A stretch of DNA of 64,000 nucleotides from contig CAJXSL010000016.1 of the NCBI GenBank assembly GCA_913060875.1, positions 1-64,000 on the forward strand, read 5' to 3'. The position numbers were made by a program, and so were the translations under genes. The stretch comes from an uncultured Desulfobacteraceae bacterium (GTDB lineage: Bacteria > Desulfobacterota > Desulfobacteria > Desulfobacterales > UBA5852). Below are positions 1 to 64,000 of the stretch, piece by piece. The stretch's first letter is position 1. The number at the start of each line of letters is the position of its first letter. The notes under the pieces are model-generated. The model saw only the letters and a program-made list of their open reading frames with translations. It searched no databases and had not been told where the DNA came from.

Positions 1-75
1 CGGCGGGTTCAGACAGTCCGCGCGCTTTTTTCCGTCCGCCCCGCCGATGCTCGGCGCGGGACAATGGGAAAATCA
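1..75. repeat. Dispersed GC-rich intergenic repeat, copy 1
   Basis: This stretch closely matches 37205-37270. Both contain TTCAGACAGTCCGCG followed about 25 bases later by GATGCTCGGCGCGGGACAAT. It lies in the non-coding space downstream of the minus-strand dihydrouridine synthase gene. I see no gene in bases 1-148. Confidence 0.6.
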
Positions 76-148
76 AACTCAAAAACATTTTTAAGCGATC
101 TTAAAAAGGAGCCTAACTTATTCGAAAAAGCAAAGTAGAAGCACTCGA

Positions 149-270
149 GACGGATTCTAAGAATGGTCGAGATCAAGGCTTTCGTATCCTGAGAAGCGAG
201 GCGTACGTTTGTACGCCGCAGTGCCGAAGGATACGTATAACGCCGATATCGGCCATTCTAAGAATCCGTC
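149..270. repeat. Long palindromic repeat (LPR) copy A
   Basis: Perfect 18-bp outer arms (149-166 and 253-270) enclose a second paired arm (CGTATCCT at 183-190 with AGGATACG at 228-235) and a tip palindrome GGCGTAC/GTACGCC at 200-217. The core carries GAGATCAAGGC and CCGATATCGG, which recur in the other copies near 12.8, 24.2, 33.0, 40.6 and 51.4 kb. The right end abuts the stop codon of the dus gene, so the transcript would end in this hairpin. Confidence 0.75.
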
Positions 271-1315
271 AGCGGAAACGGTTCATGTTGGGGCGCTTGA
301 CCACCTCCGGGGCGATGTCGAAAAAACGCTCTAACGTATCCCGGACCGCGTCCATGTCCTGGGCCCGATGCAGCCGGGCATACAGGGTGTGGCCGTACAG
401 GAAATTGGCGGAAAAATAGGCGGCATACCGCATGAAACGCCGCAGGGCGGTGGTGCGCTGGTAGTAGCGTTCGAGCCGCCGGGTCAACTGCCGGGCGCAG
501 GTGCGGTAGATATCCGCATCCGGGGTGAAGGCCCCGGTCCACTCGCCGAAAACCCAGGGCTTGGCCAGGGCCAGGCGCCCCAGGGCCACCCCGTCGCAGC
601 CCGTGGTGGCGATCATCCGCGCGCAATCCGCGCGGTCGAAAACATCTCCGTTGCCGAACACCGGGATGGACACGGCGGATTTGACCTCGCCGATATAGGC
701 CCATTTGGGGGGGCGGGTGCGCCGGTCCGGGGCTACCCGGGGGTGGAAGGTCAGGGCATCGGCCCCGGCCGCCTCGAACCGCCGGGCCAGGGCCACGGCG
801 TGGTCGGGACGGTCTTCCCAGCCGGTACGGAACTTGACGAAAACCGGGATGTCTACGGCCTTGCGGATGGCGGCCACGATGGCCTCGGCAATATCCGGGG
901 TGCGCAGCAGGGCCGCGCCGCACTGCTTCCGGCACACGGCGGCCACCGAGCAGCCGAAGTTGATGTCCACCCCGAAAAACCCCTCCCTTTGGATAATTGC
1001 GGCCGCCCGGCCCATGGCTTCGGGATCGTTGCCGAAGATCTGGCAAACCAGTTCGCCGAGGTCTTCGTCTTCCCGCCACATGAAGCCGCCCTGGTCGTGG
1101 CCGTTGCCGCAGGGCACCGAACGGGCCCAGCACATCTCGGAAAAGAGCAAACCATAGCCGCCGTATCCGGCGACCTGTTCGCGAAAGGCGGTGTTGCCCA
1201 GTTTGGACAGTGGCGCCAGGAACAGGCGGCCGGGGATCTCACGGCCGCGAACGGTAAGGGGCCGGCGCAGGAAGTCGCTCAGGGTGTCGGTGGTATTGGA
1301 GGTGTCCAGCATCAT
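269..1315 (-). CDS. dus: tRNA-dihydrouridine synthase (Dus family)
   Basis: This is an FMN-dependent enzyme that reduces specific uridines in the tRNA D-loop region to dihydrouridine in the cytoplasm. The 348-residue length fits the family. The N-terminal PLSKLGNTAFR segment corresponds to the flavin-binding start of the TIM barrel. The active-site region reads DINFGCSVAAVC, with Cys in the place of the family's NxGCP catalytic cysteine; the usual proline after it is a serine here. KFRTGW, FHPR and the phosphate-binding FGNGDVF and GVALGRLAL segments follow in family order. Two ATG codons stand in tandem at the start and neither has a strong ribosome-binding site. The stop codon lies in the edge of palindromic repeat copy A. 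The DusA, DusB or DusC subtype cannot be settled by eye. Confidence 0.88.
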   Translation of the reverse strand: MMLDTSNTTDTLSDFLRRPLTVRGREIPGRLFLAPLSKLGNTAFREQVAGYGGYGLLFSEMCWARSVPCGNGHDQGGFMWREDEDLGELVCQIFGNDPEAMGRAAAIIQREGFFGVDINFGCSVAAVCRKQCGAALLRTPDIAEAIVAAIRKAVDIPVFVKFRTGWEDRPDHAVALARRFEAAGADALTFHPRVAPDRRTRPPKWAYIGEVKSAVSIPVFGNGDVFDRADCARMIATTGCDGVALGRLALAKPWVFGEWTGAFTPDADIYRTCARQLTRRLERYYQRTTALRRFMRYAAYFSANFLYGHTLYARLHRAQDMDAVRDTLERFFDIAPEVVKRPNMNRFR

Positions 1316-1395
1316 TTTATGGGTTGTCGGTATGTGCTACTTTTATTTTTGATTTAAGCGGTTCTCTGCAAAGCTCCAGTCGACAAGAATTTACC

Positions 1396-1404
1396 ACGAA
1401 GAGC
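1396..1404. repeat. Target-site duplication, left copy
   Basis: ACGAAGAGC occurs here and again at 3096-3104, bracketing the IS-like element. The left flank continues TTACC-ACGAAGAGC and the right flank continues ACGAAGAGC-ACGAAGAAAAACC. Joined, they reproduce the uninterrupted repeat found at about 52497-52525. Confidence 0.75.
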
Positions 1405-1451
1405 CTAGCGCAGCGGAGCCGCAACCAAAATTACTGACGAGCAGAAAAAAA

Positions 1452-1508
1452 CATGGCATCTTCTCCATAGCCAAGTTCCAAACACACAAAAAAGGAGAAG
1501 ATGCCATG
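1452..1508 (+). promoter_or_regulatory. 15-bp inverted repeat masking the RBS and start codon
   Basis: CATGGCATCTTCTCC at 1452-1466 is the perfect reverse complement of GGAGAAGATGCCATG at 1494-1508, with a 27-nt loop. The 3' arm contains both the Shine-Dalgarno GGAG (1494-1497) and the ATG (1506-1508) of the element's ORF. In a read-through transcript the start would be locked in a stem, as seen for transposase genes protected from external transcription. The biological role is inferred. Confidence 0.65.
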
Positions 1509-3050
1509 CTGGAATTCATGAAACTTTACAACAAAAAGGTCACAGGTGCAATCAGCGGATGGGATCGCATTCGTTTTCGCGGAACAATTCGCTGGTTGTC
1601 GAGTACGCGGGGTATCAACACCTACCTGCATACTTACCGGATCTTGCTCAAGGACTTTGGCCAATGGGCCAACAGCATCACCAAAAAAGTGCGCGACATG
1701 TGTGCAAATCAAGCAAAAGAGCTTGATATTCCAATGATCTATCTGCGCTCTGCTGCCATCAACAAAGAAGACTATGCCCGGCGCGTCATGCAAGAAAGAG
1801 GCATCGACACAGGCGATATTTGTATGTTCAGTACCGTTGAACCCTGCCTGGCCCCCAGCCTCAAGGGCAACAAAGCCAGCCGTCGGTTGGAATTGGAAAT
1901 GGGGCCAAGAAAGTGCATCTGGATCTACCACTATTGGAATGACGAGAATTTAGGGTTCGGCCATACCCGGCTTCAGACATGGTTGCCGTTGGCCGCGACC
2001 GTTTGCATCAACGGCCGTCACTGGTTGGAACGTCAGCTCATACGAGAAAAAATGGGTTATGTGAAGGATGGTAACTGTTTTACCCATATTGACGACTTTC
2101 CCAAAGCCGGCGAATTGATGGAACAACACCTTCGGGCCAATTGGTCCGAGTTGCTCGCGGCGTTGCTCGAACGCAACTGCCCCGGAATCGCAACCGTTTT
2201 GCACTCTCCTTTAGATTATTACTGGTCAGCCGATGAAACCGAATGGGCGACCGATATTGTTTTCCGTTCCAGGGCCGAACTGGATGAACTTTTCCCTAAA
2301 TTGGCCCGCTACGGTTTGCTCAGTGCTCAAAGTCCAGCGGTCATGCGGTTTTTAGGCCGCTCCAGCAAAGGGCGCCGCCCGGAGCAAATCGTAAGCGACC
2401 TGCGCAGCCGCTACGAAGGGCTTCGGCTCAAGCACTGGGTCAACCGCAACTCCATCAAAATGTACAACAAAGCCGGCTGTGTGCTGCGTGTTGAGACCAC
2501 GATCAATCAGACACGTGACTTCAAGGTCTTTCGACATCCGGATGACGACACCCGCCGCCCGGCCAGTTGGCAAAAGATGCGCAAGGGAATCAGCGACATG
2601 TATCGGCGCTCCGTCGTTTGCCAATCTTCCAACGAGCGCTATCTCGACCATTTGGCGGCATCGAGTTTCTCCGAGAGCTTGAAGACGACCGTGGCGGACA
2701 TATGCCGGCGCAAGCATCAACAGGGCAAGTCATACCGCGCGATAAACCCTTGGGAGCGAGAGGACTACCAGAGCCTTGAGTTTCTCTCGCGCGGGCAGTA
2801 TCAGATCAACGGCTTTCGCAACAAAGACTTGAAAGCCGTATTGTATCCGGCCATCAAAGAGGCCAGGCACCGCAAGCGGATCAGCAGCAAAATATCCCGT
2901 AGGCTTCGTCTGCTCAGAGCACACGGTATTATCCGCAAAGTCGGCTCCACGCACCGTTATCAATTGACCCTCAAAGGCAGACGTGTGGTTAACGCAGTCT
3001 TGGCGGCATCGGCTGCGGATACCGAGCAACTTATGGAAATGGCAGCATAA
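1506..3050 (+). CDS. Putative transposase-like protein of an IS-like element, function unknown
   Basis: The product has 514 residues and I cannot place it in a named transposase family. It is basic, begins MLEFMKLYNKKVTGAISGWD, and has a central region with many Trp and Tyr residues (KCIWIYHYWNDENLGFGH at roughly 140-160). The last 80 residues (KRISSKISRRLRLLRAHGIIRKVGSTHRYQLTLKG in outline) look like a winged helix-turn-helix ending in a short Ala-rich tail. I see no clear DDE or HUH motif. A 9-bp target duplication and an empty-site relative frame the gene, which argues that this protein mobilises the element. The ATG is set by GGAG at 1494 and is buried in an inverted repeat. A reverse-strand winged-helix regulator or a structural protein is ruled out by the long open frame here. 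Confidence 0.6.
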   Translation: MLEFMKLYNKKVTGAISGWDRIRFRGTIRWLSSTRGINTYLHTYRILLKDFGQWANSITKKVRDMCANQAKELDIPMIYLRSAAINKEDYARRVMQERGIDTGDICMFSTVEPCLAPSLKGNKASRRLELEMGPRKCIWIYHYWNDENLGFGHTRLQTWLPLAATVCINGRHWLERQLIREKMGYVKDGNCFTHIDDFPKAGELMEQHLRANWSELLAALLERNCPGIATVLHSPLDYYWSADETEWATDIVFRSRAELDELFPKLARYGLLSAQSPAVMRFLGRSSKGRRPEQIVSDLRSRYEGLRLKHWVNRNSIKMYNKAGCVLRVETTINQTRDFKVFRHPDDDTRRPASWQKMRKGISDMYRRSVVCQSSNERYLDHLAASSFSESLKTTVADICRRKHQQGKSYRAINPWEREDYQSLEFLSRGQYQINGFRNKDLKAVLYPAIKEARHRKRISSKISRRLRLLRAHGIIRKVGSTHRYQLTLKGRRVVNAVLAASAADTEQLMEMAA

Positions 3051-3095
3051 ATTCAATTATCATCCAAAAAAAACAAGAAAATGACGGATAGTAGT

Positions 3096-3104
3096 ACGAA
3101 GAGC
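3096..3104. repeat. Target-site duplication, right copy
   Basis: This is the second copy of ACGAAGAGC, directly right of the IS-like element. Downstream sequence continues as the interrupted host repeat (ACGAAGAAAAACCGGCCAGAG), which is found unbroken near 52.5 kb. Confidence 0.75.
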
Positions 3105-3389
3105 ACGAAGAAAAACCGGCCAGAGAAGATGAATCCCTTCGTTTTCTTTCACGTGAAAGAAAACGGAGGCAAAACCAAACGCCTTTATTCCCCTGGTTTG
3201 CCTCTATGACGCCATTGCGGTCCCGAGCAGACTTTTTAACCTTTCAGCTTGACGCTTTGAGCTTGGCGCTTTTTTTATAACCCTCGACCCCTCGAACCCT
3301 CGCCCCCCGGTTTTCTCGGGAGCGGCATGCTTTCACAGGGGGAGGGGATTTGTCAATCCGGATGGCCGGAGGGGGGCCCCGGCCTGTGG
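3105..3389. repeat. Gene-free repeat region with a 26-bp palindrome and an AGCTTG-type repeat
   Basis: This space holds three elements. First is the right half of the host repeat split by the IS-like element. Second is a perfect 26-bp palindrome at 3140-3165 centred on CACGTG, whose inner 22 bp recur at 37099-37120. Third is a CTTTCAGCTTGACGCTTTGA repeat at 3241-3277 ending in a T-run, related to copies at 32.46, 38.2, 52.85, 55.46 and 59.68 kb. No gene is visible. Confidence 0.6.
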
Positions 3390-4871
3390 TCAACGGTCGC
3401 CGTAGGTCAGGTCGAACAGTTTGTGGGCGGCGTCTTCGTCCAGCTTCTTGAGGATTTTGTACTGTTCCAGGGCGGCATCGCGTTCGCCGGCGCGCAGGTA
3501 GAGAAGTCCCATATTGTAGTGGGCCGCCACGAATTCGGGGTTGATGCGCAGGGCTTCCTTGTAGGCGTTGGCCTCCTGGCGGTAGTTGCCCATGTTGGCG
3601 TAGACCAGGCCCAGGGCGAAATAGGCCTGGGCAAAATCGGGTTTCAGCCTGAGAACCTCTTGCTGGGCCGCGATGGCTTCCTCGTAGAGGCCGAGCCGGT
3701 TGCAGACCAGCCCCAGGCGGAAGTAGGCCGGGAAGAAGGTGGGGGCCTGTGCGATGATATCCTTGTAGACGTCTTTCTCTTCTTTCGGCCGGCCCATCTG
3801 TCCCAGAGTTTCCCCCATCTCCAGGCGGGCGGGCAGGTGCTTGGGGTTGGCCGCCAGGGCGTCCTGGAATGTGGCCACGGCCTCTTCGTAGCGCCCCAAT
3901 TGCCGAAAGTAGTGGCCCAGGTTGTAATGGGCATTGGCATTGCCGGGGTCGGTGCGGATGACCTGCTGGTAGGCGTCGATGGCGTCGGCCGGCTGTTCCA
4001 GGCCGATGTAGCAGTTGCCCAGGCCGAACCAGGCTTCCGCATCGTCCGGACTGGCCTCGACCGCTTCCTGGAAATAGTTCAGGGCTTCCTTGAATTCTCC
4101 CCGGATGGAGAAGCTGAACCCCTCCCGGCAAAGATTCTGAACCGCCTGGGGCTTGTGTTTGATGCGGGCGTAGGTCCATTCCGAAAGGGAGGGCTCGGTT
4201 TTCGTTTCCTCCAGCTTCAGCAGGTTGGCGCTGGCCACGGCGAAATTGAGATTCTGGCCCATGCGCGACTGAAAGGACACGATGCCCACCACCTGCCCGG
4301 CGCCATCCACCACCGGGCTGCCGCTGGAGCCCGTGGAGATGGGGGCCGACACCTGGAAAATGGTGCCCACATCCGGCACATCGCGAATGGCCGACACGAT
4401 GCCTTCGCTGACGGTCTGCTCCAGGCCCATGGGACTGCCCACCACCACCACCTGGTCGGCAATGGCCGGTGCGGTTTCGGCAATGGGGAGCCAGCGGCGC
4501 TTCTCCGCGGGAATGTCGACGGCCACCCGGATGAGGTCCACCGTCGCGTTTTCCGCCAGCACGGCGGTGACCGGATAGGATTCGCCGTCCCGGGTCTTGA
4601 CCGCGGCGGCATAGGCGCCCTCGAACACGTGGTGATTGCTGATCAGGTGGCCCCGGTCGTTGATAAAAAAACCGGTGCCCAACCCCATGGGCTTCATATC
4701 GGGATCGAACGTACGGATCGTGACGACGGCCTGCTGGACCCTGCTCACGATCTGGTTGATCGTCAGCGGCGTCGTTTCCGGCGGTTGGCCCCTATGGGCA
4801 CAGCCCGCGAGGATGATTCCCAGGCCTGCCAGCGCGGCCAGCCCGTGTTGGAGTGATCGCATGGTTTTCAC
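3390..4871 (-). CDS. Trypsin-like serine protease with TPR repeats, lipoprotein
   Basis: This 493-residue protein begins with a lipoprotein signal (hydrophobic stretch ending in LAGC, Cys about residue 23), so it should be membrane-anchored outside the cytoplasm. Residues about 40-225 form a chymotrypsin-fold (DegP-like) protease. The triad is visible: His in LISNHHVF, Asp in ATVDLIRV and Ser in TGSSGSPV. No PDZ domain follows. From about residue 240 to the end there are roughly seven tetratricopeptide repeats (EAWFGLGNCY, NAHYNLGHYF, QAYFALGLVYANMGNY and so on). Protein quality control or regulated cleavage with TPR-mediated partner binding is likely. It stands alone on the minus strand. Confidence 0.82.
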   Translation of the reverse strand: MKTMRSLQHGLAALAGLGIILAGCAHRGQPPETTPLTINQIVSRVQQAVVTIRTFDPDMKPMGLGTGFFINDRGHLISNHHVFEGAYAAAVKTRDGESYPVTAVLAENATVDLIRVAVDIPAEKRRWLPIAETAPAIADQVVVVGSPMGLEQTVSEGIVSAIRDVPDVGTIFQVSAPISTGSSGSPVVDGAGQVVGIVSFQSRMGQNLNFAVASANLLKLEETKTEPSLSEWTYARIKHKPQAVQNLCREGFSFSIRGEFKEALNYFQEAVEASPDDAEAWFGLGNCYIGLEQPADAIDAYQQVIRTDPGNANAHYNLGHYFRQLGRYEEAVATFQDALAANPKHLPARLEMGETLGQMGRPKEEKDVYKDIIAQAPTFFPAYFRLGLVCNRLGLYEEAIAAQQEVLRLKPDFAQAYFALGLVYANMGNYRQEANAYKEALRINPEFVAAHYNMGLLYLRAGERDAALEQYKILKKLDEDAAHKLFDLTYGDR

Positions 4872-5044
4872 ATCGGTTTCCTATGGCCGGTCTTTATACA
4901 GATCCCCATCCCGCTTGAAGCGATCGCAGAATCCGGATGTTCGTTCGAGACAGCTTCAATATGCCGTCAATATGGGGCGATCCCGGGGCGCTGTCAATCG
5001 TGCCGCCGGGCGACCCGGGGACGGATGTCATTTTTCTTCGGTTC

Positions 5045-6616
5045 TCAGACAAGGGTGACGATGCCGGGCGCGGGCGGCGTATCCTCCCGGGCGATCCGGT
5101 CGCGGCGGACCGCCTCGGGCAGGTGGTTGAGGATGTCGACGGCGGTAACGCCGTCCGCGCCGATGGCCTCGGCGGCGATATCCCCGGCCGCGCCGTGCAG
5201 GGCGACCCCCTTGCACACGGCCATGTCCAGGTCCAGCCCGGCGCCCGCCATGGCGGCGATGGCGCCGGTCAGCACATCGCCGGAGCCGGCCGTGGCCATG
5301 CCATGGCTGCCGTTGGTGTTGATGCAGACGCGCTGGTCCGGGAAGCCGATCAGGGAGTGGGCACCCTTCAGCACGATGGTCGTCTTTAACTGGGCCGCGG
5401 TTTTCTGCACGATCCCCACCGGGTCGTTCTTGATGGCGTCCACGGACGTGCCGGTCAGGCGGGCCATTTCCCCCAGGTGGGGGGTCATCACGGTGTCGGC
5501 CGGGCGCTGGCGCAGGATTTCCGGGGACTGGCTGATGGCCGTGATGCCGTCGCCGTCGATGAGCAGGGGCACGGGTATGGTTTTGACCAGATTGCGCACC
5601 AGGCTGGCGGTTTCCACGTCCAGGGACAGGCCCGGGCCGACGACCACCATATCCCGGGCGGCGGCGGCCGCCGCCAGCGGGTCGTGGTTGCTGAGGGCCA
5701 GGCTGCCGCTGTCGGTTTCGGCCTGGGGGAGGAAAACAATTTCCGGCCCCAGCCCGGCGACGGTCGGAATGATGGCGGACGGTGCGGCCAGGCGGGCATA
5801 CCCGCCGCCGGCCTTTAAAAAGGATCGGGCCGCCAGATAGGGGGCGCCGTAGTAGCCGGCCGCCCCGGCAATGAAGAGGGCATCCCCGAACGTGCCCTTG
5901 TGCCCGGCAGGGTCGCGGGCCGGAAGCGCTGGCGGTGCGTTGAGGGCGATTTTGAGTTCGGCGGACCGGGTCAGATCGGGGGGAAAGCCAATGTGGGTGG
6001 CGTAGAGCTGTCCCCCGTAATGGTAGCCGGGATAGAGGAGATTGCCGACTTTGGGCAGCCCGAAGGTTACGGTCAGGTCGGCCCGGATGGCCGTCTCCAT
6101 GATCCGGCCGTTGTCGCCGTGGATGCCCGACGGGATATCCAGGCTTATCACCGGGCAGCCGGCCGCATTGATCCGTTCGATCACCTCGGCGTAGCGTCCC
6201 GTGACCGGCTTGGAAAGGCCGGTGCCCAAAATGGCGTCCACCACAAGATCGCAGCTATCCAGCCGCGCTTCCAATGCCGAAACGCTGTCACCGGTCAGGA
6301 CGTCGATGCCCAGCTTTTGGATAATTTTCCAATTGACAGCCGATGCCCCCCGGTAGCGCGCCGGGTCGCCCAAGAGGAGGATTTGGGGGTGCCCGCCGTC
6401 GGACAAAATCTTGCGGGCCACCACCAGGCCGTCGCCGCCGTTGTTGCCGCTGCCGGAGCATATCAGGACGCGTTGGCCGGCCACGGCAAAGCGGTCCCGC
6501 AGCACCCGGTAGGCCGCCCCCCCGGCGTTTTCCATGAGAAGGGTTTCGGGGATGGCGAATTTTTCGATGGCCTGTCGGTCCATGGCGCGCATTTGGGACA
6601 CGGTGGCGATTTTCAT
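5045..6616 (-). CDS. nnr: Bifunctional NAD(P)HX epimerase/dehydratase
   Basis: The product repairs hydrated NADH and NADPH. The N-terminal epimerase interconverts the R and S forms, and the C-terminal kinase-like domain dehydrates the S form with ADP (or ATP). The start at MKIATVSQMRAMDRQAI is chosen because AAGGAAA precedes this ATG and the upstream in-frame extension has no family likeness. That gives 523 residues, normal for the fusion. The N-terminal domain shows CSGSGNNGGDGLVVAR and DAILGTGLSKPVTG. The C-terminal domain (from about 230) shows VVGPGLSLD, MTPHLGEMARL, LKGAHSLIG and the nucleotide loop MATAGSGDVLTG. In many related genomes nnr sits in the pdxJ-tsaE-lysC cluster. Here it is separate, and that cluster is at 24-30 kb. 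Confidence 0.93.
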   Translation of the reverse strand: MKIATVSQMRAMDRQAIEKFAIPETLLMENAGGAAYRVLRDRFAVAGQRVLICSGSGNNGGDGLVVARKILSDGGHPQILLLGDPARYRGASAVNWKIIQKLGIDVLTGDSVSALEARLDSCDLVVDAILGTGLSKPVTGRYAEVIERINAAGCPVISLDIPSGIHGDNGRIMETAIRADLTVTFGLPKVGNLLYPGYHYGGQLYATHIGFPPDLTRSAELKIALNAPPALPARDPAGHKGTFGDALFIAGAAGYYGAPYLAARSFLKAGGGYARLAAPSAIIPTVAGLGPEIVFLPQAETDSGSLALSNHDPLAAAAAARDMVVVGPGLSLDVETASLVRNLVKTIPVPLLIDGDGITAISQSPEILRQRPADTVMTPHLGEMARLTGTSVDAIKNDPVGIVQKTAAQLKTTIVLKGAHSLIGFPDQRVCINTNGSHGMATAGSGDVLTGAIAAMAGAGLDLDMAVCKGVALHGAAGDIAAEAIGADGVTAVDILNHLPEAVRRDRIAREDTPPAPGIVTLV

Positions 6617-6813
6617 GGGCGTTTCCTTATGCTGGTTTGGTTCGGGGGGCCGCGGTCGATGCGTTGGGCCGAAGATCTTCCCGGGGTGTCGAAGGCGGTC
6701 GGCGGGGGCGGATGGGACGGTCGCGGCCCCGCCGGCGTCTTGATCCCACCGGCTCACACCTACCAGAGAATCTTCCGCCCGGGCAAGGGAAAAGGGCCTA
6801 CCGGCGCTAAGGC

Positions 6814-6842
6814 TTGACAAATCGGTCCCCCTCGGCTATTGG
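6814..6842 (+). promoter_or_regulatory. Sigma-70-type promoter of the iorAB-TRAP operon
   Basis: A perfect -35 TTGACA (6814-6819) is followed after 17 bp by TATTGG (6837-6842) as a possible -10. A start near 6849 would give a leader of about 160 nt up to the terminator at 7008, the usual size for an attenuator leader. The -10 matches the consensus only moderately. Confidence 0.55.
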
Positions 6843-6871
6843 CAGGTGGACGAAAGGGAATCCATACGACG

Positions 6872-6913
6872 ATGAAAACAATTCATGCCAATTGGTGGTG
6901 GCGGGCGGATTGA
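6872..6913 (+). CDS. Tryptophan-rich leader peptide of an attenuator
   Basis: This 13-codon ORF reads MKTIHANWWWRAD and stops at TGA (6911-6913). Three consecutive TGG codons lie at 6893-6901. An AAAGGGA at 6853-6859 is the likely ribosome-binding site, with somewhat long spacing. The ORF sits between a promoter and an intrinsic terminator, upstream of iorAB, whose 2-oxo-acid substrate is the transamination partner of tryptophan. The Trp codons lie in hairpin strand 1 and the stop codon lies in hairpin strand 2. This is the arrangement in which ribosome stalling versus completion selects between antiterminator and terminator. The reading is from sequence and geometry; expression is not shown. 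Confidence 0.85.
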   Translation: MKTIHANWWWRAD

Positions 6914-6972
6914 AGCAGCTCACCACCAAGCCACGCAAAAAATAAATGCATCAGGGCTGTGAGCGGCTTCAA
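6892..6972 (+). promoter_or_regulatory. Attenuator: mutually exclusive 1:2 and 2:3 (antiterminator) hairpins
   Basis: Strand 1 TTGGTGGTG (6892-6900, the Trp codons) pairs perfectly with CACCACCAA (6921-6929). The antiterminator pairs TTGAAGCAGCTCAC (6910-6923) with GTGAGCGGCTTCAA (6959-6972), 13 of 14 positions, the one mismatch being A6917/G6965. The second structure uses the same bases as the 5' arm of the terminator that follows. A ribosome stalled on the Trp codons leaves 6910-6923 free, so the antiterminator forms. A ribosome reaching the stop codon covers it. Confidence 0.85.
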
Positions 6973-7008
6973 CATCAAACGTTGGAGAAGTTCATGGCCC
7001 TTTTTTTT
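6953..7008 (+). terminator. Attenuator terminator ahead of iorA
   Basis: Bases 6953-6973 pair with 6981-7001 in a long stem. It has a 7-bp upper helix (CTTCAAC with GTTGGAG, one G-U), a 2x2 GG/AA internal loop and a 13-bp lower helix with wobbles, closed by a 7-nt loop. Eight T residues follow at 7001-7008. Its 5' arm is the strand captured by the antiterminator. Confidence 0.85.
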
Positions 7009-7098
7009 GGGCGCGCAGGCGTTGGATCCCAGGCCGGCGGTATCACGAACCGGTAACGGCGAACTTTAAAGCGAAACGGAACGAGGAAAGAGCGGACG

Positions 7099-8904
7099 AT
7101 GCGACGATTGATGTTGGGCAATGAGGCCATTGCGCGGGGATTGCTGGAAAACGGGTGTGCCATGGCAACCTCTTATCCCGGCACACCCGCCTCGGAGATT
7201 CTGGCGTCGGTGGCGGCCATGCGTACGGCGGAAGACGTTGACATGCATGTCCAGTGGGCGGTGAACGAAAAGGTGGCCCTGGAAATCGCCTATGCCGGGG
7301 CCATGACCGGCCTGCGCACCGCGGTCAGCATGAAACAGGTGGGGCTCAACGTGGCCTCGGATCCCCTGATGAGTGCCGCCTACATGGGCACCAAGGGCGG
7401 CTTCGTGGTCATCAGCGCCGATGACCCCGGCCCCCATTCCTCCCAGACCGAGCAGGACAGCCGCATGATGGCCATGATGGCCAAGATTCCGGTCCTGGAC
7501 CCGGATTCGCCCCAGCAGGCCAAGGAGATGATCGGCCTGGCCTTTGCGCTTTCGGAGGCGTTTGAAATTCCGGTCATGGTGCGGCCCACCACCCGGGTCT
7601 GCCACGCCCGGCAGGATGTCGCCGTGGCCCCCCTGGCCGACGACCCGCGGCAGCCCGAATTCGAGCGGGATCCGGCCCGCTGGGCGGCGACCCCCAAATT
7701 TCGCTATCATCTGCACGGTGAACTGGAGGGCAAACTGGACGCCATTGCCGCCTACGCGGCCACCGCGCCGGTCCAGTTGAATGCCGGTGTTTCCGGCGAC
7801 CGGGCCGTGGTGGTTTCGGGCGTGGCAGCCGCCCATACCGTGGAAATCATGCGGGAGCTCGGCTTGTGGGACCGCCTGCCCCTTTACCAGGTCCGCCAGC
7901 CATACCCCCTGCACACCGACTTTGTCACCCGTCTGGAGAAGGCGCACGATGCCGTGCTGGTGATCGAGGAAACCACCGGCATGATCGAGATGCAGTTGGG
8001 CGACCGCAAGCGGGTGACCGGTAAACAGACCGGGGCGGTTCCCCGGGTGGGTGAACTGACGCCGGAGACCATCGAGCGCATCCTCTGCGATTTCAGCGGG
8101 CAATCCTGTTCGGTGAAAACACCCCCGGCCGTGGCCGGACGCCGGCCCACCCTGTGTGCCGGATGCCCCCACCGGGCCAGTTTTTTTGCCATCAAGAAGG
8201 CGGCCCCCCGGGCCATCTACACCAGCGACATCGGCTGCTACACCCTGGGAATGAACCTGGGGGCGGTGGATACGGTGCTGTGCATGGGGGCGGCCATCAG
8301 CCAGGCCGCCGGTTTCTACCACGCGTTCAAGGGGCAGGAAAAACCCCGGGACGTGGTGGCCACCATCGGGGATTCCACTTTTTTCCACGCGGGGCTTCCG
8401 GCGCTGGTGGATGCGGTGTCCCAGGGGGTGCGGTTCGTTCTCGTTATCCTGGACAACCGCACCACCGCCATGACCGGCAATCAGCCCACCCCGGCCTCCG
8501 GGCGGGGCGCCTGCGGCGAGCCCCTGCAGAACGTCGATATCGAGAAGCTGGTGGCGGGCTGCGGTGTCGGCTTTATCCGCGAGGCCGATCCCTACCAGAC
8601 GGATGCCTGCATCCAGGTCCTCAAGGAGGCCCTGGCCTACAGCCGGGAGAACGGGCCGGCCGTGGTCATTTCGCGCGCCCCCTGCCTGCTGGACAAGCAG
8701 GCCGCCCGGAGTAAATCAATGGGCGCGCCCCCGGTGGTGACCGATGACTGTGACGGCTGCGGGTACTGTGTCCAGCATTTTGAATGTCCGGCCATCGTGA
8801 TGGCCGAGGACGAATCCCATGTGACCATCGATCCCGTGCTTTGCAGCGGATGCGGCGTTTGCCTCTATGTCTGCCCCAAACAATCCATCCAGCCCGCCGA
8901 ATAG
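7099..8904 (+). CDS. iorA: Indolepyruvate:ferredoxin oxidoreductase, alpha subunit
   Basis: The product is the large subunit of the thiamine-diphosphate enzyme that interconverts aryl pyruvates plus CoA and oxidised ferredoxin with arylacetyl-CoA, CO2 and reduced ferredoxin. Its 601 residues match the family. The N-terminal SYPGTPASEI starts the pyrimidine-binding domain. The TPP-binding segment GDSTFFH followed by LVILDNRTTAMTGNQ lies near 430-465. The C-terminal domain has CDGCGYCVQHFEC and CSGCGVCLYVC, two ferredoxin-type cluster motifs; the first is slightly irregular. GAGGAAAG precedes the ATG. The gene is controlled by a Trp-codon attenuator, which points to use under tryptophan shortage and hence a biosynthetic (reductive) role. 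That direction is inference; the family also works in amino-acid breakdown. Confidence 0.93.
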   Translation: MRRLMLGNEAIARGLLENGCAMATSYPGTPASEILASVAAMRTAEDVDMHVQWAVNEKVALEIAYAGAMTGLRTAVSMKQVGLNVASDPLMSAAYMGTKGGFVVISADDPGPHSSQTEQDSRMMAMMAKIPVLDPDSPQQAKEMIGLAFALSEAFEIPVMVRPTTRVCHARQDVAVAPLADDPRQPEFERDPARWAATPKFRYHLHGELEGKLDAIAAYAATAPVQLNAGVSGDRAVVVSGVAAAHTVEIMRELGLWDRLPLYQVRQPYPLHTDFVTRLEKAHDAVLVIEETTGMIEMQLGDRKRVTGKQTGAVPRVGELTPETIERILCDFSGQSCSVKTPPAVAGRRPTLCAGCPHRASFFAIKKAAPRAIYTSDIGCYTLGMNLGAVDTVLCMGAAISQAAGFYHAFKGQEKPRDVVATIGDSTFFHAGLPALVDAVSQGVRFVLVILDNRTTAMTGNQPTPASGRGACGEPLQNVDIEKLVAGCGVGFIREADPYQTDACIQVLKEALAYSRENGPAVVISRAPCLLDKQAARSKSMGAPPVVTDDCDGCGYCVQHFECPAIVMAEDESHVTIDPVLCSGCGVCLYVCPKQSIQPAE

Positions 8905-8940
8905 CCGGAGGGCCTTGCACGTTGAAGAAAAGGAAGTGCC

Positions 8941-9489
8941 ATGAATGATAGCGTTCACCAGCAGATTGTGATCAGCGGCGTCGGCGGCCAGGGCGTTCTC
9001 TTCGTCACCCGCCTCATGGCGGAAGCGGCCATCCGCAAGGGGCTGCCGGTGCTGACGTCGGAAACCCACGGCATGGCCCAGCGGGGCGGCACCGTGATTT
9101 CCCACCTGAAAGTCGGCGATTTTGCCAGCCCGCTGATCCGCAGCGGCCATGCCGATCTCCTGATGGCCATGAAGGCCGAAGGGGCGGCCCAGCATGGCCA
9201 CTACCTGCACGAGGACGGCTGGGCCGTCGTCAACGGGGGGGCTGGCGATGCCGCGGCCAAGGATTGGCATCGACTGGATGCCGACCGACGGGCCCATGCC
9301 ATCGGCAACCCGCGCGCCGTCAACCTGGTGGTGCTGGGGGGCGCACTGGCGGCCCAGGGGCCCACACCCCTGTTTTGCACGGTGGAAGATATTCGCGCGG
9401 TCCTGGCAGACCGATTGGCGGCCAAGTCCGCTATGCTTGAGATGTCCTACAAGGCCCTGGAAGCGGGACTGCACATCACTGATTCCTGA
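8941..9489 (+). CDS. iorB: Indolepyruvate:ferredoxin oxidoreductase, beta subunit
   Basis: This is the small (gamma-domain) subunit of IorAB, 182 residues, the normal length. It shows the characteristic ISGVGGQGVLFVTRLMAEAA opening and the ETHGMAQRGGTVISHLKVG segment of 2-oxoacid:ferredoxin oxidoreductase gamma domains. It starts 36 bases after iorA, preceded by AAAGGAAG, and is certainly co-transcribed with it. The complex is cytoplasmic. The TRAP transporter genes follow in the same direction after about 100 bases with no obvious terminator, so transport and this enzyme are probably one unit. Confidence 0.93.
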   Translation: MNDSVHQQIVISGVGGQGVLFVTRLMAEAAIRKGLPVLTSETHGMAQRGGTVISHLKVGDFASPLIRSGHADLLMAMKAEGAAQHGHYLHEDGWAVVNGGAGDAAAKDWHRLDADRRAHAIGNPRAVNLVVLGGALAAQGPTPLFCTVEDIRAVLADRLAAKSAMLEMSYKALEAGLHITDS

Positions 9490-9593
9490 GCGCATTCAGC
9501 GTTTATATGGAAACGGCGTGCGGTGCGTCCCAAGACTAACGTAAGCCGCCGGTGAACCCACCGGCGCGCGGAAGCGGAGGAGGAGAGCCCGAC

Positions 9594-10613
9594 ATGAAAA
9601 GGAAAACCGATGTGCGGTTGACGTTGTGCCTGGTCGTCGCCCTGATGACCCTTTTGCTGGTGCCGGCCGGTGCGACGGCCGGGTCGATTACCCTCAGTTA
9701 TGCCAATTTCCCGCCGGCCCCGACCTTTCCCTGTGTACAGATGGAGCGCTGGAAAACCGAGGTGGAAAAGCGCACGGACGGCAAGGTCGCCATCAAGACC
9801 TATCCGGGCGGCACCCTGCTGGGCGCCAAGGAGATGATGGACGGTGTGATCGCCGGCCAGGCCGATATCGGCAACCTCTGCATGGCCTATCAGCCGGGAC
9901 GTTTCATCGTCACCAACGCCACCAGTCTTCCCCTGGGTATCCCGAGTGCGAAGACCGGGAGCCTGGCGCTCTGGGACCTCTACCAAAAATACCAGCCCAA
10001 GGCCTTCAGCCAGGTCAAGGTGCTGACCATGTTCACCACGGCCCCGGCCAACATCATGTCCAAAAAGGCGGTGCGCAGCCTGGACGACATCCGGGGCCTG
10101 GACCTGCGGGCCTCCGGCGGCGCGGCTCAGATCCTCAAGGCCTGGGGCGCCAACCAGGTGGGCATGCCCATGTCGGCGACACCCGAAGCGCTGCAGAAAG
10201 GTGTCGTCCAGGGGCTGTTTTCTTCCCTGGAGGTCATGAAAGATCTTAAATTCGCGGAAAGCTGCGGGTACGTCACCATGACCGACACGGTGATCTATCC
10301 CTTTGCCGTGGTCATGAACATGGATCGCTGGAAAGCCCTGCCCCCGGACGTCCGGAAGGTGATGGAAGACATGGGCACCGAGCAGGCCGAGTGGACCGGC
10401 AACTATATGGACCAGCACGTCAAGGCGTCCATGGACTGGTCGGTCAAGGAACACAAGGTGGAGGTGATCGATCTGGATGCCGAAACCAAAGCCGTCTGGG
10501 ATCAGAAACTGCAGTTCATTACCGACAAATGGGTGGCGGATGCCAAGGCCAAGGGGTTTCCGGCCGAGGCAATCGTGACCGATATCCAGAAGCTGACCGA
10601 GCAGCATCGCTGA
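9594..10613 (+). CDS. dctP: TRAP transporter substrate-binding protein (DctP family)
   Basis: This periplasmic solute receptor of a tripartite ATP-independent transporter delivers an organic acid to the QM membrane complex. The start MKRKTDVRLTL is chosen because GGAGGAGGAG lies just upstream and a signal peptide of about 28 residues (ending near PAGATAG) follows at once. The mature protein shows the family segments GGTLLGAKEMMDGVIAGQADIG and DDIRGLDLRASGG, where the Arg normally clamps the ligand carboxylate. QGLFSS and DTVIYPFAVVMN follow. About 339 residues, normal length. The ligand cannot be read from sequence. Because it lies in the operon led by the Trp attenuator and iorAB, aryl acids such as indoleacetate are a reasonable guess. 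A C4-dicarboxylate or other carboxylate is the alternative. Confidence 0.9.
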   Translation: MKRKTDVRLTLCLVVALMTLLLVPAGATAGSITLSYANFPPAPTFPCVQMERWKTEVEKRTDGKVAIKTYPGGTLLGAKEMMDGVIAGQADIGNLCMAYQPGRFIVTNATSLPLGIPSAKTGSLALWDLYQKYQPKAFSQVKVLTMFTTAPANIMSKKAVRSLDDIRGLDLRASGGAAQILKAWGANQVGMPMSATPEALQKGVVQGLFSSLEVMKDLKFAESCGYVTMTDTVIYPFAVVMNMDRWKALPPDVRKVMEDMGTEQAEWTGNYMDQHVKASMDWSVKEHKVEVIDLDAETKAVWDQKLQFITDKWVADAKAKGFPAEAIVTDIQKLTEQHR

Positions 10614-10629
10614 TATCACCACATACCGG

Positions 10630-10664
10630 GGCCGCAATCGCCGCTGGGGGTTGCGGCCTTTTTT
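10630..10664 (+). terminator. Intra-operon terminator between dctP and dctQ
   Basis: GGCCGCAA (10630-10637) pairs perfectly with TTGCGGCC (10651-10658) around a 13-nt loop, and six T residues follow. It sits between the binding-protein gene and the membrane-subunit genes. Partial termination would give more DctP than DctQM, as is common for binding-protein transporters. Confidence 0.75.
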
Positions 10665-10685
10665 CGGTTAGGGGGAGAAAAACGA

Positions 10686-11177
10686 ATGACCGCGTTGGAT
10701 CGCGTGATGCGGTTCCTGAACCGTATACTGGTATTCTGCGGGGGCGTGTTCCTGGTGGGCATGGTCGTGCTGACCTGCGCCAATATCGCCACCCGTACGG
10801 TGTGGGAACCGATTCGGGGAACTTTTGAACTCATGGGCTATTTCGGCGCCGTGGTGACGGCCTGCGCCCTGGCCTACACCCAGTTGAATCGCGGGCATAT
10901 CGCCGTCAACGTGCTGATCCACCGGTTTTCCAAGAAAACCCAGCAGCGGCTGAATGGCTTCAACAATGCCGTGTGCACGGTTTTCTTCGCCCTGGTGACC
11001 TGGCAGATCGTGCTGAAGGCCCACGGTTTTATGCAGACGGGTGAAGTCTCGGAAACGCTGCGGGTCATTTTCTACCCCTTCACCTATGGGGTGGCCGCCG
11101 GCTGCGGGGTGCTGGCCCTGGTCTTCCTGGTGGATTTGCTCCAGGCGTTGATTCCCGGCAAAGGAGCGTCCCAATGA
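10686..11177 (+). CDS. dctQ: TRAP transporter small permease (DctQ family)
   Basis: This 163-residue inner-membrane protein has four hydrophobic segments (about 12-32, 50-68, 90-108 and 133-155), the DctQ pattern. Family-like sequence includes ANIATRTVWEPIRGTFELMGYFGAVVTACALAYTQLNRGHI in outline. It pairs with the large permease, which starts inside this gene's stop (ATGA overlap at 11174-11177), so the two are translationally coupled. GGGGGAG lies upstream of the ATG. It uses the ion gradient together with DctM and the receptor DctP. Confidence 0.9.
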   Translation: MTALDRVMRFLNRILVFCGGVFLVGMVVLTCANIATRTVWEPIRGTFELMGYFGAVVTACALAYTQLNRGHIAVNVLIHRFSKKTQQRLNGFNNAVCTVFFALVTWQIVLKAHGFMQTGEVSETLRVIFYPFTYGVAAGCGVLALVFLVDLLQALIPGKGASQ

Positions 11178-12478
11178 GCGCGGCGATGGTGGGCCTGTTG
11201 GGTATCGTGATCCTCCTGGGGGTGTTGTTCTTCCTGGGCATGCCGGTGGGCATTGCCATGGCCCTGGTGGGATTTGTCGGCTTCTGCGTGCTGGTGTCTT
11301 TCAAGGCGGCGCTTTACATGCTGAGCTCCGTCATCTGGGACACTTTTTCCAAATACGGTCTGACGGTCATTCCCCTGTTCATTTTCATGGGGCAGGTGGC
11401 CTTTTATTCCGGGGTCAACGAGAAGCTCTACAATGCGGCTTACAAATGGGTGGGGCACATCCGGGGCGGCATCGCCATGGCCACGGTGATGGCCTGCTCC
11501 GCCTTTTCGGCGATTTGCGGTTCCAATGCCGCCACCGCGGCCACCATGACCACGGTGGCCCTGCCGCAGATGCGCAAATACGATTATCATCCCAAACTGA
11601 GCACCGGCGCCATTGCCTGCGGCTCCACCCTGGGCGTGGTCATCCCCCCCAGCGTGGTATTGATCGTCATCGGGCTGTCCACCGAGCAGTCCATCGCCCG
11701 TCTGTTTTACGGCGGTGTGGGAGCCGGGATCCTGCTGACCCTGACCCTGATGATGACGGTGGTCATGGTGTGCCGGCGTCACCCGGACTGGGGGCCCGTG
11801 GGGCCGCCCACCTCCTGGGAAGACCGCTGGCGTTCCCTCTCCGGCGCCCTGGAGATGCTGGTGCTCTTCCTGCTGGTGATGCTGGGATTGTTCTTCGGCG
11901 TGTTTACGCCCACCGAGGCCGGCGCGGCCGGAAGCTTCTTCGCCCTCCTGATTGCCGGTGTGCAGCGCCGCCTGACCTGGAAGGGGTTCCTGGCGTCGGT
12001 GACGGACACCCTCAAAATTTCCTGCATGGTCATCGTGATCGTGACCGGGGCCATGATCTTCGGCCGCTTCCTGGCGGTCACCCGGATTCCCTTCGATATC
12101 GCCGCCTGGGTGGTCGGGTTGCCGATTCCCAAAGTGTGCGTCATGGGGATCATCTGCCTGATCTATATCATCGGGGGTGCGGTGATGGATGCCCTGGCCC
12201 TGCTGCTGATCACCATCCCGATCTTTTTCCCGGTGGCGGCCGAACTGGGCTACGATCCCATCTGGTTCGGCGTGACCATTACCGTGGTGACCACCCTGGG
12301 GGCCGTGACCCCGCCCGTGGGGGCCACGACCTATGTCGTGGGCGGCATGGCCGGCGATATTCCCCTGGAGGATGTGTTCCGGGGGGTGACCTATTTTTTA
12401 CCGGCCTATATCCTTTGCATCCTGATCCTGATGCTGGTCCCGGAAATCGTCACCTTTTTACCGGATCTTCTCCGGTAG
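11174..12478 (+). CDS. dctM: TRAP transporter large permease (DctM family)
   Basis: This 434-residue channel subunit has about 12 membrane segments. Typical DctM signatures are visible: FFLGMPVGIAMALVG near the start, TVIPLFIFMGQVAFYSG, the GSNAATAATMTTVALPQM loop, ISTGAIACGSTLGVVIPPSVVLIV in outline, VFTPTEAGAAGSF, and late in the protein LGAVTPPVGATTYVVGGMAG. It performs sodium- or proton-coupled uptake with DctQ and DctP. It is the last gene of the operon. Long inverted repeats follow it at 12625-12916. Confidence 0.93.
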   Translation: MSAAMVGLLGIVILLGVLFFLGMPVGIAMALVGFVGFCVLVSFKAALYMLSSVIWDTFSKYGLTVIPLFIFMGQVAFYSGVNEKLYNAAYKWVGHIRGGIAMATVMACSAFSAICGSNAATAATMTTVALPQMRKYDYHPKLSTGAIACGSTLGVVIPPSVVLIVIGLSTEQSIARLFYGGVGAGILLTLTLMMTVVMVCRRHPDWGPVGPPTSWEDRWRSLSGALEMLVLFLLVMLGLFFGVFTPTEAGAAGSFFALLIAGVQRRLTWKGFLASVTDTLKISCMVIVIVTGAMIFGRFLAVTRIPFDIAAWVVGLPIPKVCVMGIICLIYIIGGAVMDALALLLITIPIFFPVAAELGYDPIWFGVTITVVTTLGAVTPPVGATTYVVGGMAGDIPLEDVFRGVTYFLPAYILCILILMLVPEIVTFLPDLLR

Positions 12479-12624
12479 AGGGGCTTTCTGGCAGGGCGGC
12501 GGGCCGGCAGGGATTACGAAAAAAAAGACTTGATTCCGCCGATGTCGGCTGGTAGGGGATTGCGAAATTGACGTGAACCCGGGGTGGTTCGGCCGCAGCA
12601 GGCCGGCCCGGCCCGGAACAATTT

Positions 12625-12691
12625 GAGCCCGAACCGTATTCTTCGATCTGTGCGAGCAAATGGTAGCCTCCACGCAATACGGTCCGGGCTC
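12625..12691. repeat. Long hairpin 1 downstream of dctM
   Basis: GAGCCCGAACCGTATT (12625-12640) pairs with AATACGGTCCGGGCTC (12676-12691) at 15 of 16 positions. There is no T-run, so an intrinsic terminator is unlikely for it alone. It is the first of three consecutive long hairpins between the convergent dctM and moaA genes. Bases 12479-12624 hold nothing I recognise. Confidence 0.6.
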
Positions 12692-12698
12692 CTCTTAT

Positions 12699-12782
12699 TC
12701 TGGGCGAACGGCTGACGATCTCACCGTACCGGCAGCGCTTCTTCCTTGCATCTGCGGCAAGCTTGTCAGCCGTTCGCCCAGA
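12699..12782. repeat. Long hairpin 2, perfect 18-bp arms
   Basis: TCTGGGCGAACGGCTGAC (12699-12716) and its exact reverse complement (12765-12782) flank a 48-bp centre. The central sequence does not share the LPR core, so it is a separate element or a strongly diverged one. ATTTTTA follows the right arm. Confidence 0.65.
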
Positions 12783-12789
12783 AATTTTT

Positions 12790-12916
12790 AGACGGGTTCG
12801 TAAAAAGACCAATCGCTGCGTTACGCGGCATTTTGAATCGCTGCGGCGTACCGTTCGTACGCCTCACAATTCAAAATGCCGCAAGCCTTGATCTTGGCCT
12901 TTTTACGAACCCGTCT
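12790..12916. repeat. Long palindromic repeat (LPR) copy B, reverse orientation
   Basis: Perfect 18-bp outer arms lie at 12790-12807 and 12899-12916. A perfect 14-bp inner arm (GCGGCATTTTGAAT with ATTCAAAATGCCGC) and the tip GGCGTAC/GTACGCC (12844-12863) follow. The family core appears in reverse as GCCTTGATCTT. The arm sequences differ from copy A but are again fully paired. Confidence 0.75.
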
Positions 12917-13000
12917 TTTCTTGGGGATTGTGCTCTTTATTCTTTTTTTTTCCGGAAAAGAAAAGACGGAACCGCAAAAAGTTGCATTTCCTGTCTTAAG

Positions 13001-13078
13001 GTCATTCCGGCGGAAGCCGGAATCGGCTGCATCATCATGTCATTTGTTTGAGGAGATGCCGGCTTTCGCCGGCATGAC
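13001..13078. repeat. GTCATTCCGG-type inverted repeat
   Basis: GTCATTCCGGCGGAAGCCGGAAT at the left is mirrored by GATGCCGGCTTTCGCCGGCATGAC at the right. Relatives occur at 33195-33275 and 52741-52815. This is a widespread style of intergenic repeat in proteobacteria. The rest of 12917-13249 shows no gene. Confidence 0.6.
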
Positions 13079-13249
13079 GGGCAAAAACAGGACACCCTGT
13101 TGAATTGCGACACAGTCTCGGAAGCCGGAATCTATTTTGCTCGGGTGCTCATCCCGCCGTCGGAGGGACTGCGCATCTCGTACGCTTGACGCCTGGCAGC
13201 ACGATGCCTGCTGCATCAACCGGCTGATGCCGTCGCAGCGCGCGGAAAC

Positions 13250-14239
13250 TCACCCCCCGATGGAGGACATGCGGGCATCGACGTGCTTGCCGCCGGCGAT
13301 CAGACCGTGGGCCATGGGTTTGAGGCGGGCGCCCTCCAGGAAAACCGCTCGCAGGTCCGCGTCCGAGGCGCCGGCCCGCAGGGGGGTGATCAGATCGTAT
13401 TCCTGGTTGGAAAGCAGGCAGGGGCGCAATTTGCCCCCGGCAGTCAGGCGCAGCCGGTTGCAGCGGTCACAGAAATGATGGCTCAAGGGGCTGATGAATC
13501 CCACTTCGCCGGGGGCGCCCGGGTAGCGGAAGCGTTGGGCGGGACCGTCCGTGCTACCGGGGGGCACCGGCACCAGTTTTTCTTCCTGTTCGATCCGTTG
13601 CCGCACCTGATCATTGGACAAATAAGGGTCGCCGGGCAGATTCGGGTTGCCCATGGGCATGTATTCGATGAAGCGCACATGGTAGGGCAGCTGGCGGGTC
13701 AGGGCGGCCAGTTCCCGGAACTCGTCGTCATTGATCCCCTTCATGGCCACGACATTGAGTTTGATGGGCTGAAAGCCCAGGGCGTGGGCCGCCTCGATCG
13801 CCCCCCAGACCTGATCGAAATGGTCCCTGCCGGTGATCCGGGCAAAACGATCCCGTCGCAGGGTATCCAGACTGATGTTGAGGCGTTTGATACCGGCCGC
13901 CTTCAACGGTTCCAGATACTCCTGCAGCCGGACCGCATTGGTGGTCAGGGCGATGTCGACGAGCCCCTCCAGGCGGGTGAGCTCCTCCAAAAAGGGCAGC
14001 AGACCTTTACGGACCAGGGGCTCGCCGCCGGTAATGCGGATCTTGGTGATGCCCAGGCTGACCCCGATGCGCACGATGCGCAAAATTTCTTCATAGCGCA
14101 GGATGTCGCGGTGCGACATGCGGGGGATGGTGTCACGCGGAACGCAGTAAACGCATCGCAGGTTGCAGCGATCCGTAATGGATACACGCAGGTAGTTGAG
14201 TCTTCGACGATAGCGATCATGCAGGGGAATGTCGTGCAA
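13250..14239 (-). CDS. moaA: GTP 3',8-cyclase, molybdenum cofactor biosynthesis protein A
   Basis: This radical-SAM enzyme performs the first step of molybdopterin synthesis, rearranging GTP to (8S)-3',8-cyclo-7,8-dihydroguanosine triphosphate with MoaC. The 329 residues match the family. The radical-SAM cluster motif is CNLRCVYC near residue 25. The GGEP motif appears as ITGGEPLVRKG. The C-terminal second cluster uses FCDRCNRLRLTAGGKLRPCL, and the protein ends in GG (SSIGG), as expected for MoaA. The start codon is TTG (14237-14239), supported by GAGG eight bases upstream and by the conserved YLRVSITDRCN opening. No other moa gene is in the window. The cofactor would serve formate dehydrogenases or other Mo/W enzymes. 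Confidence 0.95.
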   Translation of the reverse strand: MHDIPLHDRYRRRLNYLRVSITDRCNLRCVYCVPRDTIPRMSHRDILRYEEILRIVRIGVSLGITKIRITGGEPLVRKGLLPFLEELTRLEGLVDIALTTNAVRLQEYLEPLKAAGIKRLNISLDTLRRDRFARITGRDHFDQVWGAIEAAHALGFQPIKLNVVAMKGINDDEFRELAALTRQLPYHVRFIEYMPMGNPNLPGDPYLSNDQVRQRIEQEEKLVPVPPGSTDGPAQRFRYPGAPGEVGFISPLSHHFCDRCNRLRLTAGGKLRPCLLSNQEYDLITPLRAGASDADLRAVFLEGARLKPMAHGLIAGGKHVDARMSSIGG

Positions 14240-14350
14240 TGGGTTGCCTCACAGCCGGTCGGGGGACACGTGGTCGCATCCGCTTTGGTTCAATGCTTTG
14301 TTAAACGCCAAACATTAATAATAAGCGTTCCCGGGTCCCGGCGCAAGCGG

Positions 14351-15340
14351 TTAGGTGGCGTTGGGGGCGGATTGACCGAATTTTTCCTGGTATTCGGGAA
14401 TGCTGGCCATGGGGGGGCGTTCGATGCCGACCATTTTCACGACATCCGGGGTGATGTCGTTCTTGACCAGCTGGTACTGGATCATCTGGTCGTAGATATC
14501 CTTTTTCATTTCCATGATGCCGAGATTTTCCAGGCGTTTCAGAAAGGTTTTGATCACCACGAAAGACATGCGCCCTAGGGCCTTGGTGTCCTGGTTGCGG
14601 TGAATGCGGCGTTCCAGATCTACCTGGGCGATGACATCCAGGCCCCATTTTTCGCAGATGTCCAGGATCATGCTGGTTTCGACCCCGTAGCCGATGGGGA
14701 AAGGGATTTTTTCGAACACTTCCCGGTAGCCGGCGTATTCGCCGGACAGGGGCTGCAGGATCTGGGTCAATTCGGGAAAAAAGAGCGAGAACAGGGGCCG
14801 GATCACCAGTTCGGTCACCCGCCCCCCGCCGGTGGGCCTGATTTTGCTTTTGCCGATGGCGATGGGGCGGTCGTAAAAAGCCTTGGTATACTTGATGTGG
14901 TCATACATCAGCAGCGGGCCGACCAGCCCGTAACAGAAGCGATGATGGATATTTTTGATGTCCGCGTCGAGATAGACGATAATGTCGCCGGTGGTGATAT
15001 AGAGGGCTTTCCAGAGGTTTTCGCCCTTGCCTTTGTAAGCGCCGTGCTCCGGCAGCAATTCGTCCGCCAGATAGACCTTGGCGTCGAAGGATTCGGCGAT
15101 TTTGACCGTGTCGTCCGTGGAGCCGGAGTCGATGACCACGATCTCATCCAGAAGCGGATGGCGCGTCATGAGTTCCGACTTCATGATGATGATTTCTTTG
15201 GCAATGGTTTTCGCTTCATTGAGGGTCGGGAGGCACAGGGAGATCTTCAGGCCTTTTTCCCGTTTTTTTCTCACCAGATGGGCCAGATCACCGAACCGGC
15301 TGTAGTGAAAGGTATTGGACGCAACCCAGCTTTTATTCAT
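14351..15340 (-). CDS. gpgS: Glucosyl-3-phosphoglycerate synthase-like glycosyltransferase (GT81)
   Basis: The 329-residue protein carries a GT-A fold with ISLCLPTLNEAKTI at the nucleotide-sugar site, IDSGSTDDT, and the metal-binding IVYLDADIKN (DxD-type). PTGGGRVTELVIRPLFSLFFPEL and YGVETSMILDI follow, as in GpgS. The enzyme joins glucose from an NDP-glucose to 3-phosphoglycerate, the first step to glucosylglycerate, a solute made under salt stress or nitrogen limitation. No matching phosphatase gene is adjacent. The ATG at 15338-15340 lies inside the last codons of the M20-like gene (8-bp overlap), so translation is coupled. Mannosyl-3-phosphoglycerate synthase or another glycerate glycosyltransferase is possible. 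Confidence 0.78.
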   Translation of the reverse strand: MNKSWVASNTFHYSRFGDLAHLVRKKREKGLKISLCLPTLNEAKTIAKEIIIMKSELMTRHPLLDEIVVIDSGSTDDTVKIAESFDAKVYLADELLPEHGAYKGKGENLWKALYITTGDIIVYLDADIKNIHHRFCYGLVGPLLMYDHIKYTKAFYDRPIAIGKSKIRPTGGGRVTELVIRPLFSLFFPELTQILQPLSGEYAGYREVFEKIPFPIGYGVETSMILDICEKWGLDVIAQVDLERRIHRNQDTKALGRMSFVVIKTFLKRLENLGIMEMKKDIYDQMIQYQLVKNDITPDVVKMVGIERPPMASIPEYQEKFGQSAPNAT

Positions 15341-16490
15341 CGCACACCCCGCTGTCGATGGCCTGGATAACACCGATGACCTGGGCGATGCCCCTGAACA
15401 GCGGGTCGATCGCCATCTGGGAATCGGTTTGGTGATAGTGCTCGCCGTGGGTCAGCCCCAGTGTGACGGCCGGAATGTTTTTGGAGAGCAGGATGGACAA
15501 TTCGGATTCACTGGGTTCGCCCACGGTATGAATGTCCAGGGCCTCCATGATCTCGCCGGCGGCCTTCACCAGCGGATGGTTGTACCGCAGCCGGGAGGCC
15601 GTGGCGTTGCTGATGGTTTCCATTTTCATGCGTACGCCGAATTCATGGCTGATCCCCGTTACCATGTCCTTGATATCCGCGAAAATGGTTTTCACCATCT
15701 TGTCGGAGTCGCTCTGGATTTCCAGCCCCAGGGTCGCGTCGTAGGCAATGATGCCGTGCTTGCGGCCGCCCTTGATCATGCCGATGATGACCCGGCTGCG
15801 GGGTTTCTGGGGCAGCCGGATGGCCATGATCTGGTTGATCACTTCATGCAGCACCAGAATCGCATTGGGTTTGAAACGGTATTCGACCCCTTTTTCCTCG
15901 AAAATCTGACAGGTAATTTCGCACCGGATCATGCCTTCGGAATAATAGCTCAGGCGGCCCAGTTCCACGCCCTCGACGCAGATGGCGCCCCGTATGGGCG
16001 TCGGCCAGGTTTTGACCAGGTGGCGCATGCCCCGCTGGTTGCCCTTGCCCAGGGATTGGATGACGCCCACCAGGAGGATATCGGATTTGAAGGTCAGGTC
16101 GAGGTGTTTGAAAATGGCGGGCATAGAGGCCAGGACGCCGACCCCCACCGAATTGTCCAGAATGCCGGCGCCTCTGATGGTGTTTTCATTAATGGTATAG
16201 TTGTGGTCGCAGTCCTTGGGAAAGGTGGTGTCGAGGTGGGCCACCAGCAGAATCGGGGGCAGGTCGCTTTGCTTGCCGCGGATGATCCCGATGGGATTCT
16301 GGTAGCCGTCCGTGGTGCATTCGTCCACGTCGTTTTCCAGCAGACGGTCCATGAACTTGACGGCCCGCCGTTTTTCATGAAAGGTCGGCGCCGGAATCTG
16401 CCCCAGAAAAACGATATTGGCGATAATCGTTTCGCGGATATTCCGGACCGCCTCGACATAGCCGGGAAGATTTTTGAGATATGGCGGCAT
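15333..16490 (-). CDS. M20-family metallopeptidase-like protein lacking the EE motif
   Basis: This 385-residue protein has the M20 layout. HLDTTFP gives the first zinc His and Asp, GILDNSVGVGVLASM the bridging Asp, and CVEGVELG a later metal Glu. Where the family has its catalytic Glu-Glu (DEExG) it reads GVIQSLGKGNQRGM, so the general base is not obvious. The activity may be altered or the base supplied elsewhere. I have a memory of an SLGxGN subfamily in anaerobes but cannot verify it. The start MPPYLKNLPGY is preceded by GGGAGG. It overlaps gpgS, so the two products probably act together. Hydrolysis of an amide-linked compatible solute or amino-acid derivative is speculation. Confidence 0.65.
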   Translation of the reverse strand: MPPYLKNLPGYVEAVRNIRETIIANIVFLGQIPAPTFHEKRRAVKFMDRLLENDVDECTTDGYQNPIGIIRGKQSDLPPILLVAHLDTTFPKDCDHNYTINENTIRGAGILDNSVGVGVLASMPAIFKHLDLTFKSDILLVGVIQSLGKGNQRGMRHLVKTWPTPIRGAICVEGVELGRLSYYSEGMIRCEITCQIFEEKGVEYRFKPNAILVLHEVINQIMAIRLPQKPRSRVIIGMIKGGRKHGIIAYDATLGLEIQSDSDKMVKTIFADIKDMVTGISHEFGVRMKMETISNATASRLRYNHPLVKAAGEIMEALDIHTVGEPSESELSILLSKNIPAVTLGLTHGEHYHQTDSQMAIDPLFRGIAQVIGVIQAIDSGVCDE

Positions 16491-16789
16491 AGAGCCTCCC
16501 GTCGGAGGGTGGGTGCGCTGGACGTCCGGGGGCGACAAAGGCAGCTCGAGAGAACCGGGACGCCTCCGGCCGCCACGGCCGAGCGTTACATACCGGGCCT
16601 CGGCCATCAGCGTATGATGGATGCCTAATTTTCTCGCAGTTGCACCGATCGGGGGCGAATCAGTGTCCACGCGAAGGGTTGGTCAGCGGTTTGGCGTGGC
16701 GATTCGCAGGGCGAACGGCCGGTACATCGCGGGAAATGATGTGTTTGAGTGATTACTTATAATAGAATACACCCGTTGGGGCCGGAAGG

Positions 16790-18334
16790 TCAATCCTTCT
16801 GTTGACCTTCCGTGGTGTCGGCAAAAAACGCCTGGATGGCTTCACACAGGCCCGGTATGGTGTAGACGTCGGCCGTCATATCGATGGTAAAGCCGAGGGA
16901 TTCGGCGGTTTCCGTGGTAATGGGCCCGATGCTGGCCGCCCGCACCCCGTTCATCAGCTCGGCCTGGCGTCCCTCCGGCAGCATTTCTTGGAAGTGCCTG
17001 ACGGTCGATGAACTGGTGAAGGTCACCATGTCGATGCGGCCCTTTTCCAGGTCGTCCAGCAGGTCGGCGGCCCTGTCCGTGACGCGCCGGGTGCGGTAGG
17101 TTGCGATTTCATCCACCTCGGCGCCCATGCGCCGCAGCTCGGTGGGCAGGATGGGCCGGGCTTCGGCCGCCCGCGGCAGAAGAATGCGTTGACCGGCCAC
17201 ATTCTCGTCGGCAAAGGCCTCCACCACGGACTCCGCCCGATAGCTGACCGGGACGATGTCGCTGCGCAGACCGTGCCGGCGCAGGAGAGCCGCCGTGGCC
17301 GGTCCGATAACGGCCGTGCGCACATGGTGAAGGGCGCGTACGTCCTTGCCCAGGGCAAAGAGACGGTCGAAAAAGTACCGGACGCCATTGACGCTGGTGA
17401 ACACCAGCCAGTCGTAGGCGGCCAGGTTTTGGATGGCCTGGTCCAGGGGCGCTTCGTTTTCGGGGGGCACCACCTCGATGGTGGGATATTCCAGGCAGTC
17501 GGCGCCCAGGTCGGTCAGGCGTTCCACCAGGTCGCTGGCCTGGGCCCGGGCCCGGGTCACCACGATGGTGCGACCGAAAAGGGGGCGGGCTTCGAACCAG
17601 GCGAGGCGCTCGCGCAGGTGGACCACCTTGCCCACGACGATGATGGCCGGGGCTTTCACGCCGGCCTGGCGGGCGATGGCGACAATGGTGGCCAGGGTTC
17701 CGGTGACGGTTTGCTGGCGGGTGGTGGTCCCCCAGCGAATCAGGGCCACCGGTGTTTCCGGGGCCATGCCGTTGTGCTGCAGCTTTGCGGTGATCGTGGG
17801 CAGGTTTTTCACACCCATGAAAAAGACCAGCGTGCCGATGCCGGTGGCCAGGGCCTTCCAGTCGATGCTGGAACCGGCTTTGGTGGGGTCTTCGTGGCCG
17901 GTCACAAATGCCAGTGTGGAGGTGAAATCCCGATGGGTCAGGGGGATGCCGGCATAGGCGGCCCCGGCCACGGCCGAGGTGACGCCGGGCACCACTTCAA
18001 AGGGGATGCCGGCGGCGACCAGTTCTTCCGCCTCTTCCCCGCCCCGCCCGAAAATATAGGGGTCGCCCCCCTTCAGGCGGGCCACCGTCAGGCCCTGGCG
18101 GGCCTTTTCGATGATGAGCTGGTTGATGCCCCCCTGGGGCAGGGTGTGATTGCCGCCCTTTTTGCCCACATAAATCAATTCGGCATCCGCTGCGGCATGG
18201 GCCAGCAGGGCCGGGGCTGCCAGGTAATCGTAGATGACCACGTCGGCCGTGTGGATACAGGCCTGGCCTTTGACCGTGATCAGGCCCGGATCGCCGGGAC
18301 CGGCACCGATGAGATAGACTTTGCCTGGTTTCAT
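16790..18334 (-). CDS. cobA/hemD: Fused uroporphyrinogen-III C-methyltransferase and uroporphyrinogen-III synthase
   Basis: The 514-residue fusion makes uroporphyrinogen III from hydroxymethylbilane (C-terminal HemD part, about 255-514) and methylates it twice to precorrin-2 (N-terminal CobA part). CobA motifs are LIGAGPGDPGLITVKG, YDYLAAP, RLKGGDPYIFGRGGEEAEEL, GIPLTHRD and MGVKNL. The HemD half has TVVTRARAQASDLVERL and DMVTFTSSSTVRHF. The start overlaps the hemC stop in ATGA, so translation is coupled. This fusion is common in Desulfobacterota, where haem is made through precorrin-2 and sirohaem. Products also lead to cobalamin. Confidence 0.93.
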   Translation of the reverse strand: MKPGKVYLIGAGPGDPGLITVKGQACIHTADVVIYDYLAAPALLAHAAADAELIYVGKKGGNHTLPQGGINQLIIEKARQGLTVARLKGGDPYIFGRGGEEAEELVAAGIPFEVVPGVTSAVAGAAYAGIPLTHRDFTSTLAFVTGHEDPTKAGSSIDWKALATGIGTLVFFMGVKNLPTITAKLQHNGMAPETPVALIRWGTTTRQQTVTGTLATIVAIARQAGVKAPAIIVVGKVVHLRERLAWFEARPLFGRTIVVTRARAQASDLVERLTDLGADCLEYPTIEVVPPENEAPLDQAIQNLAAYDWLVFTSVNGVRYFFDRLFALGKDVRALHHVRTAVIGPATAALLRRHGLRSDIVPVSYRAESVVEAFADENVAGQRILLPRAAEARPILPTELRRMGAEVDEIATYRTRRVTDRAADLLDDLEKGRIDMVTFTSSSTVRHFQEMLPEGRQAELMNGVRAASIGPITTETAESLGFTIDMTADVYTIPGLCEAIQAFFADTTEGQQKD

Positions 18335-19266
18335 GGATGCATTTCCGTTTGTAGACTGTCGAGAATGGTTCGCGCGCCCTGCTGCAGCAGTTTTTCGGCC
18401 AACGTCAGGCCGATGGACGCGGCCGTTTCGGCGGGTCCTTCCAGGGTTTCTTTCACAACCGTTTGCCCGTCCAGATCCGCCACCAGGCCGGTGATGCTGA
18501 GCTGGTCGCCCTGGAGGGTGGCATGGCCGGCAATGGGGACCTGGCAGCCGCCTTCCAGCTTGGCCAGAAAGGCCCGCTCGGCCAGGACGGCCCAGCGGGA
18601 GGCGGCATGCTCCAGCGGTCGGATCACGGGGCCGATTTTCGGATCGTCGACGCGGGCTTCCACGCACAGGGCCCCCTGGCCCACTGCGGGGAGCATGATG
18701 TCCGGTGCCAGATATTCGGTGACCCGGTCCGCCAGGCCCAGCCGTTTGACCCCGGCCGCGGCCAGGACGATGGCGTCCATTTCACCCTCATCGAGTTTGC
18801 GCATGCGGGTGTCCAGGTTCCCGCGCAGCGGTGTGATGCGGACATCCGGACGACAGAGGCGCAGCTGGGCGGCCCGCCGCAGGCTGCTGGTGCCGATGCG
18901 GGGGCTCGGCCCCAATTCGTGCAGGGCTTTGTTTTCCCGCGCAATCAGAACATCCACCGGTGTTTCCCGCTCCGGCACGGCGCCGATACAGAGACCGGTC
19001 GGAATTTCGGCCGGCATATCCTTCATGCTGTGCACGGCAAGGTCGATGCGGCCGTCCAGCAGGGCCTCTTCGATTTCTTTGACGAAAAGCCCTTTGCCGC
19101 CCACCTTGGCCAGGGGGACGTCCAGGATCTTGTCGCCCTTGGTTTTGATGATCTCCAGGGCTACCGAAGTCCCCGGGTGCAGCTCCTCGATACGGGCCTT
19201 GATCCAGTTGGCCTGCCACAGCGCCAGTTTGCTGCCGCGCGTGCCGATGGTGACCGCGGCACCCAT
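18331..19266 (-). CDS. hemC: Porphobilinogen deaminase (hydroxymethylbilane synthase)
   Basis: The enzyme joins four porphobilinogen molecules into the linear tetrapyrrole hydroxymethylbilane. The 311-residue product shows IGTRGSKLALWQAN at the start, KDMPAEIPTGL, GTSSLRRAAQL and RGNLDTRMRKL (substrate-binding arginines). The dipyrromethane-anchoring Cys is in LEGGCQVPIAGHA. The start is placed at MGAAVTIG because that ATG overlaps the stop of the upstream zinc-ribbon gene (TGATG). Its stop overlaps the start of cobA/hemD. The three genes therefore form one coupled minus-strand unit for tetrapyrrole synthesis. Confidence 0.95.
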   Translation of the reverse strand: MGAAVTIGTRGSKLALWQANWIKARIEELHPGTSVALEIIKTKGDKILDVPLAKVGGKGLFVKEIEEALLDGRIDLAVHSMKDMPAEIPTGLCIGAVPERETPVDVLIARENKALHELGPSPRIGTSSLRRAAQLRLCRPDVRITPLRGNLDTRMRKLDEGEMDAIVLAAAGVKRLGLADRVTEYLAPDIMLPAVGQGALCVEARVDDPKIGPVIRPLEHAASRWAVLAERAFLAKLEGGCQVPIAGHATLQGDQLSITGLVADLDGQTVVKETLEGPAETAASIGLTLAEKLLQQGARTILDSLQTEMHP

Positions 19267-19496
19267 CAGTGGCCGCACCCCGCGCAGCTGGAGGCGCTGC
19301 ACCCCGCGCAGGACGAATCGGTCGCGGAGGACTTGATTGTTTCACCGCCGCTGCCCTTGCTGAAAAAACCGCAGGTGGACAACAGGCGGCAGACATTTTT
19401 ACTCTGGCAGTCCGAGCATTCCGGGTCGGGTTTGCCCATCACCAGGTACTCGAAGGTGGCGCCGCAATCCTTGCATTGGTATTCATAAATCGGCAT
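19266..19496 (-). CDS. FmdB-family zinc-ribbon protein
   Basis: This 76-residue protein opens with MPIYEYQCKDCGATFEYLV, the FmdB/CxxC zinc-ribbon signature. The second Cys pair is in PECSDCQS. The C-terminal tail is rich in Ser, Gly and Cys (SSCAGCSASSCAGCGH). FmdB-type proteins are named from a putative regulator of methanogen formamidase, and their role in bacteria is unsettled. It is the first gene of the hemC-cobA/hemD unit, with its stop overlapping the hemC start by one base. GGAGAAACG precedes the ATG. Confidence 0.85.
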   Translation of the reverse strand: MPIYEYQCKDCGATFEYLVMGKPDPECSDCQSKNVCRLLSTCGFFSKGSGGETIKSSATDSSCAGCSASSCAGCGH

Positions 19497-19540
19497 AAAC
19501 GTTTCTCCTTGTGTTGCTTGCTTGCCGCTGAAAGGGTCTA

Positions 19541-19568
19541 AAAACGGAAAGGGGCCTGCGCCCCTTCC
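19541..19568 (-). terminator. Intrinsic terminator downstream of gmhA
   Basis: On the minus strand GGAAGGGGC pairs with GCCCCTTTCC (19546-19568) and is followed by GTTTT. It separates gmhA (ending at 19647) from the fmdB-hemC unit that starts at 19496. Confidence 0.7.
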
Positions 19569-19646
19569 GGATCGTTGCGAGTCAGTCGGCGCTACTCTTT
19601 ACACGGCTTTGGCGCTTTTGGCAAGCCATACCCGGTGTCCCCCGGC

Positions 19647-20234
19647 TTACAGCGAAGCCTCCGCGCCGTGGGGAAACAGGATCTGGTCGACCATCTGGCA
19701 GAGCATGTGGCCCATCAGGATGTGGGTTTCCTGGACCCGCGCCGTGGTGGCGGTCGGAACCGTCAGGGTAAGATCGCTGATATCCTTGATACGCCCCCCC
19801 TGGCCGGTCATGCCCAGGCAGCGCAGTCCCTGTTCCCGTGCGGCAGCCAGGCCGGCAACGACATTGGGGGAATTCCCGCTGGTGCTGATGCCCCAGGCCA
19901 CGTCGTCCCGCTGGCCCAGGGCCTGAATTTGTTTGGCGAAGATCTGGTCAAAATCGTAATCATTGCCGATGCTGGTGATCACCGAGGTGTCGGTGGTCAT
20001 CGCCAGGGCCGGCAGGGGGCGGCGTTCGATCTGGAAGCGGTTGACGAATTCCGCGGCGATATGCTGGGCGTCGGCGGCGCTGCCGCCATTGCCGAACAGC
20101 AGGATTTTGTGCCCCGAGGCGATACAGGTCACCAGCATGTCGGCGGCCGCAATCAGTGTGTCCAATTGTGTTTCGATCGCCTGCCGCTTGGTGCGGACGC
20201 TGTCTTCGAGAATGGTGGTAATGAGGTGCTGCAT
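19647..20234 (-). CDS. gmhA: Phosphoheptose isomerase (SIS-domain sugar isomerase)
   Basis: This 195-residue SIS-domain protein isomerises sedoheptulose 7-phosphate to D-glycero-D-manno-heptose 7-phosphate, the first step to the heptose of lipopolysaccharide core. The phosphate loop is KILLFGNGGSAADAQHIAAEFVNRF, almost identical to GmhA in style. Further family sequence is ERRPLPALAMTTDTSVITSIGNDYDF and GISTSGNSPNVV. His in ETHILMGHMLC corresponds to a catalytic position. The start MQHLITTILEDSV gives a normal length; an in-frame upstream extension lies inside the neighbouring TPR gene and is not family-like. It follows the TPR gene on the minus strand and ends before a terminator. Confidence 0.9.
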   Translation of the reverse strand: MQHLITTILEDSVRTKRQAIETQLDTLIAAADMLVTCIASGHKILLFGNGGSAADAQHIAAEFVNRFQIERRPLPALAMTTDTSVITSIGNDYDFDQIFAKQIQALGQRDDVAWGISTSGNSPNVVAGLAAAREQGLRCLGMTGQGGRIKDISDLTLTVPTATTARVQETHILMGHMLCQMVDQILFPHGAEASL

Positions 20235-20322
20235 GGGACGTCGTTGTTCTCCCTGTATGTTATAGCCTAAACCTGCCATCTCTGGTTGAGGACCCGGAGC
20301 GGTTTTACCGATCCGGGGTCTG

Positions 20323-21684
20323 TCAGGACGCCTTGTGGATGTCTCGGTCTTCCAGCGCAAGGATTGCGTCGCGGGCATCTTCGCCCAGCGCTTCGGCCTT
20401 TTTGAATGCGGCCAGGGCTTTCTCGTACTGGCCGCTTTTGCGGAGCAGCCGGCCCAGGCGCAATTGAAACCGTCCGTTTGCGGGCATAATCTCGACACTC
20501 TGCTGGCAAAAGGCAAGGGCGATGTCCAGATTTTCGTTTTTCAGTTCGTAGCAGCGGCCCAGACACGACAGGGCCGAGGCTTCGTTGGGATGCAGCCGCA
20601 GGGCCTTTTTATAGGGCGGGATGGCCTGATCGACGAGGCGCTGGGCCAGATAGGCATCCCCCATGAGCCGCTGGACCATGGCGGATTCGGGTTTCAGCTC
20701 GGCGGCGCGGCGGATCAGGTCCTGGGCCTTTTCCGGTTGGCCCGATTCCAGCAGAAGCTTGCCGGCCTGGTAATTCAGTTCAAAGACGTCGCGGCCCAGG
20801 GGCGCGGCTTTGAGCCAGAGGGCCAGCGCTTTCTGGGGCTTGTCCATCAACTGGTAAATGAGGCCGGCGTTGTAAAGGGCCAGGATTTCCTCGCTGTTGA
20901 TCTTGAGGGCCGCCTGGAAGGCGGTCAGGGCTTTGGTATGGTTTTCCTGGACGCCGAAACAGACCCCCAGGCTGTTCAACACGTTGACGTTGCGGGGGTC
21001 CAGCCGCAGGGCGTTGCGGAATTCGGCGATGGCCAGATCCACCTCACCGGCGTCATAGTGGCGGTCGCCGCTGATGTTGAGGCTCACGGCATCGAAACAG
21101 GCGCGGCCGCCGGGCCCCAGAAAGGCGGCATGCTCCAGGGCCTTGCGGGCATTGGCGATGACGTCCGCCGGAGCGTATTTCAGGCAGGGATAAGGTGCCA
21201 GGCCGATGGTCAGGGTGCGTTCGAGGGCCGCGTTGACCTGTTCCTGGAGTTTTTTGACCTGGGGCAGGCTGGAGGCCATGTCCCGGCCCGGTAAGACGCC
21301 GCCGAAGGTGTCGGGTGCCAGAAGCCCCCACCAGCCGCTTTCGGCCGCGAACATTTTATCGATGAGCTCGGCCACCTGCAGACTCAGCTGCCGCTGGCGT
21401 TCGCGATCCTCCTCATGCCGGCAGAGGACCGCATCGAGGCGCAGGGCCAGGGCGGTGAAGGGCTGGCTGTCGCCGACTTTGGCGGCGGCCCAGTTCACAT
21501 AGCCGTCATGGGTGCGGAGGCCGGGATAGCGTTGTCGAAGGGCGTTCTCAGGAATGCCGGCGGCCGGGTCCCGGGGGACGGATTCCGGGGGGAGGGCCTG
21601 GCCGTCGTCCGCCGGTGTCCGGGAAAACAGAAAATGCTGGGTTGCGGTGAGGTTGCGGTTCACGTCGCCGGGGTCTGACGTCAT
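20323..21684 (-). CDS. TPR protein with a degenerate GGDEF-like N-terminal domain
   Basis: The 453-residue protein has two parts. Residues about 70-215 resemble the C-terminal half of a nucleotidyl-cyclase (GGDEF) fold, notably ERTLTIGLAPYP followed by ADVIANARKALEHAAF, but no GGDEF or GGEEF signature is present, so cyclase activity is not expected. Residues about 215-445 are tetratricopeptide repeats (NVNVLNSLGVCFGVQEN, EILALYNAGLIYQLMDK, EASALSCLGRCYELKN). No signal peptide is visible. Its ATG overlaps the selA stop (ATGA at 21681-21684), so it is translationally coupled to selenocysteine synthesis. A role in that pathway is not established. The partner or ligand is unknown. Confidence 0.7.
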   Translation of the reverse strand: MTSDPGDVNRNLTATQHFLFSRTPADDGQALPPESVPRDPAAGIPENALRQRYPGLRTHDGYVNWAAAKVGDSQPFTALALRLDAVLCRHEEDRERQRQLSLQVAELIDKMFAAESGWWGLLAPDTFGGVLPGRDMASSLPQVKKLQEQVNAALERTLTIGLAPYPCLKYAPADVIANARKALEHAAFLGPGGRACFDAVSLNISGDRHYDAGEVDLAIAEFRNALRLDPRNVNVLNSLGVCFGVQENHTKALTAFQAALKINSEEILALYNAGLIYQLMDKPQKALALWLKAAPLGRDVFELNYQAGKLLLESGQPEKAQDLIRRAAELKPESAMVQRLMGDAYLAQRLVDQAIPPYKKALRLHPNEASALSCLGRCYELKNENLDIALAFCQQSVEIMPANGRFQLRLGRLLRKSGQYEKALAAFKKAEALGEDARDAILALEDRDIHKAS

Positions 21685-23102
21685 GGGGACTCCTTTTTCA
21701 AAATACGCCGGAAGGCCGTTTCGATGGGAGGCAGGTCGTCTTCCTGCAGGGTGCGGACATCCATGATGAAGCGGTCTTTTTCAATCCGGCCGATAATCGG
21801 CGGGTCACTGCCCCGCAAAAGGGTTTCGATGCGCTGGGCCGACCGGTCTTGCAGGGTCACGGCCACACACTGGCTGGGCAGCCTGAGCAGGGGGAGCGAG
21901 CCGCCGCCGATACGTGAATCGACCTGGTCGCGTTCGACCGTCAGACGCGCATCTCCGATGGCCTGCAGACGCGCACCTAATCGATCGGCCCGTGCGGCCA
22001 GAAGGTTCGCGGGAACCATCATCATCTGCAGGGTCGGAATATGGGCCAGGGCCTGGGATTCCTCCCGATAGAGCCGCAACGTGCTCTCGAGGGCCGCCAG
22101 GGTCATTTTGTCGATGCGCAGGGCCCGGTTGATGGGGTTCTTTTTGATGGCCTCCAGAACGTTGCGCTTGCCGACGATGAGTCCGGCCTGGGGGCCCCCC
22201 AGCAATTTGTCGCCGCTGAAGGTGACAATGTCGGCACCGCTGGCCACGGATTCCTGAACGGTGGGTTCCCAGGGCAGTCCATAGCGCCGGAAATCCACAA
22301 AGGTGCCGCTGCCCAGATCTTCCATGACCGGTACGTCGTGCCGGCGTCCGAGTTCCACCAGTTCTTTCAGGTCCACCGCTTTGGTGAAGCCGGTGATGGC
22401 GAAGTTGCTCTGGTGGACCTTGAGGAGCAGGGCCGTTTGTTCACCCAGGGCGGCGGCGTAGTCTTTCAGGTGGGTGCGGTTGGTGGTGCCCACTTCATGG
22501 AGCCGGGCGCCGCTTTTGCTCATGACATCGGGAATGCGGAAGGAGCCCCCGATTTCCACCAGCTCGCCCCGGGACACGATGACCTCCCGTTCTTTGGCCA
22601 TGGTTTCCAGCGCGATGAGCACCGCACCGGCATTGTTGTTCACCACCAGGCCCGCTTCGGCGCCGGTAATTTCGCACAGCAGGTCTTCCACCGCGCTGTA
22701 GCGGGACCCGCGCCGGCCCTCAGCGAGATTGAACTCCAGGTTGGAGTACCGGCTGGCGATCACGGAAAGGTTTTCGATGGCCTCCCGGCAGAGGAGGGAG
22801 CGGCCCAGGTTGGTGTGGATGACGACCCCGGTGGCATTGACGGTGGGCCGCAGATTGGGCTGCATGGCCGTCGTCACCAGGGTTTCGATGCGCTGCAGCA
22901 CGGCGGCCTCTTCCACCTCGCCCGGGTCGATGTCCGTATCGCCTTCCAACAGGCGGTGGCGGAGGGCATCCAGGGCCGTACGGGTGGCGTTGCGCAGCAC
23001 GCTGTGCGGCACCTGGCGGAGCCGGTCGAATTGCCGGGCATAATCCAGCAGGCGGTCCACGCCGGGCAGGCGCTGCAGCAAATTCCGGGTCTGGTCGTCC
23101 AT
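21681..23102 (-). CDS. selA: L-seryl-tRNA(Sec) selenium transferase
   Basis: This PLP enzyme converts seryl-tRNA(Sec) to selenocysteinyl-tRNA(Sec) using selenophosphate. The 473 residues match the bacterial decameric form. The N-terminal NLLQRLPGVDRLLDY domain, ATGVVIHTNLGRSLL, NNNAGAVLIALETMA and the PLP lysine in TFSGDKLLGGPQAGLIVG are all present. GGGAGG lies upstream of the ATG. Its presence means UGA is read as selenocysteine somewhere in this genome. selB, selC and selD are not in the window, and the usual selA-selB pairing is replaced by a coupled TPR gene. I did not find a convincing in-frame UGA selenoprotein here. Confidence 0.95.
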   Translation of the reverse strand: MDDQTRNLLQRLPGVDRLLDYARQFDRLRQVPHSVLRNATRTALDALRHRLLEGDTDIDPGEVEEAAVLQRIETLVTTAMQPNLRPTVNATGVVIHTNLGRSLLCREAIENLSVIASRYSNLEFNLAEGRRGSRYSAVEDLLCEITGAEAGLVVNNNAGAVLIALETMAKEREVIVSRGELVEIGGSFRIPDVMSKSGARLHEVGTTNRTHLKDYAAALGEQTALLLKVHQSNFAITGFTKAVDLKELVELGRRHDVPVMEDLGSGTFVDFRRYGLPWEPTVQESVASGADIVTFSGDKLLGGPQAGLIVGKRNVLEAIKKNPINRALRIDKMTLAALESTLRLYREESQALAHIPTLQMMMVPANLLAARADRLGARLQAIGDARLTVERDQVDSRIGGGSLPLLRLPSQCVAVTLQDRSAQRIETLLRGSDPPIIGRIEKDRFIMDVRTLQEDDLPPIETAFRRILKKESP

Positions 23103-23253
23103 GATCCTCCCTGAAGGGCGCCGCCGGGTTCCGGCGGCAGGCTGGTTTTGTTTCTTAAACTTTACTTTTTAGCATCGAAAAGCTAAATATTTCAATCTAT
23201 TTATTCATGCTGACCATGCCCGGCGGCTGCCGCCGGAGGACCGAGAGGAGCCC

Positions 23254-23976
23254 ATGCGAGAACCACGCGATTACCTGATCTTCCCCCTGGATGTCCCGAC
23301 ACGTACCGAGGCCGAGCAGCTGGTGCGCCGGCTGGCGGGACATGTCGGCCTGTTCAAGGTGGGGCTTGAACTTTTCATCCGTTCAGGGCCGGAATTGATC
23401 CGCTGGATCCAGGCCGAGAGCGACGCCGGGATTTTTCTGGATCTCAAACTGCACGACATTCCCATGACGGTGGCCCGGGCCATGGAGGCGATCGCGGCCC
23501 TGGAGGTGGACATGACCACGGTGCATTGCGGCGAGAGTGCTCGCATGCTCCAGGCCGCGGTCAAGGCCGCCGGGGGCAAAACCAGGGTGCTGGGGGTCAC
23601 GGTGCTGACCAGTGTGGCGGCCGAGGATCTGCGCCGGTCGGGGTTCGCCCCGGAGCTGGCCCAGAGCGTGGACGCCCTGGTGCAACGTCGGGCCGCCGCG
23701 GCCCGGGAGGCCGGCTGTTCCGGGGTGATCTGTTCCGGCTGGGAGGCCGCTGCGATCAAGCGTCGTCTGGGAAAGGATTTTCTGGCGGTAACACCCGGCA
23801 TCCGCCCGGCCTGGGAGACGGTGGGACCGGATGATCAGCGGCGGGTGATGACGCCGGCGGAAGCGGTGCGCAACGGCGCGGATTACATCGTAATCGGCCG
23901 CCCCATCCGGGATGCGGCCGACCCGGCCCAGGCCGCCCGGCAGGTGGCCGCCGAAATTGCCGCCGGCCAGTCCTGA
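23254..23976 (+). CDS. pyrF: Orotidine 5'-phosphate decarboxylase
   Basis: The enzyme performs the last step of UMP synthesis, removing CO2 from orotidine monophosphate without a cofactor. The 240 residues match the short bacterial type. Substrate and catalytic segments are visible: IFPLDVPTRTEA, FKVGLELFIRSGPE, the DxKxxD catalytic array in IFLDLKLHDIPMTV, VTPGIRPAWE and YIVIGRPIRDAADP. GAGAGGAG precedes the ATG. It stands alone between the divergent selA operon and convergent lysC. A weak hairpin (TTTAGC/GCTAAA) lies at 23168-23187 in the upstream space. Confidence 0.95.
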   Translation: MREPRDYLIFPLDVPTRTEAEQLVRRLAGHVGLFKVGLELFIRSGPELIRWIQAESDAGIFLDLKLHDIPMTVARAMEAIAALEVDMTTVHCGESARMLQAAVKAAGGKTRVLGVTVLTSVAAEDLRRSGFAPELAQSVDALVQRRAAAAREAGCSGVICSGWEAAAIKRRLGKDFLAVTPGIRPAWETVGPDDQRRVMTPAEAVRNGADYIVIGRPIRDAADPAQAARQVAAEIAAGQS

Positions 23977-24024
23977 CGACGGTTGCCGGCCGCCGGCCCG
24001 GGCGTCATGCTTGCCGGGCCGGCA

Positions 24025-24120
24025 TCAATACCACAGCAGATGCCGGGCAATGGTCAGGACGACGATCACCCCGGCTATCACCAGAATCAGGGCCAGCTGA
24101 TCGCGGGAGAAGGATTTCAT
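24025..24120 (-). CDS. Possible 31-residue single-pass membrane peptide
   Basis: On the minus strand an ATG at 24118-24120 opens MKSFSRDQLALILVIAGVIV, continuing as a hydrophobic helix and ending RHLLWY before TGA. The composition (charged N-terminus, about 18 hydrophobic residues, basic C-terminal side) is that of a small membrane protein. No clear ribosome-binding site precedes it. It lies downstream of lysC with palindromic repeat copy C between. It could be a chance frame. Confidence 0.3.
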   Translation of the reverse strand: MKSFSRDQLALILVIAGVIVVLTIARHLLWY

Positions 24121-24121
24121 C

Positions 24122-24292
24122 AACCGTCAGGGTTTGTTGGTCGTTTAGATTCCGATTTCAGGCGGTTGCGGAAAAAGTTCGAGATCAAGGCTTGCGAATC
24201 TCGAGGAGAGAGGCGTACCCGGGTACGCCGCAACGACGAGAGATTCGTATAACATCGATATTCGGATTTTTTACGAAACCGTCAGGGTTTGT
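24122..24292. repeat. LPR copy C bracketed by a 16-bp direct repeat
   Basis: The family core GAGATCAAGGC, middle arms CGAATCTC/GAGATTCG and tip GGCGTAC/GTACGCC are present. The outer arms at about 24160-24180 and 24268-24287 pair imperfectly. The perfect direct repeat AACCGTCAGGGTTTGT occurs at 24122-24137 and 24277-24292. The right copy includes the end of lysC, so the lysC 3' end appears duplicated on the other side of the repeat. Confidence 0.6.
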
Positions 24293-25499
24293 CCAGGCCG
24301 AAAGCCGTATGCAGCACGCGCACCGCCAGTTCGGCGTATTTTTCGGTGACCACGCAGGAAATGCGGATCTCCGACGTGGCGATGAGCCGGATGTTGATGT
24401 TTTCGCTGGCCAGGGTATCGAACATCTTGGTGGCGACGCCCGAGTGGTTTTTCATCCCCACCCCGATCACCGACACTTTGGCGATGTTCTGGTCGCCCAG
24501 CACCTCTTCGGCCCCGATGTCTTTCGCCACCTCTTCCGCGATGACCATGGCCTGCTTGAAATCCGTTTCCGGCACGGTGAAGGTCAGGTCGGTCTGGCCG
24601 CCGGAGCGCATGTTCTGGATGATCATGTCCACAATGATGCCGGCCTCCGAAACGGGGGAGAACACTTTGGCGGCAACTCCGGGCTGGTCCGGGACCTTTT
24701 TCAGTGTGATCCGGGCCTGATTTTTGTCACAGGTCACGCCGGAGACCAACAATTTTTCCATGCTGGCATCTTCATTAACCACCATTGTTCCCTCCTCATC
24801 ACTGAATGACGATCGCACGTGCACGGGCACGTTGTATTTCTTGGCGAATTCCACGGATCGGATCTGGAGCACCTTGGCGCCCAGGCTGGCCATCTCGAGC
24901 ATTTCATCGTAGCTGACCCGCGCCATTTTCCGGGCCCGGGGGCATATATTGGGGTCGGTCGTGTAGATCCCGTCCACATCGGTGTAGATCTCGCAGGTGT
25001 CCGCCTTGATGGCGGCTGCGATGGCCACGGCCGACGTGTCCGAGCCGCCCCGTCCCAGGGTGGTGATATTGCCGTTGATGTCGCAGCCCTGGAAACCGGC
25101 GACCACGACGATTTTGCGCTCCTGGACAAGCGAGCGTATGGGATCCGCGCCGATATCCAGGATACGGGCGTTGCCGAAAGCGCAGTCGGTGACGACCTTG
25201 GCCTGGTGCCCCAGAATGGATTCCGCGGCATAGTTCATGGCGCGCAGGGTCATGGCCAGCAGTGCGGCCGTGGTTTGTTCGCCCGTGGCCAGCAGGACGT
25301 CCAGTTCGCGTTTTTCCGGGGTATCCGTCACCTGTTTGGCCATGCCGATCAGCTTGTCGGTGACACCGGCCATGGCCGACAGGATGACCACCAGATCGTG
25401 GCCTTCGTCATAGGCCCGGGCCACCCGTTTGGCCACATTGCGGATGCGGTCGAGATCGGCGACGGACGTGCCGCCGAATTTCTGCACGATTAAGCTCAT
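24282..25499 (-). CDS. lysC: Aspartate kinase
   Basis: The enzyme phosphorylates aspartate, the entry to lysine, threonine, methionine and diaminopimelate synthesis. The 405 residues fit the class with a kinase domain and tandem C-terminal ACT domains that bind lysine and/or threonine. Signatures are LIVQKFGGTSVADLDRI at the N-terminus, TLGRGGSDTSAVAIAAA and the CEIYTDVDGIYTTDP segment. The ACT region starts near residue 265 (VSGVTCDKNQARITLKKVPDQPG) and includes IRLIATSEIRISCVV. GAGAGGAG precedes the ATG. It is the last gene of the phoH-pgpH-ybeY-pdxJ-like-tsaE-lysC run, nine bases after tsaE. Confidence 0.95.
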   Translation of the reverse strand: MSLIVQKFGGTSVADLDRIRNVAKRVARAYDEGHDLVVILSAMAGVTDKLIGMAKQVTDTPEKRELDVLLATGEQTTAALLAMTLRAMNYAAESILGHQAKVVTDCAFGNARILDIGADPIRSLVQERKIVVVAGFQGCDINGNITTLGRGGSDTSAVAIAAAIKADTCEIYTDVDGIYTTDPNICPRARKMARVSYDEMLEMASLGAKVLQIRSVEFAKKYNVPVHVRSSFSDEEGTMVVNEDASMEKLLVSGVTCDKNQARITLKKVPDQPGVAAKVFSPVSEAGIIVDMIIQNMRSGGQTDLTFTVPETDFKQAMVIAEEVAKDIGAEEVLGDQNIAKVSVIGVGMKNHSGVATKMFDTLASENINIRLIATSEIRISCVVTEKYAELAVRVLHTAFGLDKP

Positions 25500-25508
25500 A
25501 AGCTCCTC

Positions 25509-25988
25509 TCAGATAAGATTTTGGAGCTCTTGTAGCAAAATCTTGGGGGCAAGTCCATATGCGGCCAGATCGAGCCGGCGTACGGTTTCGTCAAGGAACC
25601 GCAGATGAACCGCCAGATGCTCGGTCGGCAGATCCGCGGTCATGCGTTCCGACCATTCGATGGCCGTGACGGCCGGCTCCGCCATGAGGTCCAGGAGCCC
25701 GATGTCCTCGATATCGCCGCCCGCGAGGCGATAGAGGTCCACATGATGGAGGGGCAGCCGCCCGGCATAGGAATGAATGAGGGTGTAGGAGGGGCTGGTG
25801 ACATAGGTGTCCCGGGGAACCCCCAGTCCGTGCGCCAGTCCCTGGACAAAACAGGTTTTACCGCTGCCCAGATCGCCCGAAAGCGCGATCAGCAGATGGG
25901 GTTGCGCCAGGCGGCCGATATGCCTTCCGATGGTGCGGGTCTGTTCGGGCGAATCGGATTGAAAACAGTGCTCCATTGCAGGGGTCAT
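25509..25988 (-). CDS. tsaE: tRNA threonylcarbamoyladenosine biosynthesis ATPase TsaE
   Basis: This 159-residue P-loop ATPase works with TsaB and TsaD to put the t6A modification at position 37 of ANN-decoding tRNAs. The Walker A is ALSGDLGSGKTCFVQGLAHGLG. TSPSYTLIHSY and HHVDLYRL, with a glutamate-rich GDIEDIGL, match the family, and AVTAIEWSERM is the usual C-terminal motif. The tsaE-lysC pairing is common in Desulfobacterota. The first ATG (25986-25988) is used; a second in-frame ATG four codons on is possible. Confidence 0.92.
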   Translation of the reverse strand: MTPAMEHCFQSDSPEQTRTIGRHIGRLAQPHLLIALSGDLGSGKTCFVQGLAHGLGVPRDTYVTSPSYTLIHSYAGRLPLHHVDLYRLAGGDIEDIGLLDLMAEPAVTAIEWSERMTADLPTEHLAVHLRFLDETVRRLDLAAYGLAPKILLQELQNLI

Positions 25989-26050
25989 GACGGGTATCCA
26001 GGAATAAGGGCGGTCAACGGCTGTGCGGTGTGACCTTTAACGATGGGCAT

Positions 26051-26770
26051 TCAGGAGTCTTCAAGGAGAATCACCATTTCCCGTACCGCGGTCTCCATGC
26101 CCACCAGCATGGCCCGTACCATCAGGCTGTGCCCGATGAGGCAGGCTTCCACTTCGCTGATGCGGCCGATGGCCCGGGCCGTGGAATACCCCAGGCCGGT
26201 GCCGGCCGCCACGCGCAGTTTGAGTTTGGCGGCGATTTTGGCCGCATCCACCACCCGCGCCAGCAGACGTTCGCGGGTGGAGGGCAGGCCATCGCTGGCA
26301 TAGGCGGCGGTATGAATTTGTACGCCGTCCACATTCAGGCGATGGGCCATCTTGATGTGTTCCGGATCCGGGTCGGTCAGGAGAAAGACCGGGATGCCGC
26401 TGTCACGGATCGTGGCGATGGTTTCGCCGATATCGGAACGGTCGAGGATCAGGTCCAGGCCGCCGTCCGTGCTCGCTTCTGCGGGCCGCCCGGGAATCAG
26501 GACGACTTCATCGGGCTTGACATCGAGGGCCAGCCCCATCATCTCCGAGGTGGGTGCCATGCCCAATACAAAACGTCCCTGCACGATTTCCCGCAGGACC
26601 CGGATGTCCCGGTCGTTTACAAAGCGGCGGTCTTCCGTAAAGCGCACGGCAATGCCCACCGCACCGGCCAACTCGGCCAGCACGGCGGCGGCAGCGGGAT
26701 CGGCGCGAAAGTCATTGGGGTGTTGGCGCAGCGCCGCCACATAATCGACGTTGACAACAAGATCCGCCAT
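26051..26770 (-). CDS. PdxJ-fold protein with substituted active site (pyridoxine 5'-phosphate synthase paralogue)
   Basis: This 239-residue protein aligns from end to end with PdxJ, which joins 1-deoxyxylulose 5-phosphate and aminoacetone phosphate. It keeps the landmarks VNVDYVAALRQ, EDRRFVNDRDIRVLR, STDGGLDL and IGHSLM. Compared with E. coli PdxJ as I recall it, most catalytic and phosphate-binding residues are changed. IDH reads VDY, VHLREDRRH reads VRFTEDRRF, NLEMAVT reads VLGMAPT, IEIHTG reads VQIHTA and NAGHGL reads AAGTGL. The key histidines and glutamates are thus gone. It occupies the usual pdxJ position beside tsaE and lysC, with GGGGAGG before the ATG. It may be a pseudoenzyme or have a new substrate. 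Confidence 0.8.
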   Translation of the reverse strand: MADLVVNVDYVAALRQHPNDFRADPAAAAVLAELAGAVGIAVRFTEDRRFVNDRDIRVLREIVQGRFVLGMAPTSEMMGLALDVKPDEVVLIPGRPAEASTDGGLDLILDRSDIGETIATIRDSGIPVFLLTDPDPEHIKMAHRLNVDGVQIHTAAYASDGLPSTRERLLARVVDAAKIAAKLKLRVAAGTGLGYSTARAIGRISEVEACLIGHSLMVRAMLVGMETAVREMVILLEDS

Positions 26771-26790
26771 GGAACCTCCCCTAAAATAGG

Positions 26791-27234
26791 TTATGCCAGT
26801 TCATCCAGGCGTTGCAGGACGTCGCGGCTTTTGGCCGTCATCCGCCGTTCGTCTTCTTCCGAGGTCTCGTGATCATAGCCGAAAAGGTGCAGGATGCCGT
26901 GAATCAGCAACGCCAGGAAATGGCGGTCGAAACTGATCCCCTCGGCTTGGGCCTCCCGCTGGCAGGTATCCACCGATATGACCACATCCCCCAGCATCTG
27001 GGGCATGACGTCGGCATAGTCCCCTTCATTCATGGCAAAGGCCAGGACATTGGTCGGTCCGGAACGACCGCGGTATTGCTGGTTGAGGTCGGCCATGGCC
27101 GCGTCGTCAACGAGCAGGAGGGACAGTTCGCCGTCAGGACAGGCCAAGACGTTTAAGATGTCCCTGGCCGTTTTCTCGAGTTTCCCGCTGGGGATCGTTA
27201 TCCGATTTTGCTGATTGCTGATGAGAACTTCCAT
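26791..27234 (-). CDS. ybeY: Endoribonuclease YbeY (16S rRNA maturation and ribosome quality control)
   Basis: This 147-residue zinc metalloprotein shows the family opening EVLISNQQNRI, the TNVLAFAMNEG segment and the zinc-binding LLIHGILHLFGYDHE (HGxLHLxGYDH). It acts in processing the 3' end of 16S rRNA. The start is preceded by AGAGG in the coding sense. The first 101 bases overlap the end of pgpH in another frame. The phoH-pgpH-ybeY order is a conserved neighbourhood in many bacteria. Confidence 0.95.
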   Translation of the reverse strand: MEVLISNQQNRITIPSGKLEKTARDILNVLACPDGELSLLLVDDAAMADLNQQYRGRSGPTNVLAFAMNEGDYADVMPQMLGDVVISVDTCQREAQAEGISFDRHFLALLIHGILHLFGYDHETSEEDERRMTAKSRDVLQRLDELA

Positions 27235-29605
27235 TCCGGCCTCTTTTTTTGGCAGGCGCGCCGCTGCGCTTTTCCGGGTATTCGATGCGGTGATGGTGGA
27301 TACCGTTCAAAATGGTGTTGAAGGATTTGGCGATATTGTGCAGATCGCGCAGGGTCAGTTCGCAATTGTCCAACTGCCCGTCCGAAAAAATACGGTTGAT
27401 GAGGTTCTGCACCAGGCCCTGCAGCCGTGAAGGGGTGGGGTTGGCCAAAACGCGGGAGGCGGCTTCCACGACATCGGCGAGCATGACGAGGCCGGCTTCG
27501 CGGGTCTGGGGTCTGGGGCCGGGGTAGCGATAATCGTCGATGTTGACGGCATCCTCGCCCCGGAGCTGTTTGGCCTTGTCATAAAAGTAATGAATCAGGC
27601 TGGTGCCGTGGTGCTGCCGGATGGTGTCGGTGATGGCCTGCCCAAGCTTATATTGCCGCGCCATGTCCATGCCGTCCTTGATATGGGCAATGAGAATCAG
27701 GGCCGACATGGACGGGGCCAGCTTGTCATGCCGGTTGCGCCCGTTGGACTGATTTTCGATGAAGTAGGCCGGCTTCCGGATTTTTCCGATATCATGGTAA
27801 TAGCCGCATACCTTGGCGAGAAGGGGGTTGGCGCCAATTTCCGCCGCCGCGGCTTCCACCATCGTTCCGACGACGACGGAATGATGATAGGTGCCCGGCG
27901 CCTCGATCATGAGTTTGCGCATCAGGGGCTGGTCGAGGTTGGCCAGTTCCAGCAGTTTGATGTCCGAGGTATACTCGAAGAGAATCTCGATAATCGGCAC
28001 CAGACCGGTGGCGATGACCGCCGAAATAAAACCGCCCAGGAACCCGAACGCGCATCCCCAGAGGACGGCCTGGGCCGATCCGGATCCGCTGTAGATGCCA
28101 ATGGCGGACGCGAGTATGATGTTCAACAGGCCGGTCAACAGGCCGGCTTTGATAAACACGCGGCGTTCACGGCAGTCCTGCATCCAGTAGGCCGCCATGG
28201 AACTGCCGATCAGAAAGAAGACCATCACCTCGAAGCTGCCGTGAAACACGATGGCGGCACCGATGGACAGGATCACGGCCAGCAATACTGCGCTTTGAAG
28301 CCCTACGAACAGGCAGGTCAGCATGGTGGCGGTGCTGAGGGGGGTTGCGTAGAAAAGCGATAAGGCCTCGAAAGCAAAGGGGGTGTTTTGCGCCAGGGTG
28401 CGCGACAGGGATCCGGCCACTTCCGCTATGATGAAGAACGTGCACAAAACGACCGCCGAGAAGATGAGATCACGGTTGACCGCATCCGCCGTTTGGTTGG
28501 CGCCGCTGCGGAACCGGAGGAGATAAGTGGTCAGCAGCACGCAGATCATGATCATGGCGGCCCCCAGGCTGCTCAGGACGACGCGCTGGTTGAACTGCTC
28601 TTCCTGAAGGGCCTGCAGCTTCAGGATATGCACGGCGGTCACCCGCTCGCCCTCGCGCAGGAGCATTTCGCCGGCCTTGATTTTATGGAAGATGGGCTTG
28701 ACGCCGGCTACGGCCGCATCTTTGCGCTCCTGGGTCTCGTTGCGATTCAGGGTGATGTTGGGCTGCAGCAAGTCCTGGGTCATGTCCACGATAAGATCGG
28801 CATTGGCATAGCCGAGATCCTTCAGCAGGGGCTGCCCCGTGATGCGAACCATCATCTTGGCTTCTTCCAGGTCATAAAACTGCCGAAGGTTCCGTACGAT
28901 GCGCTCCTTGTCCGTTCCGACCGTGCGCAGCGCGATGCCTTTGGCGGATTCCCGCAGGAGAATTTCTTTGTTGGAAACCACGCCGGTGTTCAGAATTTCA
29001 AAGAGAAGCTGAACCACGCGGTCGGATATGGTCCGGCTGAACCGTAATTCCATCAGAAGCGCGTACACATCGTCCCGGACCGTGATGCCAAGTTTTTCGT
29101 TGAATCCGGTCTTTTTCTCCAGGAGGGTTTTCCGGAGGGCGCGGCCCTTGTCTTCAACGGGTTCCACGGCCTGGCCGGGGCTGTTTTCCGCGTCGAGGTC
29201 ATCCATGGTGGCGGCCATCTCGGGGGGGGCGGCCGCGGCCGTTTGCAAGGCGGCCTGGGCTTCAAAGGCGACAATGGTATCACGTATGTCGCCGAAAACC
29301 TGATCAATATTGGCGGTCAGGTTGCTGGCCAGCATGACATCATGGTCGTAGACGGTGGGTGTCTGTTCGACGGCCAGGCGCTGGTTGGTTTCGGTCGCCT
29401 GGCGGTCTTCGATCAGGAAATCGCGGGTGGCCTTGATGTCTCTTTCGGCGACGTCTCCGATGGTGTAGGACAGATCGGTGGCCATCAGACCGGGAAAGAG
29501 AACCGCGGTAAATACCAGGATCACTGCCAGCATAATCAGCCAACGGGTGCGGTCCTGTGGCTCCAGGCGTTTCAGAAAGGCCTCTTTTACTTGAAGAGCC
29601 GTCAT
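27134..29605 (-). CDS. pgpH: Membrane HD-domain phosphohydrolase, PgpH-like (7TM-HD)
   Basis: This 823-residue membrane protein has an N-terminal membrane helix (about 21-42) and a large extracytoplasmic 7TMR-HDED region to about residue 335. About seven membrane segments follow (345-535), then a cytoplasmic HD phosphodiesterase domain. The domain starts with LMRKLMIEAPGTYHHSVVVG, and the metal site continues in GYYHDIGKIRKPAYF. Relatives in Gram-positive bacteria hydrolyse cyclic di-AMP; that activity is likely but unproven here. The last 33 residues are a charged, non-conserved tail (KKRGRNGSSHQQSAKSDND) read through the start of ybeY. It lies between phoH and ybeY on the minus strand. Confidence 0.9.
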   Translation of the reverse strand: MTALQVKEAFLKRLEPQDRTRWLIMLAVILVFTAVLFPGLMATDLSYTIGDVAERDIKATRDFLIEDRQATETNQRLAVEQTPTVYDHDVMLASNLTANIDQVFGDIRDTIVAFEAQAALQTAAAAPPEMAATMDDLDAENSPGQAVEPVEDKGRALRKTLLEKKTGFNEKLGITVRDDVYALLMELRFSRTISDRVVQLLFEILNTGVVSNKEILLRESAKGIALRTVGTDKERIVRNLRQFYDLEEAKMMVRITGQPLLKDLGYANADLIVDMTQDLLQPNITLNRNETQERKDAAVAGVKPIFHKIKAGEMLLREGERVTAVHILKLQALQEEQFNQRVVLSSLGAAMIMICVLLTTYLLRFRSGANQTADAVNRDLIFSAVVLCTFFIIAEVAGSLSRTLAQNTPFAFEALSLFYATPLSTATMLTCLFVGLQSAVLLAVILSIGAAIVFHGSFEVMVFFLIGSSMAAYWMQDCRERRVFIKAGLLTGLLNIILASAIGIYSGSGSAQAVLWGCAFGFLGGFISAVIATGLVPIIEILFEYTSDIKLLELANLDQPLMRKLMIEAPGTYHHSVVVGTMVEAAAAEIGANPLLAKVCGYYHDIGKIRKPAYFIENQSNGRNRHDKLAPSMSALILIAHIKDGMDMARQYKLGQAITDTIRQHHGTSLIHYFYDKAKQLRGEDAVNIDDYRYPGPRPQTREAGLVMLADVVEAASRVLANPTPSRLQGLVQNLINRIFSDGQLDNCELTLRDLHNIAKSFNTILNGIHHHRIEYPEKRSGAPAKKRGRNGSSHQQSAKSDNDPQRETRENGQGHLKRLGLS

Positions 29606-29693
29606 GATGTCTTTACCCCGTCCTTAGCATGTCTGACCGGCAACCCAGCGTCGACACGTATATTGAATCCGTGTGTGCATCGGCATTCCCGTA

Positions 29694-30680
29694 CTATTCG
29701 AAACGGTTTTTCTCCAGCGCTTCATAAGCGCGGATAATATCCTGAACCAGCCGGTGTCTTACGACATCCGTGTTGGAGAAAAAGACGAATTCAATGCCTT
29801 CGATATCTTTGAGAATCCGATTGGCTTCGATCAGACCGGAGGTTTTCGCAGCGGGGAGGTCCACCTGGGTGATATCCCCGGTAATGACGGCTTTGGAATT
29901 GAAGCCGATCCGCGTCAGAAACATTTTCATCTGCTCCGACGTGGTATTCTGGGCTTCATCCAGAATAACAAAGGAGTCGTTCAGGGTTCGGCCGCGCATA
30001 AACGCGATGGGCGCGACTTCGATCACGCCCTGCTGCATGAGATTGGATACTTTTTCGAATCGCATCATGTCGTGCAGGGCGTCATAAAGGGGCCGCAGGT
30101 AAGGATCCACTTTTTCGGTCAGGTCGCCGGGCAGAAACCCCAGGGTCTCCCCGGCCTCGACGGCCGGCCGGGTCAATATGATGCGGCTGACGATGCCCTT
30201 GGAAAGGGCTGCGACGGCCATGGCCATGGCAAGATAGGTTTTCCCCGTACCGGCCGGTCCGATGCCGAAAACGATATCGAACCGCCGCATGGCATCGATG
30301 TAGTTCTTCTGGGCGGGACTTTTCGGCGTAATGGATCGCTTTTTGGACGTGATGTAGACCGTGTCCAGAAAGATGTCTTTCAACCGTACACGGTCGTCGG
30401 CACTGAGGATGCGAATGGCATAATCGATATCGTTGAGATAAATCGGGTAGCCATCCTTTATCAACCCATCGAGTTGTTTGAGAATATTTTCCGCCAGGGC
30501 CGCAGCGATGGCATCGCCTTTGATGATGACGGCACCGCCCCGGGCGTTAATGGTCAGATCCAGCGCATGGGCGATTCGCTGAAGGTGGCTGTTGTGCTCC
30601 CCGAACAGCATGCGCGTGCGTTCGACATCGTCGAACACCAGCTGGCGTGGCGGGTCTTGAAGGTTATCCGGCATAAACAT
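29694..30680 (-). CDS. phoH: PhoH family protein (ATPase, probable RNA-associated)
   Basis: This 328-residue P-loop ATPase has an N-terminal KH-like region followed by the PhoH domain. Walker A is GIGPAGTGKTYLAMAMAV and Walker B is SFVILDEAQNTT. TRPAVEAGETLGFLPGDL and FLTRIGFNSKAVITGDITQVDLP in outline are strong family signatures. PhoH proteins next to ybeY are linked to RNA metabolism, though the exact role is open. The start is set at the ATG 30678-30680, with GGAAG a few bases upstream; a TTG four codons earlier and an ATG two codons later are alternatives. It is the first gene of the minus-strand cluster. Confidence 0.9.
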   Translation of the reverse strand: MFMPDNLQDPPRQLVFDDVERTRMLFGEHNSHLQRIAHALDLTINARGGAVIIKGDAIAAALAENILKQLDGLIKDGYPIYLNDIDYAIRILSADDRVRLKDIFLDTVYITSKKRSITPKSPAQKNYIDAMRRFDIVFGIGPAGTGKTYLAMAMAVAALSKGIVSRIILTRPAVEAGETLGFLPGDLTEKVDPYLRPLYDALHDMMRFEKVSNLMQQGVIEVAPIAFMRGRTLNDSFVILDEAQNTTSEQMKMFLTRIGFNSKAVITGDITQVDLPAAKTSGLIEANRILKDIEGIEFVFFSNTDVVRHRLVQDIIRAYEALEKNRFE

Positions 30681-30981
30681 TCTTTCTTCCAAGGCGCTAA
30701 AACGGCCCCCTGCAGTTGGCGGGACGCTTCACAGGGGACCTTAACCCCGTAAGTATAACCTGAATTATTATCATATTGATCTTTGTGAAAGCAAATGGCA
30801 ATTCATCCTCGCTTCAGTTGGTGGGTCGTTGATGAAAAACCTTGACCCTTCCATGATAGCTCTGTTAAGTCAACCTCTTGATTCATTTGGCGTTTTGGCC
30901 GGTTGGCGGCCATGGGGCAACGCTTCCGGGCGGGCCGACGCCGTTTACAGGGAATGCAGGTTCAGGGGTTTGCAACACGCT

Positions 30982-31509
30982 ATGAATGCACTGGATATTG
31001 TTATCGGCATCATTTTGGTTTTCACGCTGGTGCGGGGTATTTTCCGCGGCCTGGTGGAAGAAATTTCATCGATCATCGGCATTTTCGGCGGCATCTACGG
31101 CGCGGTGTTCTATTATCCGGCCGCCGGACAGTTCCTGCGGCGCTGGATCTCGGATCCGGCCTACGTCAACATCATCGGTTTTCTGATTATATTCGGCGGG
31201 ATATTTATTTTGGTGGGTATCCTGGGAGTCCTGATCAAGTACCTGCTCAACATCGCCTCCCTGGGCTGGTTCGACCGTCTGGGCGGGGCTGCTTTTGGCG
31301 GCATTAAAGGCGTTCTGATTGCATCGGTCCTGCTGATGGTCCTGACGACGTTCCTTCCCGGCGGCACACCGCTTCTCAAGACGTCCCGGCTGGCGCCCCA
31401 CGTAGCGGTCATCACCGAGGGCATCGTCAAGATCATCCCGAAGGATATGAAAACCCGTTTCAGTAATAAATACCAGAAAGTTAAAGACGAATGGAAAGCG
31501 AAACAATAA
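30982..31509 (+). CDS. cvpA: CvpA family inner-membrane protein
   Basis: This 175-residue protein has four hydrophobic segments and begins MNALDIVIGIILVFTLVRG, the CvpA pattern (named after the colicin V production accessory protein). RGLVEEISSIIGIFGG and GWFDRLGGAAFGGIKGVLIASVLL match the family. The cytoplasmic tail is basic (KTRFSNKYQKVKDEWKAKQ). The start is placed here because the family begins here; the frame is open further upstream without family likeness. The end overlaps mazG by 19 bases, which implies translational coupling. Confidence 0.85.
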   Translation: MNALDIVIGIILVFTLVRGIFRGLVEEISSIIGIFGGIYGAVFYYPAAGQFLRRWISDPAYVNIIGFLIIFGGIFILVGILGVLIKYLLNIASLGWFDRLGGAAFGGIKGVLIASVLLMVLTTFLPGGTPLLKTSRLAPHVAVITEGIVKIIPKDMKTRFSNKYQKVKDEWKAKQ

Positions 31510-32363
31510 CGCCGGCGCCCAATTCCCTGGGCGCGGTGATGGCCCTTATTCGCCGTCTCAGGGGCGAGGGCGGCTGCCCCTGGGACCGCAAACAAACCCC
31601 GCAGTCCCTTACCGTTTATCTGATCGAAGAGATGTATGAACTTGTCGATGCCATTGCCTCCGGCGATGCGCAGGCCGTGTGCGAAGAATTGGGCGACGTC
31701 GTCTTCCAGGTCCTGTTCCTGGCCGAACTCTTCCGCGAATCCGGATCCTTTGATCTGGATAATGTCGTTCAGCACAACGTGGAGAAGATGGTGCGGCGGC
31801 ATCCCCACGTTTTCGGGGAGAAAAAGGTCACGTCGACAGCGGCCATCCGCGCGAACTGGCACGCCATCAAAAAAGAAGAACAAAAGGCGAATGGCAACAA
31901 CCGGGAAACCTCGGTTCTCGACTCCATTCCCGCCAGCCTGCCGGCCCTGATGCGCTCCTACCGGGTTTCGGAGCGGGCCGCCCGCACTGGTTTCGACTGG
32001 GCCGACCTGCTGGAAGTGATGGGCAAAGTGGAAGAAGAGTGGGACGAATTCAAAGTTGCCGTTCAGCAGATCGACGATGATGCCACCCGCGACCAGGCGG
32101 CGGTGGAGTTCGGTGACATTATTTTTACCCTGTCCAATGTCGCCCGCTTCGTGGGGTTCCATCCCGAAACCGCGCTCACGGCCGCCATCAATAAATTTGA
32201 GCGACGATTTCGCTACATGGAGCATGCCTTCAGCGACCAGGGTTCCGATCTCGAAGCCGCCACCCGGGAGGAAATGGATCGCGCCTGGGAGACGGCCAAG
32301 GACGTCACCGCCGGCGAGGGTCAGGTGGATCGCGCCGAAGAAAATCAGAAGCCAGAGAATTAA
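31491..32363 (+). CDS. mazG: Nucleoside triphosphate pyrophosphohydrolase MazG
   Basis: The enzyme hydrolyses (d)NTPs to monophosphates and pyrophosphate and is thought to clean up non-canonical nucleotides. The 290 residues contain two MazG domains, as in the E. coli type. The first opens LIRRLRGEGGCPWDRKQTPQSL with the metal-binding LIEEMYELVDAI and CEELGDVVFQVLFL. The second has VEEEWDEFKVAV and VEFGDIIFTLSNVARF. The C-terminus is Glu- and Lys-rich. It overlaps the end of cvpA. Confidence 0.93.
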   Translation: MESETITPAPNSLGAVMALIRRLRGEGGCPWDRKQTPQSLTVYLIEEMYELVDAIASGDAQAVCEELGDVVFQVLFLAELFRESGSFDLDNVVQHNVEKMVRRHPHVFGEKKVTSTAAIRANWHAIKKEEQKANGNNRETSVLDSIPASLPALMRSYRVSERAARTGFDWADLLEVMGKVEEEWDEFKVAVQQIDDDATRDQAAVEFGDIIFTLSNVARFVGFHPETALTAAINKFERRFRYMEHAFSDQGSDLEAATREEMDRAWETAKDVTAGEGQVDRAEENQKPEN

Positions 32364-32549
32364 AAAAACAGGGACTTAGGAAAACAGGAAAATCAGGATA
32401 AGAGGAAGTCAGGATAACAAGGAATTCGACCTGCAGCCTCGCCTGAAAACGGCTTTTCCTTTCAGCTTGACGCTTTGAGCTTGGTGCTTTTTTCCTAAGA
32501 GCTTGACGCTTTGAGCTTGGCCCTTAAGAGCGAATGGCCGGGCCCCTTG
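32364..32549. repeat. Repeat-filled spacer with a doubled AGCTTG-type unit
   Basis: GAGCTTGACGCTTTGAGCTT-type units occur twice in tandem between 32459 and 32522, each followed by a short T-rich or CCTTAAGAG stretch. Before them are several GGAAAACAGGAAAATCAGGAT-like A/G-rich imperfect repeats. No gene is seen. Confidence 0.5.
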
Positions 32550-32942
32550 TTATTTGTTTTCGTCGATAAGGGACTGGAAACGGCCGATGAGTTCTTCCGG
32601 GTTCTCCACGGCCAGATGCTGGCGGTGTTTCTGGCGGTCTTTTCCCATCGTGTGGTAGTGGAATGTGCCGGAGGATTTGGGTTGTGTGGGCTCCTGGGCA
32701 CGTTGATCCCGGCCACTGGTTATGCCCGTCCGGTTCCGGGATTCCTCTTCGCTCAGACGCGTCACGCGGTCCATAATGGTGACGGAGACTTTGTTGACCA
32801 CGGTTTCCAGCCGGCGGTCGGCATCCTTGCTGCGTTGGTCGTTTTGGAGCTGGTGGGTGAAGTCTTTCAAGATGTTGTGGATCTGGTAGTTGGGGATAAA
32901 CATGGTGGTCGTTCCCGTCGTTCCGTTTTGATTTGAAACCAT
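32550..32942 (-). CDS. Hypothetical protein, DVU0524-like
   Basis: This 130-residue hydrophilic protein has no signal or membrane segment. The region FIPNYQIHNILKDFTHQLQ near the start recalls, from memory, the IPNYQIxNVL opening of DVU0524-type proteins encoded near flagellar genes in sulfate reducers. The rest is charged (LSEEESRNRTGITSGRDQ) and ends NPEELIGRFQSLIDENK. The start is uncertain: the ATG at 32942 gives 130 residues and an internal ATG at 32903, just before FIPNYQ, gives 117. Neither has a strong ribosome-binding site. No flagellar gene is nearby, so the function is unknown. Confidence 0.55.
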   Translation of the reverse strand: MVSNQNGTTGTTTMFIPNYQIHNILKDFTHQLQNDQRSKDADRRLETVVNKVSVTIMDRVTRLSEEESRNRTGITSGRDQRAQEPTQPKSSGTFHYHTMGKDRQKHRQHLAVENPEELIGRFQSLIDENK

Positions 32943-32992
32943 TACTTCTGCGGCGAATCTTGCAGTATTTTTCAGATTCAGGGCTTTTCTAT

Positions 32993-33136
32993 AGAAGCCA
33001 TCTCAAAATTAGGGTTTTCGTTCGAGATCAAGGCGTGGCCGAGTATCAATCCGCAGGCATACTATAGTATGTCGAGGACTTGAGACGAGGACACAACGCC
33101 GATATCGGGCGAAAAAACTTTTTTGCGATAGCTTCT
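32993..33136. repeat. LPR copy D
   Basis: Outer arms beginning AGAAGCCATCTCAAAA (32993) pair imperfectly with the right end (to 33136). The core GAGATCAAGGCGTGG and ACAACGCCGATATCGGGCG is present. The tip is CATACTATAGTATG instead of the GGCGTAC type. The arms closely resemble those of copy G at 51.3 kb. Confidence 0.6.
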
Positions 33137-33194
33137 CCTAAGGTTTCCGCCTTTTCTTGCACTTGGAAGAAAAGATGGCCCCGTTGAACGCATT

Positions 33195-33280
33195 AGATTG
33201 GTGATTCCGGAGTTGATCCGGGATTTCCAACCATTGGGCATCAATCGATTCCGGCCTCCACCGGAATGACGTATAAACGC
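33195..33280. repeat. Paired CCGGAATGAC-type repeats
   Basis: GATTCCGGAGTTGATCCGG and GATTCCGGCCTCCACCGGAA occur in tandem and end in TGACG, like the units at 13001-13078 and 52741-52815. Together with LPR copy D they fill the space 32943-33290, in which I see no gene. Confidence 0.5.
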
Positions 33281-33290
33281 ACAATTTGGT

Positions 33291-33893
33291 TTATTGCCGG
33301 TTCAGGTTCTCGCGAGTGATGACCCGTTCAATGAACTCCCGGTGGCTGCCGAAGGCCACGGGCGGCAAATCGCCAACGCCAAACCAGTTTGCCGCCATGG
33401 CATCGTCTCCGGGATGGATCTGCCGGCTCAAGGGCTGCACCCGGTAGCCCGCCACCAGGACGGTGTGGTAAAGCCGGTTGGGGGCCGCCTTGAGGCCGAT
33501 CAGCCCGGTCACCTCGCCACGGAGCCCGGTTTCTTCCGCCAATTCCCGCAAGGCGGCCGCTTCCGGTGTTTCGCCCAGTTCCATGAAGCCGCCCGGCAGG
33601 CACCATTCCCCCCGACAGGGGGCGACATTGCGCTGGACCAGAAGAATCCTCCCGCGGGGATCGGTGGCCACCGCACAGACCGCCGGTACGGGGTTGTCAT
33701 ACAGCGGCAGGTCACAGTTCCCACAATAGCGGCGGACCATGCCCTCCCATTCCCGGAAGGCCGTGGGCTGCCCGCAAAAAGGGCAGAAGGCCTTTTCCGC
33801 CAGGGGCGGGCAGGGGGGCTCTCCGGCGTGATGGTCGTCCTTAATCGTCGAAGTCTCCTTCCGGCCCCTTGTCACTGTCAATGGATGCCGCAC
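33291..33893 (-). CDS. NUDIX hydrolase with N-terminal zinc ribbon
   Basis: This protein of up to 200 residues has a zinc ribbon (FCPFCGQPTAF and RYCGNCDLP) and a NUDIX domain whose box reads GGFMELGETPEAAALRELAE followed by ETGL. It hydrolyses a nucleoside diphosphate linked to another group. It lacks the NADH-pyrophosphatase tail motif as far as I can see, so the substrate is open. The start is unclear. The ATG at 33893 lies 53 bases inside the upstream aldolase gene. An AAGGAG sits nine bases before an in-frame ATT that overlaps the aldolase stop codon. It follows the aldolase and is probably co-transcribed. Confidence 0.82.
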   Translation of the reverse strand: MRHPLTVTRGRKETSTIKDDHHAGEPPCPPLAEKAFCPFCGQPTAFREWEGMVRRYCGNCDLPLYDNPVPAVCAVATDPRGRILLVQRNVAPCRGEWCLPGGFMELGETPEAAALRELAEETGLRGEVTGLIGLKAAPNRLYHTVLVAGYRVQPLSRQIHPGDDAMAANWFGVGDLPPVAFGSHREFIERVITRENLNRQ

Positions 33894-35136
33894 GCTCCCT
33901 TATTTTGGTCTCGGTCCAGTCTTCCGGCGCTTCAATCTGCCCGGCGTTCGGTCCCGGATCGTAGCCGTTGGCTTCGCGGATGGCTTCGATGGCCAGAGGG
34001 GCGGTGTCCGCCGCGTTGAACACGTTTACGAGCATATTGTAGACAAAATCCCTGACGCGATTGACCATGCGATCACGGATCGCCTGGGGCTGGCCAAGGA
34101 GTTGGTTTTCAAAGGGCCGGTTCAGTTTTTTGTAGTTGCCGGCGCTCCATCCCTGTTCCTTGGCATAGGCCACCATACGCTGCCAGTTTTCGTCCAAGAC
34201 GCCTTCGTCCGGGCGTTTGATAAATTGCCCGTCATCGTCCAGGATGGCGTTGCCGTAGTCGTTCACCTCCAGCCCCCAGGAGATCATCTGCAGAGCCGTG
34301 GCCACATTGGCTTTGGTCGTACGGGTGCGGGCGGCAATTTCCCGCAGGCGGTCCGAATTGTTGCCGGACGTGCCGTGCTGCGCCCCGGAAACATTGTAGG
34401 GGCTCAGGGCGTCGTGGATGTCATGGGTCAGATCCACCTGGATTCCCTGGCCGCTGGCTTCGATACCGTGGGTGGTGCCGTTGTTCAGGGCGATCCAGTT
34501 GGGGTAGATCTCGTGGGCGTTAAGGCCGCGAATCAGAAACAGGGCCTCGTCGGCTGACGAAAGCCCCTGGGTCCCTTTGATCTCGCCCACCTCGGTTTCC
34601 AGACCGGCCCATGCCGGGACGCAGGGATTCAGTGCGATGTTGGCCAGAAGGTTGAGGTCGTCGGGCATGTGGGAGGCATCGATGGCGATGGAGGTCATGC
34701 CCGCTTCGAAAACGGTGGGGATTTCGATTTTGGCCGGTTCGATGTCGCTTTCTTTCTTGATGCCGTAATGGTCGGCATGAATGGCCACGGGAATGGTGAT
34801 GCCCAACTCGTTGCAGGCCGCATTCACCTGGCGGGCGATATTCCAGTAATTGACGGCGCAGTAAGCATTGGCGCCTCCCTCGGAGCGGGCGATTTCAATG
34901 ATCAGGCAGGCGTTGGCCTGCTGGGCGGCCAGCAGGGCGCCCCGGATGACAAAATTGCTGCGGCCGTTGGCGGCCATGGCAATGGCTTTGCCTTTGGCCA
35001 GCATGGCTTTGTCGATATATTTGCCGCTCACGATGAGCGCGCGTGATTCCGGGAACAGCTTTTGGATATTGGGTGGCCGACCGATTCTGAGGGCTTCCTG
35101 ATAAATAGGGGATTCGATGGAAAGTGGTGCCGCCAT
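33841..35136 (-). CDS. fba: Class II fructose-bisphosphate aldolase
   Basis: The zinc enzyme cleaves fructose 1,6-bisphosphate to glyceraldehyde 3-phosphate and dihydroxyacetone phosphate in glycolysis or runs in reverse. The 431 residues are longer than the short class II forms. Metal-site sequence is VAIHADHYGIKK, with ETEVGEIKGTQGL, NGTTHGIEASGQGIQVDLTH and GAQHGTSGNNSDRL further on. AAAGGAGG lies just before the ATG of MAAPLSIESPIY, which fixes the start; an in-frame upstream extension is not family-like. Tagatose-bisphosphate specificity cannot be excluded. It leads a two-gene unit with the NUDIX gene. Confidence 0.82.
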   Translation of the reverse strand: MAAPLSIESPIYQEALRIGRPPNIQKLFPESRALIVSGKYIDKAMLAKGKAIAMAANGRSNFVIRGALLAAQQANACLIIEIARSEGGANAYCAVNYWNIARQVNAACNELGITIPVAIHADHYGIKKESDIEPAKIEIPTVFEAGMTSIAIDASHMPDDLNLLANIALNPCVPAWAGLETEVGEIKGTQGLSSADEALFLIRGLNAHEIYPNWIALNNGTTHGIEASGQGIQVDLTHDIHDALSPYNVSGAQHGTSGNNSDRLREIAARTRTTKANVATALQMISWGLEVNDYGNAILDDDGQFIKRPDEGVLDENWQRMVAYAKEQGWSAGNYKKLNRPFENQLLGQPQAIRDRMVNRVRDFVYNMLVNVFNAADTAPLAIEAIREANGYDPGPNAGQIEAPEDWTETKIRERAASIDSDKGPEGDFDD

Positions 35137-35548
35137 ATCTGCCTCCTTTATGGTGATATTCCTCGGGATGGTGATGTTGCAGTGCCGTGCCCGGGGGCAA
35201 CCGGTTTCGATGGAAAGCGGCGGATCACCCCGGGCGCCGGAAGACGAAACGGGGTAGGGCCACGGCGGGCCCGCCGAATAGACGGCGCCGTTTCCCACGG
35301 GTTTGTTGAAGTTGTGCCAACGTTCGTCCCGGCAGCGGTTACGGTGATTGAATACAAAATTATACGTGCCGCCGCCCGACGCGCTATGACGAGCCTATCC
35401 TATGGGATGGGAGCGGCATAATCAAGTCTGTTTCGCAGTGGTCCGGACGAAATTCATGCGGGTCAGGAAGCATTTTGCCCTCTATGGGGCCGGATGTGTT
35501 ATAACCATCGTCGGATAGACTCCCAACCATGAAAACAGGAGATCACTG
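35137..35548. other. Divergent spacer between fba and the SDR gene, with a candidate fba promoter
   Basis: On the minus strand TTGATT (35425-35420) is followed after 17 bp by TAGGAT (35402-35397), a possible promoter for fba with a leader of about 250 bases. No leader peptide or terminator stands out. On the plus side GAAAACAGGAGATC precedes the SDR start. Confidence 0.4.
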
Positions 35549-36295
35549 ATGGCCTCCGGACGGCTCGATGGCAAAGTGGCGCTGGTGACAGGGGGATCCC
35601 GTGGCATCGGCCGGGCGATTGCGGTCGCCCTGGCGGCCGAAGGGGCTGCCGTTGTGGTCAACTGGGTTGCGGACCAGGCTGCTGCCCGGGAGGTGGTGGC
35701 GATGATTCAGGACGGCGGTGGACGGGCGCTGGCGCTCAAGGCCGATGTGTCGGCGGCCGACGATGTGGCCGCCCTTTTTGAAACCACCGCGGCCCGGTTT
35801 GGCCCGCTCGACATTCTGGTCAACAATGCCGGCCTGGCCCGCTACGGTCCCATCGGAGAATACGACGAAGCGGATTTCGACCGGCTTTTCGCGGTCAATG
35901 TCAAAGGAACGTTCCTGACCTGCCGGGAGGCGTCCCGGCGACTGGCCGATGGGGGGACGATCGTCAATATTACCTCGACGGTGACCCGCGTGATGCTGCC
36001 CCGCTACGGGGTGTATGCCGCCACCAAGGCGGCCGTGGAACAACTGACACGGGTGCTCTCCCAGGAGTTGGGGGCACGGCAGATCACGGTCAATGCCGTA
36101 GCGCCGGGGCCCACCGATACGGTGTTGTTTCGCCGGGGTAAAACCGAGGCCCAGGTGGCCGCCATGGCGCAGGGCGCGGCCCTGGGACGACTGGGGCTTC
36201 CGGAAGATATCGCCGATGTGGTGGTTTTCCTGGCCACGCCGGCGGCGCGCTGGATATCGGGCCAGTGTCTGCCGGTCAACGGTGGGTTTGCCTGA
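35549..36295 (+). CDS. Short-chain dehydrogenase/reductase (FabG-like)
   Basis: This 248-residue Rossmann oxidoreductase shows [15 protein letters not shown] (nucleotide site), NNAGLARYG, the catalytic Ser region ([10 protein letters not shown]) and [14 protein letters not shown] (YxxxK), and ends near [13 protein letters not shown]. Residues after the second strand (NWVADQ) do not clearly tell NADH from NADPH. FabG-type 3-oxoacyl reductases and many sugar-alcohol dehydrogenases share this form. The next gene encodes a class II aldolase, so a role in a sugar pathway is possible. AGGAGATC precedes the ATG. Confidence 0.85.
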
Positions 36296-36363
36296 TATAT
36301 AAACATAAATTTATTGTGTAGATAAAATTTCATGAAATATTCGGGTTAACTGAGGAGATGCAT

Positions 36364-37026
36364 ATGCTATTGGAAACGGAACGCCAGGCGGTGGTCCGGT
36401 ACGGACAGGCCATGCTGCGGGCCAACCTGACCACCGGGACCGGCGGGAATTTGAGCTGTGTCCAGCGGGAGCGTGGCTGGGTGGCCATCAGCCCCAGCGG
36501 CGTGCCCTATGACGAATTAAAGCCCCGGGATGTCGTCGTGGTCGACCTGGAGGGCCGCAAGGTGGAGGGGGATCTAAAACCTTCCAGCGAAATCGGTTTT
36601 CACCTGGCCCTCTACCGGCACCGCCGTGACATCGGGGCGGTGGTCCATACCCATTCGGTCTACGCCACCACCCTGGCTTGCCTGCACTGGGAAATTCCCG
36701 CGGTGCATTACCTGGTTGGGTTTGCCGGGCCCAAGGTGCCGGTGGCGCCCTATGCCACCTACGGGACGGAGGATCTGGCCCGCAATGTGTGGCAGACCAT
36801 GGGCACGGACTATCAGGCGGTTTTGCTGGCGAATCACGGCCTCGTTGCCGTGGGCGCCAACTTACCGAAAGCCCTGGATACGGCCGAAGAGATCGAGTTC
36901 GTGGCCCGTGTTTTCTGCCAGACCAAATCCATTGGCGATCCGGTCTGCCTGGATGATGCGGAAATGGAACGCGTGATGGAGAAATTCAAAAGCTACGGCC
37001 GGCAGGACGGGGCACCGGAAGGTTGA
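36364..37026 (+). CDS. Class II aldolase/adducin family protein (L-fuculose-phosphate aldolase-like)
   Basis: This zinc-dependent aldolase of about 220 residues carries the family segments TTGTGGNLSCVQRERGWVAI, ISPSGVPYDEL and the metal histidines in VVHTHSVYATTLACL. VLLANHGLVAVGANL is the later zinc His. It cleaves a ketose or methylpentulose phosphate to dihydroxyacetone phosphate and an aldehyde, or acts on a methylthioribulose-like substrate. The start is the ATG at 36364, because GAGGAG lies seven bases before it, whereas it touches the ATG at 36358. The SDR gene 62 bases upstream is a likely partner. Confidence 0.82.
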   Translation: MLLETERQAVVRYGQAMLRANLTTGTGGNLSCVQRERGWVAISPSGVPYDELKPRDVVVVDLEGRKVEGDLKPSSEIGFHLALYRHRRDIGAVVHTHSVYATTLACLHWEIPAVHYLVGFAGPKVPVAPYATYGTEDLARNVWQTMGTDYQAVLLANHGLVAVGANLPKALDTAEEIEFVARVFCQTKSIGDPVCLDDAEMERVMEKFKSYGRQDGAPEG

Positions 37027-37098
37027 CGGCATTTTGCTCTGGTGGCGGCATTGGATCGGTTGGCCAATCCGGGTTATTTAAAGGAAACCCTTTATTCA

Positions 37099-37120
37099 TT
37101 TTCTTTCACGTGAAAGAAAA
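37099..37120. repeat. 22-bp perfect palindrome centred on CACGTG
   Basis: TTTTCTTTCAC and its exact complement form the palindrome, identical to the inner part of 3140-3165. The pair of copies marks a dispersed intergenic element. Confidence 0.6.
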
Positions 37121-37204
37121 CGAATCAAAAGAAAACGCCCGTGCCCCGCTTAACCCTGCGCGTCGTCGGTGCGAACGGAGCACGCGGAAACTCACCTGCC
37201 TATG

Positions 37205-37270
37205 GGCAGGTTCAGACAGTCCGCGTGCTTTATTCCGTTCACTCCGGCGATGCTCGGCGCGGGACAATGG
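37205..37270. repeat. Dispersed GC-rich intergenic repeat, copy 2
   Basis: This matches bases 1-75 closely (TTCAGACAGTCCGCG, GATGCTCGGCGCGGGACAAT). With the CACGTG palindrome it fills most of the gene-free space 37027-37424. Confidence 0.6.
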
Positions 37271-37424
37271 GGATACCAAAAGCTAAACGACTTAATTCAG
37301 GCCCTGTCGAGAAGTCTATCTGAGGCCTTTGATGAGCCATACTAATGGTTGGAATTGTGTGGCCTTATATGGGCCTGGAAAGGTGCTGCCCAGCGCTTGG
37401 GCGGAATGGGGGGAGGGATAACGT

Positions 37425-38105
37425 ATGACGATGCAACGTGTTAGAATACCGATCGAAAGGCGGCGGTTTGTGGAAGGCTGCCTCGATATACCGGCACAGT
37501 ATGCCGGTTCCCGCCGCACAGGGGTCATCATGGCCCATGGCGCGGCCAACGACATGCATGAGCCCTTGCTCAAGCACCTGGCCGCCGGGCTCTGCCGGGC
37601 CGGCTGCCTGGCCATGCGTTTCAACTTCCCTTACCGGGTCGAGGGACGCAAGAATCCCGATTCCCAACGTGTGCTGGAACTGGCCTGGCTGGAAACCATC
37701 AACTGGCTGCGGACCCAAACGGATTTTCCCGTGGACCGTCTGGTGGCCGGGGGCAAATCCATGGGCGCACGCGTGGTGGCCCAGCTTGCCGGTGCCGGGC
37801 GGCTGAAGGCTGCGGGATTCGCGTTCTGGGGCTACCCCCTGCATCCCCCCGGACGCAAAAACCAGGTGCGGGACGCCCATCTCGACCCGATCCGGAAACC
37901 CATGCTGTTCGTCACCGGAACCCGAGATCCCTTCTGCGACTTAGAGCTGTTAGAGGGCGTTGTCGCGCGGCTGGGGAGCCGGGCCACCCTGGAGATCGTC
38001 GAAGACGGGGACCATTCCTTCCGGCTGTCCAAAACGTCCGATACCCCGCAACAGCAGGTCTATGATCATATCCTGGCGCGTACCATCGACTGGCTGGGGC
38101 TTTGA
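37425..38105 (+). CDS. Alpha/beta hydrolase, KANL3/Tex30-like
   Basis: This 226-residue cytoplasmic alpha/beta hydrolase shows VIMAHGAANDMHEPLLKHLA near the start (oxyanion region) and the nucleophile elbow GGKSMGARVVAQL. The acid is in FVTGTRDPFCDLELL and the catalytic His in VEDGDHSFRL. The NFPYRVEGRKNPD segment and the overall order are those of the KANL3/Tex30 group. Substrate is unknown. GGGGGAGGG stands before the ATG. It is a single gene between repeat-filled spacers. Confidence 0.8.
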   Translation: MTMQRVRIPIERRRFVEGCLDIPAQYAGSRRTGVIMAHGAANDMHEPLLKHLAAGLCRAGCLAMRFNFPYRVEGRKNPDSQRVLELAWLETINWLRTQTDFPVDRLVAGGKSMGARVVAQLAGAGRLKAAGFAFWGYPLHPPGRKNQVRDAHLDPIRKPMLFVTGTRDPFCDLELLEGVVARLGSRATLEIVEDGDHSFRLSKTSDTPQQQVYDHILARTIDWLGL

Positions 38106-38200
38106 CCGTCTGCGCGCTAACCCGGATATTTCATGAAATATCCGGGCTGAAGCGTGGGATGAAGACAGCATCACGCTGTCAGGCCAGGCTTTCATGAAAT

Positions 38201-38228
38201 AAGCGCCAAGCTCAAAGCGTCAGGCTGA
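38201..38228. repeat. AGCTTG-type dispersed repeat, reverse orientation
   Basis: AAGCGCCAAGCTCAAAGCGT followed by CAGGCTGA is the reverse form of the unit at 3241-3277. Confidence 0.5.
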
Positions 38229-38276
38229 TTTGAACGCAAGCCCGGACGGGCGAAAATCGGTTGGCGTAAGCAAAAC

Positions 38277-38306
38277 AAAAGGCGGAGATCACGATCTCCG
38301 CCTTTC
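38277..38306 (-). terminator. Bidirectional terminator between the hydrolase and cytochrome genes
   Basis: AAAGGCGGAGATC and GATCTCCGCCTTT form a perfect stem with a very short loop, flanked by A-rich sequence on the left. It can end both the minus-strand cytochrome transcript and read-through from the plus-strand hydrolase gene. Confidence 0.8.
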
Positions 38307-38359
38307 GCATATCGGGGAGGGTGGTTGCCGGCCTCAGGCCGGCCGCCTGAAATGGAATT

Positions 38360-38857
38360 CTATTCGGCGGGATGGCATTCGATGCAGCCCACCGGACCGT
38401 TGCGCAGCTGGTCGGTGTCGCCCGCGATATTGGTGGTTTTGGTTTTGGCCCGGTTCTGGGCATTGATGTCGCGGTGACAGTCGCGGCACATCTTGTGATA
38501 GGCGTATTTATAGTAGCGGATGCCTTCCGCCGTATACTGGCCGTTTTTGACGGCATTTTCGGGGGCCGAGGTAAGATCATGGCAGCCCGAGGCCGTGCAG
38601 TTGTCCAGGATGGCATGGTACTCCCAGGTGTGGTGGCAGGTGTCGCAGGAGTAGGTCAAATGCCGTGAGTGGGGAAAAGCGACTGACGTGCGGGTTTGTT
38701 CAACGCCGTCGGGGGCGCCGATCTCAAACGCTCCGACCGGGAAGGACAGGGAGTCTTCCTCATCGATTTCTTCAATCCACGGGCCTGAGGCCATCAGGGT
38801 TCCACCCAGCAGAAAAAAAGTTGCGATGCACACGATGAACAATTTTTTGTTGACCAT
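38360..38857 (-). CDS. Exported tetrahaem c-type cytochrome (cytochrome c3-like)
   Basis: This 165-residue protein starts with a signal peptide (MVNKKLFIVCIATFFLLGG, cleavage near LMASG) and should be periplasmic. Four haem sites are visible: CDTCH, CTASGCH (CX4CH, as in some c3 haems), CRDCH and CIECH. His residues in FPHSRHLTYSCDTCHH and AYHKMC could be distal ligands. Class III cytochromes of this size carry electrons between periplasmic hydrogenases or formate dehydrogenases and membrane complexes in sulfate reducers. An acidic insert (EEIDEEDS) precedes the haem domain. GAGGGGAACGAG precedes the ATG. Confidence 0.88.
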   Translation of the reverse strand: MVNKKLFIVCIATFFLLGGTLMASGPWIEEIDEEDSLSFPVGAFEIGAPDGVEQTRTSVAFPHSRHLTYSCDTCHHTWEYHAILDNCTASGCHDLTSAPENAVKNGQYTAEGIRYYKYAYHKMCRDCHRDINAQNRAKTKTTNIAGDTDQLRNGPVGCIECHPAE

Positions 38858-39181
38858 CTCGTTCCCCTCTCTTCTATACGATTTTCAGGCTCGCAGGCAT
38901 TTCCCCGTAACCCGAATTGATGGCGGTTGCCAGAGAAATCAGGCGCGTCAGCCCAGGTTCTAAAACACATTCGGCATCGGGTCCAATTCCGCAGTGGCCT
39001 ATATCATAAAATCCGGAAAAAGTAATGGGGATATTGCAGAAATTGTGGAAAGCGGCAGTCCTGCCGGGGCATCCCACGGCCTATCGATCGCAGTGGACCA
39101 TGGTTGGTCGGCAAGTCACCTCTTGACCGACGGCCTCCCAATATTTTACACAGGCATGGGCCGCTTCGGCGATTGCCGTGA
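38858..39181. other. Spacer without a supported gene
   Basis: On the minus strand 38874-39077 is open and continues upstream in the same frame after one TAG (about 39079-39081), giving Cys-rich sequence such as CVKYWEAVGQEVTCRP and FCNIPITFSGFYDIGHCGIG. I cannot assign it to a family, and there is no clear start or ribosome-binding site. It could be a decayed gene or a chance frame. Confidence 0.3.
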
Positions 39182-40105
39182 ATGTCCGACACTTATACGC
39201 CCGGAAGCAGGCCCGATGGACCAAACGAAACCGACAGCCCCCATCTCCATCAAATCGCGGTAGCGATCATGACGCACGACGACAGTCCGGAAAAAGCCCC
39301 TGGGCCCCGTTATCTGGGCCGCGTTCTGGTGCAGCCCTATTCCCGCCCCCTTAAGCGCCGGGTGGCCGCCCTCATCAAGGCCTGTCGGGCTTTCGACCTG
39401 ACCGGTGCGCCGGCCATCCCCTATATTGCGGCCTGGCAGGACCATGCCAATATCTGGTATGAATTCGCGGGACGCCGGTTCCTGGACTTGTTCGGCGGAC
39501 CGGGCGAGCACCTGGCCGCCACCTTTCGTAGCCGGGTGGTGGACCAGCGGGTGTACAAATGCGTCGACGTGCATGCCGCCATCGAGCGCGAGGTCCGCAC
39601 CCAGGAGGAGTTGAAGCACGACCGCGACCATCTCCGCGAGGAGGGGATCATCCAGGGGGAAGTGGATGCGGTTTACAAGGTGGACGCCCCCGGCGAGGGG
39701 ATCACATGGCTCAAGGACCAGGCCGTGGTGGAGGTGTTCGAGGCGGACCGCCTGTGCCTGTCCATCGGCCATCTGACGGTGGTGACCAAGGAGATGCGCT
39801 CGGAGGAGGAACGGCTGGAAAAAGAGCGCCTGCAGGTGTCCCTGGAAATGGCCGGGGCCGTCTGCCATGAGTTGAACCAGCCTCTCCAGGGCATTACCAG
39901 CTATGCCGAAATCCTTGGTGAACATCTGGGGGCTGACAGCGGCCTGCATGGCCAGGTTCGGGGTATCCTGGATCTGACCGGGCGGATGGGGGTCATTACC
40001 CGTAAATTGATGCGCATTACCCGCTACGAAACCAAGGATTATGTTAAAGGGGTGCGCATTATCGATATCGACCGGGCGGCCGAGGAGGCCGCCAAGACCG
40101 AATAA
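39182..40105 (+). CDS. Histidine-kinase-like protein with a DHp domain but no ATPase domain
   Basis: The protein of up to 307 residues has an N-terminal region of unknown fold (PYIAAWQDHANIWYEFAGRRFLDLFG), then a PAS-like segment (GEVDAVYKVDAPGEGITWLKDQ). Charged helices and a histidine-phosphotransfer dimerisation helix with an H-box (AGAVCHELNQPLQGITSYAE) follow. The frame ends about 55 residues after the H-box, with no N, G1 or G2 boxes, so there is no HATPase_c domain. It could be phosphorylated by another kinase or act as a scaffold. Start uncertain: ATG at 39182 or, shorter, at 39269; neither has a good ribosome-binding site. The Cys-repeat protein follows 17 bases later. Confidence 0.68.
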   Translation: MSDTYTPGSRPDGPNETDSPHLHQIAVAIMTHDDSPEKAPGPRYLGRVLVQPYSRPLKRRVAALIKACRAFDLTGAPAIPYIAAWQDHANIWYEFAGRRFLDLFGGPGEHLAATFRSRVVDQRVYKCVDVHAAIEREVRTQEELKHDRDHLREEGIIQGEVDAVYKVDAPGEGITWLKDQAVVEVFEADRLCLSIGHLTVVTKEMRSEEERLEKERLQVSLEMAGAVCHELNQPLQGITSYAEILGEHLGADSGLHGQVRGILDLTGRMGVITRKLMRITRYETKDYVKGVRIIDIDRAAEEAAKTE

Positions 40106-40122
40106 AGGAGGCAACTGCGACG

Positions 40123-40470
40123 ATGAGCAGCGACGACATCATCTCCGATGAGGAATGGGAAAACCGGGAATTATGCAGCGACGGCAACTGTATCGGGGTG
40201 ATCGGGCCGGACGGGCTGTGCACGGAATGCGGCCGGCCGGGCAAACGCGGCCCGGTGGCGGCCCGCAAGGCCGACACCGCTTCCGAAGAACCGGCGGCCG
40301 AAGGGGACCGCGAAGCGCCGGCCACGGCCGACGCGGCATCATCCGATGAAACCCAGGCCGTTAGCGATGACGATGACTGGGCCAACCGCCGCCTGTGCCC
40401 GGACGGCAACTGCATCGGCGTCATCGGCCCGGACGGCAAGTGCAAGGAGTGTGGCCGCCCCGCAGAATAA
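40123..40470 (+). CDS. Small protein with two Cys4 (zinc-ribbon-like) repeats
   Basis: This 115-residue acidic protein has the same unit twice. Residues about 14-39 read NRELCSDGNCIGVIGPDGLC then TECGRP, and 86-112 read NRRLCPDGNCIGVIGPDGKC then KECGRP. Each unit is C-X4-C-X9-C-X2-C, suited to one zinc ion. The 45-residue linker is rich in Ala, Glu and Asp. I recall the CIGVIGPDGxCxxCGRP motif in uncharacterised Desulfobacterota proteins but know no function. AAAGGAGG precedes the ATG by about ten bases. It is in one unit with the DHp-domain protein upstream. Confidence 0.75.
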   Translation: MSSDDIISDEEWENRELCSDGNCIGVIGPDGLCTECGRPGKRGPVAARKADTASEEPAAEGDREAPATADAASSDETQAVSDDDDWANRRLCPDGNCIGVIGPDGKCKECGRPAE

Positions 40471-40531
40471 CAGGAAACCCATTTCCCCGGCACCGGCAGA
40501 CCACTTTTCATAAGTCTGATTTGGGCGGTGT

Positions 40532-40596
40532 CGCGATTTGTTCAAGATCAAGGCGTGCGAGCCCCGAGGAGCGAATCATAACGCCCATATAGAAAT
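40532..40596. repeat. Partial LPR copy E
   Basis: TTCAAGATCAAGGCGTGCGA and ATAACGCCCATAT match the two core segments, but the tip and right arm are missing. It lies directly before the complete copy F. Confidence 0.45.
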
Positions 40597-40623
40597 TAAA
40601 ATTTAAGCTGAAATCAATAATTA

Positions 40624-40746
40624 GAGGGGTTTGCAAATCGTTCAAGATCAAGGCGTGCAATTTCTGAGGAATGAGGCGTACTCATGTACGCCGCAGTGAC
40701 GAAGAAAGCCGCACAACACCGATATTGGGCGATTTGCAAACCCCTC
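40624..40746. repeat. LPR copy F
   Basis: Perfect 17-bp outer arms (GAGGGGTTTGCAAATCG at 40624-40640 and its complement at 40730-40746) enclose the core CAAGATCAAGGCG, middle arms TTTCT/AGAAA, tip GGCGTAC/GTACGCC and ACACCGATATTGGGCG. Copies E and F fill the space 40471-40842 before the tRNA genes. Confidence 0.75.
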
Positions 40747-40842
40747 AAATTGGGGCTTGAAATTTGAGGGGAGTCTTGCTAAAGCACGCTTCACCGTTCG
40801 CTTGGTGTCTAACCGTGTGGATGGGTAAAATTCGCAGGACAT

Positions 40843-40927
40843 GGTGGGGTTCCCGAGTGGTCAAAGGGAGCAGACTGTAAATCTGCCGGCAAAGCCTTCG
40901 GAGGTTCAAATCCTCCCCCCACCACCA
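40843..40927 (+). tRNA. tRNA-Tyr (GTA)
   Basis: This type II tRNA of 85 nt includes the encoded CCA (40925-40927). The acceptor GGTGGGG pairs with CCCCACC. The anticodon loop CTGTAAA gives anticodon GTA at 40877-40879. A long variable arm (CGGCAAAGCCTTCG region) and the T-arm GGAGGTTCAAATCCTCC follow. It reads Tyr codons. Confidence 0.97.
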
Positions 40928-40940
40928 CAATTGCCATTGC

Positions 40941-41018
40941 GTCCCCATCGTCTAGCCCGGTCCAGGACACCGGCCTTTCACGCCGGCGACAGGGGTTCGA
41001 ATCCCCTTGGGGACGCCA
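40941..41018 (+). tRNA. tRNA-Glu (TTC)
   Basis: This 78-nt tRNA includes the encoded CCA. The acceptor GTCCCCA pairs with TGGGGAC. The anticodon stem CCGGC/GCCGG encloses loop CTTTCAC with anticodon TTC at 40977-40979. The T-arm is AGGGGTTCGAATCCCCT. It lies 13 bases after tRNA-Tyr and shares its transcript. Confidence 0.97.
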
Positions 41019-41030
41019 CCAGTAATATCA

Positions 41031-41060
41031 AGGGCTTACGAATGAACGTAAGCCCTTTTT
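41031..41060 (+). terminator. Terminator of the tRNA-Tyr/tRNA-Glu transcript
   Basis: AGGGCTTACG (41031-41040) pairs perfectly with CGTAAGCCCT (41047-41056) and is followed by a T-run. Confidence 0.85.
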
Positions 41061-41217
41061 ATATTTCTTATTTTTAGGGCTCCCTCCACTATTCCCGCCG
41101 TTTGGAACCTGGCACTTTTCGCGGTATTGTTCGAAGCTTACTGATTCTTCCAAGCATCGTGGCGGATTATATTCCCTGTAAAAGCTACAGTATACAAATC
41201 CAAATTATTTAAAAGCA

Positions 41218-41285
41218 TTGACAACCTTTCATTTGGCCGGTACAGAACCTTTCATTTGGCCGATATAAAACTTTTCATTTGGCCG
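41218..41285 (+). promoter_or_regulatory. Three 23-bp-spaced direct repeats over a promoter before the DUF4143 ATPase
   Basis: C(C/T)TTTCATTTGGCCG occurs at 41225-41239, 41248-41262 and 41271-41285, a period of exactly 23 bp. TTGACA (41218-41223) with TACAGA 17 bp later could be a promoter; the first repeat then fills the -35/-10 spacer. Alternatively the block is the multi-repeat end of a lost IS21-like element, since such ends carry tandem copies of a similar length. Confidence 0.55.
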
Positions 41286-41310
41286 GCTATTTGGTTTCCG
41301 TATCGACACA

Positions 41311-42555
41311 ATGACCGAACCGACTCTATATCCAAGATTTGCACGCATTCGTGTGGAGGAAGCGTTACTCGACACACCGGTGGTGCTGATCCATGGGCCG
41401 CGTCAGTGTGGCAAGACTACACTGGCCCGAATGGTCGGGGACGCGGCTGGCTATGAATACATTTCATTTGACGACGATGTCCAATTAGCCGCTGCCCAAT
41501 CCGATCCGGTAGGTTTTGTGGCCGACCTGCCAGATAAAAGTATTCTCGATGAGGTCCAACGTGTGCCGGCCCTGTTTCTGGCCTTGAAATCGGCTGTGGA
41601 CCGTCGCAGAAGGCCCGGGCGCTTCATATTGACAGGTTCGGCCAATATCTTGCTGTTGCCGAAATTGGCGGATTCGCTGGCGGGTCGAATGGAAATCCTG
41701 CGGCTGCATCCGTTGACGCAGGATGAACTTGCCGGGAAAAAATCTCGCTACCTGTATACGCTTTTTCATGGTCGCTTTATGAACCGTCGTTTTGAACGAC
41801 TGGGCCCCGATCTTGCCAAACGGATTGTCGATGGTGGCTATCCCGCGGCGGTTTCACGCGCAGTCCCGAAACGGCGGGCCGCGTGGTATCGCGACTATAT
41901 TCAAACTCTGGTGCAGCGTGATGTACGTGATTTAGCGAGGATCAGCGCTTTATCCGCAATACCGCAACTGCTTCAACTTGCCGCTGGGCAAACAGCCCGA
42001 CTAGTCAATGTGGCTGAAATGGCCTCTGCCTTTCAGCTGAGCCGCCCGACCATTCGGGATTATGTGGTGTTGCTGGAGCGCATATTCCTCCTGGAGCATC
42101 TTCGGCCATGGTTCAGCAACCGACTGAAACGCCTCATCAAAACGCCCAAATTGCATCTTACGGATACCGGTATGGCTTCAGTGCTGCTCGGAATGGATGC
42201 CGAAACGCTCAGCAAAGACCGCACGATTTTGGGACAGCTACTGGAAACTTTTGTTTTTCAGGAACTAAGGAGGCAGGCAAGCTGGAGCGATGGTCCGATT
42301 CATTTCTACCATTTCCGCGACAAGGACGGCGTTGAGGTGGATATTGTAATGGAACGGGCTGGTAAAGTGGCGGGTGTCGAGATCAAAGCTGCGGCTACAG
42401 TTACGGGAAAAGATTTTCGGGGATTGAGAAAGCTTCGTGAAACGAACAAAGAACGTTTCGTTGCGGGTGTTGTGGCATATGATGGCGAAAGTGTGGTCGG
42501 TTTTGGTGAGAATTTATACGCTGTGCCAATTCGTGCCCTTTGGGAGTGGACTTAA
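41311..42555 (+). CDS. AAA-type ATPase with C-terminal DUF4143 (nuclease-like) domain
   Basis: This 414-residue protein has an ATPase core with Walker A VVLIHGPRQCGKTTLARMVG and Walker B KSILDEVQRVPALF, and the sensor-like RFILTGSANILLLPKLADSLAGR in outline. The C-terminal DUF4143 region begins with YIQTLVQRDVRDLARI, has a helix-turn-helix-like VNVAEMASAFQLSRPTIRDYV, and ends in a PD-(D/E)xK-like part (RDKDGVEVDIVMER and GVEIKAAATV). Such proteins are common, often variable, and of uncertain role. GC content and context suggest an accessory gene. No ribosome-binding site is evident at the ATG. Confidence 0.85.
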   Translation: MTEPTLYPRFARIRVEEALLDTPVVLIHGPRQCGKTTLARMVGDAAGYEYISFDDDVQLAAAQSDPVGFVADLPDKSILDEVQRVPALFLALKSAVDRRRRPGRFILTGSANILLLPKLADSLAGRMEILRLHPLTQDELAGKKSRYLYTLFHGRFMNRRFERLGPDLAKRIVDGGYPAAVSRAVPKRRAAWYRDYIQTLVQRDVRDLARISALSAIPQLLQLAAGQTARLVNVAEMASAFQLSRPTIRDYVVLLERIFLLEHLRPWFSNRLKRLIKTPKLHLTDTGMASVLLGMDAETLSKDRTILGQLLETFVFQELRRQASWSDGPIHFYHFRDKDGVEVDIVMERAGKVAGVEIKAAATVTGKDFRGLRKLRETNKERFVAGVVAYDGESVVGFGENLYAVPIRALWEWT

Positions 42556-42599
42556 ACCGAACATTTCATGCCTCTCTCGCATTAATTTATTTCAATTGA

Positions 42600-43481
42600 T
42601 CACGACGGATCGCCTGGTGCTGGTGCTCCGAGATCCTGGGCACGCTTGACTTGGAACCAGGTTTCATAGACGGTGTCCATGGCTTCGGAATCGGGACGCT
42701 GCCCGGCTGCCATGCCGCCGCCCATACGACCTCCCATACCCCCGCGCATGCCACCGCCCCTGCCGCCTCGTATGCCGCCGCCTTTGCCCCCTCTCCTATC
42801 GCCCGATTCCTCAGGAGGCGTGGACGGTTTCTCCGGGGTTGGCATTTCGACAATGTCAAATCCGAGCCCCAGGGTTTCCCCAAACCGGCCGCTGATAAAG
42901 CTTTCCTGAATGGCGAATTGGATGCTGACTTCACAGACATAGCCGTCCTGTTTATTGGAAACGATGCCGTAGGCAACTCCGGAGCGGCGGGCCGCGGCTT
43001 CGGTCATATCGATCGGGCCGGTCGCTTCCGGGTAGGTGATGGTCAGCCCGCGCGGCGGCCTTTCTCCGCGTGTTGGGCGAGACGCTTGGTTTCGGGGCCT
43101 CTTTTCCCCGGGATCCGGTTGACCGGTCCGCGGGGCAAGACCCGGAATGTGAACGCCGAAAGTGGGGGTTTCGCCGCCGTCCAGATCAATCCGGAGGTTA
43201 AGCCCTGATGCGGCCAGGGTATCCATAAGCGCTTCGTCACGGGTGGCAAAACAGATATGGAGGGTCTCCTGGTCGTTCATGACCCGGATGGTCAGCTCAG
43301 GGTCCTTGTCCTGCCATTCAGGGATCGGCGGCCAATCGTCGTCCATACCGTCAGGACGGATGGGGGCGGCGCACCATTGGCTGGAGACGGCCGCCGGCCC
43401 GGAAGCGCAACCGGAAGCGGACAGGGCCAGGAAAAGCCCTGAAATGCAAAGAACGGAAAACCTAATAAAATTTCTGGACAT
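42600..43481 (-). CDS. Lipoprotein with a Gly/Arg/Met-rich tail, function unknown
   Basis: This 293-residue protein starts with a lipoprotein signal (LFLALSASGCASG, Cys about residue 25). Residues about 40-110 (IRPDGMDDDWPPIPEW, TIRVMNDQETLHICF and LNLRIDLDG) resemble the substrate-binding CBM9-like or DOMON-like beta-sandwich found in exported proteins. A Pro/Arg-rich linker follows. The region about 235-275 is low-complexity Gly/Arg/Met (KGGGIRGGRGGGMRGGMGGR). The C-terminus reads TVYETWFQVKRAQDLG. GAGG lies before the ATG. The surface role is unknown. Confidence 0.65.
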   Translation of the reverse strand: MSRNFIRFSVLCISGLFLALSASGCASGPAAVSSQWCAAPIRPDGMDDDWPPIPEWQDKDPELTIRVMNDQETLHICFATRDEALMDTLAASGLNLRIDLDGGETPTFGVHIPGLAPRTGQPDPGEKRPRNQASRPTRGERPPRGLTITYPEATGPIDMTEAAARRSGVAYGIVSNKQDGYVCEVSIQFAIQESFISGRFGETLGLGFDIVEMPTPEKPSTPPEESGDRRGGKGGGIRGGRGGGMRGGMGGRMGGGMAAGQRPDSEAMDTVYETWFQVKRAQDLGAPAPGDPS

Positions 43482-43770
43482 GCAAACCTCACCGGGAGTC
43501 TGTGGACCAGCGGTCCTGTTGATAGATGATTTTTTTACCCTTAGGTCGCTTCGGGGGCTGATAAAGTTACAGACGGCCCGGTGAAAACCGTAATCTATTG
43601 ATAGCCTGATGCTATCGTTTTCGAATCACGGCCTGTCCAGGACACCGATTGGGGATCCGGTAATCGTCACGTATACTTTTGAAGTACGCTGTGATAGCAA
43701 TGACCGATTCGCCGTTGGCGGGAAAAACGATAAAACCGCGTTTGTGGGTACTCGATACGGATAGGAAAAA

Positions 43771-44469
43771 ATGGCAAGGATTACGTTAAAAAAACTGGCG
43801 TCGCCCAGGATCATTTCATGGGCACTGACAACTGCGGTTCGCATGTGGTTCGGCACGGTCCGCGTCGAGATTCTGAACCGTGACGTGTTTGAACGGTTTG
43901 CACGGGATCCGTCATCCGGCAACATCGTGGCCGGGGCCTGGCATCGTAACGCCGTTTTCCTGTTCTACTTTTTTCGCACCCTGGGCCCCCGTGGTGTCAT
44001 GATCAGCCGCAGCAAGGACGGGGATGTCGTGGCGAATGTGGCCCGCCGCTTCGGGTACACCACAATGCGGGGGTCATCGTCGAAGGGAGGCGCCCGGGCC
44101 CTTCAGCAGATGATCGCCTACATGAAAGAAACCCATGAAAAGCGGTTGTGCGGAACGCCGGTGGACGGTCCCCGCGGTCCGGCCCGTGTCGTAAAAAAAG
44201 GGATGCTGGCCGTGGCCAAGGAGTCGGGGGCCCTGTTCGTTCCCATCGCATGTTCCGGAACCCGTGTCCTGACGTTTCACAAGGCATGGGACAAGACGAT
44301 GATTCCACTGCCATTCAGTAAAATGGTCATCGATTTCGGCGAACCCTTTTCCATCGCCTCCGATGCCGATGATGCGGAAATGGAAACCATGCGGCTTCGC
44401 GCGGAGCAGATGCTGAATGACATGACCGACAACCTCGATCGGATTTGTGGTTATGCGTTGCCGGTATAG
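43771..44469 (+). CDS. Lysophospholipid acyltransferase family protein (DUF374)
   Basis: This 232-residue protein has an N-terminal hydrophobic helix and the DUF374 order of motifs. GAWHRNAVFLFYFF contains the HxxxxF variant, SRSKDGDVVANVARRFGYTTMRGSSSKGG (in outline) the substrate region, and VDGPRGPARVVKKG the acceptor-binding part. SGALFVPIACSG completes it. Relatives attach acyl groups to lipid A precursors or lysophospholipids at the inner membrane. The substrate is not determined. AGGAAAAA precedes the ATG. Confidence 0.85.
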   Translation: MARITLKKLASPRIISWALTTAVRMWFGTVRVEILNRDVFERFARDPSSGNIVAGAWHRNAVFLFYFFRTLGPRGVMISRSKDGDVVANVARRFGYTTMRGSSSKGGARALQQMIAYMKETHEKRLCGTPVDGPRGPARVVKKGMLAVAKESGALFVPIACSGTRVLTFHKAWDKTMIPLPFSKMVIDFGEPFSIASDADDAEMETMRLRAEQMLNDMTDNLDRICGYALPV

Positions 44470-44521
44470 CCGGGCAAGGGAAAGCGTTTCGCTTCCCTAG
44501 TGTGGCTTTTTCGCCTCACAC

Positions 44522-45490
44522 TCAGGTAAACCTGTATCTGGCGGTGCGCTTGTCGCCGCTCTTTTCAAGCATCCCCGTTTGAACGCCAAACTGGAGATCC
44601 CGGCTGGCCGTGGCTGTGGAGATGGTTTTGAAAATGGAAAGATAGTCTTTGCGTGTGAACGATCGATCGCCAAAAGCGCTTTGGGCCAGTTCGAGCCGGG
44701 AGGCGGCATTAAGGGAGACGGGGCCGGTTTGATCGATCAATTCATCCAGTGATGCGCTTATCAGTGACAGCATGAAGATCACAAAATTGGTGCCGTCGCC
44801 GGTGTCGTCCCCAGCCGCGAGTTCACGGTAGTAGTCCTGCTGGTGCTCCTTGATGTATGCTTCAACGGGTAGAAATTCGAACACGGGGTGATACCGCATC
44901 AGGAGTATGGTTTGCCAGAGCCGGCCCATACGCCCATTCCCATCCATGAACGGATGAATGAACTCAAGCTGATAATGGACGCGACAGGATTGAACCAGCA
45001 GATGGTCATCCGTCGTCCCGACATAGTCGCAAAGGGCCTGGATCATGGCCGCCACGTCCTGCCAAGGGGGGGCTTCATGGAAGCGATTGCCCGGGCGGAG
45101 AACTCCGATCGGCCCTTTTCGAAACGTCCCTGCCGACGGGATCAATCCTTTCATCAAGATATGGTGGGCCCTCAAAAGCGAATCGATGGAACCCGGGTCG
45201 AATGTGCCCAACTGGTCATAAACGGCAATGGCATTCTGGACTCCGAGGATATCCTGGCGGGGACCGACGACCCGTTTGCGGTCGATCAATGCGGTTACCT
45301 GATCCCGCGTAAGTGAGTTGCCTTCGATGGCCAGGGACGCCTGGATGGTCTGGATGCGGTTTTGCCGGCGCAGCTTCGGGGGGGGGCGCTGAAGGTTGAT
45401 CCCCTCCAACTGGCCGATCCGTTTGGCGATATCCGTCAGGTGGTGAATCACATCGGCGGTCACGCGGCAATGAGCTATTGTCGGTTTCAT
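44522..45490 (-). CDS. Fic family protein (probable AMP-transferase) with N-terminal inhibitory motif
   Basis: This 322-residue protein carries the Fic catalytic loop HPFMDGNGRMGRL near residue 178, with the flap region before it. The N-terminal SLAIEGNSL matches the (S/T)xxxE(G/N) inhibitory helix, so it is the self-inhibited class with the inhibitor inside the same chain. The C-terminal 70 residues (FTRKDYLSIFKTISTATASRDLQFGVQTGMLEKSG in outline) are a winged helix. Fic domains usually transfer AMP to hydroxyl groups of target proteins. The winged helix and a palindrome in its own promoter suggest autoregulation. The mRNA is probably leaderless, as the -10 element ends eight bases before the ATG. 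Confidence 0.88.
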   Translation of the reverse strand: MKPTIAHCRVTADVIHHLTDIAKRIGQLEGINLQRPPPKLRRQNRIQTIQASLAIEGNSLTRDQVTALIDRKRVVGPRQDILGVQNAIAVYDQLGTFDPGSIDSLLRAHHILMKGLIPSAGTFRKGPIGVLRPGNRFHEAPPWQDVAAMIQALCDYVGTTDDHLLVQSCRVHYQLEFIHPFMDGNGRMGRLWQTILLMRYHPVFEFLPVEAYIKEHQQDYYRELAAGDDTGDGTNFVIFMLSLISASLDELIDQTGPVSLNAASRLELAQSAFGDRSFTRKDYLSIFKTISTATASRDLQFGVQTGMLEKSGDKRTARYRFT

Positions 45491-45495
45491 TTATA

Positions 45496-45527
45496 ATGAT
45501 AGTATCATACGATACTATCATAGTCAA
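45496..45527 (-). promoter_or_regulatory. Promoter and palindromic operator of the Fic gene
   Basis: On the minus strand TTGACT (45527-45522), 17 bp, then TACTAT (45504-45499) forms a promoter, and the ATG follows eight bases later. A perfect 11-bp inverted repeat (ATGATAGTATC, 4-bp gap, GATACTATCAT; 45496-45521) covers the spacer and the -10 element. A repressor bound here would block transcription. The Fic protein's own winged helix is a candidate. Confidence 0.65.
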
Positions 45528-45728
45528 TGGTCAGGCCACCCGTAACTAATTAAAATCGGGTCAAGGATATTGAAATTTGTCTCATTATCTTTGCATTTTA
45601 TAAACAATTTTGGTAACGTTCGTTCCACTTTTAAAGCTGGCCCAACCCCTATCGTGCAATGCGACCCGCTCAAGCCTTTTTGGATTCTAAGCCATAGACT
45701 TAATCTTCACTACCTGTGGAGGGCTCAA

Positions 45729-46238
45729 ATGAAGAACCTGCTCGCTGCCGGCTGCATTTTCGCAATTCTTATCTCAGGTTGCTCCACTGGAGGCATTGGA
45801 AAAAGCTCCGTAAAGATAACAAAAGCGCAGATTTTGAACTTGGGTGCATATGAAGGGAATTTCATAAAGAGAAAAACCACGTCTGACGCTCAAGGCAAGG
45901 GTAATACATACGAAGATATTGAATTTGTAAGCGACTCTGACAAAATTCCTGCCGAAATTGGCAATCGATTTGGCATAAGGCTTGTCTTGCGAGGTGAACC
46001 AGATGGAAAAAGAGTTAAAGTACGCGTAGTGCGCCACCACCCGCCAATGCACAATCCGCATAAAAACAAAACAACTTCGCTCAACGAGTATACACGGAAG
46101 CTTCGAATCAATTCGCCACATCTGATTGGATATGGATTTGATGAAGAATGGGAGCTTGTTGAGGGTATGCACAGGTTCGAAATTTATTATGGCGAGCAAA
46201 AATTGGTCGATAAATCTTTCACTGTGTATAAGCCATAA
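45729..46238 (+). CDS. DUF3859-type lipoprotein
   Basis: This 169-residue protein has a lipoprotein signal ending LISGC (Cys about 18). The body, ILNLGAYEGNFIKRKTTSD ... DKIPAEIGNRFGIRLVLRG ... IGYGFDEEWELVEGMHRFEI, matches the DUF3859 pattern as I recall it. Function unknown. The start is the ATG at 45729, because GTGGAGGG stands just before it and the signal follows. The gene is notably AT-richer than its surroundings, as are the next ones, which suggests transfer. Confidence 0.72.
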   Translation: MKNLLAAGCIFAILISGCSTGGIGKSSVKITKAQILNLGAYEGNFIKRKTTSDAQGKGNTYEDIEFVSDSDKIPAEIGNRFGIRLVLRGEPDGKRVKVRVVRHHPPMHNPHKNKTTSLNEYTRKLRINSPHLIGYGFDEEWELVEGMHRFEIYYGEQKLVDKSFTVYKP

Positions 46239-46317
46239 TCTACCCTTTCAGCATCATCATAACCGAAAATTACGCGGCATCTTTACGAAAATCCATTTCG
46301 TTCGAGGGGGGCACTCT

Positions 46318-47022
46318 ATGGTGCGTTTTTGCGTTCGATTCTTATTGGTCTTTTGTATTCTATCAAGCGCTGGTTGCGCGATGATGCGAACAGAGCGAAA
46401 GGTCGTTCCTGACAATGTGTTCATGTCTTCAAGACACCCAGATATCAATATCAAAATAGATCAGAGTCTGAAGTACATCGGAAAGGCTACCGCTTCAAAA
46501 TACTCTAAGCACAAAACTCATCCTGGTGGATCAAACGCATCTTTCGAATCACACCTCTTCGGGGAAGTTGGTGAAAATAATAAAATAAAGAGAGCGGTAA
46601 TCATACGATTTTTGAGAATACACACAGGCTTCTGGCTACCTGATAATTTTTCAAACGTAAAATTTATGCTCGATACCGGCATCGTTGATGTCAATGACAT
46701 AAACTATCAGTATGCTGTTTTTCCCGACACGAGTCCATTCATAAATTACGAGGAAATTTTTCTGTTTGATAGCGGTTATGTAGTACCGAATTGCTTTATT
46801 GTAAAAGCACTCGCCAGGCGAGAAGGAACTAACAATAAGCACAAGTATTATGTTGCGTACCTTGAAGCCGCACAGACTATTCTTGATGGTAAATATCGTT
46901 GCAAAAGTTGGACAAATCGCGACAACCTTGAAGGTGAGCAGAGGGAATATTTGACGACAATCGCAGAGAATTATAACAAGTGTATCGAAATCGGTTGTGG
47001 CATCCCAAAGGGGATTGAATAA
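46318..47022 (+). CDS. Hypothetical lipoprotein 1 of a small paralogous pair
   Basis: This 234-residue protein has a signal peptide with lipobox SSAGC (Cys about 19). The N-terminal mature part (VVPDNVFMSSRHPDINIKID) resembles the next gene's RCFISKHPNLKVQIKDKD, so the two are probably distant paralogues. The rest has no motif I recognise; it contains FINYEEIFLFDSGYVV and a C-terminal Cys pair (KCIEIGCGIP). GAGGGGGG precedes the ATG. The DNA is AT-rich compared with the window. Confidence 0.6.
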   Translation: MVRFCVRFLLVFCILSSAGCAMMRTERKVVPDNVFMSSRHPDINIKIDQSLKYIGKATASKYSKHKTHPGGSNASFESHLFGEVGENNKIKRAVIIRFLRIHTGFWLPDNFSNVKFMLDTGIVDVNDINYQYAVFPDTSPFINYEEIFLFDSGYVVPNCFIVKALARREGTNNKHKYYVAYLEAAQTILDGKYRCKSWTNRDNLEGEQREYLTTIAENYNKCIEIGCGIPKGIE

Positions 47023-47192
47023 TGACCCGATCCCTTGATTGTTGCGGAAGAGTTTAGCAGGTTCGCCCTTTACCATTAATTGGAAAAGTTAATATACGAT
47101 TCAACGGGCAGGGGCAGAAGGATTGAGAAGTGAGGCCCTGAAAAACGTATCGGGCACATTCGGGATAATTCATTGTAAAAATGGAGGGCGAT

Positions 47193-47747
47193 ATGAAGAT
47201 TAAATCAATCGTATTGTTATTGAGCGTGTTGGCCTTCGTGTCCTGCGCCACCATGGATACGGGGCGTCACTATGACGAAGGAAGCCGTTGCTTTATTTCC
47301 AAACACCCGAATCTCAAGGTCCAGATTAAAGACAAGGATGCGCGGGAAGCCAAAACGAATATCAAAGCAACGCATGCCTATGGATTCGATACGAACGATG
47401 GCGGTATTTTAATCGAAATCAAGAAGATTCAGCATCACAACTGGGATTACTTCTACAGCGACGAGGCGATTATCAAGAACATAAGGGGGGCTGTCTGTCT
47501 TGGAACGAAACCCATCAAGGATAAAAACTGGGTGAAGATGGCCTACTTCACGGAAGAAAAAAACATCCAGATCGGCTATTTCCGGCGCCAGGATCGCTAC
47601 TTGATTTGGGTCACCTATATCGAACACCATCCTGAGCAATCGGCCAACATCAAAGCCTACAAAAAAACACTCGAGATACCCCAGGGACTGCAAGACCAGA
47701 TTGACAGGCAGTTTGCCGTTGCCGATGCGAAGTTGGAGATTCTGTAA
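47193..47747 (+). CDS. Hypothetical lipoprotein 2 of a small paralogous pair
   Basis: This 184-residue protein starts MKIKSIVLLLSVLAFVSCAT, a lipoprotein signal with Cys at about 18. HPNLKVQIKDKDAREAKTN resembles the preceding lipoprotein. The C-terminus reads LEIPQGLQDQIDRQFAVADAKLEIL. No family is recognised. GGAGGGCGAT precedes the ATG at 47193, which is chosen over an ATG four codons upstream for that reason. It ends 65 bases before the GMC oxidoreductase gene. Confidence 0.62.
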   Translation: MKIKSIVLLLSVLAFVSCATMDTGRHYDEGSRCFISKHPNLKVQIKDKDAREAKTNIKATHAYGFDTNDGGILIEIKKIQHHNWDYFYSDEAIIKNIRGAVCLGTKPIKDKNWVKMAYFTEEKNIQIGYFRRQDRYLIWVTYIEHHPEQSANIKAYKKTLEIPQGLQDQIDRQFAVADAKLEIL

Positions 47748-47811
47748 GGCGCACAGATCAAAAACCATACCAAAATTTGGGATAGCTTCTACTTTCGCGA
47801 AAGGAACATCC

Positions 47812-49125
47812 ATGGTCACGAGGGAATGCGATGCGGTCGTCGTGGGGTCCGGTCCCGGCGGCGCCACAGTGGCCCGGGAGCTGGCCCGGGCGGGAAAGGA
47901 CGTGCTGCTTCTGGAAAAAGGCAAATACCACCGGGATCTCGGCTCCTACCTGGGTGCCGCCCGCATGCTGGACCGGGCGGGGTTCTACAAGAGCCGGGAG
48001 GGGGTTTCCATGCTCAAGGCCACCACGGCCGGGGGCGCCACCATGGTTTACTCCGGCTCGGCGGCCATGCCGCCCCCCTGGCTTTACCCGAAATACGGCA
48101 TCGACCTGAATCCCGATGCCCAGGAGACATGGGAGGAACTGGGCGTGGACTTCCTGCCCGACGACCTGGCCGGCGAAGCTTCCATGCGGGTCATGGACGC
48201 GGCCAACGCCATCGGCTACCAGTGGGAGAAGTCGCCCAAGATCATGGACACCGCCAAGTTCGTGAACGGCAAGTGCTGCGGCGCCCGCACCTCCCTGGGC
48301 TGCACCTGCGGCGCAAAGTGGACGGCCCGGGACTACATCACCCAGGCTGAATCTGCCGGGGCTGTGTTCCAGACCTCGGCGGAATGCCGGGACGTGATCG
48401 TGGCAAACGGAACGGCCAAGGGGGTGGTGGTTCGCCAAAACGGTGAGACTGCCGAGGTCCGTGCGCCAACCGTGGTGCTGGCGGCCGGCGGCATCCCCAC
48501 GCCGGTGCTGCTCCAGCGGGCGGGTATCGAGGATGCGGGCAAGGGGTGCGTCATCGATCCCACCATGCTGGTCTACGGGATCCATCCTGAGATCGGGGCT
48601 TCCGAAGATCCCCTGGTAAGCGTGGTCACCTGGGAGTTCTACGACCAGGGGATACGGCTGGGCACCCTCATCGATCCGCGGCTCATGACTTTTTTCAGCC
48701 TGGCCAAGACCGGTCCGGCCGGCGCCTGGAAAGCCCTGGCCTACGACCGGATGATCGGCATCCTCGTGAAGGTCAAGGACGAGCTGGGCGGACGGGTGGA
48801 CCGCGAGGGCCAGGTCTCCAAGGCCCTCACCGCGGCCGACTTGGAGAAGATGGACCGGGGGGCGGCCATTTCCCGGGAAATTCTTCGCAAGACCGGCTGC
48901 CCGGAAAGCGCCATCCTCCAGGGCGAAATCCGGGGCGCCCATCCCAGCGGCACCTGCCGCATCGGCGAGGTGGTGAACGACGACCTCGAAACCCAGATCG
49001 AAAACCTCTACGTGTGCGACGCCAGCATTTTCCCCGAGGCCCTGGACCGGCCCACGGTGATCACCATCATCGCGTTCGGTAAACGGCTGGTGCGCCACAT
49101 CCTGGCCAAGGAGAATCCGGCATGA
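47812..49125 (+). CDS. GMC-type FAD oxidoreductase 1
   Basis: This 437-residue flavoprotein opens with the ADP-binding fold VVVGSGPGGATVARELARAG and the second FAD segment LLLEKGKYH. GGATMVYSGSA is the GMC signature-1 region. The C-terminal substrate domain ends with AHPSGTCRIGEVV and ENLYVCDASIFPEALDRPTV, typical GMC (active-site His in HPSGTCR). A Cys cluster CCGARTSLGCTCGAKWTARDY lies mid-protein, as in long-chain alcohol oxidase types. It oxidises an alcohol or an analogous C-H group; in an anaerobe the acceptor is unlikely to be oxygen. It overlaps the next gene (ATGA) and shares an operon with a BKACE enzyme. Confidence 0.85.
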   Translation: MVTRECDAVVVGSGPGGATVARELARAGKDVLLLEKGKYHRDLGSYLGAARMLDRAGFYKSREGVSMLKATTAGGATMVYSGSAAMPPPWLYPKYGIDLNPDAQETWEELGVDFLPDDLAGEASMRVMDAANAIGYQWEKSPKIMDTAKFVNGKCCGARTSLGCTCGAKWTARDYITQAESAGAVFQTSAECRDVIVANGTAKGVVVRQNGETAEVRAPTVVLAAGGIPTPVLLQRAGIEDAGKGCVIDPTMLVYGIHPEIGASEDPLVSVVTWEFYDQGIRLGTLIDPRLMTFFSLAKTGPAGAWKALAYDRMIGILVKVKDELGGRVDREGQVSKALTAADLEKMDRGAAISREILRKTGCPESAILQGEIRGAHPSGTCRIGEVVNDDLETQIENLYVCDASIFPEALDRPTVITIIAFGKRLVRHILAKENPA

Positions 49126-50414
49126 AGAAAGAACGAAACGCGGACACCGTGGTCGTGGGCACCGGACCGGGCGGCGCCACCGTAGCCCGGGAACTGGCCC
49201 GGGCGGGAAAGGATGTGCTGCTTCTGGAGAAGGGCCGGCATCACCAATGGCCCGTGGGAACGCCCCTGGCCTACGCCACCATGTACGACATCCGGCGGTC
49301 CCGGGAAGGTGTTTTGGTGCGACGGGGGGTCACGGCGGGCGGGTCCACCATGCTCTATTCCGGCAACGCCTACGATCCGCCGGAATTCCTCAAGGAGGAA
49401 TACGGCCTGGACCTTTCCGAAGAAACCGCGGAGACCAGAGAAGAATTGAGTATCCGGCCCATCCCGGCCAGCTTTTCCAAAGATTACGTCGGCACCCGGC
49501 GACTGGTGGAAGCGGCCGGCGAACTGGGATATGCCATGACGCCCCAGGAGCGGTTCATCGATCCGGATCGGTGCGATCCGGGCTGCGACCGCTGCCTGTT
49601 CGGGTGCCGCCGGGGCGCCAAGTGGACGGCCCGCTCCTATGTGGAGGACGCGCAGGAAGCCGGGGCCGGAGTGCTGCTGCGATGCGACGTCCGGGAAGTG
49701 TTGCACGCCAAAGGCCAAATCCGGGGCGTCCGGGTGAAGACCCCGACGGGGGAGGAAACCATCGGTGCCCGGCGGGTGGTGCTGGCCGCAGGCGGGATGG
49801 GAACGCCCATGATCCTTCACCGGTCGGGCGTCCCCGGTGCGGGGACCCATTTTTTCACCGATCCCATGGCCGTGCTGCTGGGCGTCATGAAGGAAGGCAA
49901 GGGGACTTTCCACGAAATCACCTACACCTTCGCCAACGAGTCCCACCGGGGAGAATTCGTCTGGGGCAACACCGGGGCGGTGAACGCCCTTTTGGCCCAG
50001 ATCGCCGGCGGTTATCTGCCTGCGGCGATCCGGGGATTTGCCATGAACCGGCTGGCGGGAATGTTCGTCAAGCTGTGCGACGAACCCACGGGCCGATTGG
50101 ATCCGGACGGTTCCTTCCACAAAGCCTTGACCCCAAAGGACGGGCAGACCATGGACAAGGGGGTCGCCCTGGCTCGTTCGGTCATGATAAAGGCGGGAGT
50201 ACGGCCGGAAACCATCTCCGTGGCCCGGGGGATCGGCGGCCACCCGGGCGGCACCGCGGCCATCGGCCGGGTCGTGGGAACGGACCTCCAGACCGATGTG
50301 GCCGGGCTTTACGTGTGCGACAACAGCGTCATGCCCCGGTCGGGCGGCATCCCTCCGGTGCTTACCCTGATCGCGCTGGGAAAGAAGTTCGCCCGCGGTC
50401 TGCTGGACAACTGA
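49122..50414 (+). CDS. GMC-type FAD oxidoreductase 2
   Basis: This 430-residue paralogue of the preceding protein is about the same length, with VVVGTGPGGATVARELARAG, LLLEKGRHHQW and GSTMLYSGNAYDPP. Its Cys cluster is fuller, CDPGCDRCLFGCRRGAKW (C-X3-C-X2-C-X3-C), which could bind an iron-sulfur cluster. The C-terminal motif is GGHPGGTAAIGRVV and GLYVCDNSVMPRSGGIPPVL. Differences from protein 1 near the active site suggest a different substrate or a heteromer. Start codon overlaps the first gene's stop, so the two are coupled. Confidence 0.85.
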   Translation: MKKERNADTVVVGTGPGGATVARELARAGKDVLLLEKGRHHQWPVGTPLAYATMYDIRRSREGVLVRRGVTAGGSTMLYSGNAYDPPEFLKEEYGLDLSEETAETREELSIRPIPASFSKDYVGTRRLVEAAGELGYAMTPQERFIDPDRCDPGCDRCLFGCRRGAKWTARSYVEDAQEAGAGVLLRCDVREVLHAKGQIRGVRVKTPTGEETIGARRVVLAAGGMGTPMILHRSGVPGAGTHFFTDPMAVLLGVMKEGKGTFHEITYTFANESHRGEFVWGNTGAVNALLAQIAGGYLPAAIRGFAMNRLAGMFVKLCDEPTGRLDPDGSFHKALTPKDGQTMDKGVALARSVMIKAGVRPETISVARGIGGHPGGTAAIGRVVGTDLQTDVAGLYVCDNSVMPRSGGIPPVLTLIALGKKFARGLLDN

Positions 50415-50440
50415 AACCAACCACTGCACAAGGAGTCTTC

Positions 50441-51298
50441 ATGCGCGACAAGGTCATTATCACCGCGGCTCTCTCCGGAGCCGGCACTTTCAAAAACAAC
50501 AACCCCTCCGTGCCCTACACCCCGGCGGAGTTCGCCGAGGAGGCGGAAAAAGCCTACAAGGCCGGGGCCGCCATGGTGCACGTCCACGCCAAGAAAGACG
50601 ATGGCTGGGCCACCCATGAAGTGGACCGGATCCGCGCCACCCACGATGCCATCAAAGAGCGGGTGCCCGAGCTCATCGTCAACTTGAGTTCGGCCGTGGG
50701 GCTGGGGGCCACCCCGGAGCAGCGCATCGCCCAGATCGTGGCGGTGAAGCCGGAGATGGCCTCCCTGAACACCAATACGATGAACTTCAGCTTCATCGAC
50801 CGCAAGACCGGCCAGATCCTTTTGGACAACGTGTTCGAGAACACCTTCACCATGCTCCAGGACTTCGGCAAAGCCATGGAGGAAAACCAGGTGAAGCCCG
50901 AGGTGGAGATCTACGACATGGGCGGTCTGGACAACTTCCTGCTCATCGCCCGCCAGGAGATTTTCACCGCGCCTTTGAATTTCAATTTCGTGTGGGGCGT
51001 GGCCGGGGGCCAGGCCTTCCGGCCGGACGCCTTCTGTGCCTTGAAGCACGCCATCCCCCAGGGCGCGAACTTTACCACCTGCGGTGTCGGCACCGCGGAA
51101 TTCCCCGCCATCATGCTCTCCTGCATGATGGGCGGCCACATGCGCGTGGGCCTGGAGGACAACGTCCGCATGCCCGACGGCGAACTGGCCAAGGGCAACT
51201 ATGAACTGGTGGAGGAGGCGGTGAAGATCGCCGGAATCCTGGGCCGGGAACCCGCGACCCCGGACGAGGCCCGAGGCATCATGGGGCTCAGAGGTTAG
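50441..51298 (+). CDS. Beta-keto acid cleavage enzyme (BKACE, DUF849 family)
   Basis: The 285-residue zinc enzyme condenses a beta-keto acid with acetyl-CoA and splits it to acetoacetate and a new acyl-CoA. 3-Keto-5-aminohexanoate cleavage enzyme (Kce) is the best-known member. The N-terminal IITAALSGAGTFKNNNPSVP and the zinc site MVHVHAKKDDGWATHEV are clear, as are NLSSAVGLGATPEQR, SLNTNTMNF and VEIYDMGGLDN. The exact substrate varies among members. Here it follows two GMC oxidoreductases that could make its beta-keto substrate from a hydroxy acid. AAGGAGTCTTC precedes the ATG. The stop codon TAG lies at the edge of palindromic repeat copy G. Confidence 0.9.
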   Translation: MRDKVIITAALSGAGTFKNNNPSVPYTPAEFAEEAEKAYKAGAAMVHVHAKKDDGWATHEVDRIRATHDAIKERVPELIVNLSSAVGLGATPEQRIAQIVAVKPEMASLNTNTMNFSFIDRKTGQILLDNVFENTFTMLQDFGKAMEENQVKPEVEIYDMGGLDNFLLIARQEIFTAPLNFNFVWGVAGGQAFRPDAFCALKHAIPQGANFTTCGVGTAEFPAIMLSCMMGGHMRVGLEDNVRMPDGELAKGNYELVEEAVKIAGILGREPATPDEARGIMGLRG

Positions 51299-51468
51299 AA
51301 GCGATCTCAAAAAAGTCTTTTCGCCCGATATCAGCGTTGTGTCCTCGTCTCAAGTCCTCGACATACTTCAGTATGTACCCCAAGGGCACTTCCTTCGGGG
51401 CGCCTATGCGGGTTGAGGCTCATCCACGCCTTGATCTCGAACGAAAATCCTAATTTTGAGATGACTTC
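51297..51468. repeat. LPR copy G, reverse orientation
   Basis: The arm AGAAGCGATCTCAAAA at the left pairs with TTTTGAGATGACTTCT at the right (51454-51468), with gaps. The core appears in reverse as CCCGATATCAGCGTTGTGTC and CCACGCCTTGATCTCG. It starts at the BKACE stop codon. Most of 51299-51626 is this repeat; the remainder shows no gene. Confidence 0.65.
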
Positions 51469-51626
51469 TCAAACGCATATGGTGCGCATCCCCATCCCCG
51501 GTATAAGAGGACGGGGATGCGCGAAAGTCTTCCGTGCGGACGGCTCCATCCGTTATAAATGCATGAAATGTCGGTGGTGCAAAGGGCAAAACATCTTAAC
51601 GACACTAAAGATGGGGTGTATTTGTT

Positions 51627-52448
51627 GTGAAAATATTAATGCCGGTTTTTTCAGCCACGGGAAACACGGCTACAATCGCCAAGGCAATTGAAAAAGCATT
51701 CACAGAGATGGGCGCTGAGGTCACCATGTCCGACATCACCCCCTACGCGGCCAGAAAAGAGAGAATCGATTTCGGGCCTTATCAGGCGGTTGTGTTTGGC
51801 GCACCCATTCATTCCTGGCGGGCCCCCAGGGCCGTGCGCGAATGGATGCGAACGCTGGATGGCCAGGGGAAAAAATGTGCCATGTTCTTCACCTTTGGTG
51901 GATTCCAGGTCCATCCCACGCATTATTCCACAAGGCAGATCCTGGAAGAACAAAATTTCAGCGTCGTGTCATCGGCCGAGTTCTTGGGTGTCCATACCTT
52001 CAACCTCGGGGGCTGGAAGGCCATGAAAGGCCGACCGGATGCATTGGATCTGGAAGTGGCAGAGGAATTTGCCCGGGCAACCTACAAACGATTTACGGGC
52101 GAGGATGACGCGGTATTGGGTGAACTGGAAAAGACCGACCATACCGAGGAAGCTCTTGATGCCATAGAAACTTTCCGGTTCAATGTGCTGACACAGCTCC
52201 CGACCCGGCAGGGCGAAGCGTGCAGCCTGTGCATGGCCTGCGAAGAAATTTGTCCTACGGGTGCCATGCAGGCTGAAATCGGCGAGGCCGACAAGGGAAA
52301 ATGTATCGGCTGTTTGGCCTGTGTCGCCAACTGCCCTGAAAATGCGTTAAAAATAAACGACATGTCGGATAGCTGGGCGTTCAAGCTGGAGCTGGAAAAC
52401 ACCACCGAGAAAGGTCTAAAAGAAAAAAGGAGTAAGATATACTTGTAA
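51627..52448 (+). CDS. EFR1-type flavodoxin-ferredoxin fusion
   Basis: This 273-residue protein has an N-terminal flavodoxin-like domain (KILMPVFSATGNTATIAKAI; the FMN phosphate loop is SATGNT) and a C-terminal two-cluster ferredoxin (CSLCMACEEICPTG and CIGCLACVANCPEN). Fusions of this type (EFRO/EFR1) serve as electron carriers or reductases in anaerobes. A GTG start at 51627 is used because the family begins MKIL and no ATG fits; the ribosome-binding site is weak. It stands alone and could link to the GMC/BKACE or acyl-CoA synthetase genes on either side. Confidence 0.88.
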   Translation: MKILMPVFSATGNTATIAKAIEKAFTEMGAEVTMSDITPYAARKERIDFGPYQAVVFGAPIHSWRAPRAVREWMRTLDGQGKKCAMFFTFGGFQVHPTHYSTRQILEEQNFSVVSSAEFLGVHTFNLGGWKAMKGRPDALDLEVAEEFARATYKRFTGEDDAVLGELEKTDHTEEALDAIETFRFNVLTQLPTRQGEACSLCMACEEICPTGAMQAEIGEADKGKCIGCLACVANCPENALKINDMSDSWAFKLELENTTEKGLKEKRSKIYL

Positions 52449-52464
52449 AATCATAGAATTAAAC

Positions 52465-52575
52465 GGTTCCCAGCAAAGTCCCAGTCAACAAGAATTTACC
52501 ACGAAGAGCACGAAGAAAAACTGGCCAGAGCAGTTGAACCCCTTCGTGCCCTTCGGATCCTCGTGGTTCAAGCTG
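52465..52575. repeat. Intact ACCACGAAGAGC hairpin repeat (empty-site relative of the IS target)
   Basis: ACCACGAAGAGCACGAAG at the left and CTTCGTGCCCTTCGG plus CCTCGTGGT at the right form an imperfect hairpin. The sequence from CAGCAAAG through GCCAGAG matches the two flanks of the IS-like element at 1372-1404 and 3096-3125 when those are joined without the element. Confidence 0.7.
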
Positions 52576-52740
52576 TTGTATTTAACTAAACTTGGTCTTT
52601 CCGGATAACCGCATAAAATATTGGATCCGCACCCGCCACCTCAGTCAAGGACCCGGAGAGGTTTTACCGATCCAGGGTGATTCAACCCCTTAATCTTTTC
52701 TTCTCAGGAAAAGAAAAGATAATCCCGAAAAAAGAATTTG

Positions 52741-52815
52741 TCTGTCATTCCGGACTTGATCCGGAATCTCTAACCCTTTGACCGCAATTGATTCCGGCTT
52801 TTGCCGCAATGGCAT
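52741..52815. repeat. GTCATTCCGG-type repeat
   Basis: GTCATTCCGGACTTGATCCG followed by GAATC, then a second GATTCCGGCTTTTGCCGCAA unit, resembles 13001-13078 and 33195-33280. With the preceding hairpin repeat it fills the space 52449-52847. Confidence 0.5.
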
Positions 52816-52847
52816 CAGAACGGGAAACTATCCTTTTTACGGTTCCA

Positions 52848-54347
52848 TCAAGTTTCAGCTTGAGGCTTTGAGCCTGGCGCTTTTTCGAAAGAGCGGGCAA
52901 GCTTTTCTCTAAGCCGTTTGTATTCCACTATGGCCCCCAGCGCTTTGGCGGCCCGCTCCGGACTGGGCAGCACCGGCACTCCCTTGTCCTGAAGCCCCGC
53001 TATAAAAGGATTCTCCCGGGTCAGGAAAGAAAAGCCCAGCAGCGGTTTGTTGTGGGCCGTCATCAGGGCGGCCACGGAGGCGCACTGCTCTTCAACGATC
53101 TTTTCCACCTGGGCGTCAATCTCCGCCTTCGTCAACCCCATGCCGGCCAGGGCCCGGTGGATCATGGCCGCCGAGGCCAGGAAATAGACCAGCATGCTGT
53201 CCGCCCCCTCCTCTTCCAGCAGGATCTTGGGGATGGCATGGAAGAAATCGAGGGGATTCTTGGTATAGGTCAGGTCCACGGGGTTGCTTACACTGCCGGT
53301 GTGGGGAACATAGGCCCCCAGTTTTTCCAGGGTTGCCGGCGACAGGGTCGGCAAATCGATGCCCGCCCGTCCGCACGCATCGGCCGCCGCCGCGCCGGGT
53401 CCGCCGGAATGGGTCTGGATAACGGCGCGGTTGCCTCCCGGCAGGGGGCAGGAACCCAGCGCATAGCAGAAATCGAACAATTCTTCCACGGACTGGGCCC
53501 GGATGATGCCGCATTGTTTAAACACGCCGTCATAGAGCCGGTCCGGTCCGGCAAGAGACCCGGTGTGGGAAAGACAGGCCTTTTTGCCGGTTTCCGATCC
53601 CCCCACGTAAAAGGCCACGATGGGTTTGGTTAAAGATACTTCCCGGGCCGCTTCGATGAATTCCCGGCCCCGGCGGATGGACTCGATATATAGCGCAATG
53701 GCACGGGTGTCCGGACAAGCGCCCAGGTAACGGATGCAGTCCGCCATATCGATGTCGGCCTCGTTGCCCAGGCTGAAGCCGGTGCTGAAGCCCTGCCCGA
53801 ACCGGGGTCCCAGGTAGTCGAACATCTGGGTGATAAAGCTGCCGCTCTGGGAGGCCATGCCGATGAAGCCGGTCCGTTTTTGGGAGGGCAGGAAGGTGGC
53901 GTTGAGCTTTATGTGGGAATTAACCACCCCGATGCAGTTGGGGCCGGTGAAGCGTATTCCGTATTCCCGGGCAATGGCCTTGATTTCCTCCTGCCGGGCC
54001 GTGCCTTCGCCCCTGACTTCGTTGAATCCGGCGGTCACGATGACGGCCCTGCGGATGCCCTTTTCCCCGCAGGCCCTCAGGGTTTCGGCCACGATTTTGG
54101 TGGGCAGGACAATATAAGCCAGGTCCGGCACCGCGGGCAGGTCCTGAACCCGGGCATAGGCTTCAAGGTTGAACACCTTTTTTTCCCTGGGATGGACCGG
54201 GAAGATCCGGCCTTCATATCCGTCGGTGAGGATGGCGTTGAGAATGCTGGACCCCATGGCCGAAAAATTATTGGAAGCCCCGAAAAAGGCGATGCTCTCA
54301 GGGCGGGCAATCTTATACAGCGGGCTTTCTGAAATTTTAGACAGCAT
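52848..54347 (-). CDS. ADP-forming acyl-CoA (acetyl-CoA) synthetase, alpha subunit
   Basis: This 499-residue subunit has an N-terminal CoA-binding domain (SIAFFGASNNFSAMGSSILN) and two ligase-CoA domains. VTAGFNEV, GPNCIGVVNSHIKLNA and SQSGSFITQMFDYL are typical. The phospho-His is probably in LSHTGSLAG. The enzyme converts acyl-CoA, ADP and phosphate to the acid, ATP and CoA, gaining ATP, or runs in reverse. The ATG overlaps the beta-subunit stop (TGATG). The last ten residues (GSKPQAET) are encoded by an AGCTTG-type dispersed repeat (52853-52886), so the C-terminus has been rewritten by that repeat. Confidence 0.88.
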   Translation of the reverse strand: MLSKISESPLYKIARPESIAFFGASNNFSAMGSSILNAILTDGYEGRIFPVHPREKKVFNLEAYARVQDLPAVPDLAYIVLPTKIVAETLRACGEKGIRRAVIVTAGFNEVRGEGTARQEEIKAIAREYGIRFTGPNCIGVVNSHIKLNATFLPSQKRTGFIGMASQSGSFITQMFDYLGPRFGQGFSTGFSLGNEADIDMADCIRYLGACPDTRAIALYIESIRRGREFIEAAREVSLTKPIVAFYVGGSETGKKACLSHTGSLAGPDRLYDGVFKQCGIIRAQSVEELFDFCYALGSCPLPGGNRAVIQTHSGGPGAAAADACGRAGIDLPTLSPATLEKLGAYVPHTGSVSNPVDLTYTKNPLDFFHAIPKILLEEEGADSMLVYFLASAAMIHRALAGMGLTKAEIDAQVEKIVEEQCASVAALMTAHNKPLLGFSFLTRENPFIAGLQDKGVPVLPSPERAAKALGAIVEYKRLREKLARSFEKAPGSKPQAET

Positions 54348-55030
54348 CACCGTGGCCCTCCTTCCAGGATCATCAGGGCATCCACGGCCGTGACGGCACC
54401 GTCCGGGGCAATGATCAGGGGATTGATATCGATTTCACTTATGTCAGGCCGTTCCAGGCCGAGGCGCCCCAGGGACGTGAGGATTCGGCCGAGGGTCTCC
54501 AGGTCGGCCGGGGCCTGCCCGCGGAAGGCATCCAGCATGGCCCGGTATTTTAAATCCCGGATCATGTCCAGGGCTTCGATCGCGTCGAAGGGGGCGGCCC
54601 GGAACACCGTGTCGGCAATCACTTCGGTCATGACCCCGCCGAACCCCAGCATGACGCAGGCGCCGAACTGGGGATCCCGGCTCAATCCGGCCACGAGCTC
54701 CCGGTTGCCGGCGATCATTTCCTGAACCAGGACGCCCTCTATAGGGGATTTAATTTTTGCACGAATTCGGTCATAGGCCTGATTCACCGCCTCCGGTCCG
54801 GATAACCCCAGTTCGATGCAGCCCAGTTCGCTTTTGTGCATCAGGTCGTGGGCACAGGGTTTGAGGGCCACCGGGTATCCGATATCCTCGGCAACCGCAG
54901 CGGCTTCATCGGCCGTCTGTACCAGGACTTCCCGGGTAACGGGGATGTCCCACGCTTTCAGCACCTGTTTGGATGCATATTCGGACAATGAGGTCCGGCC
55001 CTTGTCAACCGCCGTTTTAATGGGATCCAT
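54347..55030 (-). CDS. ADP-forming acyl-CoA (acetyl-CoA) synthetase, beta subunit (ATP-grasp)
   Basis: This 227-residue ATP-grasp subunit shows LSEYASKQVLKAWDIPVTRE, LKPCAHDLMHKSELGCIELG (phosphate-transfer region), GVLVQEMIAG, and the metal-binding end DISEIDINPLIIAPDGAVTAVDA in outline. It pairs with the downstream alpha subunit. The start MDPIKTAVDKG is chosen because the family begins near there. The exact acyl group is unknown; acetyl, propionyl, aryl-acetyl and branched acyl are all known in relatives, and aryl-acetyl would connect with iorAB. Confidence 0.88.
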   Translation of the reverse strand: MDPIKTAVDKGRTSLSEYASKQVLKAWDIPVTREVLVQTADEAAAVAEDIGYPVALKPCAHDLMHKSELGCIELGLSGPEAVNQAYDRIRAKIKSPIEGVLVQEMIAGNRELVAGLSRDPQFGACVMLGFGGVMTEVIADTVFRAAPFDAIEALDMIRDLKYRAMLDAFRGQAPADLETLGRILTSLGRLGLERPDISEIDINPLIIAPDGAVTAVDALMILEGGPR

Positions 55031-55568
55031 ACGATTGTCCACCCAGCAGTCTGAGTTATAGGTTCTTCTCCCAATTAGTTGGGAGAAAGGGTCCAAGGGG
55101 TCTAGGATTCAAGTGGCCAAGGGTTTGTTCTCTGGAGATTTAATCAGAGCTTTCAGCATTCGCTCGATTGGCCCAATTTTCACTGCTAATTTTGGAAAAC
55201 GTTTCGATACATTATATGGATGCAAACAAAGCGCATATGTTTTTTGCCATACTTGCAATTCTCTGTAATTTTTTAGTATTTCACTTGGATCCTTGATCCC
55301 TTGACTCCTGGAACCCTTATGATCCCGAGATGCCCAAGCGGTAATACCCTGTGACCCAATTGCTCATTTGCACCAACTATTCGGGAGAAGACCCTCATTT
55401 ATTAAAATAGCGTCTGCTGCACTGGCCCATATGGAATTTCGTTGTCGACGCGAAGCGTCGCCCTTTCAGCTTGACGCTTTTTTCTTATAGCTTGGCGCTA
55501 CAGCCGGCTATCCGTTTCGCCTCCCACTCGGCCCCCTGAATCCTCGAATCCCTGACCCCTATCCCAGG
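55031..55568. other. Gene-poor repeat region around a dead S23-type gene
   Basis: This holds GGGTCCAAGGGGTCTAGGAT-style repeats at 55090-55115 (again at 59620-59650), a degenerate four-helix-bundle gene (separate entry), an AGCTTG-type repeat at 55463-55500 and TCCTCGAATCCCTGACCCCT at the right end. No intact gene is seen. Confidence 0.5.
55109..55300 (-). pseudogene. Four-helix-bundle (23S rRNA intervening-sequence type) protein, internally deleted
   Basis: One minus-strand frame reads ILKNYRELQVWQKTYALCLH, then PYNVSKRFPK, the N-terminal signature of S23/four-helix-bundle proteins. It goes straight on to LAVKIGPIERMLKALIKSPE and NKPLAT, which is the family's C-terminal end. The middle helices (about 60 residues, including the usual SIPSNIAEG region) are missing and no ATG start is visible. 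It is therefore a remnant. Confidence 0.6.
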
Positions 55569-56003
55569 TTAAAGCTCCAGTTCCCGGATGGCCTCCAGCC
55601 CCCGGATCATGGCATCCAAGTCTTCCTTCCCCACCGCCTGTTCAATGCTTTTTTCCAGCGCGGCCCCCATGGACAGTATCCCAGGGGCAACCCCCTGGGC
55701 TTTTGGGGTCAAATTCAATACATTGAGACGGCCATCCCTCGAATCCGGGGTCTTGCTGACCAGATCCATGCGCTCCAGCCGTCGGATCATGGCTACGGCC
55801 GAGGCTTTGCCCATGCCCGCGCGCCGTGCGAATTCCCCCAGACTGATGCCGTCCGCCTGCCAGAGCACCCCCAGGGCCATCACCTGCTGGGCCGTCAATC
55901 CCAAGGGTTCGAGGGTCCGGTTGTAGTAGGCGACCATGCGACGGACCGCCCGGGTGGCAAGAGAGCAGATGAAATAGCGGGGGTGGGAAGTATTGGTTTG
56001 CAT
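55569..56003 (-). CDS. MarR family transcriptional regulator 1
   Basis: This 144-residue winged helix-turn-helix protein shows LTAQQVMALGVLWQADGISLGEFARRAGMGKASAVAMIRRLERMDLVSKTPDSRDGRLNVLNLT in outline, the MarR DNA-binding core with wing DSRDGR. The start MQTNTSHPRY (56003) is favoured over an upstream in-frame ATG because a TTGACA-17-TAACGA promoter and a palindromic operator would otherwise lie inside the gene. The transcript would be leaderless. Its neighbour on one side is the acyl-CoA synthetase pair, which it may control, besides itself. Confidence 0.88.
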   Translation of the reverse strand: MQTNTSHPRYFICSLATRAVRRMVAYYNRTLEPLGLTAQQVMALGVLWQADGISLGEFARRAGMGKASAVAMIRRLERMDLVSKTPDSRDGRLNVLNLTPKAQGVAPGILSMGAALEKSIEQAVGKEDLDAMIRGLEAIRELEL

Positions 56004-56004
56004 A

Positions 56005-56040
56005 CTAACATTCGTTAGCAAACGATATCTTTGATGTCAA
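56005..56040 (-). promoter_or_regulatory. Leaderless promoter and operator of MarR regulator 1
   Basis: On the minus strand TTGACA (56040-56035), 17 bp, and TAACGA (56017-56012) preceded by TGC make an extended -10 promoter. The dyad CTAAC-N4-GTTAG (56005-56018) overlaps the -10 element. The ATG follows eight bases after the -10. Autorepression by the MarR protein is expected. Confidence 0.6.
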
Positions 56041-56247
56041 GATGGTTGGGCGGTGTTGGATCCAAGGCTTTTTTTTGGTGCTGACCTCGCCAATCACGAG
56101 TGTCTTTCCGGCAGATTAGGTGGCCACGCAAAAGGTCATTTCGCCTCTCGGGCTTTTAGCCTCAATGAGTGGATTTTTTGATCCTCATGCTAATGGTATG
56201 GAAAGCACTTTGCTGGATAGCTGACATCAATGAAGGAGGGTGGGCCA

Positions 56248-57330
56248 ATGACAGATCCTAAACGCGGACAGGTAGCCATTCTTTACCCGGGCGACCGGGA
56301 GGCCCGGCAAAATGCCACACTGGACAACAACCGGCTGGCCCCCATTTTTCACGCCCTGGCCGACCGGGGCATTCATGCCCAGCCGGCTGTTTACCACGAT
56401 GATTTCCGCGAGGAGGTTCGTCGGCAGCTGCTGTCGGTCGATATCGTCCTGGTCTGGATGAATCCCATCCAGGACGGGCGCGATCGTACGGTTCTGGATG
56501 ATCTGCTGCGCGAAGTGGCCGACGCGGGTGTGTACGTCAGCACTCATCCCGACGTGATCCTGAAAATGGGCACCAAAGAGGTGGTTTACCGGACGCGTGA
56601 AATGGGGTGGGGCAGTGATACCCATCTGTACCGGGACCTGGCCCAGATGTGCATGGAACTGCCGGCAAGGCTGGCTTCGGGAAAGGCACGGGTTCTTAAA
56701 CAATACCGGGGCAACGGGGGCCTGGGCGTTTGGAAAGTCAGCCTGGCGGCAGCGACGGCGGCACCGCAGCCCGACACCATGGTCCGGGTGCGGCATGCCA
56801 GGAAGGGGAGTGTCGAAGAGGAAATGCCGTTGGATTCGTTTTTTTCCATTTGCGAGCCTTATTTCGCAGGATCCGGCCGGATGATCGACCAGGCCTACCA
56901 GGAGCGGTTGCCGGAAGGTATGGTGCGCTGCTACCTGGTGCACGACAAAATCGTCGGTTTCGGCCACCAGGCCGTCAACGCGCTCTTTCCGGCGCCCGCT
57001 GGGGCTGCGCCCGATGAGGCGCCCCAGCCCGGTCCGCGCCTCTACCATCCGCCGACCCTGCCGGATTTTCAGCGCCTGAAAGAGAAGGTGGAAAAGGAGT
57101 GGGTGCCGGCCATGCAGGAACGCTTGGACATTAATACCGCGCGTCTGCCGGTTCTCTGGGACTGTGATTTCCTGCTCGGTCCCCCGACAGCTTCGGGTGA
57201 CGACACCTATGTGCTCTGCGAAATCAATGTCAGCAGCGTGGCGCCTTTTCCCGATTCGGCGCCGCCCTATATTGCCGAAGCCGTCCTTGGTCGGCTGAAA
57301 ACGACCAGGGCCGGCGATGTGGGCGGCTGA
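56248..57330 (+). CDS. Cj0069 family protein (ATP-grasp-like, function unknown)
   Basis: This 360-residue cytoplasmic protein has GQVAILYPGDREARQNATLD near the start, then VLVWMNPIQDGRDR, VYVSTHPDVILKMGTKEVVYRT, RVLKQYRGNGGLGVWKV and, late, YVLCEINVSSVAPFPDSAPPYIAEAV in outline. This order is that of the Cj0069 group as I know it. The KMGTKEV, LKQYRGNGGLGV and EINVSS segments resemble the ATP-grasp lysine, glycine loop and metal-binding Glu/Asn. The substrate is unknown. The start at 56248 is set by AAGGAGGGTGGG; an ATG six codons upstream lacks a ribosome-binding site. Confidence 0.82.
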   Translation: MTDPKRGQVAILYPGDREARQNATLDNNRLAPIFHALADRGIHAQPAVYHDDFREEVRRQLLSVDIVLVWMNPIQDGRDRTVLDDLLREVADAGVYVSTHPDVILKMGTKEVVYRTREMGWGSDTHLYRDLAQMCMELPARLASGKARVLKQYRGNGGLGVWKVSLAAATAAPQPDTMVRVRHARKGSVEEEMPLDSFFSICEPYFAGSGRMIDQAYQERLPEGMVRCYLVHDKIVGFGHQAVNALFPAPAGAAPDEAPQPGPRLYHPPTLPDFQRLKEKVEKEWVPAMQERLDINTARLPVLWDCDFLLGPPTASGDDTYVLCEINVSSVAPFPDSAPPYIAEAVLGRLKTTRAGDVGG

Positions 57331-57525
57331 CAGAAAATCGCCCTGCAAGGCCTTATTCCGAACGCATCGACAAACGCATCTTGATCGTACTCTGGAAATT
57401 CATGGGAATGGGTTTGGGGTGGTCGTGCCGCCTCAGATGGGGTATAAAAACCAGCGCTACCAGTCGGCATTGCTGTTTTGGACGCTTTTGGGCGAAATGG
57501 CTCATTCATAGCGGGATAACCTTAT

Positions 57526-58434
57526 ATGATAAAAAAGCTTTCCATCATTACCGTCCTTTTTCTGGCCGTGGCATACGTTGGCTATTTTACCGATTGGGAC
57601 GATCGTCTGTGGTACTTCTGGCACGATCTCAGGGTCAGCCGGGAAGTCAAGGCGAATGCCATATGGCTGCCGGATTATCAGGTCGATATTGAAGCCCGGA
57701 AAATACCGGGCATAAAGGACAATGCCTCAGGCATTACCTTTGATCCTGACCGCAAAACCTTATGGATCGTTGTCAATAATCCGACATTGCTCCTGGAAAT
57801 GGATCTGGAATTCCGGGTCTTGCGCAGGATTGAACTGATTAATTTTTTCGACACCGAAGCCGTTGCCTATGTCCGCAAGGGATTCCTGGCGCTTTGTGAT
57901 GAGCGCGATCAGGCCCTGGTGCTTGCCCGAGTCGATGATCATACCCGGCGACTCGACAGGAAGACGCTTCACCAACTGGCGCTCAACCTGTCCGGACATA
58001 CCAACAAAGGAATGGAGGGGGTTGCCGTAAATCCCGAGACGCTCACGATCTACACCGTCCGGGAGCGTGATCCCATGAAGCTGATTCAGGTCAGCGGTCT
58101 GATCGAGGACCAGCTGATCATCAATATCGATACGCCCGCGCAGATTGATGTGACCGACCTATATATGGACGACCTCTCGGGGCTTCATTATGATGCCGAT
58201 ACCCATCATTTGCTGATCCTCAGCGACGAGTCGAAAATGCTGGCGGAAATCGACTTTTCCGGCAACAAGATAAGCTATATGGACCTGGAGAAGGGCTTTG
58301 GCCGTTTAAGCCACTCCATCCTGCAGCCGGAAGGGGTTACCATCGATGACGCCGGGCATCTTTACATTATCAGTGAACCGAACCTGATCTATCGTTTTAC
58401 CAAAAACAACGTATCGGAAGACCAGTCCGAATGA
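57526..58434 (+). CDS. SdiA-regulated/YjiK-like beta-propeller protein
   Basis: This 302-residue protein has an N-terminal membrane anchor (about 5-22, IITVLFLAVAYVGYF) and an extracytoplasmic domain. It shows DNASGITFDPDRKTLWIVVNNP, FFDTEAVAYVRKGFLALCDE, NKGMEGVAVNPETLTIYTVRE, LSGLHYDADTHHLLILSDES and LQPEGVTIDDAGHLYIISEP in outline. These are the repeated blades of the SdiA-regulated (YjiK) family. Function is not known. Metal-binding Asp/Glu at each blade is likely. It stands alone between the Cj0069-like gene and the next regulon. Confidence 0.85.
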   Translation: MIKKLSIITVLFLAVAYVGYFTDWDDRLWYFWHDLRVSREVKANAIWLPDYQVDIEARKIPGIKDNASGITFDPDRKTLWIVVNNPTLLLEMDLEFRVLRRIELINFFDTEAVAYVRKGFLALCDERDQALVLARVDDHTRRLDRKTLHQLALNLSGHTNKGMEGVAVNPETLTIYTVRERDPMKLIQVSGLIEDQLIINIDTPAQIDVTDLYMDDLSGLHYDADTHHLLILSDESKMLAEIDFSGNKISYMDLEKGFGRLSHSILQPEGVTIDDAGHLYIISEPNLIYRFTKNNVSEDQSE

Positions 58435-58516
58435 TCCTTTGACGGCATTCGTTATCCAATTGGTTTGGATTTATAGCGAAGGCCGGCTGCGGATGGACGG
58501 TGCAAAATAAATTTAA

Positions 58517-58564
58517 TGACAACATGATTGTCAACTTGACAACTGTATTGTCATAAGCTATGGT
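58517..58564 (+). promoter_or_regulatory. Tandem operators and promoter of the methyltransferase-MarR unit
   Basis: TGACAA-N5-TTGTCA occurs twice, at 58517-58533 and 58537-58553, with starts exactly 20 bp apart (about two helical turns). The second dyad overlaps the -35 TTGACA (58536-58541) and spacer of a promoter whose -10 is TATGGT (58559-58564). The MarR protein at 59104 is the obvious candidate to bind here. Confidence 0.7.
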
Positions 58565-58606
58565 GGGGCATATCAATGCTGAACCCATGACATCTGGAGG
58601 ATCAAA

Positions 58607-59101
58607 ATGGATATGACCGCAACCGCCGACTGCATGGAAACAGATTCGCCGCAAGTGAAACTCATGCCGCCCACGGTGTTTTACGTCTGTTTAGCCCTTG
58701 GTGGGTTTTTGGAATGGCTGTTTCCCAGTACGTTGCCCTGGCTCTCCATGCCGGTCGGCCTGGCGTTGGGGATCGGCCTGGGCGCTGCCGGGTTTGGCTT
58801 CATGATGCTGGCGCACGAAAAATTCAAAAAGGTCGGCACCCATGTGCCCACCAATCTTCCGGCCACCGAGCTGGTGGTCCGGGGGGCGTATCAGGTCAGC
58901 CGCAATCCCATGTATGTCGGCGGTTCGGCCTTTTTCCTGGGTCTCGGCCTGACGGCGGGCAGCCTGTGGATGCTGGCCGCTTACATCCCCATGGCAGTCT
59001 ACCTGGTGCTCTATGTGGTCCCGCGTGAGGAGGCCTATATGGAGCGGACCTACGGCGAGGCCTACACCACCTATTGCCGCAATGTGCGGCGTTGGTTGTA
59101 G
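58607..59101 (+). CDS. Isoprenylcysteine carboxyl methyltransferase-like integral membrane protein
   Basis: This 164-residue protein has four hydrophobic segments and the ICMT/PEMT-type C-terminal half. GTHVPTNLPATELVVRGAYQVSRNPMYVGG (in outline) contains the RNPMY SAM-binding motif. VPREEAYMERTYGEAYTTYCRNVRRWL closes it. Bacterial members methylate small molecules or lipids at the membrane; true prenylated proteins are unlikely. GGAGGATC precedes the ATG. The MarR gene starts two bases after the stop, so they are one unit with operators upstream. Confidence 0.85.
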   Translation: MDMTATADCMETDSPQVKLMPPTVFYVCLALGGFLEWLFPSTLPWLSMPVGLALGIGLGAAGFGFMMLAHEKFKKVGTHVPTNLPATELVVRGAYQVSRNPMYVGGSAFFLGLGLTAGSLWMLAAYIPMAVYLVLYVVPREEAYMERTYGEAYTTYCRNVRRWL

Positions 59102-59103
59102 CC

Positions 59104-59571
59104 ATGGCCGATACGTCGTGCCACTATGCCGGTGGCCGTGAAATTCACGATTTCTTCCGGGAAATTTTCATGACCCATGCGGCCCTGACCCGGATCATGG
59201 ACCGGGTGCACGAACAGGCCGGGCTGAGCACGGCCCAGCACAAGATCATGCGCCGCCTGAAAGGATCCGGACCGGCCACCGTTCCGGATATGGCGGCGGC
59301 CCTGGGGGTGTCGCGCCAGTTCATCCAGACCGTTTGCAACCATCTGGCTTCCCGCGGTTTTATCGAATTCACCCCCAATCCGCGCCATAAGCGCTCCAAG
59401 CTGGTGACCCCGACGGAAGCCGGCCAGGCCGCGTTTCGCCAGGCCCGGGACAGGGAAGATGCCATCATCGCCAACGCCCTGCCGGAGATGGATAGTGAAA
59501 AAGTGGCCGAGGCCTGCCAATTGATGGGCGTGGTCAGGGAGGCGCTGGCCCAAGTGCCGGAGGAAATCTAA
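59104..59571 (+). CDS. MarR family transcriptional regulator 2
   Basis: This 155-residue winged-helix protein reads TVPDMAAALGVSRQFIQTVCNHL as the recognition helix-turn-helix region and FTPNPRHKRSKLVTPTEAG as the wing. The start at 59104, two bases after the methyltransferase stop, gives normal length; an earlier ATG lies within that gene. It probably represses its own unit through the TGACAA-N5-TTGTCA pair at 58517-58553, responding to a compound that the methyltransferase handles. Confidence 0.88.
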   Translation: MADTSCHYAGGREIHDFFREIFMTHAALTRIMDRVHEQAGLSTAQHKIMRRLKGSGPATVPDMAAALGVSRQFIQTVCNHLASRGFIEFTPNPRHKRSKLVTPTEAGQAAFRQARDREDAIIANALPEMDSEKVAEACQLMGVVREALAQVPEEI

Positions 59572-59908
59572 GTTGTTCATAATTACGGAGTGTCTCTCCC
59601 AAAGCCCGTAATCGTTTGAGGGTCCGAGGGGTCTGGGATTCAAGGGGCCGTGTGAAAAGGAAAACGGATAAACGTATCAAGCACCAAGCTCAAAGCGTCA
59701 AGCTGAAAGGCAACCAAGGAATTAGGAACATAAGGAAACAGCGAAATAGATCATGACAATGGAACCGATTTTTTAATTTCTCACTTTCCTGTTTTCAACA
59801 GTTTACTCCTGAATCCTCGTTTTTTTCGCCAACCGATTTGAAGAAGAAATCTGATCATCGAACGACCTTCTTGCCTTTCCGGCGGGTTTCGGGATAGCTT
59901 CGAAGCCT
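59572..59908. repeat. Repeat-filled spacer
   Basis: It contains GAGGGTCCGAGGGGTCTGGG (compare 55090-55115) and a reverse AGCTTG-type repeat (GCACCAAGCTCAAAGCGTCA, 59681-59710). A/G-rich AGGAATTAGGAACATAAGG stretches resembling 32364-32420 follow. No gene is visible. Confidence 0.5.
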
Positions 59909-61072
59909 ATGGAAAACGGCATCCTCAGGCTTCAACTGGTGGTCTTTGCCCTGGTTTCGGCAGCCTTCACCAATATTTACCTTACCCAGCCCATCCTGCC
60001 GGTGTTGCAGGATGTCTTCGGTGTGACACCGGCGCAGGTGTCCCTGACCGTCTCCGTGGTGATTCTGGGCATCGTCCTTTCCAATCTCTTTTTCGGCATT
60101 CTCTCCGACCGGCTGTCCATCCGGCCCATTATCCTGACCGGTGGGTTGTGCGTGGCCGCCGGTGGTTTGATGGCGGCCCTGACCCCTGATTTCCGCTTCC
60201 TGGTGGCGGCCCGGTTTTTCCAGGGGCTGTTCATCCCGGCCCTGACCACCAGCCTGGCCGCCTGGCTGGCCCGGACCCTGCCGGGCGACGGGCTGAGCGT
60301 GGTGATGGGGTCCTATGTATCCGCCACGGTCCTGGGCGGGCTGGGAGGACGCCTGCTGGGGGGCTGGATCCACGAACCCCTGGACTGGCGTTATGCTTTT
60401 TTTTCGGCTGCCGGCCTCATCCTCGCGACAACGGTTCTGGCCCTGCTGGTGCTGCCCCGCACCGGCGGCAGGGACGTTTCGTCCCGGGCTCCAGGGGACG
60501 GTTTCCTGGCGCTCTTGAAGCGCAAGGACCTCCTGCTGGTCTACTGTTGCGGTGCCGGCGGTTTTCTCATGTTCTCCCCGGTGTTCAATTTCCTGCCTTT
60601 CCGTTTGGCTGGGGCGCCGTTTCATTTTTCCACCGACCTGATCACCATGATCTATCTGGTCTATGTGCTGGGCATTTTCATCGGGCCCCTGGCTGGGCGG
60701 TTCAGCCGCCGGTTCGGGGGCGGCAATGCCCTGATGGCCGGAACCGGCATCCTGGGTATTGCTTTTGCCCTGCTGCTGGTCCCCTCGGTGACGGCGGTGA
60801 TCGCCGGCCTCTTGGGGGTATGCGCCGGTTTTTTCACCATCCATGCGGTGGCGGTGGGCCTGCTTAACCAGAAACTCTCCGGCGGCCACGGCAAGGCCAA
60901 TGCCCTCTATGTTTTATTTTATTATGCCGGCGGTTGGCTGGGCATCACGGGGGCCGGCTTTGCCTTTGAACGTGCCGGATGGCCCGGGGTGGTCGGTTTC
61001 GTCATGTGTTTTCTGGTCATCCCGCTGGCGGCCGGTATTTCCGAAAAGAGAACCCGCGGGGCACGGTCCTGA
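59909..61072 (+). CDS. Major facilitator superfamily transporter
   Basis: This 387-residue inner-membrane protein has 12 predicted membrane segments. LTQPILPVLQDVFGVTPAQVSLTVSV and the loop FFGILSDRLSIRPII (the MFS motif-A loop between helices 2 and 3) are typical. VAARFFQGLFIPA corresponds to helix 4. The YnfM-like arrangement suggests export of a drug or aromatic compound, but the substrate cannot be read. It ends near RTRGARS. A truncated ORF starts 24 bases later. Confidence 0.88.
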   Translation: MENGILRLQLVVFALVSAAFTNIYLTQPILPVLQDVFGVTPAQVSLTVSVVILGIVLSNLFFGILSDRLSIRPIILTGGLCVAAGGLMAALTPDFRFLVAARFFQGLFIPALTTSLAAWLARTLPGDGLSVVMGSYVSATVLGGLGGRLLGGWIHEPLDWRYAFFSAAGLILATTVLALLVLPRTGGRDVSSRAPGDGFLALLKRKDLLLVYCCGAGGFLMFSPVFNFLPFRLAGAPFHFSTDLITMIYLVYVLGIFIGPLAGRFSRRFGGGNALMAGTGILGIAFALLLVPSVTAVIAGLLGVCAGFFTIHAVAVGLLNQKLSGGHGKANALYVLFYYAGGWLGITGAGFAFERAGWPGVVGFVMCFLVIPLAAGISEKRTRGARS

Positions 61073-61096
61073 CAAATGCCGAACGAAGGAGACGCC

Positions 61097-61171
61097 ATGG
61101 CGACAGACAAAAGGTTTTCGCTGGAGCTGACCGTCCTGCCGGGTGAATTCTGCATCCATCGGTTTGCTTGA
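61097..61171 (+). pseudogene. Start of a truncated ACT-domain-like gene
   Basis: With a good GGAGACGCC before the ATG, this 24-codon frame reads MATDKRFSLELTVLPGEFCI, then HRFA and a stop. It resembles the first strand of small ACT-domain (ACT_7 type) proteins, which begin LxLxxLPGxFAVxRL. The remainder of the domain is absent, as the sequence moves into the cooS promoter region. Confidence 0.45.
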
Positions 61172-61183
61172 CGAAATTTGGCC

Positions 61184-61245
61184 TTGACTTCGCGTTGCGT
61201 CTATTCCTAATTATATGAGAATAAGATCATAAGTGGTTCTATAAT
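61184..61245 (+). promoter_or_regulatory. Candidate cooS promoters and TATGA-N8-TCATA dyad
   Basis: TTGACT (61184-61189) with TAATTA (61208-61213) after 18 bp is one candidate. A second is a consensus -10 TATAAT at 61240-61245 without a good -35. The dyad TATGA-N8-TCATA (61214-61231) lies between them and could be the site of a regulator, perhaps of the CRP/FNR class. Both promoters are weakly supported. Confidence 0.4.
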
Positions 61246-61384
61246 TTCCACACGAAGTGGAAGGAGGCTGCGGGGACCACGGGTTTACCGCAGCTCATGG
61301 TCTGATAATGCAACGTGGATCGAACAGCGTCGATGCTGAACAGCCGGACTGCCCCTACCGGGGGCGGGTTCGGCTATTTTTTTT
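61246..61384 (+). ncRNA. Structured leader RNA with terminator upstream of cooS (possible riboswitch)
   Basis: By hand pairing: stem TTCCAC/GTGGAA (61246-61262), and stem GCTGCGG/CCGCAGC (61267-61273 with 61288-61294). The 14-nt loop of the second stem contains CCACG, which can pair with CGTGG (61314-61318) as a pseudoknot. Then come stem CAGC/GCTG (61325-61338) and a strong terminator hairpin (61342-61375) followed by eight T residues (61377-61384). It lies 110 bases before cooS. I cannot match it to a known riboswitch class. It could also be a small RNA ending at that terminator. Confidence 0.6.
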
Positions 61385-61494
61385 GGTGCTGCGGGCATGA
61401 GGGAAGAGGGGACTTTCTGAAAGGTTCGGGCTGACCCATTTCCGTGAAGGGCATAACGATTTGATTTTCATCCATCAACCAGGAGGCAATCATC

Positions 61495-63375
61495 ATGGCG
61501 TTCAGTGACAAAATTCTGGCAAGAAGCATTGACCCATCGGTCCACCAGATGCTCGACCGGGCAGAACAGCTCGGCCTTGAGACCGTATGGGACCGCTACG
61601 AAAAAATGCTTCCCGAATGCGGGTTCGGGGAACTGGGGGTCTGCTGCCGCAACTGCAACATGGGCCCCTGCCGCATCAGTCCCTTCGAGGACGAGGGGCC
61701 TCAAAAAGGTATCTGCGGTGCCACGGCCGATATCATCGTGGCCCGCAACCTGATCCGCATGATCGCCGGCGGTGCCGCGGCCCACTCCGACCACGGCCGC
61801 GACCTGGCTCATACCCTGCTGCTGACGGCCGAGGGCAAGAGCGGCGGCTACGAAATCAAGGACGAAGCCAAACTGGCGGCCCTGGCCGCTGAATATGGCA
61901 TCGCTACCGATGGCCGCGGCAAGGCGGAAATCGCCCTGGATCTGGCCCAGGCGGTCTACGCCGAGTTCGGCAAACAGGAGGGGGCGCTCCAGTTCACCCG
62001 CCGGGCTCCGGAAAAGCGGGTGGCCCAGTGGCAGAAGATGGGCATCGACCCGCGCGGCATCGACCGCGAAATCGTGGAGATTATGCACCGCACCCACATC
62101 GGCGTGGACAACGATCCGGTCAACCTGATCCTCCAGGGCCTCAAGGCCTCCATTGCCGATGGCTGGGGCGGCTCCATGGTGGCCACGGAAATCTCCGACG
62201 TGCTCTTCGGCACACCGGAACCGGTGCGCTCGACGGCCAACCTCGGCGTGCTCAAGGAGGACCAGGTCAACATCGTGGCCCACGGCCACGAACCGGTGCT
62301 CTCGGAGATGATCCTGGCGGCGGCCGCCGACCCGGACCTGGTGGCCAAAGCCCAGGCGGCCGGTGCCAAGGGCATCAACGTGGTGGGCATGTGCTGTACG
62401 GGCAACGAAATCATCATGCGCCACGGCATCCCCCTGGCCGGCAATTTCATGCAGCAGGAGCTGGCCATCATCACCGGCGCCGTGGAGGCCATGATCGTGG
62501 ATGTGCAGTGCATCATGCCGGCCCTGGGCGACCTTTGCGAGTGCTTCCACACCAAGTTTATCTCCACCTCCTACAAAGCCAAGTTTCCGGGGGCCGTCCA
62601 CATGCAGTTCGGCGAGGAAAACGGCCTGTCCATCGCCAAGGAAATTGTGGCCGCGGCCGTGGAAAACTTTGGCAACCGGGTGCCGGACAAGGTCTTCATT
62701 CCCGAAGAAAAAACCGACTGCATGGTGGGTTTCAGCGCTGAGGCCATCATCAAGGCGTTGGGGGGCACCCTCGATCCTCTGCTGGACGCCATCAAGTCCG
62801 GTGCGATCAAGGGGATTGCCGGTGTTGTGGGCTGCAACAACCCCAAGATCAAACACGACGAGGGGCATGTGGAACTCGTGCGGGAGTTGATCAAAAACAA
62901 TGTGCTGGTGGTAAATACCGGCTGCAATGCCATCGCCACGGCCAAGGTGGGCCTGATGCTGCCCGAAGCGGCGGAAGAAGCCGGTGACGGACTGAAAGGG
63001 GTCTGCCAGGCCCTGGGGATCCCGCCGGTGCTCCACATGGGTTCCTGTGTGGACATCAGTCGCATCCTGGTGGTCTGCGCGGCCGTGGCCAACGCCCTGG
63101 GCGTTGACATCAGCGACCTGCCCGTGGCCGGTGCCGCACCGGAATGGATGAGTGAAAAGGCGGTCAGTATCGGCTCTTATGTGGTGTCGTCGGGCATTTT
63201 CACGGTGCTGGGCACGGTGCCGCCGGTGCTGGGCAGCCCGGTGGTGACCGAGGTGCTGACCCAGGCCGCCAATGACGTGGTGGGGGCCGCCTTTGCCGTG
63301 GAGACCGATCCGGTGAAAGGCGCCGGTTTGATGATCGCCCACATGGACAAGAAGCGCCAGGCGCTGGGCATTTAA
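61495..63375 (+). CDS. cooS: Anaerobic carbon-monoxide dehydrogenase, catalytic subunit
   Basis: This 626-residue Ni-Fe-S enzyme oxidises CO with water to CO2, protons and electrons. The N-terminal Cys run ECGFGELGVCCRNCNMGPCR and later GICGA carry the B- and D-cluster ligands. The C-cluster ligands appear in the HTHIGVDN region, and in GMCCTGNEIIMRHG, VDVQCIMPAL, GVVGCNNPK, NTGCNAIATAK and HMGSCVDISRI. AGGAGG stands before the ATG. The following cooF and flavoprotein genes suggest CO oxidation feeding NAD(P), rather than the acetyl-CoA synthase complex. No nickel-insertion gene cooC is in view. A leader RNA with terminator precedes it. Confidence 0.97.
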   Translation: MAFSDKILARSIDPSVHQMLDRAEQLGLETVWDRYEKMLPECGFGELGVCCRNCNMGPCRISPFEDEGPQKGICGATADIIVARNLIRMIAGGAAAHSDHGRDLAHTLLLTAEGKSGGYEIKDEAKLAALAAEYGIATDGRGKAEIALDLAQAVYAEFGKQEGALQFTRRAPEKRVAQWQKMGIDPRGIDREIVEIMHRTHIGVDNDPVNLILQGLKASIADGWGGSMVATEISDVLFGTPEPVRSTANLGVLKEDQVNIVAHGHEPVLSEMILAAAADPDLVAKAQAAGAKGINVVGMCCTGNEIIMRHGIPLAGNFMQQELAIITGAVEAMIVDVQCIMPALGDLCECFHTKFISTSYKAKFPGAVHMQFGEENGLSIAKEIVAAAVENFGNRVPDKVFIPEEKTDCMVGFSAEAIIKALGGTLDPLLDAIKSGAIKGIAGVVGCNNPKIKHDEGHVELVRELIKNNVLVVNTGCNAIATAKVGLMLPEAAEEAGDGLKGVCQALGIPPVLHMGSCVDISRILVVCAAVANALGVDISDLPVAGAAPEWMSEKAVSIGSYVVSSGIFTVLGTVPPVLGSPVVTEVLTQAANDVVGAAFAVETDPVKGAGLMIAHMDKKRQALGI

Positions 63376-63408
63376 CGGCAACCCGCGGGAAGAAAAAAGG
63401 AGAAGGCT

Positions 63409-63915
63409 ATGTCACAGCCCAAAGAAATATTCGTCAGGACGGACCGCTGTGTGGGGTGCCGGTCCTGTATCACGGCCTGTGCCGTGGAGCACTCGGCCAG
63501 CAAGACTCTTTTCGGCGCTATTGCCGAGACGCCGCGCCCCAAGAGCCGTGTCTACGTGGAATGGGTGGCGCCGGACCACAAGGTACCCCTGGTTTGCCGG
63601 CACTGCGAGGATGCGCCCTGTATGCACGCCTGCATCAGCGGGGCCATTCACCGGGATGCCGACGGGGTGGTGCGCACGGATGCGGACAAGTGCATCGGCT
63701 GCTGGACCTGCGTGATGGTCTGTCCCTACGGGGTCATCGGCCGCCATCTGGAGGAGCACAAGGCCTATCGCTGCGACCGCTGTCCGGACCGGGAAATCCC
63801 CGCCTGTGTGGATGCATGCCCCACCGGCGCCCTGGTCTATCAAACCGTGCCGGCCTATTCCGGGGCGGCCCGCCAGCATGCCTCCCGGGAGCTTGTCCAA
63901 GCGGAAGGGGGTTGA
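63409..63915 (+). CDS. cooF: Iron-sulfur ferredoxin, CooF-like
   Basis: The 168-residue four-cluster ferredoxin opens with TDRCVGCRSCITACAVEHSA, a CooF-style first cluster. It continues with CRHCEDAPCMHACISG, CIGCWTCVMVCPYGVIG, and CDRCPDREIPACVDACPTG. It takes electrons from CooS and passes them to the next protein. Cytoplasmic. It starts 33 bases after cooS and its stop touches the next gene's GTG start. Confidence 0.93.
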   Translation: MSQPKEIFVRTDRCVGCRSCITACAVEHSASKTLFGAIAETPRPKSRVYVEWVAPDHKVPLVCRHCEDAPCMHACISGAIHRDADGVVRTDADKCIGCWTCVMVCPYGVIGRHLEEHKAYRCDRCPDREIPACVDACPTGALVYQTVPAYSGAARQHASRELVQAEGG

Positions 63916-63916
63916 T

Positions 63917-64000
63917 GTGAACGAACACCAGAGTCAATACGTCATCGTGGGCGGCAGTGCGGCCGGTATGGCGGCCGCCCACACCATCCGGGCGAAAGAT
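63917..64000 (+). CDS. NAD(P)/FAD-dependent oxidoreductase (partial, CODH-associated)
   Basis: Only the first 28 codons are in the window. The GTG start is chosen because the only nearby ATG stops at once; GGAAGGGGG lies upstream. YVIVGGSAAGMAAAHTIRAK is a clear FAD-binding Rossmann motif. The cooS-cooF-flavoprotein order is a known arrangement in which CO-derived electrons reduce NAD(P). The gene continues beyond the window. Confidence 0.8.
   Translation, partial: MNEHQSQYVIVGGSAAGMAAAHTIRAKD

Follow-up and report, generated by a model that had tools for sequence, protein, structure and literature searches.

Does the run of tryptophan codons in front of an indolepyruvate:ferredoxin oxidoreductase operon belong to a working attenuator, and, if so, what does it say about an enzyme whose direction in bacteria is often unclear? 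We pursued this question in a 64,000-nucleotide stretch of DNA from an uncultured Desulfobacteraceae bacterium (hereafter the window), for which a sequence-only reading had proposed a leader with classical trp/his logic. All of the elements that it named were confirmed at their positions. The proposed logic was likewise supported, by the anatomy of the leader, masked folding, Trp-codon leaders before iorA in relatives, covariation, and a further Trp leader that precedes the trp operon in the same genome, and a trp-type attenuator upstream of iorA is thus a well-supported prediction from sequence. The TRAP transporter genes downstream of iorB and the counterpart on the trp operon go beyond that earlier reading. 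As a whole, the best explanation, which we hold to be likely, is a trp-type ribosome-mediated attenuator acting on iorA-iorB-dctP-dctQ-dctM, a putative tryptophan-salvage operon.

The genes in question lie on the + strand. Specifically, iorA (7099-8904), encoding the alpha subunit, scored 654.3 bits against TIGR03336, above the curated cut-off of 650.9, and the adjacent iorB (8941-9489), encoding the beta subunit and matching Pfam POR, scored 219.5 bits against PRK06274.1-2, just below its cut-off of 227; together they are predicted to form an IorAB acting on indolepyruvate or indoleacetyl-CoA, for which no PDB sequence match was found at E values up to 1e-10. A tripartite TRAP transporter follows, comprising the solute-binding protein gene dctP (9552-10613; identified by profile matches, with the ATG at 9594 the likelier start), the small permease gene dctQ (10686-11177; Pfam DctQ), and the large permease gene dctM (11174-12478; TIGR00786, 323 bits). 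We infer that the five genes are transcribed as one unit. Upstream, an nnrD-like fusion gene (YjeF_N and Carb_kinase domains) is encoded on the opposite strand, divergent from iorA. Elsewhere in the window we noted a 514-amino-acid ORF (1506-3050, + strand) and two tRNA genes side by side (40843-41015, + strand). The same genome contains a second iorA, with a neighboring ORF that resembles iorB by eye, and no Trp leader was found in the 420 nt upstream of this second copy.

The leader region begins with a probable promoter (6814-6842, + strand), in which TTGACA (6814-6819), a 17-nt spacer, and TATTGG (6837-6842) were read as claimed; the −10 hexamer is weak, agreeing with the consensus at three of six positions, and relatives (e.g., L003, L014, and L004) likewise have TTGACA ahead of a CTCGG-TAT block. 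The likely ribosome-binding site, AAGGGA (6854-6859), is weak and rather distant from the leader's ATG (6872-6874). From there, a 13-codon peptide, MKTIHANWWWRAD, and its stop are encoded at 6872-6913 on the + strand, with three successive Trp codons (6893-6901) that constitute strand 1; Trp-run leaders recur in relatives. The Trp-codon strand is complementary to an arm at 6921-6929 (TTGGTGGTG opposite CACCACCAA), a 1:2 pairing borne out by both the sequence and masked folding. Strand 2 (6910-6923), the left side of the antiterminator, overlaps the stop codon (TGA, 6911-6913), which had been placed within 6910-6913, and forms 13 of 14 possible Watson-Crick pairs with strand 3 (6959-6972), the duplex having an energy of −23.4 kcal/mol that none of 300 shuffles equaled. 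Strand 3 is common to the antiterminator and to the putative intrinsic terminator (6953-7008), which sits between the leader peptide and the first structural gene, iorA, and consists of the long hairpin that had been described (6953-7001, strands 3 and 4; −28.5 kcal/mol) followed by T8 (7001-7008). A generic promoter and terminator scan reported zero promoter-like and zero terminator-like sites at the leader region, and the terminator claim therefore rests on the hairpin obtained from folding.

The RNA spanning 6849-7010 folded at −57.1 kcal/mol (z = −4.1 against dinucleotide shuffles, none of 200 being equally low). We then considered ribosome positions by masked folding, in which the ribosome footprint was taken out of the transcript before folding. 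With a ribosome stalled at any of the three Trp codons and strand 4 not yet transcribed, the probability of 2:3 pairing was 0.89-0.91, compared with 0.80 at the same stage without a ribosome, and a ribosome that had reached the stop codon covered strand 2, the terminator then forming with a probability of 0.86. Without a ribosome, and with the transcript running through the terminator, 1:2 pairing had a probability of 0.79. At full equilibrium the terminator prevailed in every ribosome state, and the switch must therefore be kinetic; classical trp attenuators decide kinetically. The masked folds, the overlap with the stop codon, and the covariation described below all predict a mutually exclusive antiterminator, with the ribosome's position deciding. 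When tryptophan is plentiful, charged tRNA-Trp would be sufficient for the ribosome to reach the stop codon and cover strand 2, upon which strands 3 and 4 would pair and transcription would stop in T8 near 7008. When it is scarce, the ribosome would halt at the three Trp codons, strand 2 would take strand 3 before strand 4 exists, and RNA polymerase would continue into the iorA operon. The switch thus probably keeps the iorAB-transporter genes off while tryptophan is plentiful, and starvation for tryptophan would be expected to raise expression of the operon in the cell.

Relatives' loci were collected by IorA searches, from the same order and beyond. Short ORFs with two consecutive Trp codons were found upstream of iorA in 22 of 97 regions on the coding strand versus two on the opposite strand, and ORFs with three in 15 versus none, while 20 shuffled sets of the 97 regions had a mean of 2.05 Trp pairs (maximum 5) and no Trp triples. 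The next strongest triples were those of valine (6 versus 0, coding versus opposite strand) and glycine (10 versus 4). These 97 regions were drawn from 104, leaving out duplicates (L056, L070, and L072), one region mistaken for a duplicate (L054, in which no Trp run was seen), and three with less than 50 nt upstream (L067, L094, and L099); a scan of 48 further upstream regions exposed additional Trp leaders. Across relatives the Trp run is constant and the remaining peptide variable, as illustrated by MKPTCWWWWWQRP, MKHIFWWWWYKP, MGPRRWYWWWRTV, MSFNLWCWWWQKF, and MKAFNRLSTGWWWWQKISGGGLFGA. Among 40 leader loci (L169, L172, and L174, from the genomes of L058, L066, and L064, being counted once, and L069, an extract without a start codon or T-run, being left out), a hairpin followed by a T-run was detected by script in 34.

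The leader is not universal. Of 291 genomes sampled from the order, 74 had a close IorA, of which 72 had upstream sequence (all but G184 and G203); 28 of the 72 carried the leader in a tally made by hand, and 44 did not, with G065 and G026 having only 246 and 326 nt upstream. In five of the 44 leaderless regions (G027, G034, G075, G167, and G183) there was an ORF with a Trp pair that we did not take for a leader, and three of the 28 leaders (G009, G077, and G117) had no T-run terminator detected by script. A genome of the same genus, G004, lacked the leader yet had the TTGACA motif and the TRAP genes, iorA was without a leader in the Desulfobacter group, and in some leaderless relatives iorAB was located behind serA. 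In an IorA tree of 94 rows, in which G184 and G203 were entered as leaderless and distant outer-branch rows had been picked for bearing leaders, the leader was clustered (none of 500 shuffles as low) but required 15 gains or losses. The sequence-only reading had held that the attenuator would be refuted by relatives whose iorAB operon is the same but has no Trp-rich leader or terminator; G004 and the Desulfobacter group represent such cases in part, and we read them as losses, the leader being, on these comparisons, presumably an old feature that was repeatedly lost. Separately, in L021 and L063 the region upstream of iorA, read by eye, has a TTGACA motif and, a short distance behind it, a terminator-like hairpin and T-run, but no leader peptide that we could recognize, possibly a different mode of attenuation.

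The pairing was itself conserved. We anchored strand 2 at the stop region and strand 3 at a 13-nt block, GTGAGNNGCTTCA, in 25 loci (12 pairs), since some rows of the MAFFT alignment had part of strand 2 one base out of place; in L060, L152, and L184 strand 2 was shifted by hand. A standard pair was present in 277 of 300 cells, and 15 of the 23 unpaired cells fell at one position. Two-sided changes occurred at six of the 12 antiterminator pairs, and 6 of 2000 permutations of strand 3 reached the observed value; among the changes, C-G replaces U-A in six loci, some of which are related, and A-U replaces G-C in L058 and L173. Both the recurrence of Trp-codon leaders and the compensatory changes that an alignment of relatives had been expected to expose were thus seen. 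Moreover, strand 2 began at the stop codon in 22 of the 25 loci, the other three being those shifted by hand. Across the 40 loci, cognate 2:3 duplexes had a mean energy of −20.6 kcal/mol versus −17.8 when the partner was dissimilar and non-cognate and −15.6 when it was shuffled (strand windows were set individually for eight group-2 loci, L159, and L165). Taken one by one, only 17 of the 40 loci had a duplex better than shuffles at p < 0.05. Leaders of the Syntrophales type (L086, L095, and L112) had the same arrangement built from different sequences.

We also examined the trp operon of the same genome (C20, locus L134), in which trpE was identified by search and trpG, D, C, and F by eye from ORFs. 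It is preceded by a leader with four Trp codons in a row, ending in LELKQWWWWHLT, and by two tandem terminators. Like the ior leader of the window, it has a Trp run and a terminator before the first gene; its peptide is different, and it has two terminators in tandem as opposed to one. Among 30 genomes queried, 26 (this genome and relatives) had a trpE match, and ORFs with a Trp run, some of them weak, were located upstream of trpE in 24 of the 26 regions, the matches in G009 and G077 having GTG starts. In the genomes examined, trp therefore appears, by these leader patterns, to be regulated as a rule by Trp attenuation, a form of control that iorAB appears to share. Two patterns tried for finding leaders genome-wide were discarded as too common: TGGTGG-gap-CACCAC (56 and 44 places versus 43 and 46 in controls) and TGGTGGTGG (204 and 174 versus 126 and 117). 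Because of this, further Trp attenuators in the same genome are possible beside the ior and trpE leaders.

Tandem terminators were also present among the ior leaders of relatives. In 15 leaders, the script identified two hairpin-T-run terminators in tandem (L006, L058, L064, L147, and L173 are among the loci with a second terminator), and in seven more (L013, L019, L022, L060, L152, L159, and L165) the T-run was found on the downstream hairpin only, the first hairpin being recognized by eye. In all 22, several of which are close relatives, the left arm of the second terminator (arm 5) pairs with upstream sequence in which the right arm of the first (arm 4) is contained, with a mean 4:5 energy of −18.6 kcal/mol versus −14.2 for dissimilar non-cognate and −10.9 for shuffled arms; p was below 0.05 against shuffles in 16 of the 22 and not in the other six. 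Before the last arm was transcribed, the mean probability that arm 5 was paired upstream was 0.80 with a stalled ribosome, 0.49 after completion of the peptide, and 0.62 without a ribosome, and the stalled value exceeded the completed one in 22 of 22 loci, by a mere 0.01-0.02 in L006, L058, and L165. At equilibrium, terminator 2 mostly still formed when the ribosome was stalled (probability ≤0.25 in only four of the 22). The trpE leader of the window's genome had the same 4:5 pairing (p = 0.007), and two terminators were present in 11 of 24 trp leaders, two of these 11 being no better than shuffles; the ior leader of the window is of the one-terminator form, no second terminator having been found downstream. 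In such a relay, formation of 2:3 would free arm 4 to pair with arm 5 and so prevent the second terminator (5:6), one stalled ribosome would disarm two serial terminators, and a first hairpin lacking a U-run, as in several ior leaders, would merely transmit the signal. We put forward only tentatively, at somewhat below even chances, that the Trp attenuators of this order on ior and trp include a two-stage relay, and that the two operons together make up a tryptophan regulon extending to the salvage of auxin-like indole acids. The 4:5 complementarity could also be a by-product of terminator 2 copying terminator 1.

What the operon does was approached through gene context and the transporter. 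In relatives bearing the leader, the gene order is iorA-iorB-(paaK)-dctP-dctQ-dctM, and TRAP genes were present in 19 of 25 leader operons versus 12 of 33 leaderless ones examined (Fisher p = 0.0036, kinship ignored); gene order of the main set was obtained by tblastn, with 15 of 74 genomes having too little downstream sequence. By sequence, the solved structures closest to DctP were 4n6d (Desal_3247), 4pgn/4pgp, and 4nap, and by fold its model (pLDDT 86.8) was nearest to 4n6d (Z 42.3; 56% identity over the aligned fold) and to 4nap (Dde_0634; 48% identity over the aligned fold). We take 4pgn and 4pgp also to be Dde_0634, and the three entries 4nap, 4pgn, and 4pgp to be complexes with D-Trp, indolepyruvate, and indole-3-acetate, 4nap being that with D-Trp, such that the solved Desulfovibrio proteins nearest to DctP presumably bind indole acids. 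Passages of PMC5812351 list "indole acids" among TRAP ligands. The iorAB, TRAP, and paaK context fits indole-acid salvage, and the attenuator suggests that the operon genes help to make or salvage tryptophan. Under this scheme, the TRAP transporter would import indole acids (indole-3-acetate or indolepyruvate), a PaaK-type ligase would activate the indole acid, IorAB would run in the carboxylating direction, from indoleacetyl-CoA to indolepyruvate, and the latter would be transaminated to tryptophan. Reductive use of arylacetates is known in some anaerobes and methanogens, and we infer the salvage direction, that is, indole-acid import and reductive carboxylation to indolepyruvate, from the context above.

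Other neighbors of iorAB were observed in individual loci. In a more distant IorA group, a TrpB-like gene precedes some iorAB pairs (L117 by NCBIfam; L111, L119, L124, L129, and L132 by sequence cluster), in most cases together with a small gene of about 100 amino acids that is ACT-like by eye, and in L114, L122, L130, and L133 a hisC-like aminotransferase gene lies before iorA (L122 by NCBIfam, the others by sequence cluster). The latter is, from its position and family, a candidate partner for indolepyruvate transamination. Gene order in these trpB- and hisC-like loci came from a longest-ORF caller, which at GC-rich loci takes antisense ORFs to be genes.

Several other explanations of the leader were weighed. 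That it is a chance ORF followed by the ordinary terminator of an upstream gene could draw on how common TGGTGGTGG alone is in the genome (378 places, both strands), and we consider it exceedingly improbable: the upstream nnrD-like gene is divergent, meaning that a + strand terminator can act only on transcription entering iorA, Trp triples were absent from minus strands and shuffles, and the antiterminator covaries. A different device, such as a T-box, riboswitch, or protein-binding leader in which the Trp codons are incidental, perhaps an RNA of a kind not yet described, would be compatible with Rfam naming no family at the leader at gathering score. It is nevertheless very unlikely, although slightly less so than chance, considering that no T-box reached gathering score, whether in the window or among 19 related loci, and none was detected at E values up to 10 in 6800-7100, that the Trp-codon runs recur while other residues of the peptide vary, and that nearly all of the anchored loci have strand 2 beginning at the stop codon.

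More weight is due to the idea that the attenuator is real, but that the operon takes up Trp-like compounds (for example, D-Trp or indolepyruvate) or has some other use, IorAB then working oxidatively and low tryptophan merely signaling a need to scavenge. Indolepyruvate oxidoreductase is known above all for its catabolic role in amino-acid fermentation, the presumed D-Trp complex of 4nap would suit such uptake, and no CoA-ligase gene was found among the five genes of the window's ior operon; a PaaK relative is present elsewhere in the genome (C10), with 57% identity to the PaaK of L064. Against this, oxidizing indolepyruvate during tryptophan scarcity would be expected to waste precursor, and 20 of the 28 genomes with a leader have paaK inside the operon, as expected for arylacetate activation. 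Additionally, iorAB-paaK is listed under tryptophan in the table of biosynthetic operons of a Geobacter genome paper (PMC2700814, in its Table 2). We therefore regard an oxidative operon as unlikely, if clearly more plausible than the two preceding alternatives, and favor the tryptophan-salvage operon under a trp-type attenuator.

Attenuation by tryptophan is classical, and the trp attenuator of Escherichia coli and its relatives (trpL) has tandem Trp codons, 1:2, 2:3, and 3:4 hairpins, and a U-run terminator. The leader of the window resembles trpL in its short tandem-Trp peptide, its alternative 1:2/2:3/3:4 hairpins, and a U-run terminator before the first structural gene, and differs from it in preceding iorAB and a TRAP transporter rather than trpEDCBA and in that strand 2 begins at the stop codon. 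The sequence-only reading knew of no such attenuator described for an indolepyruvate:ferredoxin oxidoreductase operon, and we found no report of attenuation on ior in the open-licence literature. However, a conserved 5′ sequence before iorAB-paaK had already been filed under "tryptophan" for Geobacter metallireducens and G. sulfurreducens (PMC2700814, Table 2, 2009); the genes are the same, and section 9 of that paper describes no leader peptide or attenuation for it. Scans of three Geobacteraceae loci (L071, L076, and L079) gave no convincing leader. We consider the novelty to be moderate: the class of attenuator is known, and its new, conserved member precedes an operon on which it was not expected; relatives may, in addition, carry a new variant.

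For the biology of these bacteria, a Trp attenuator offers independent, built-in evidence that the operon genes are wanted when tryptophan is scarce, and one operon is added to those under ribosome-mediated Trp control. The attenuator argues for a role in reductive synthesis or in salvage, and it supplies a candidate for what the TRAP transporter carries. A vague annotation would thereby become a testable pathway, from indole-3-acetate to tryptophan, in sulfate reducers.
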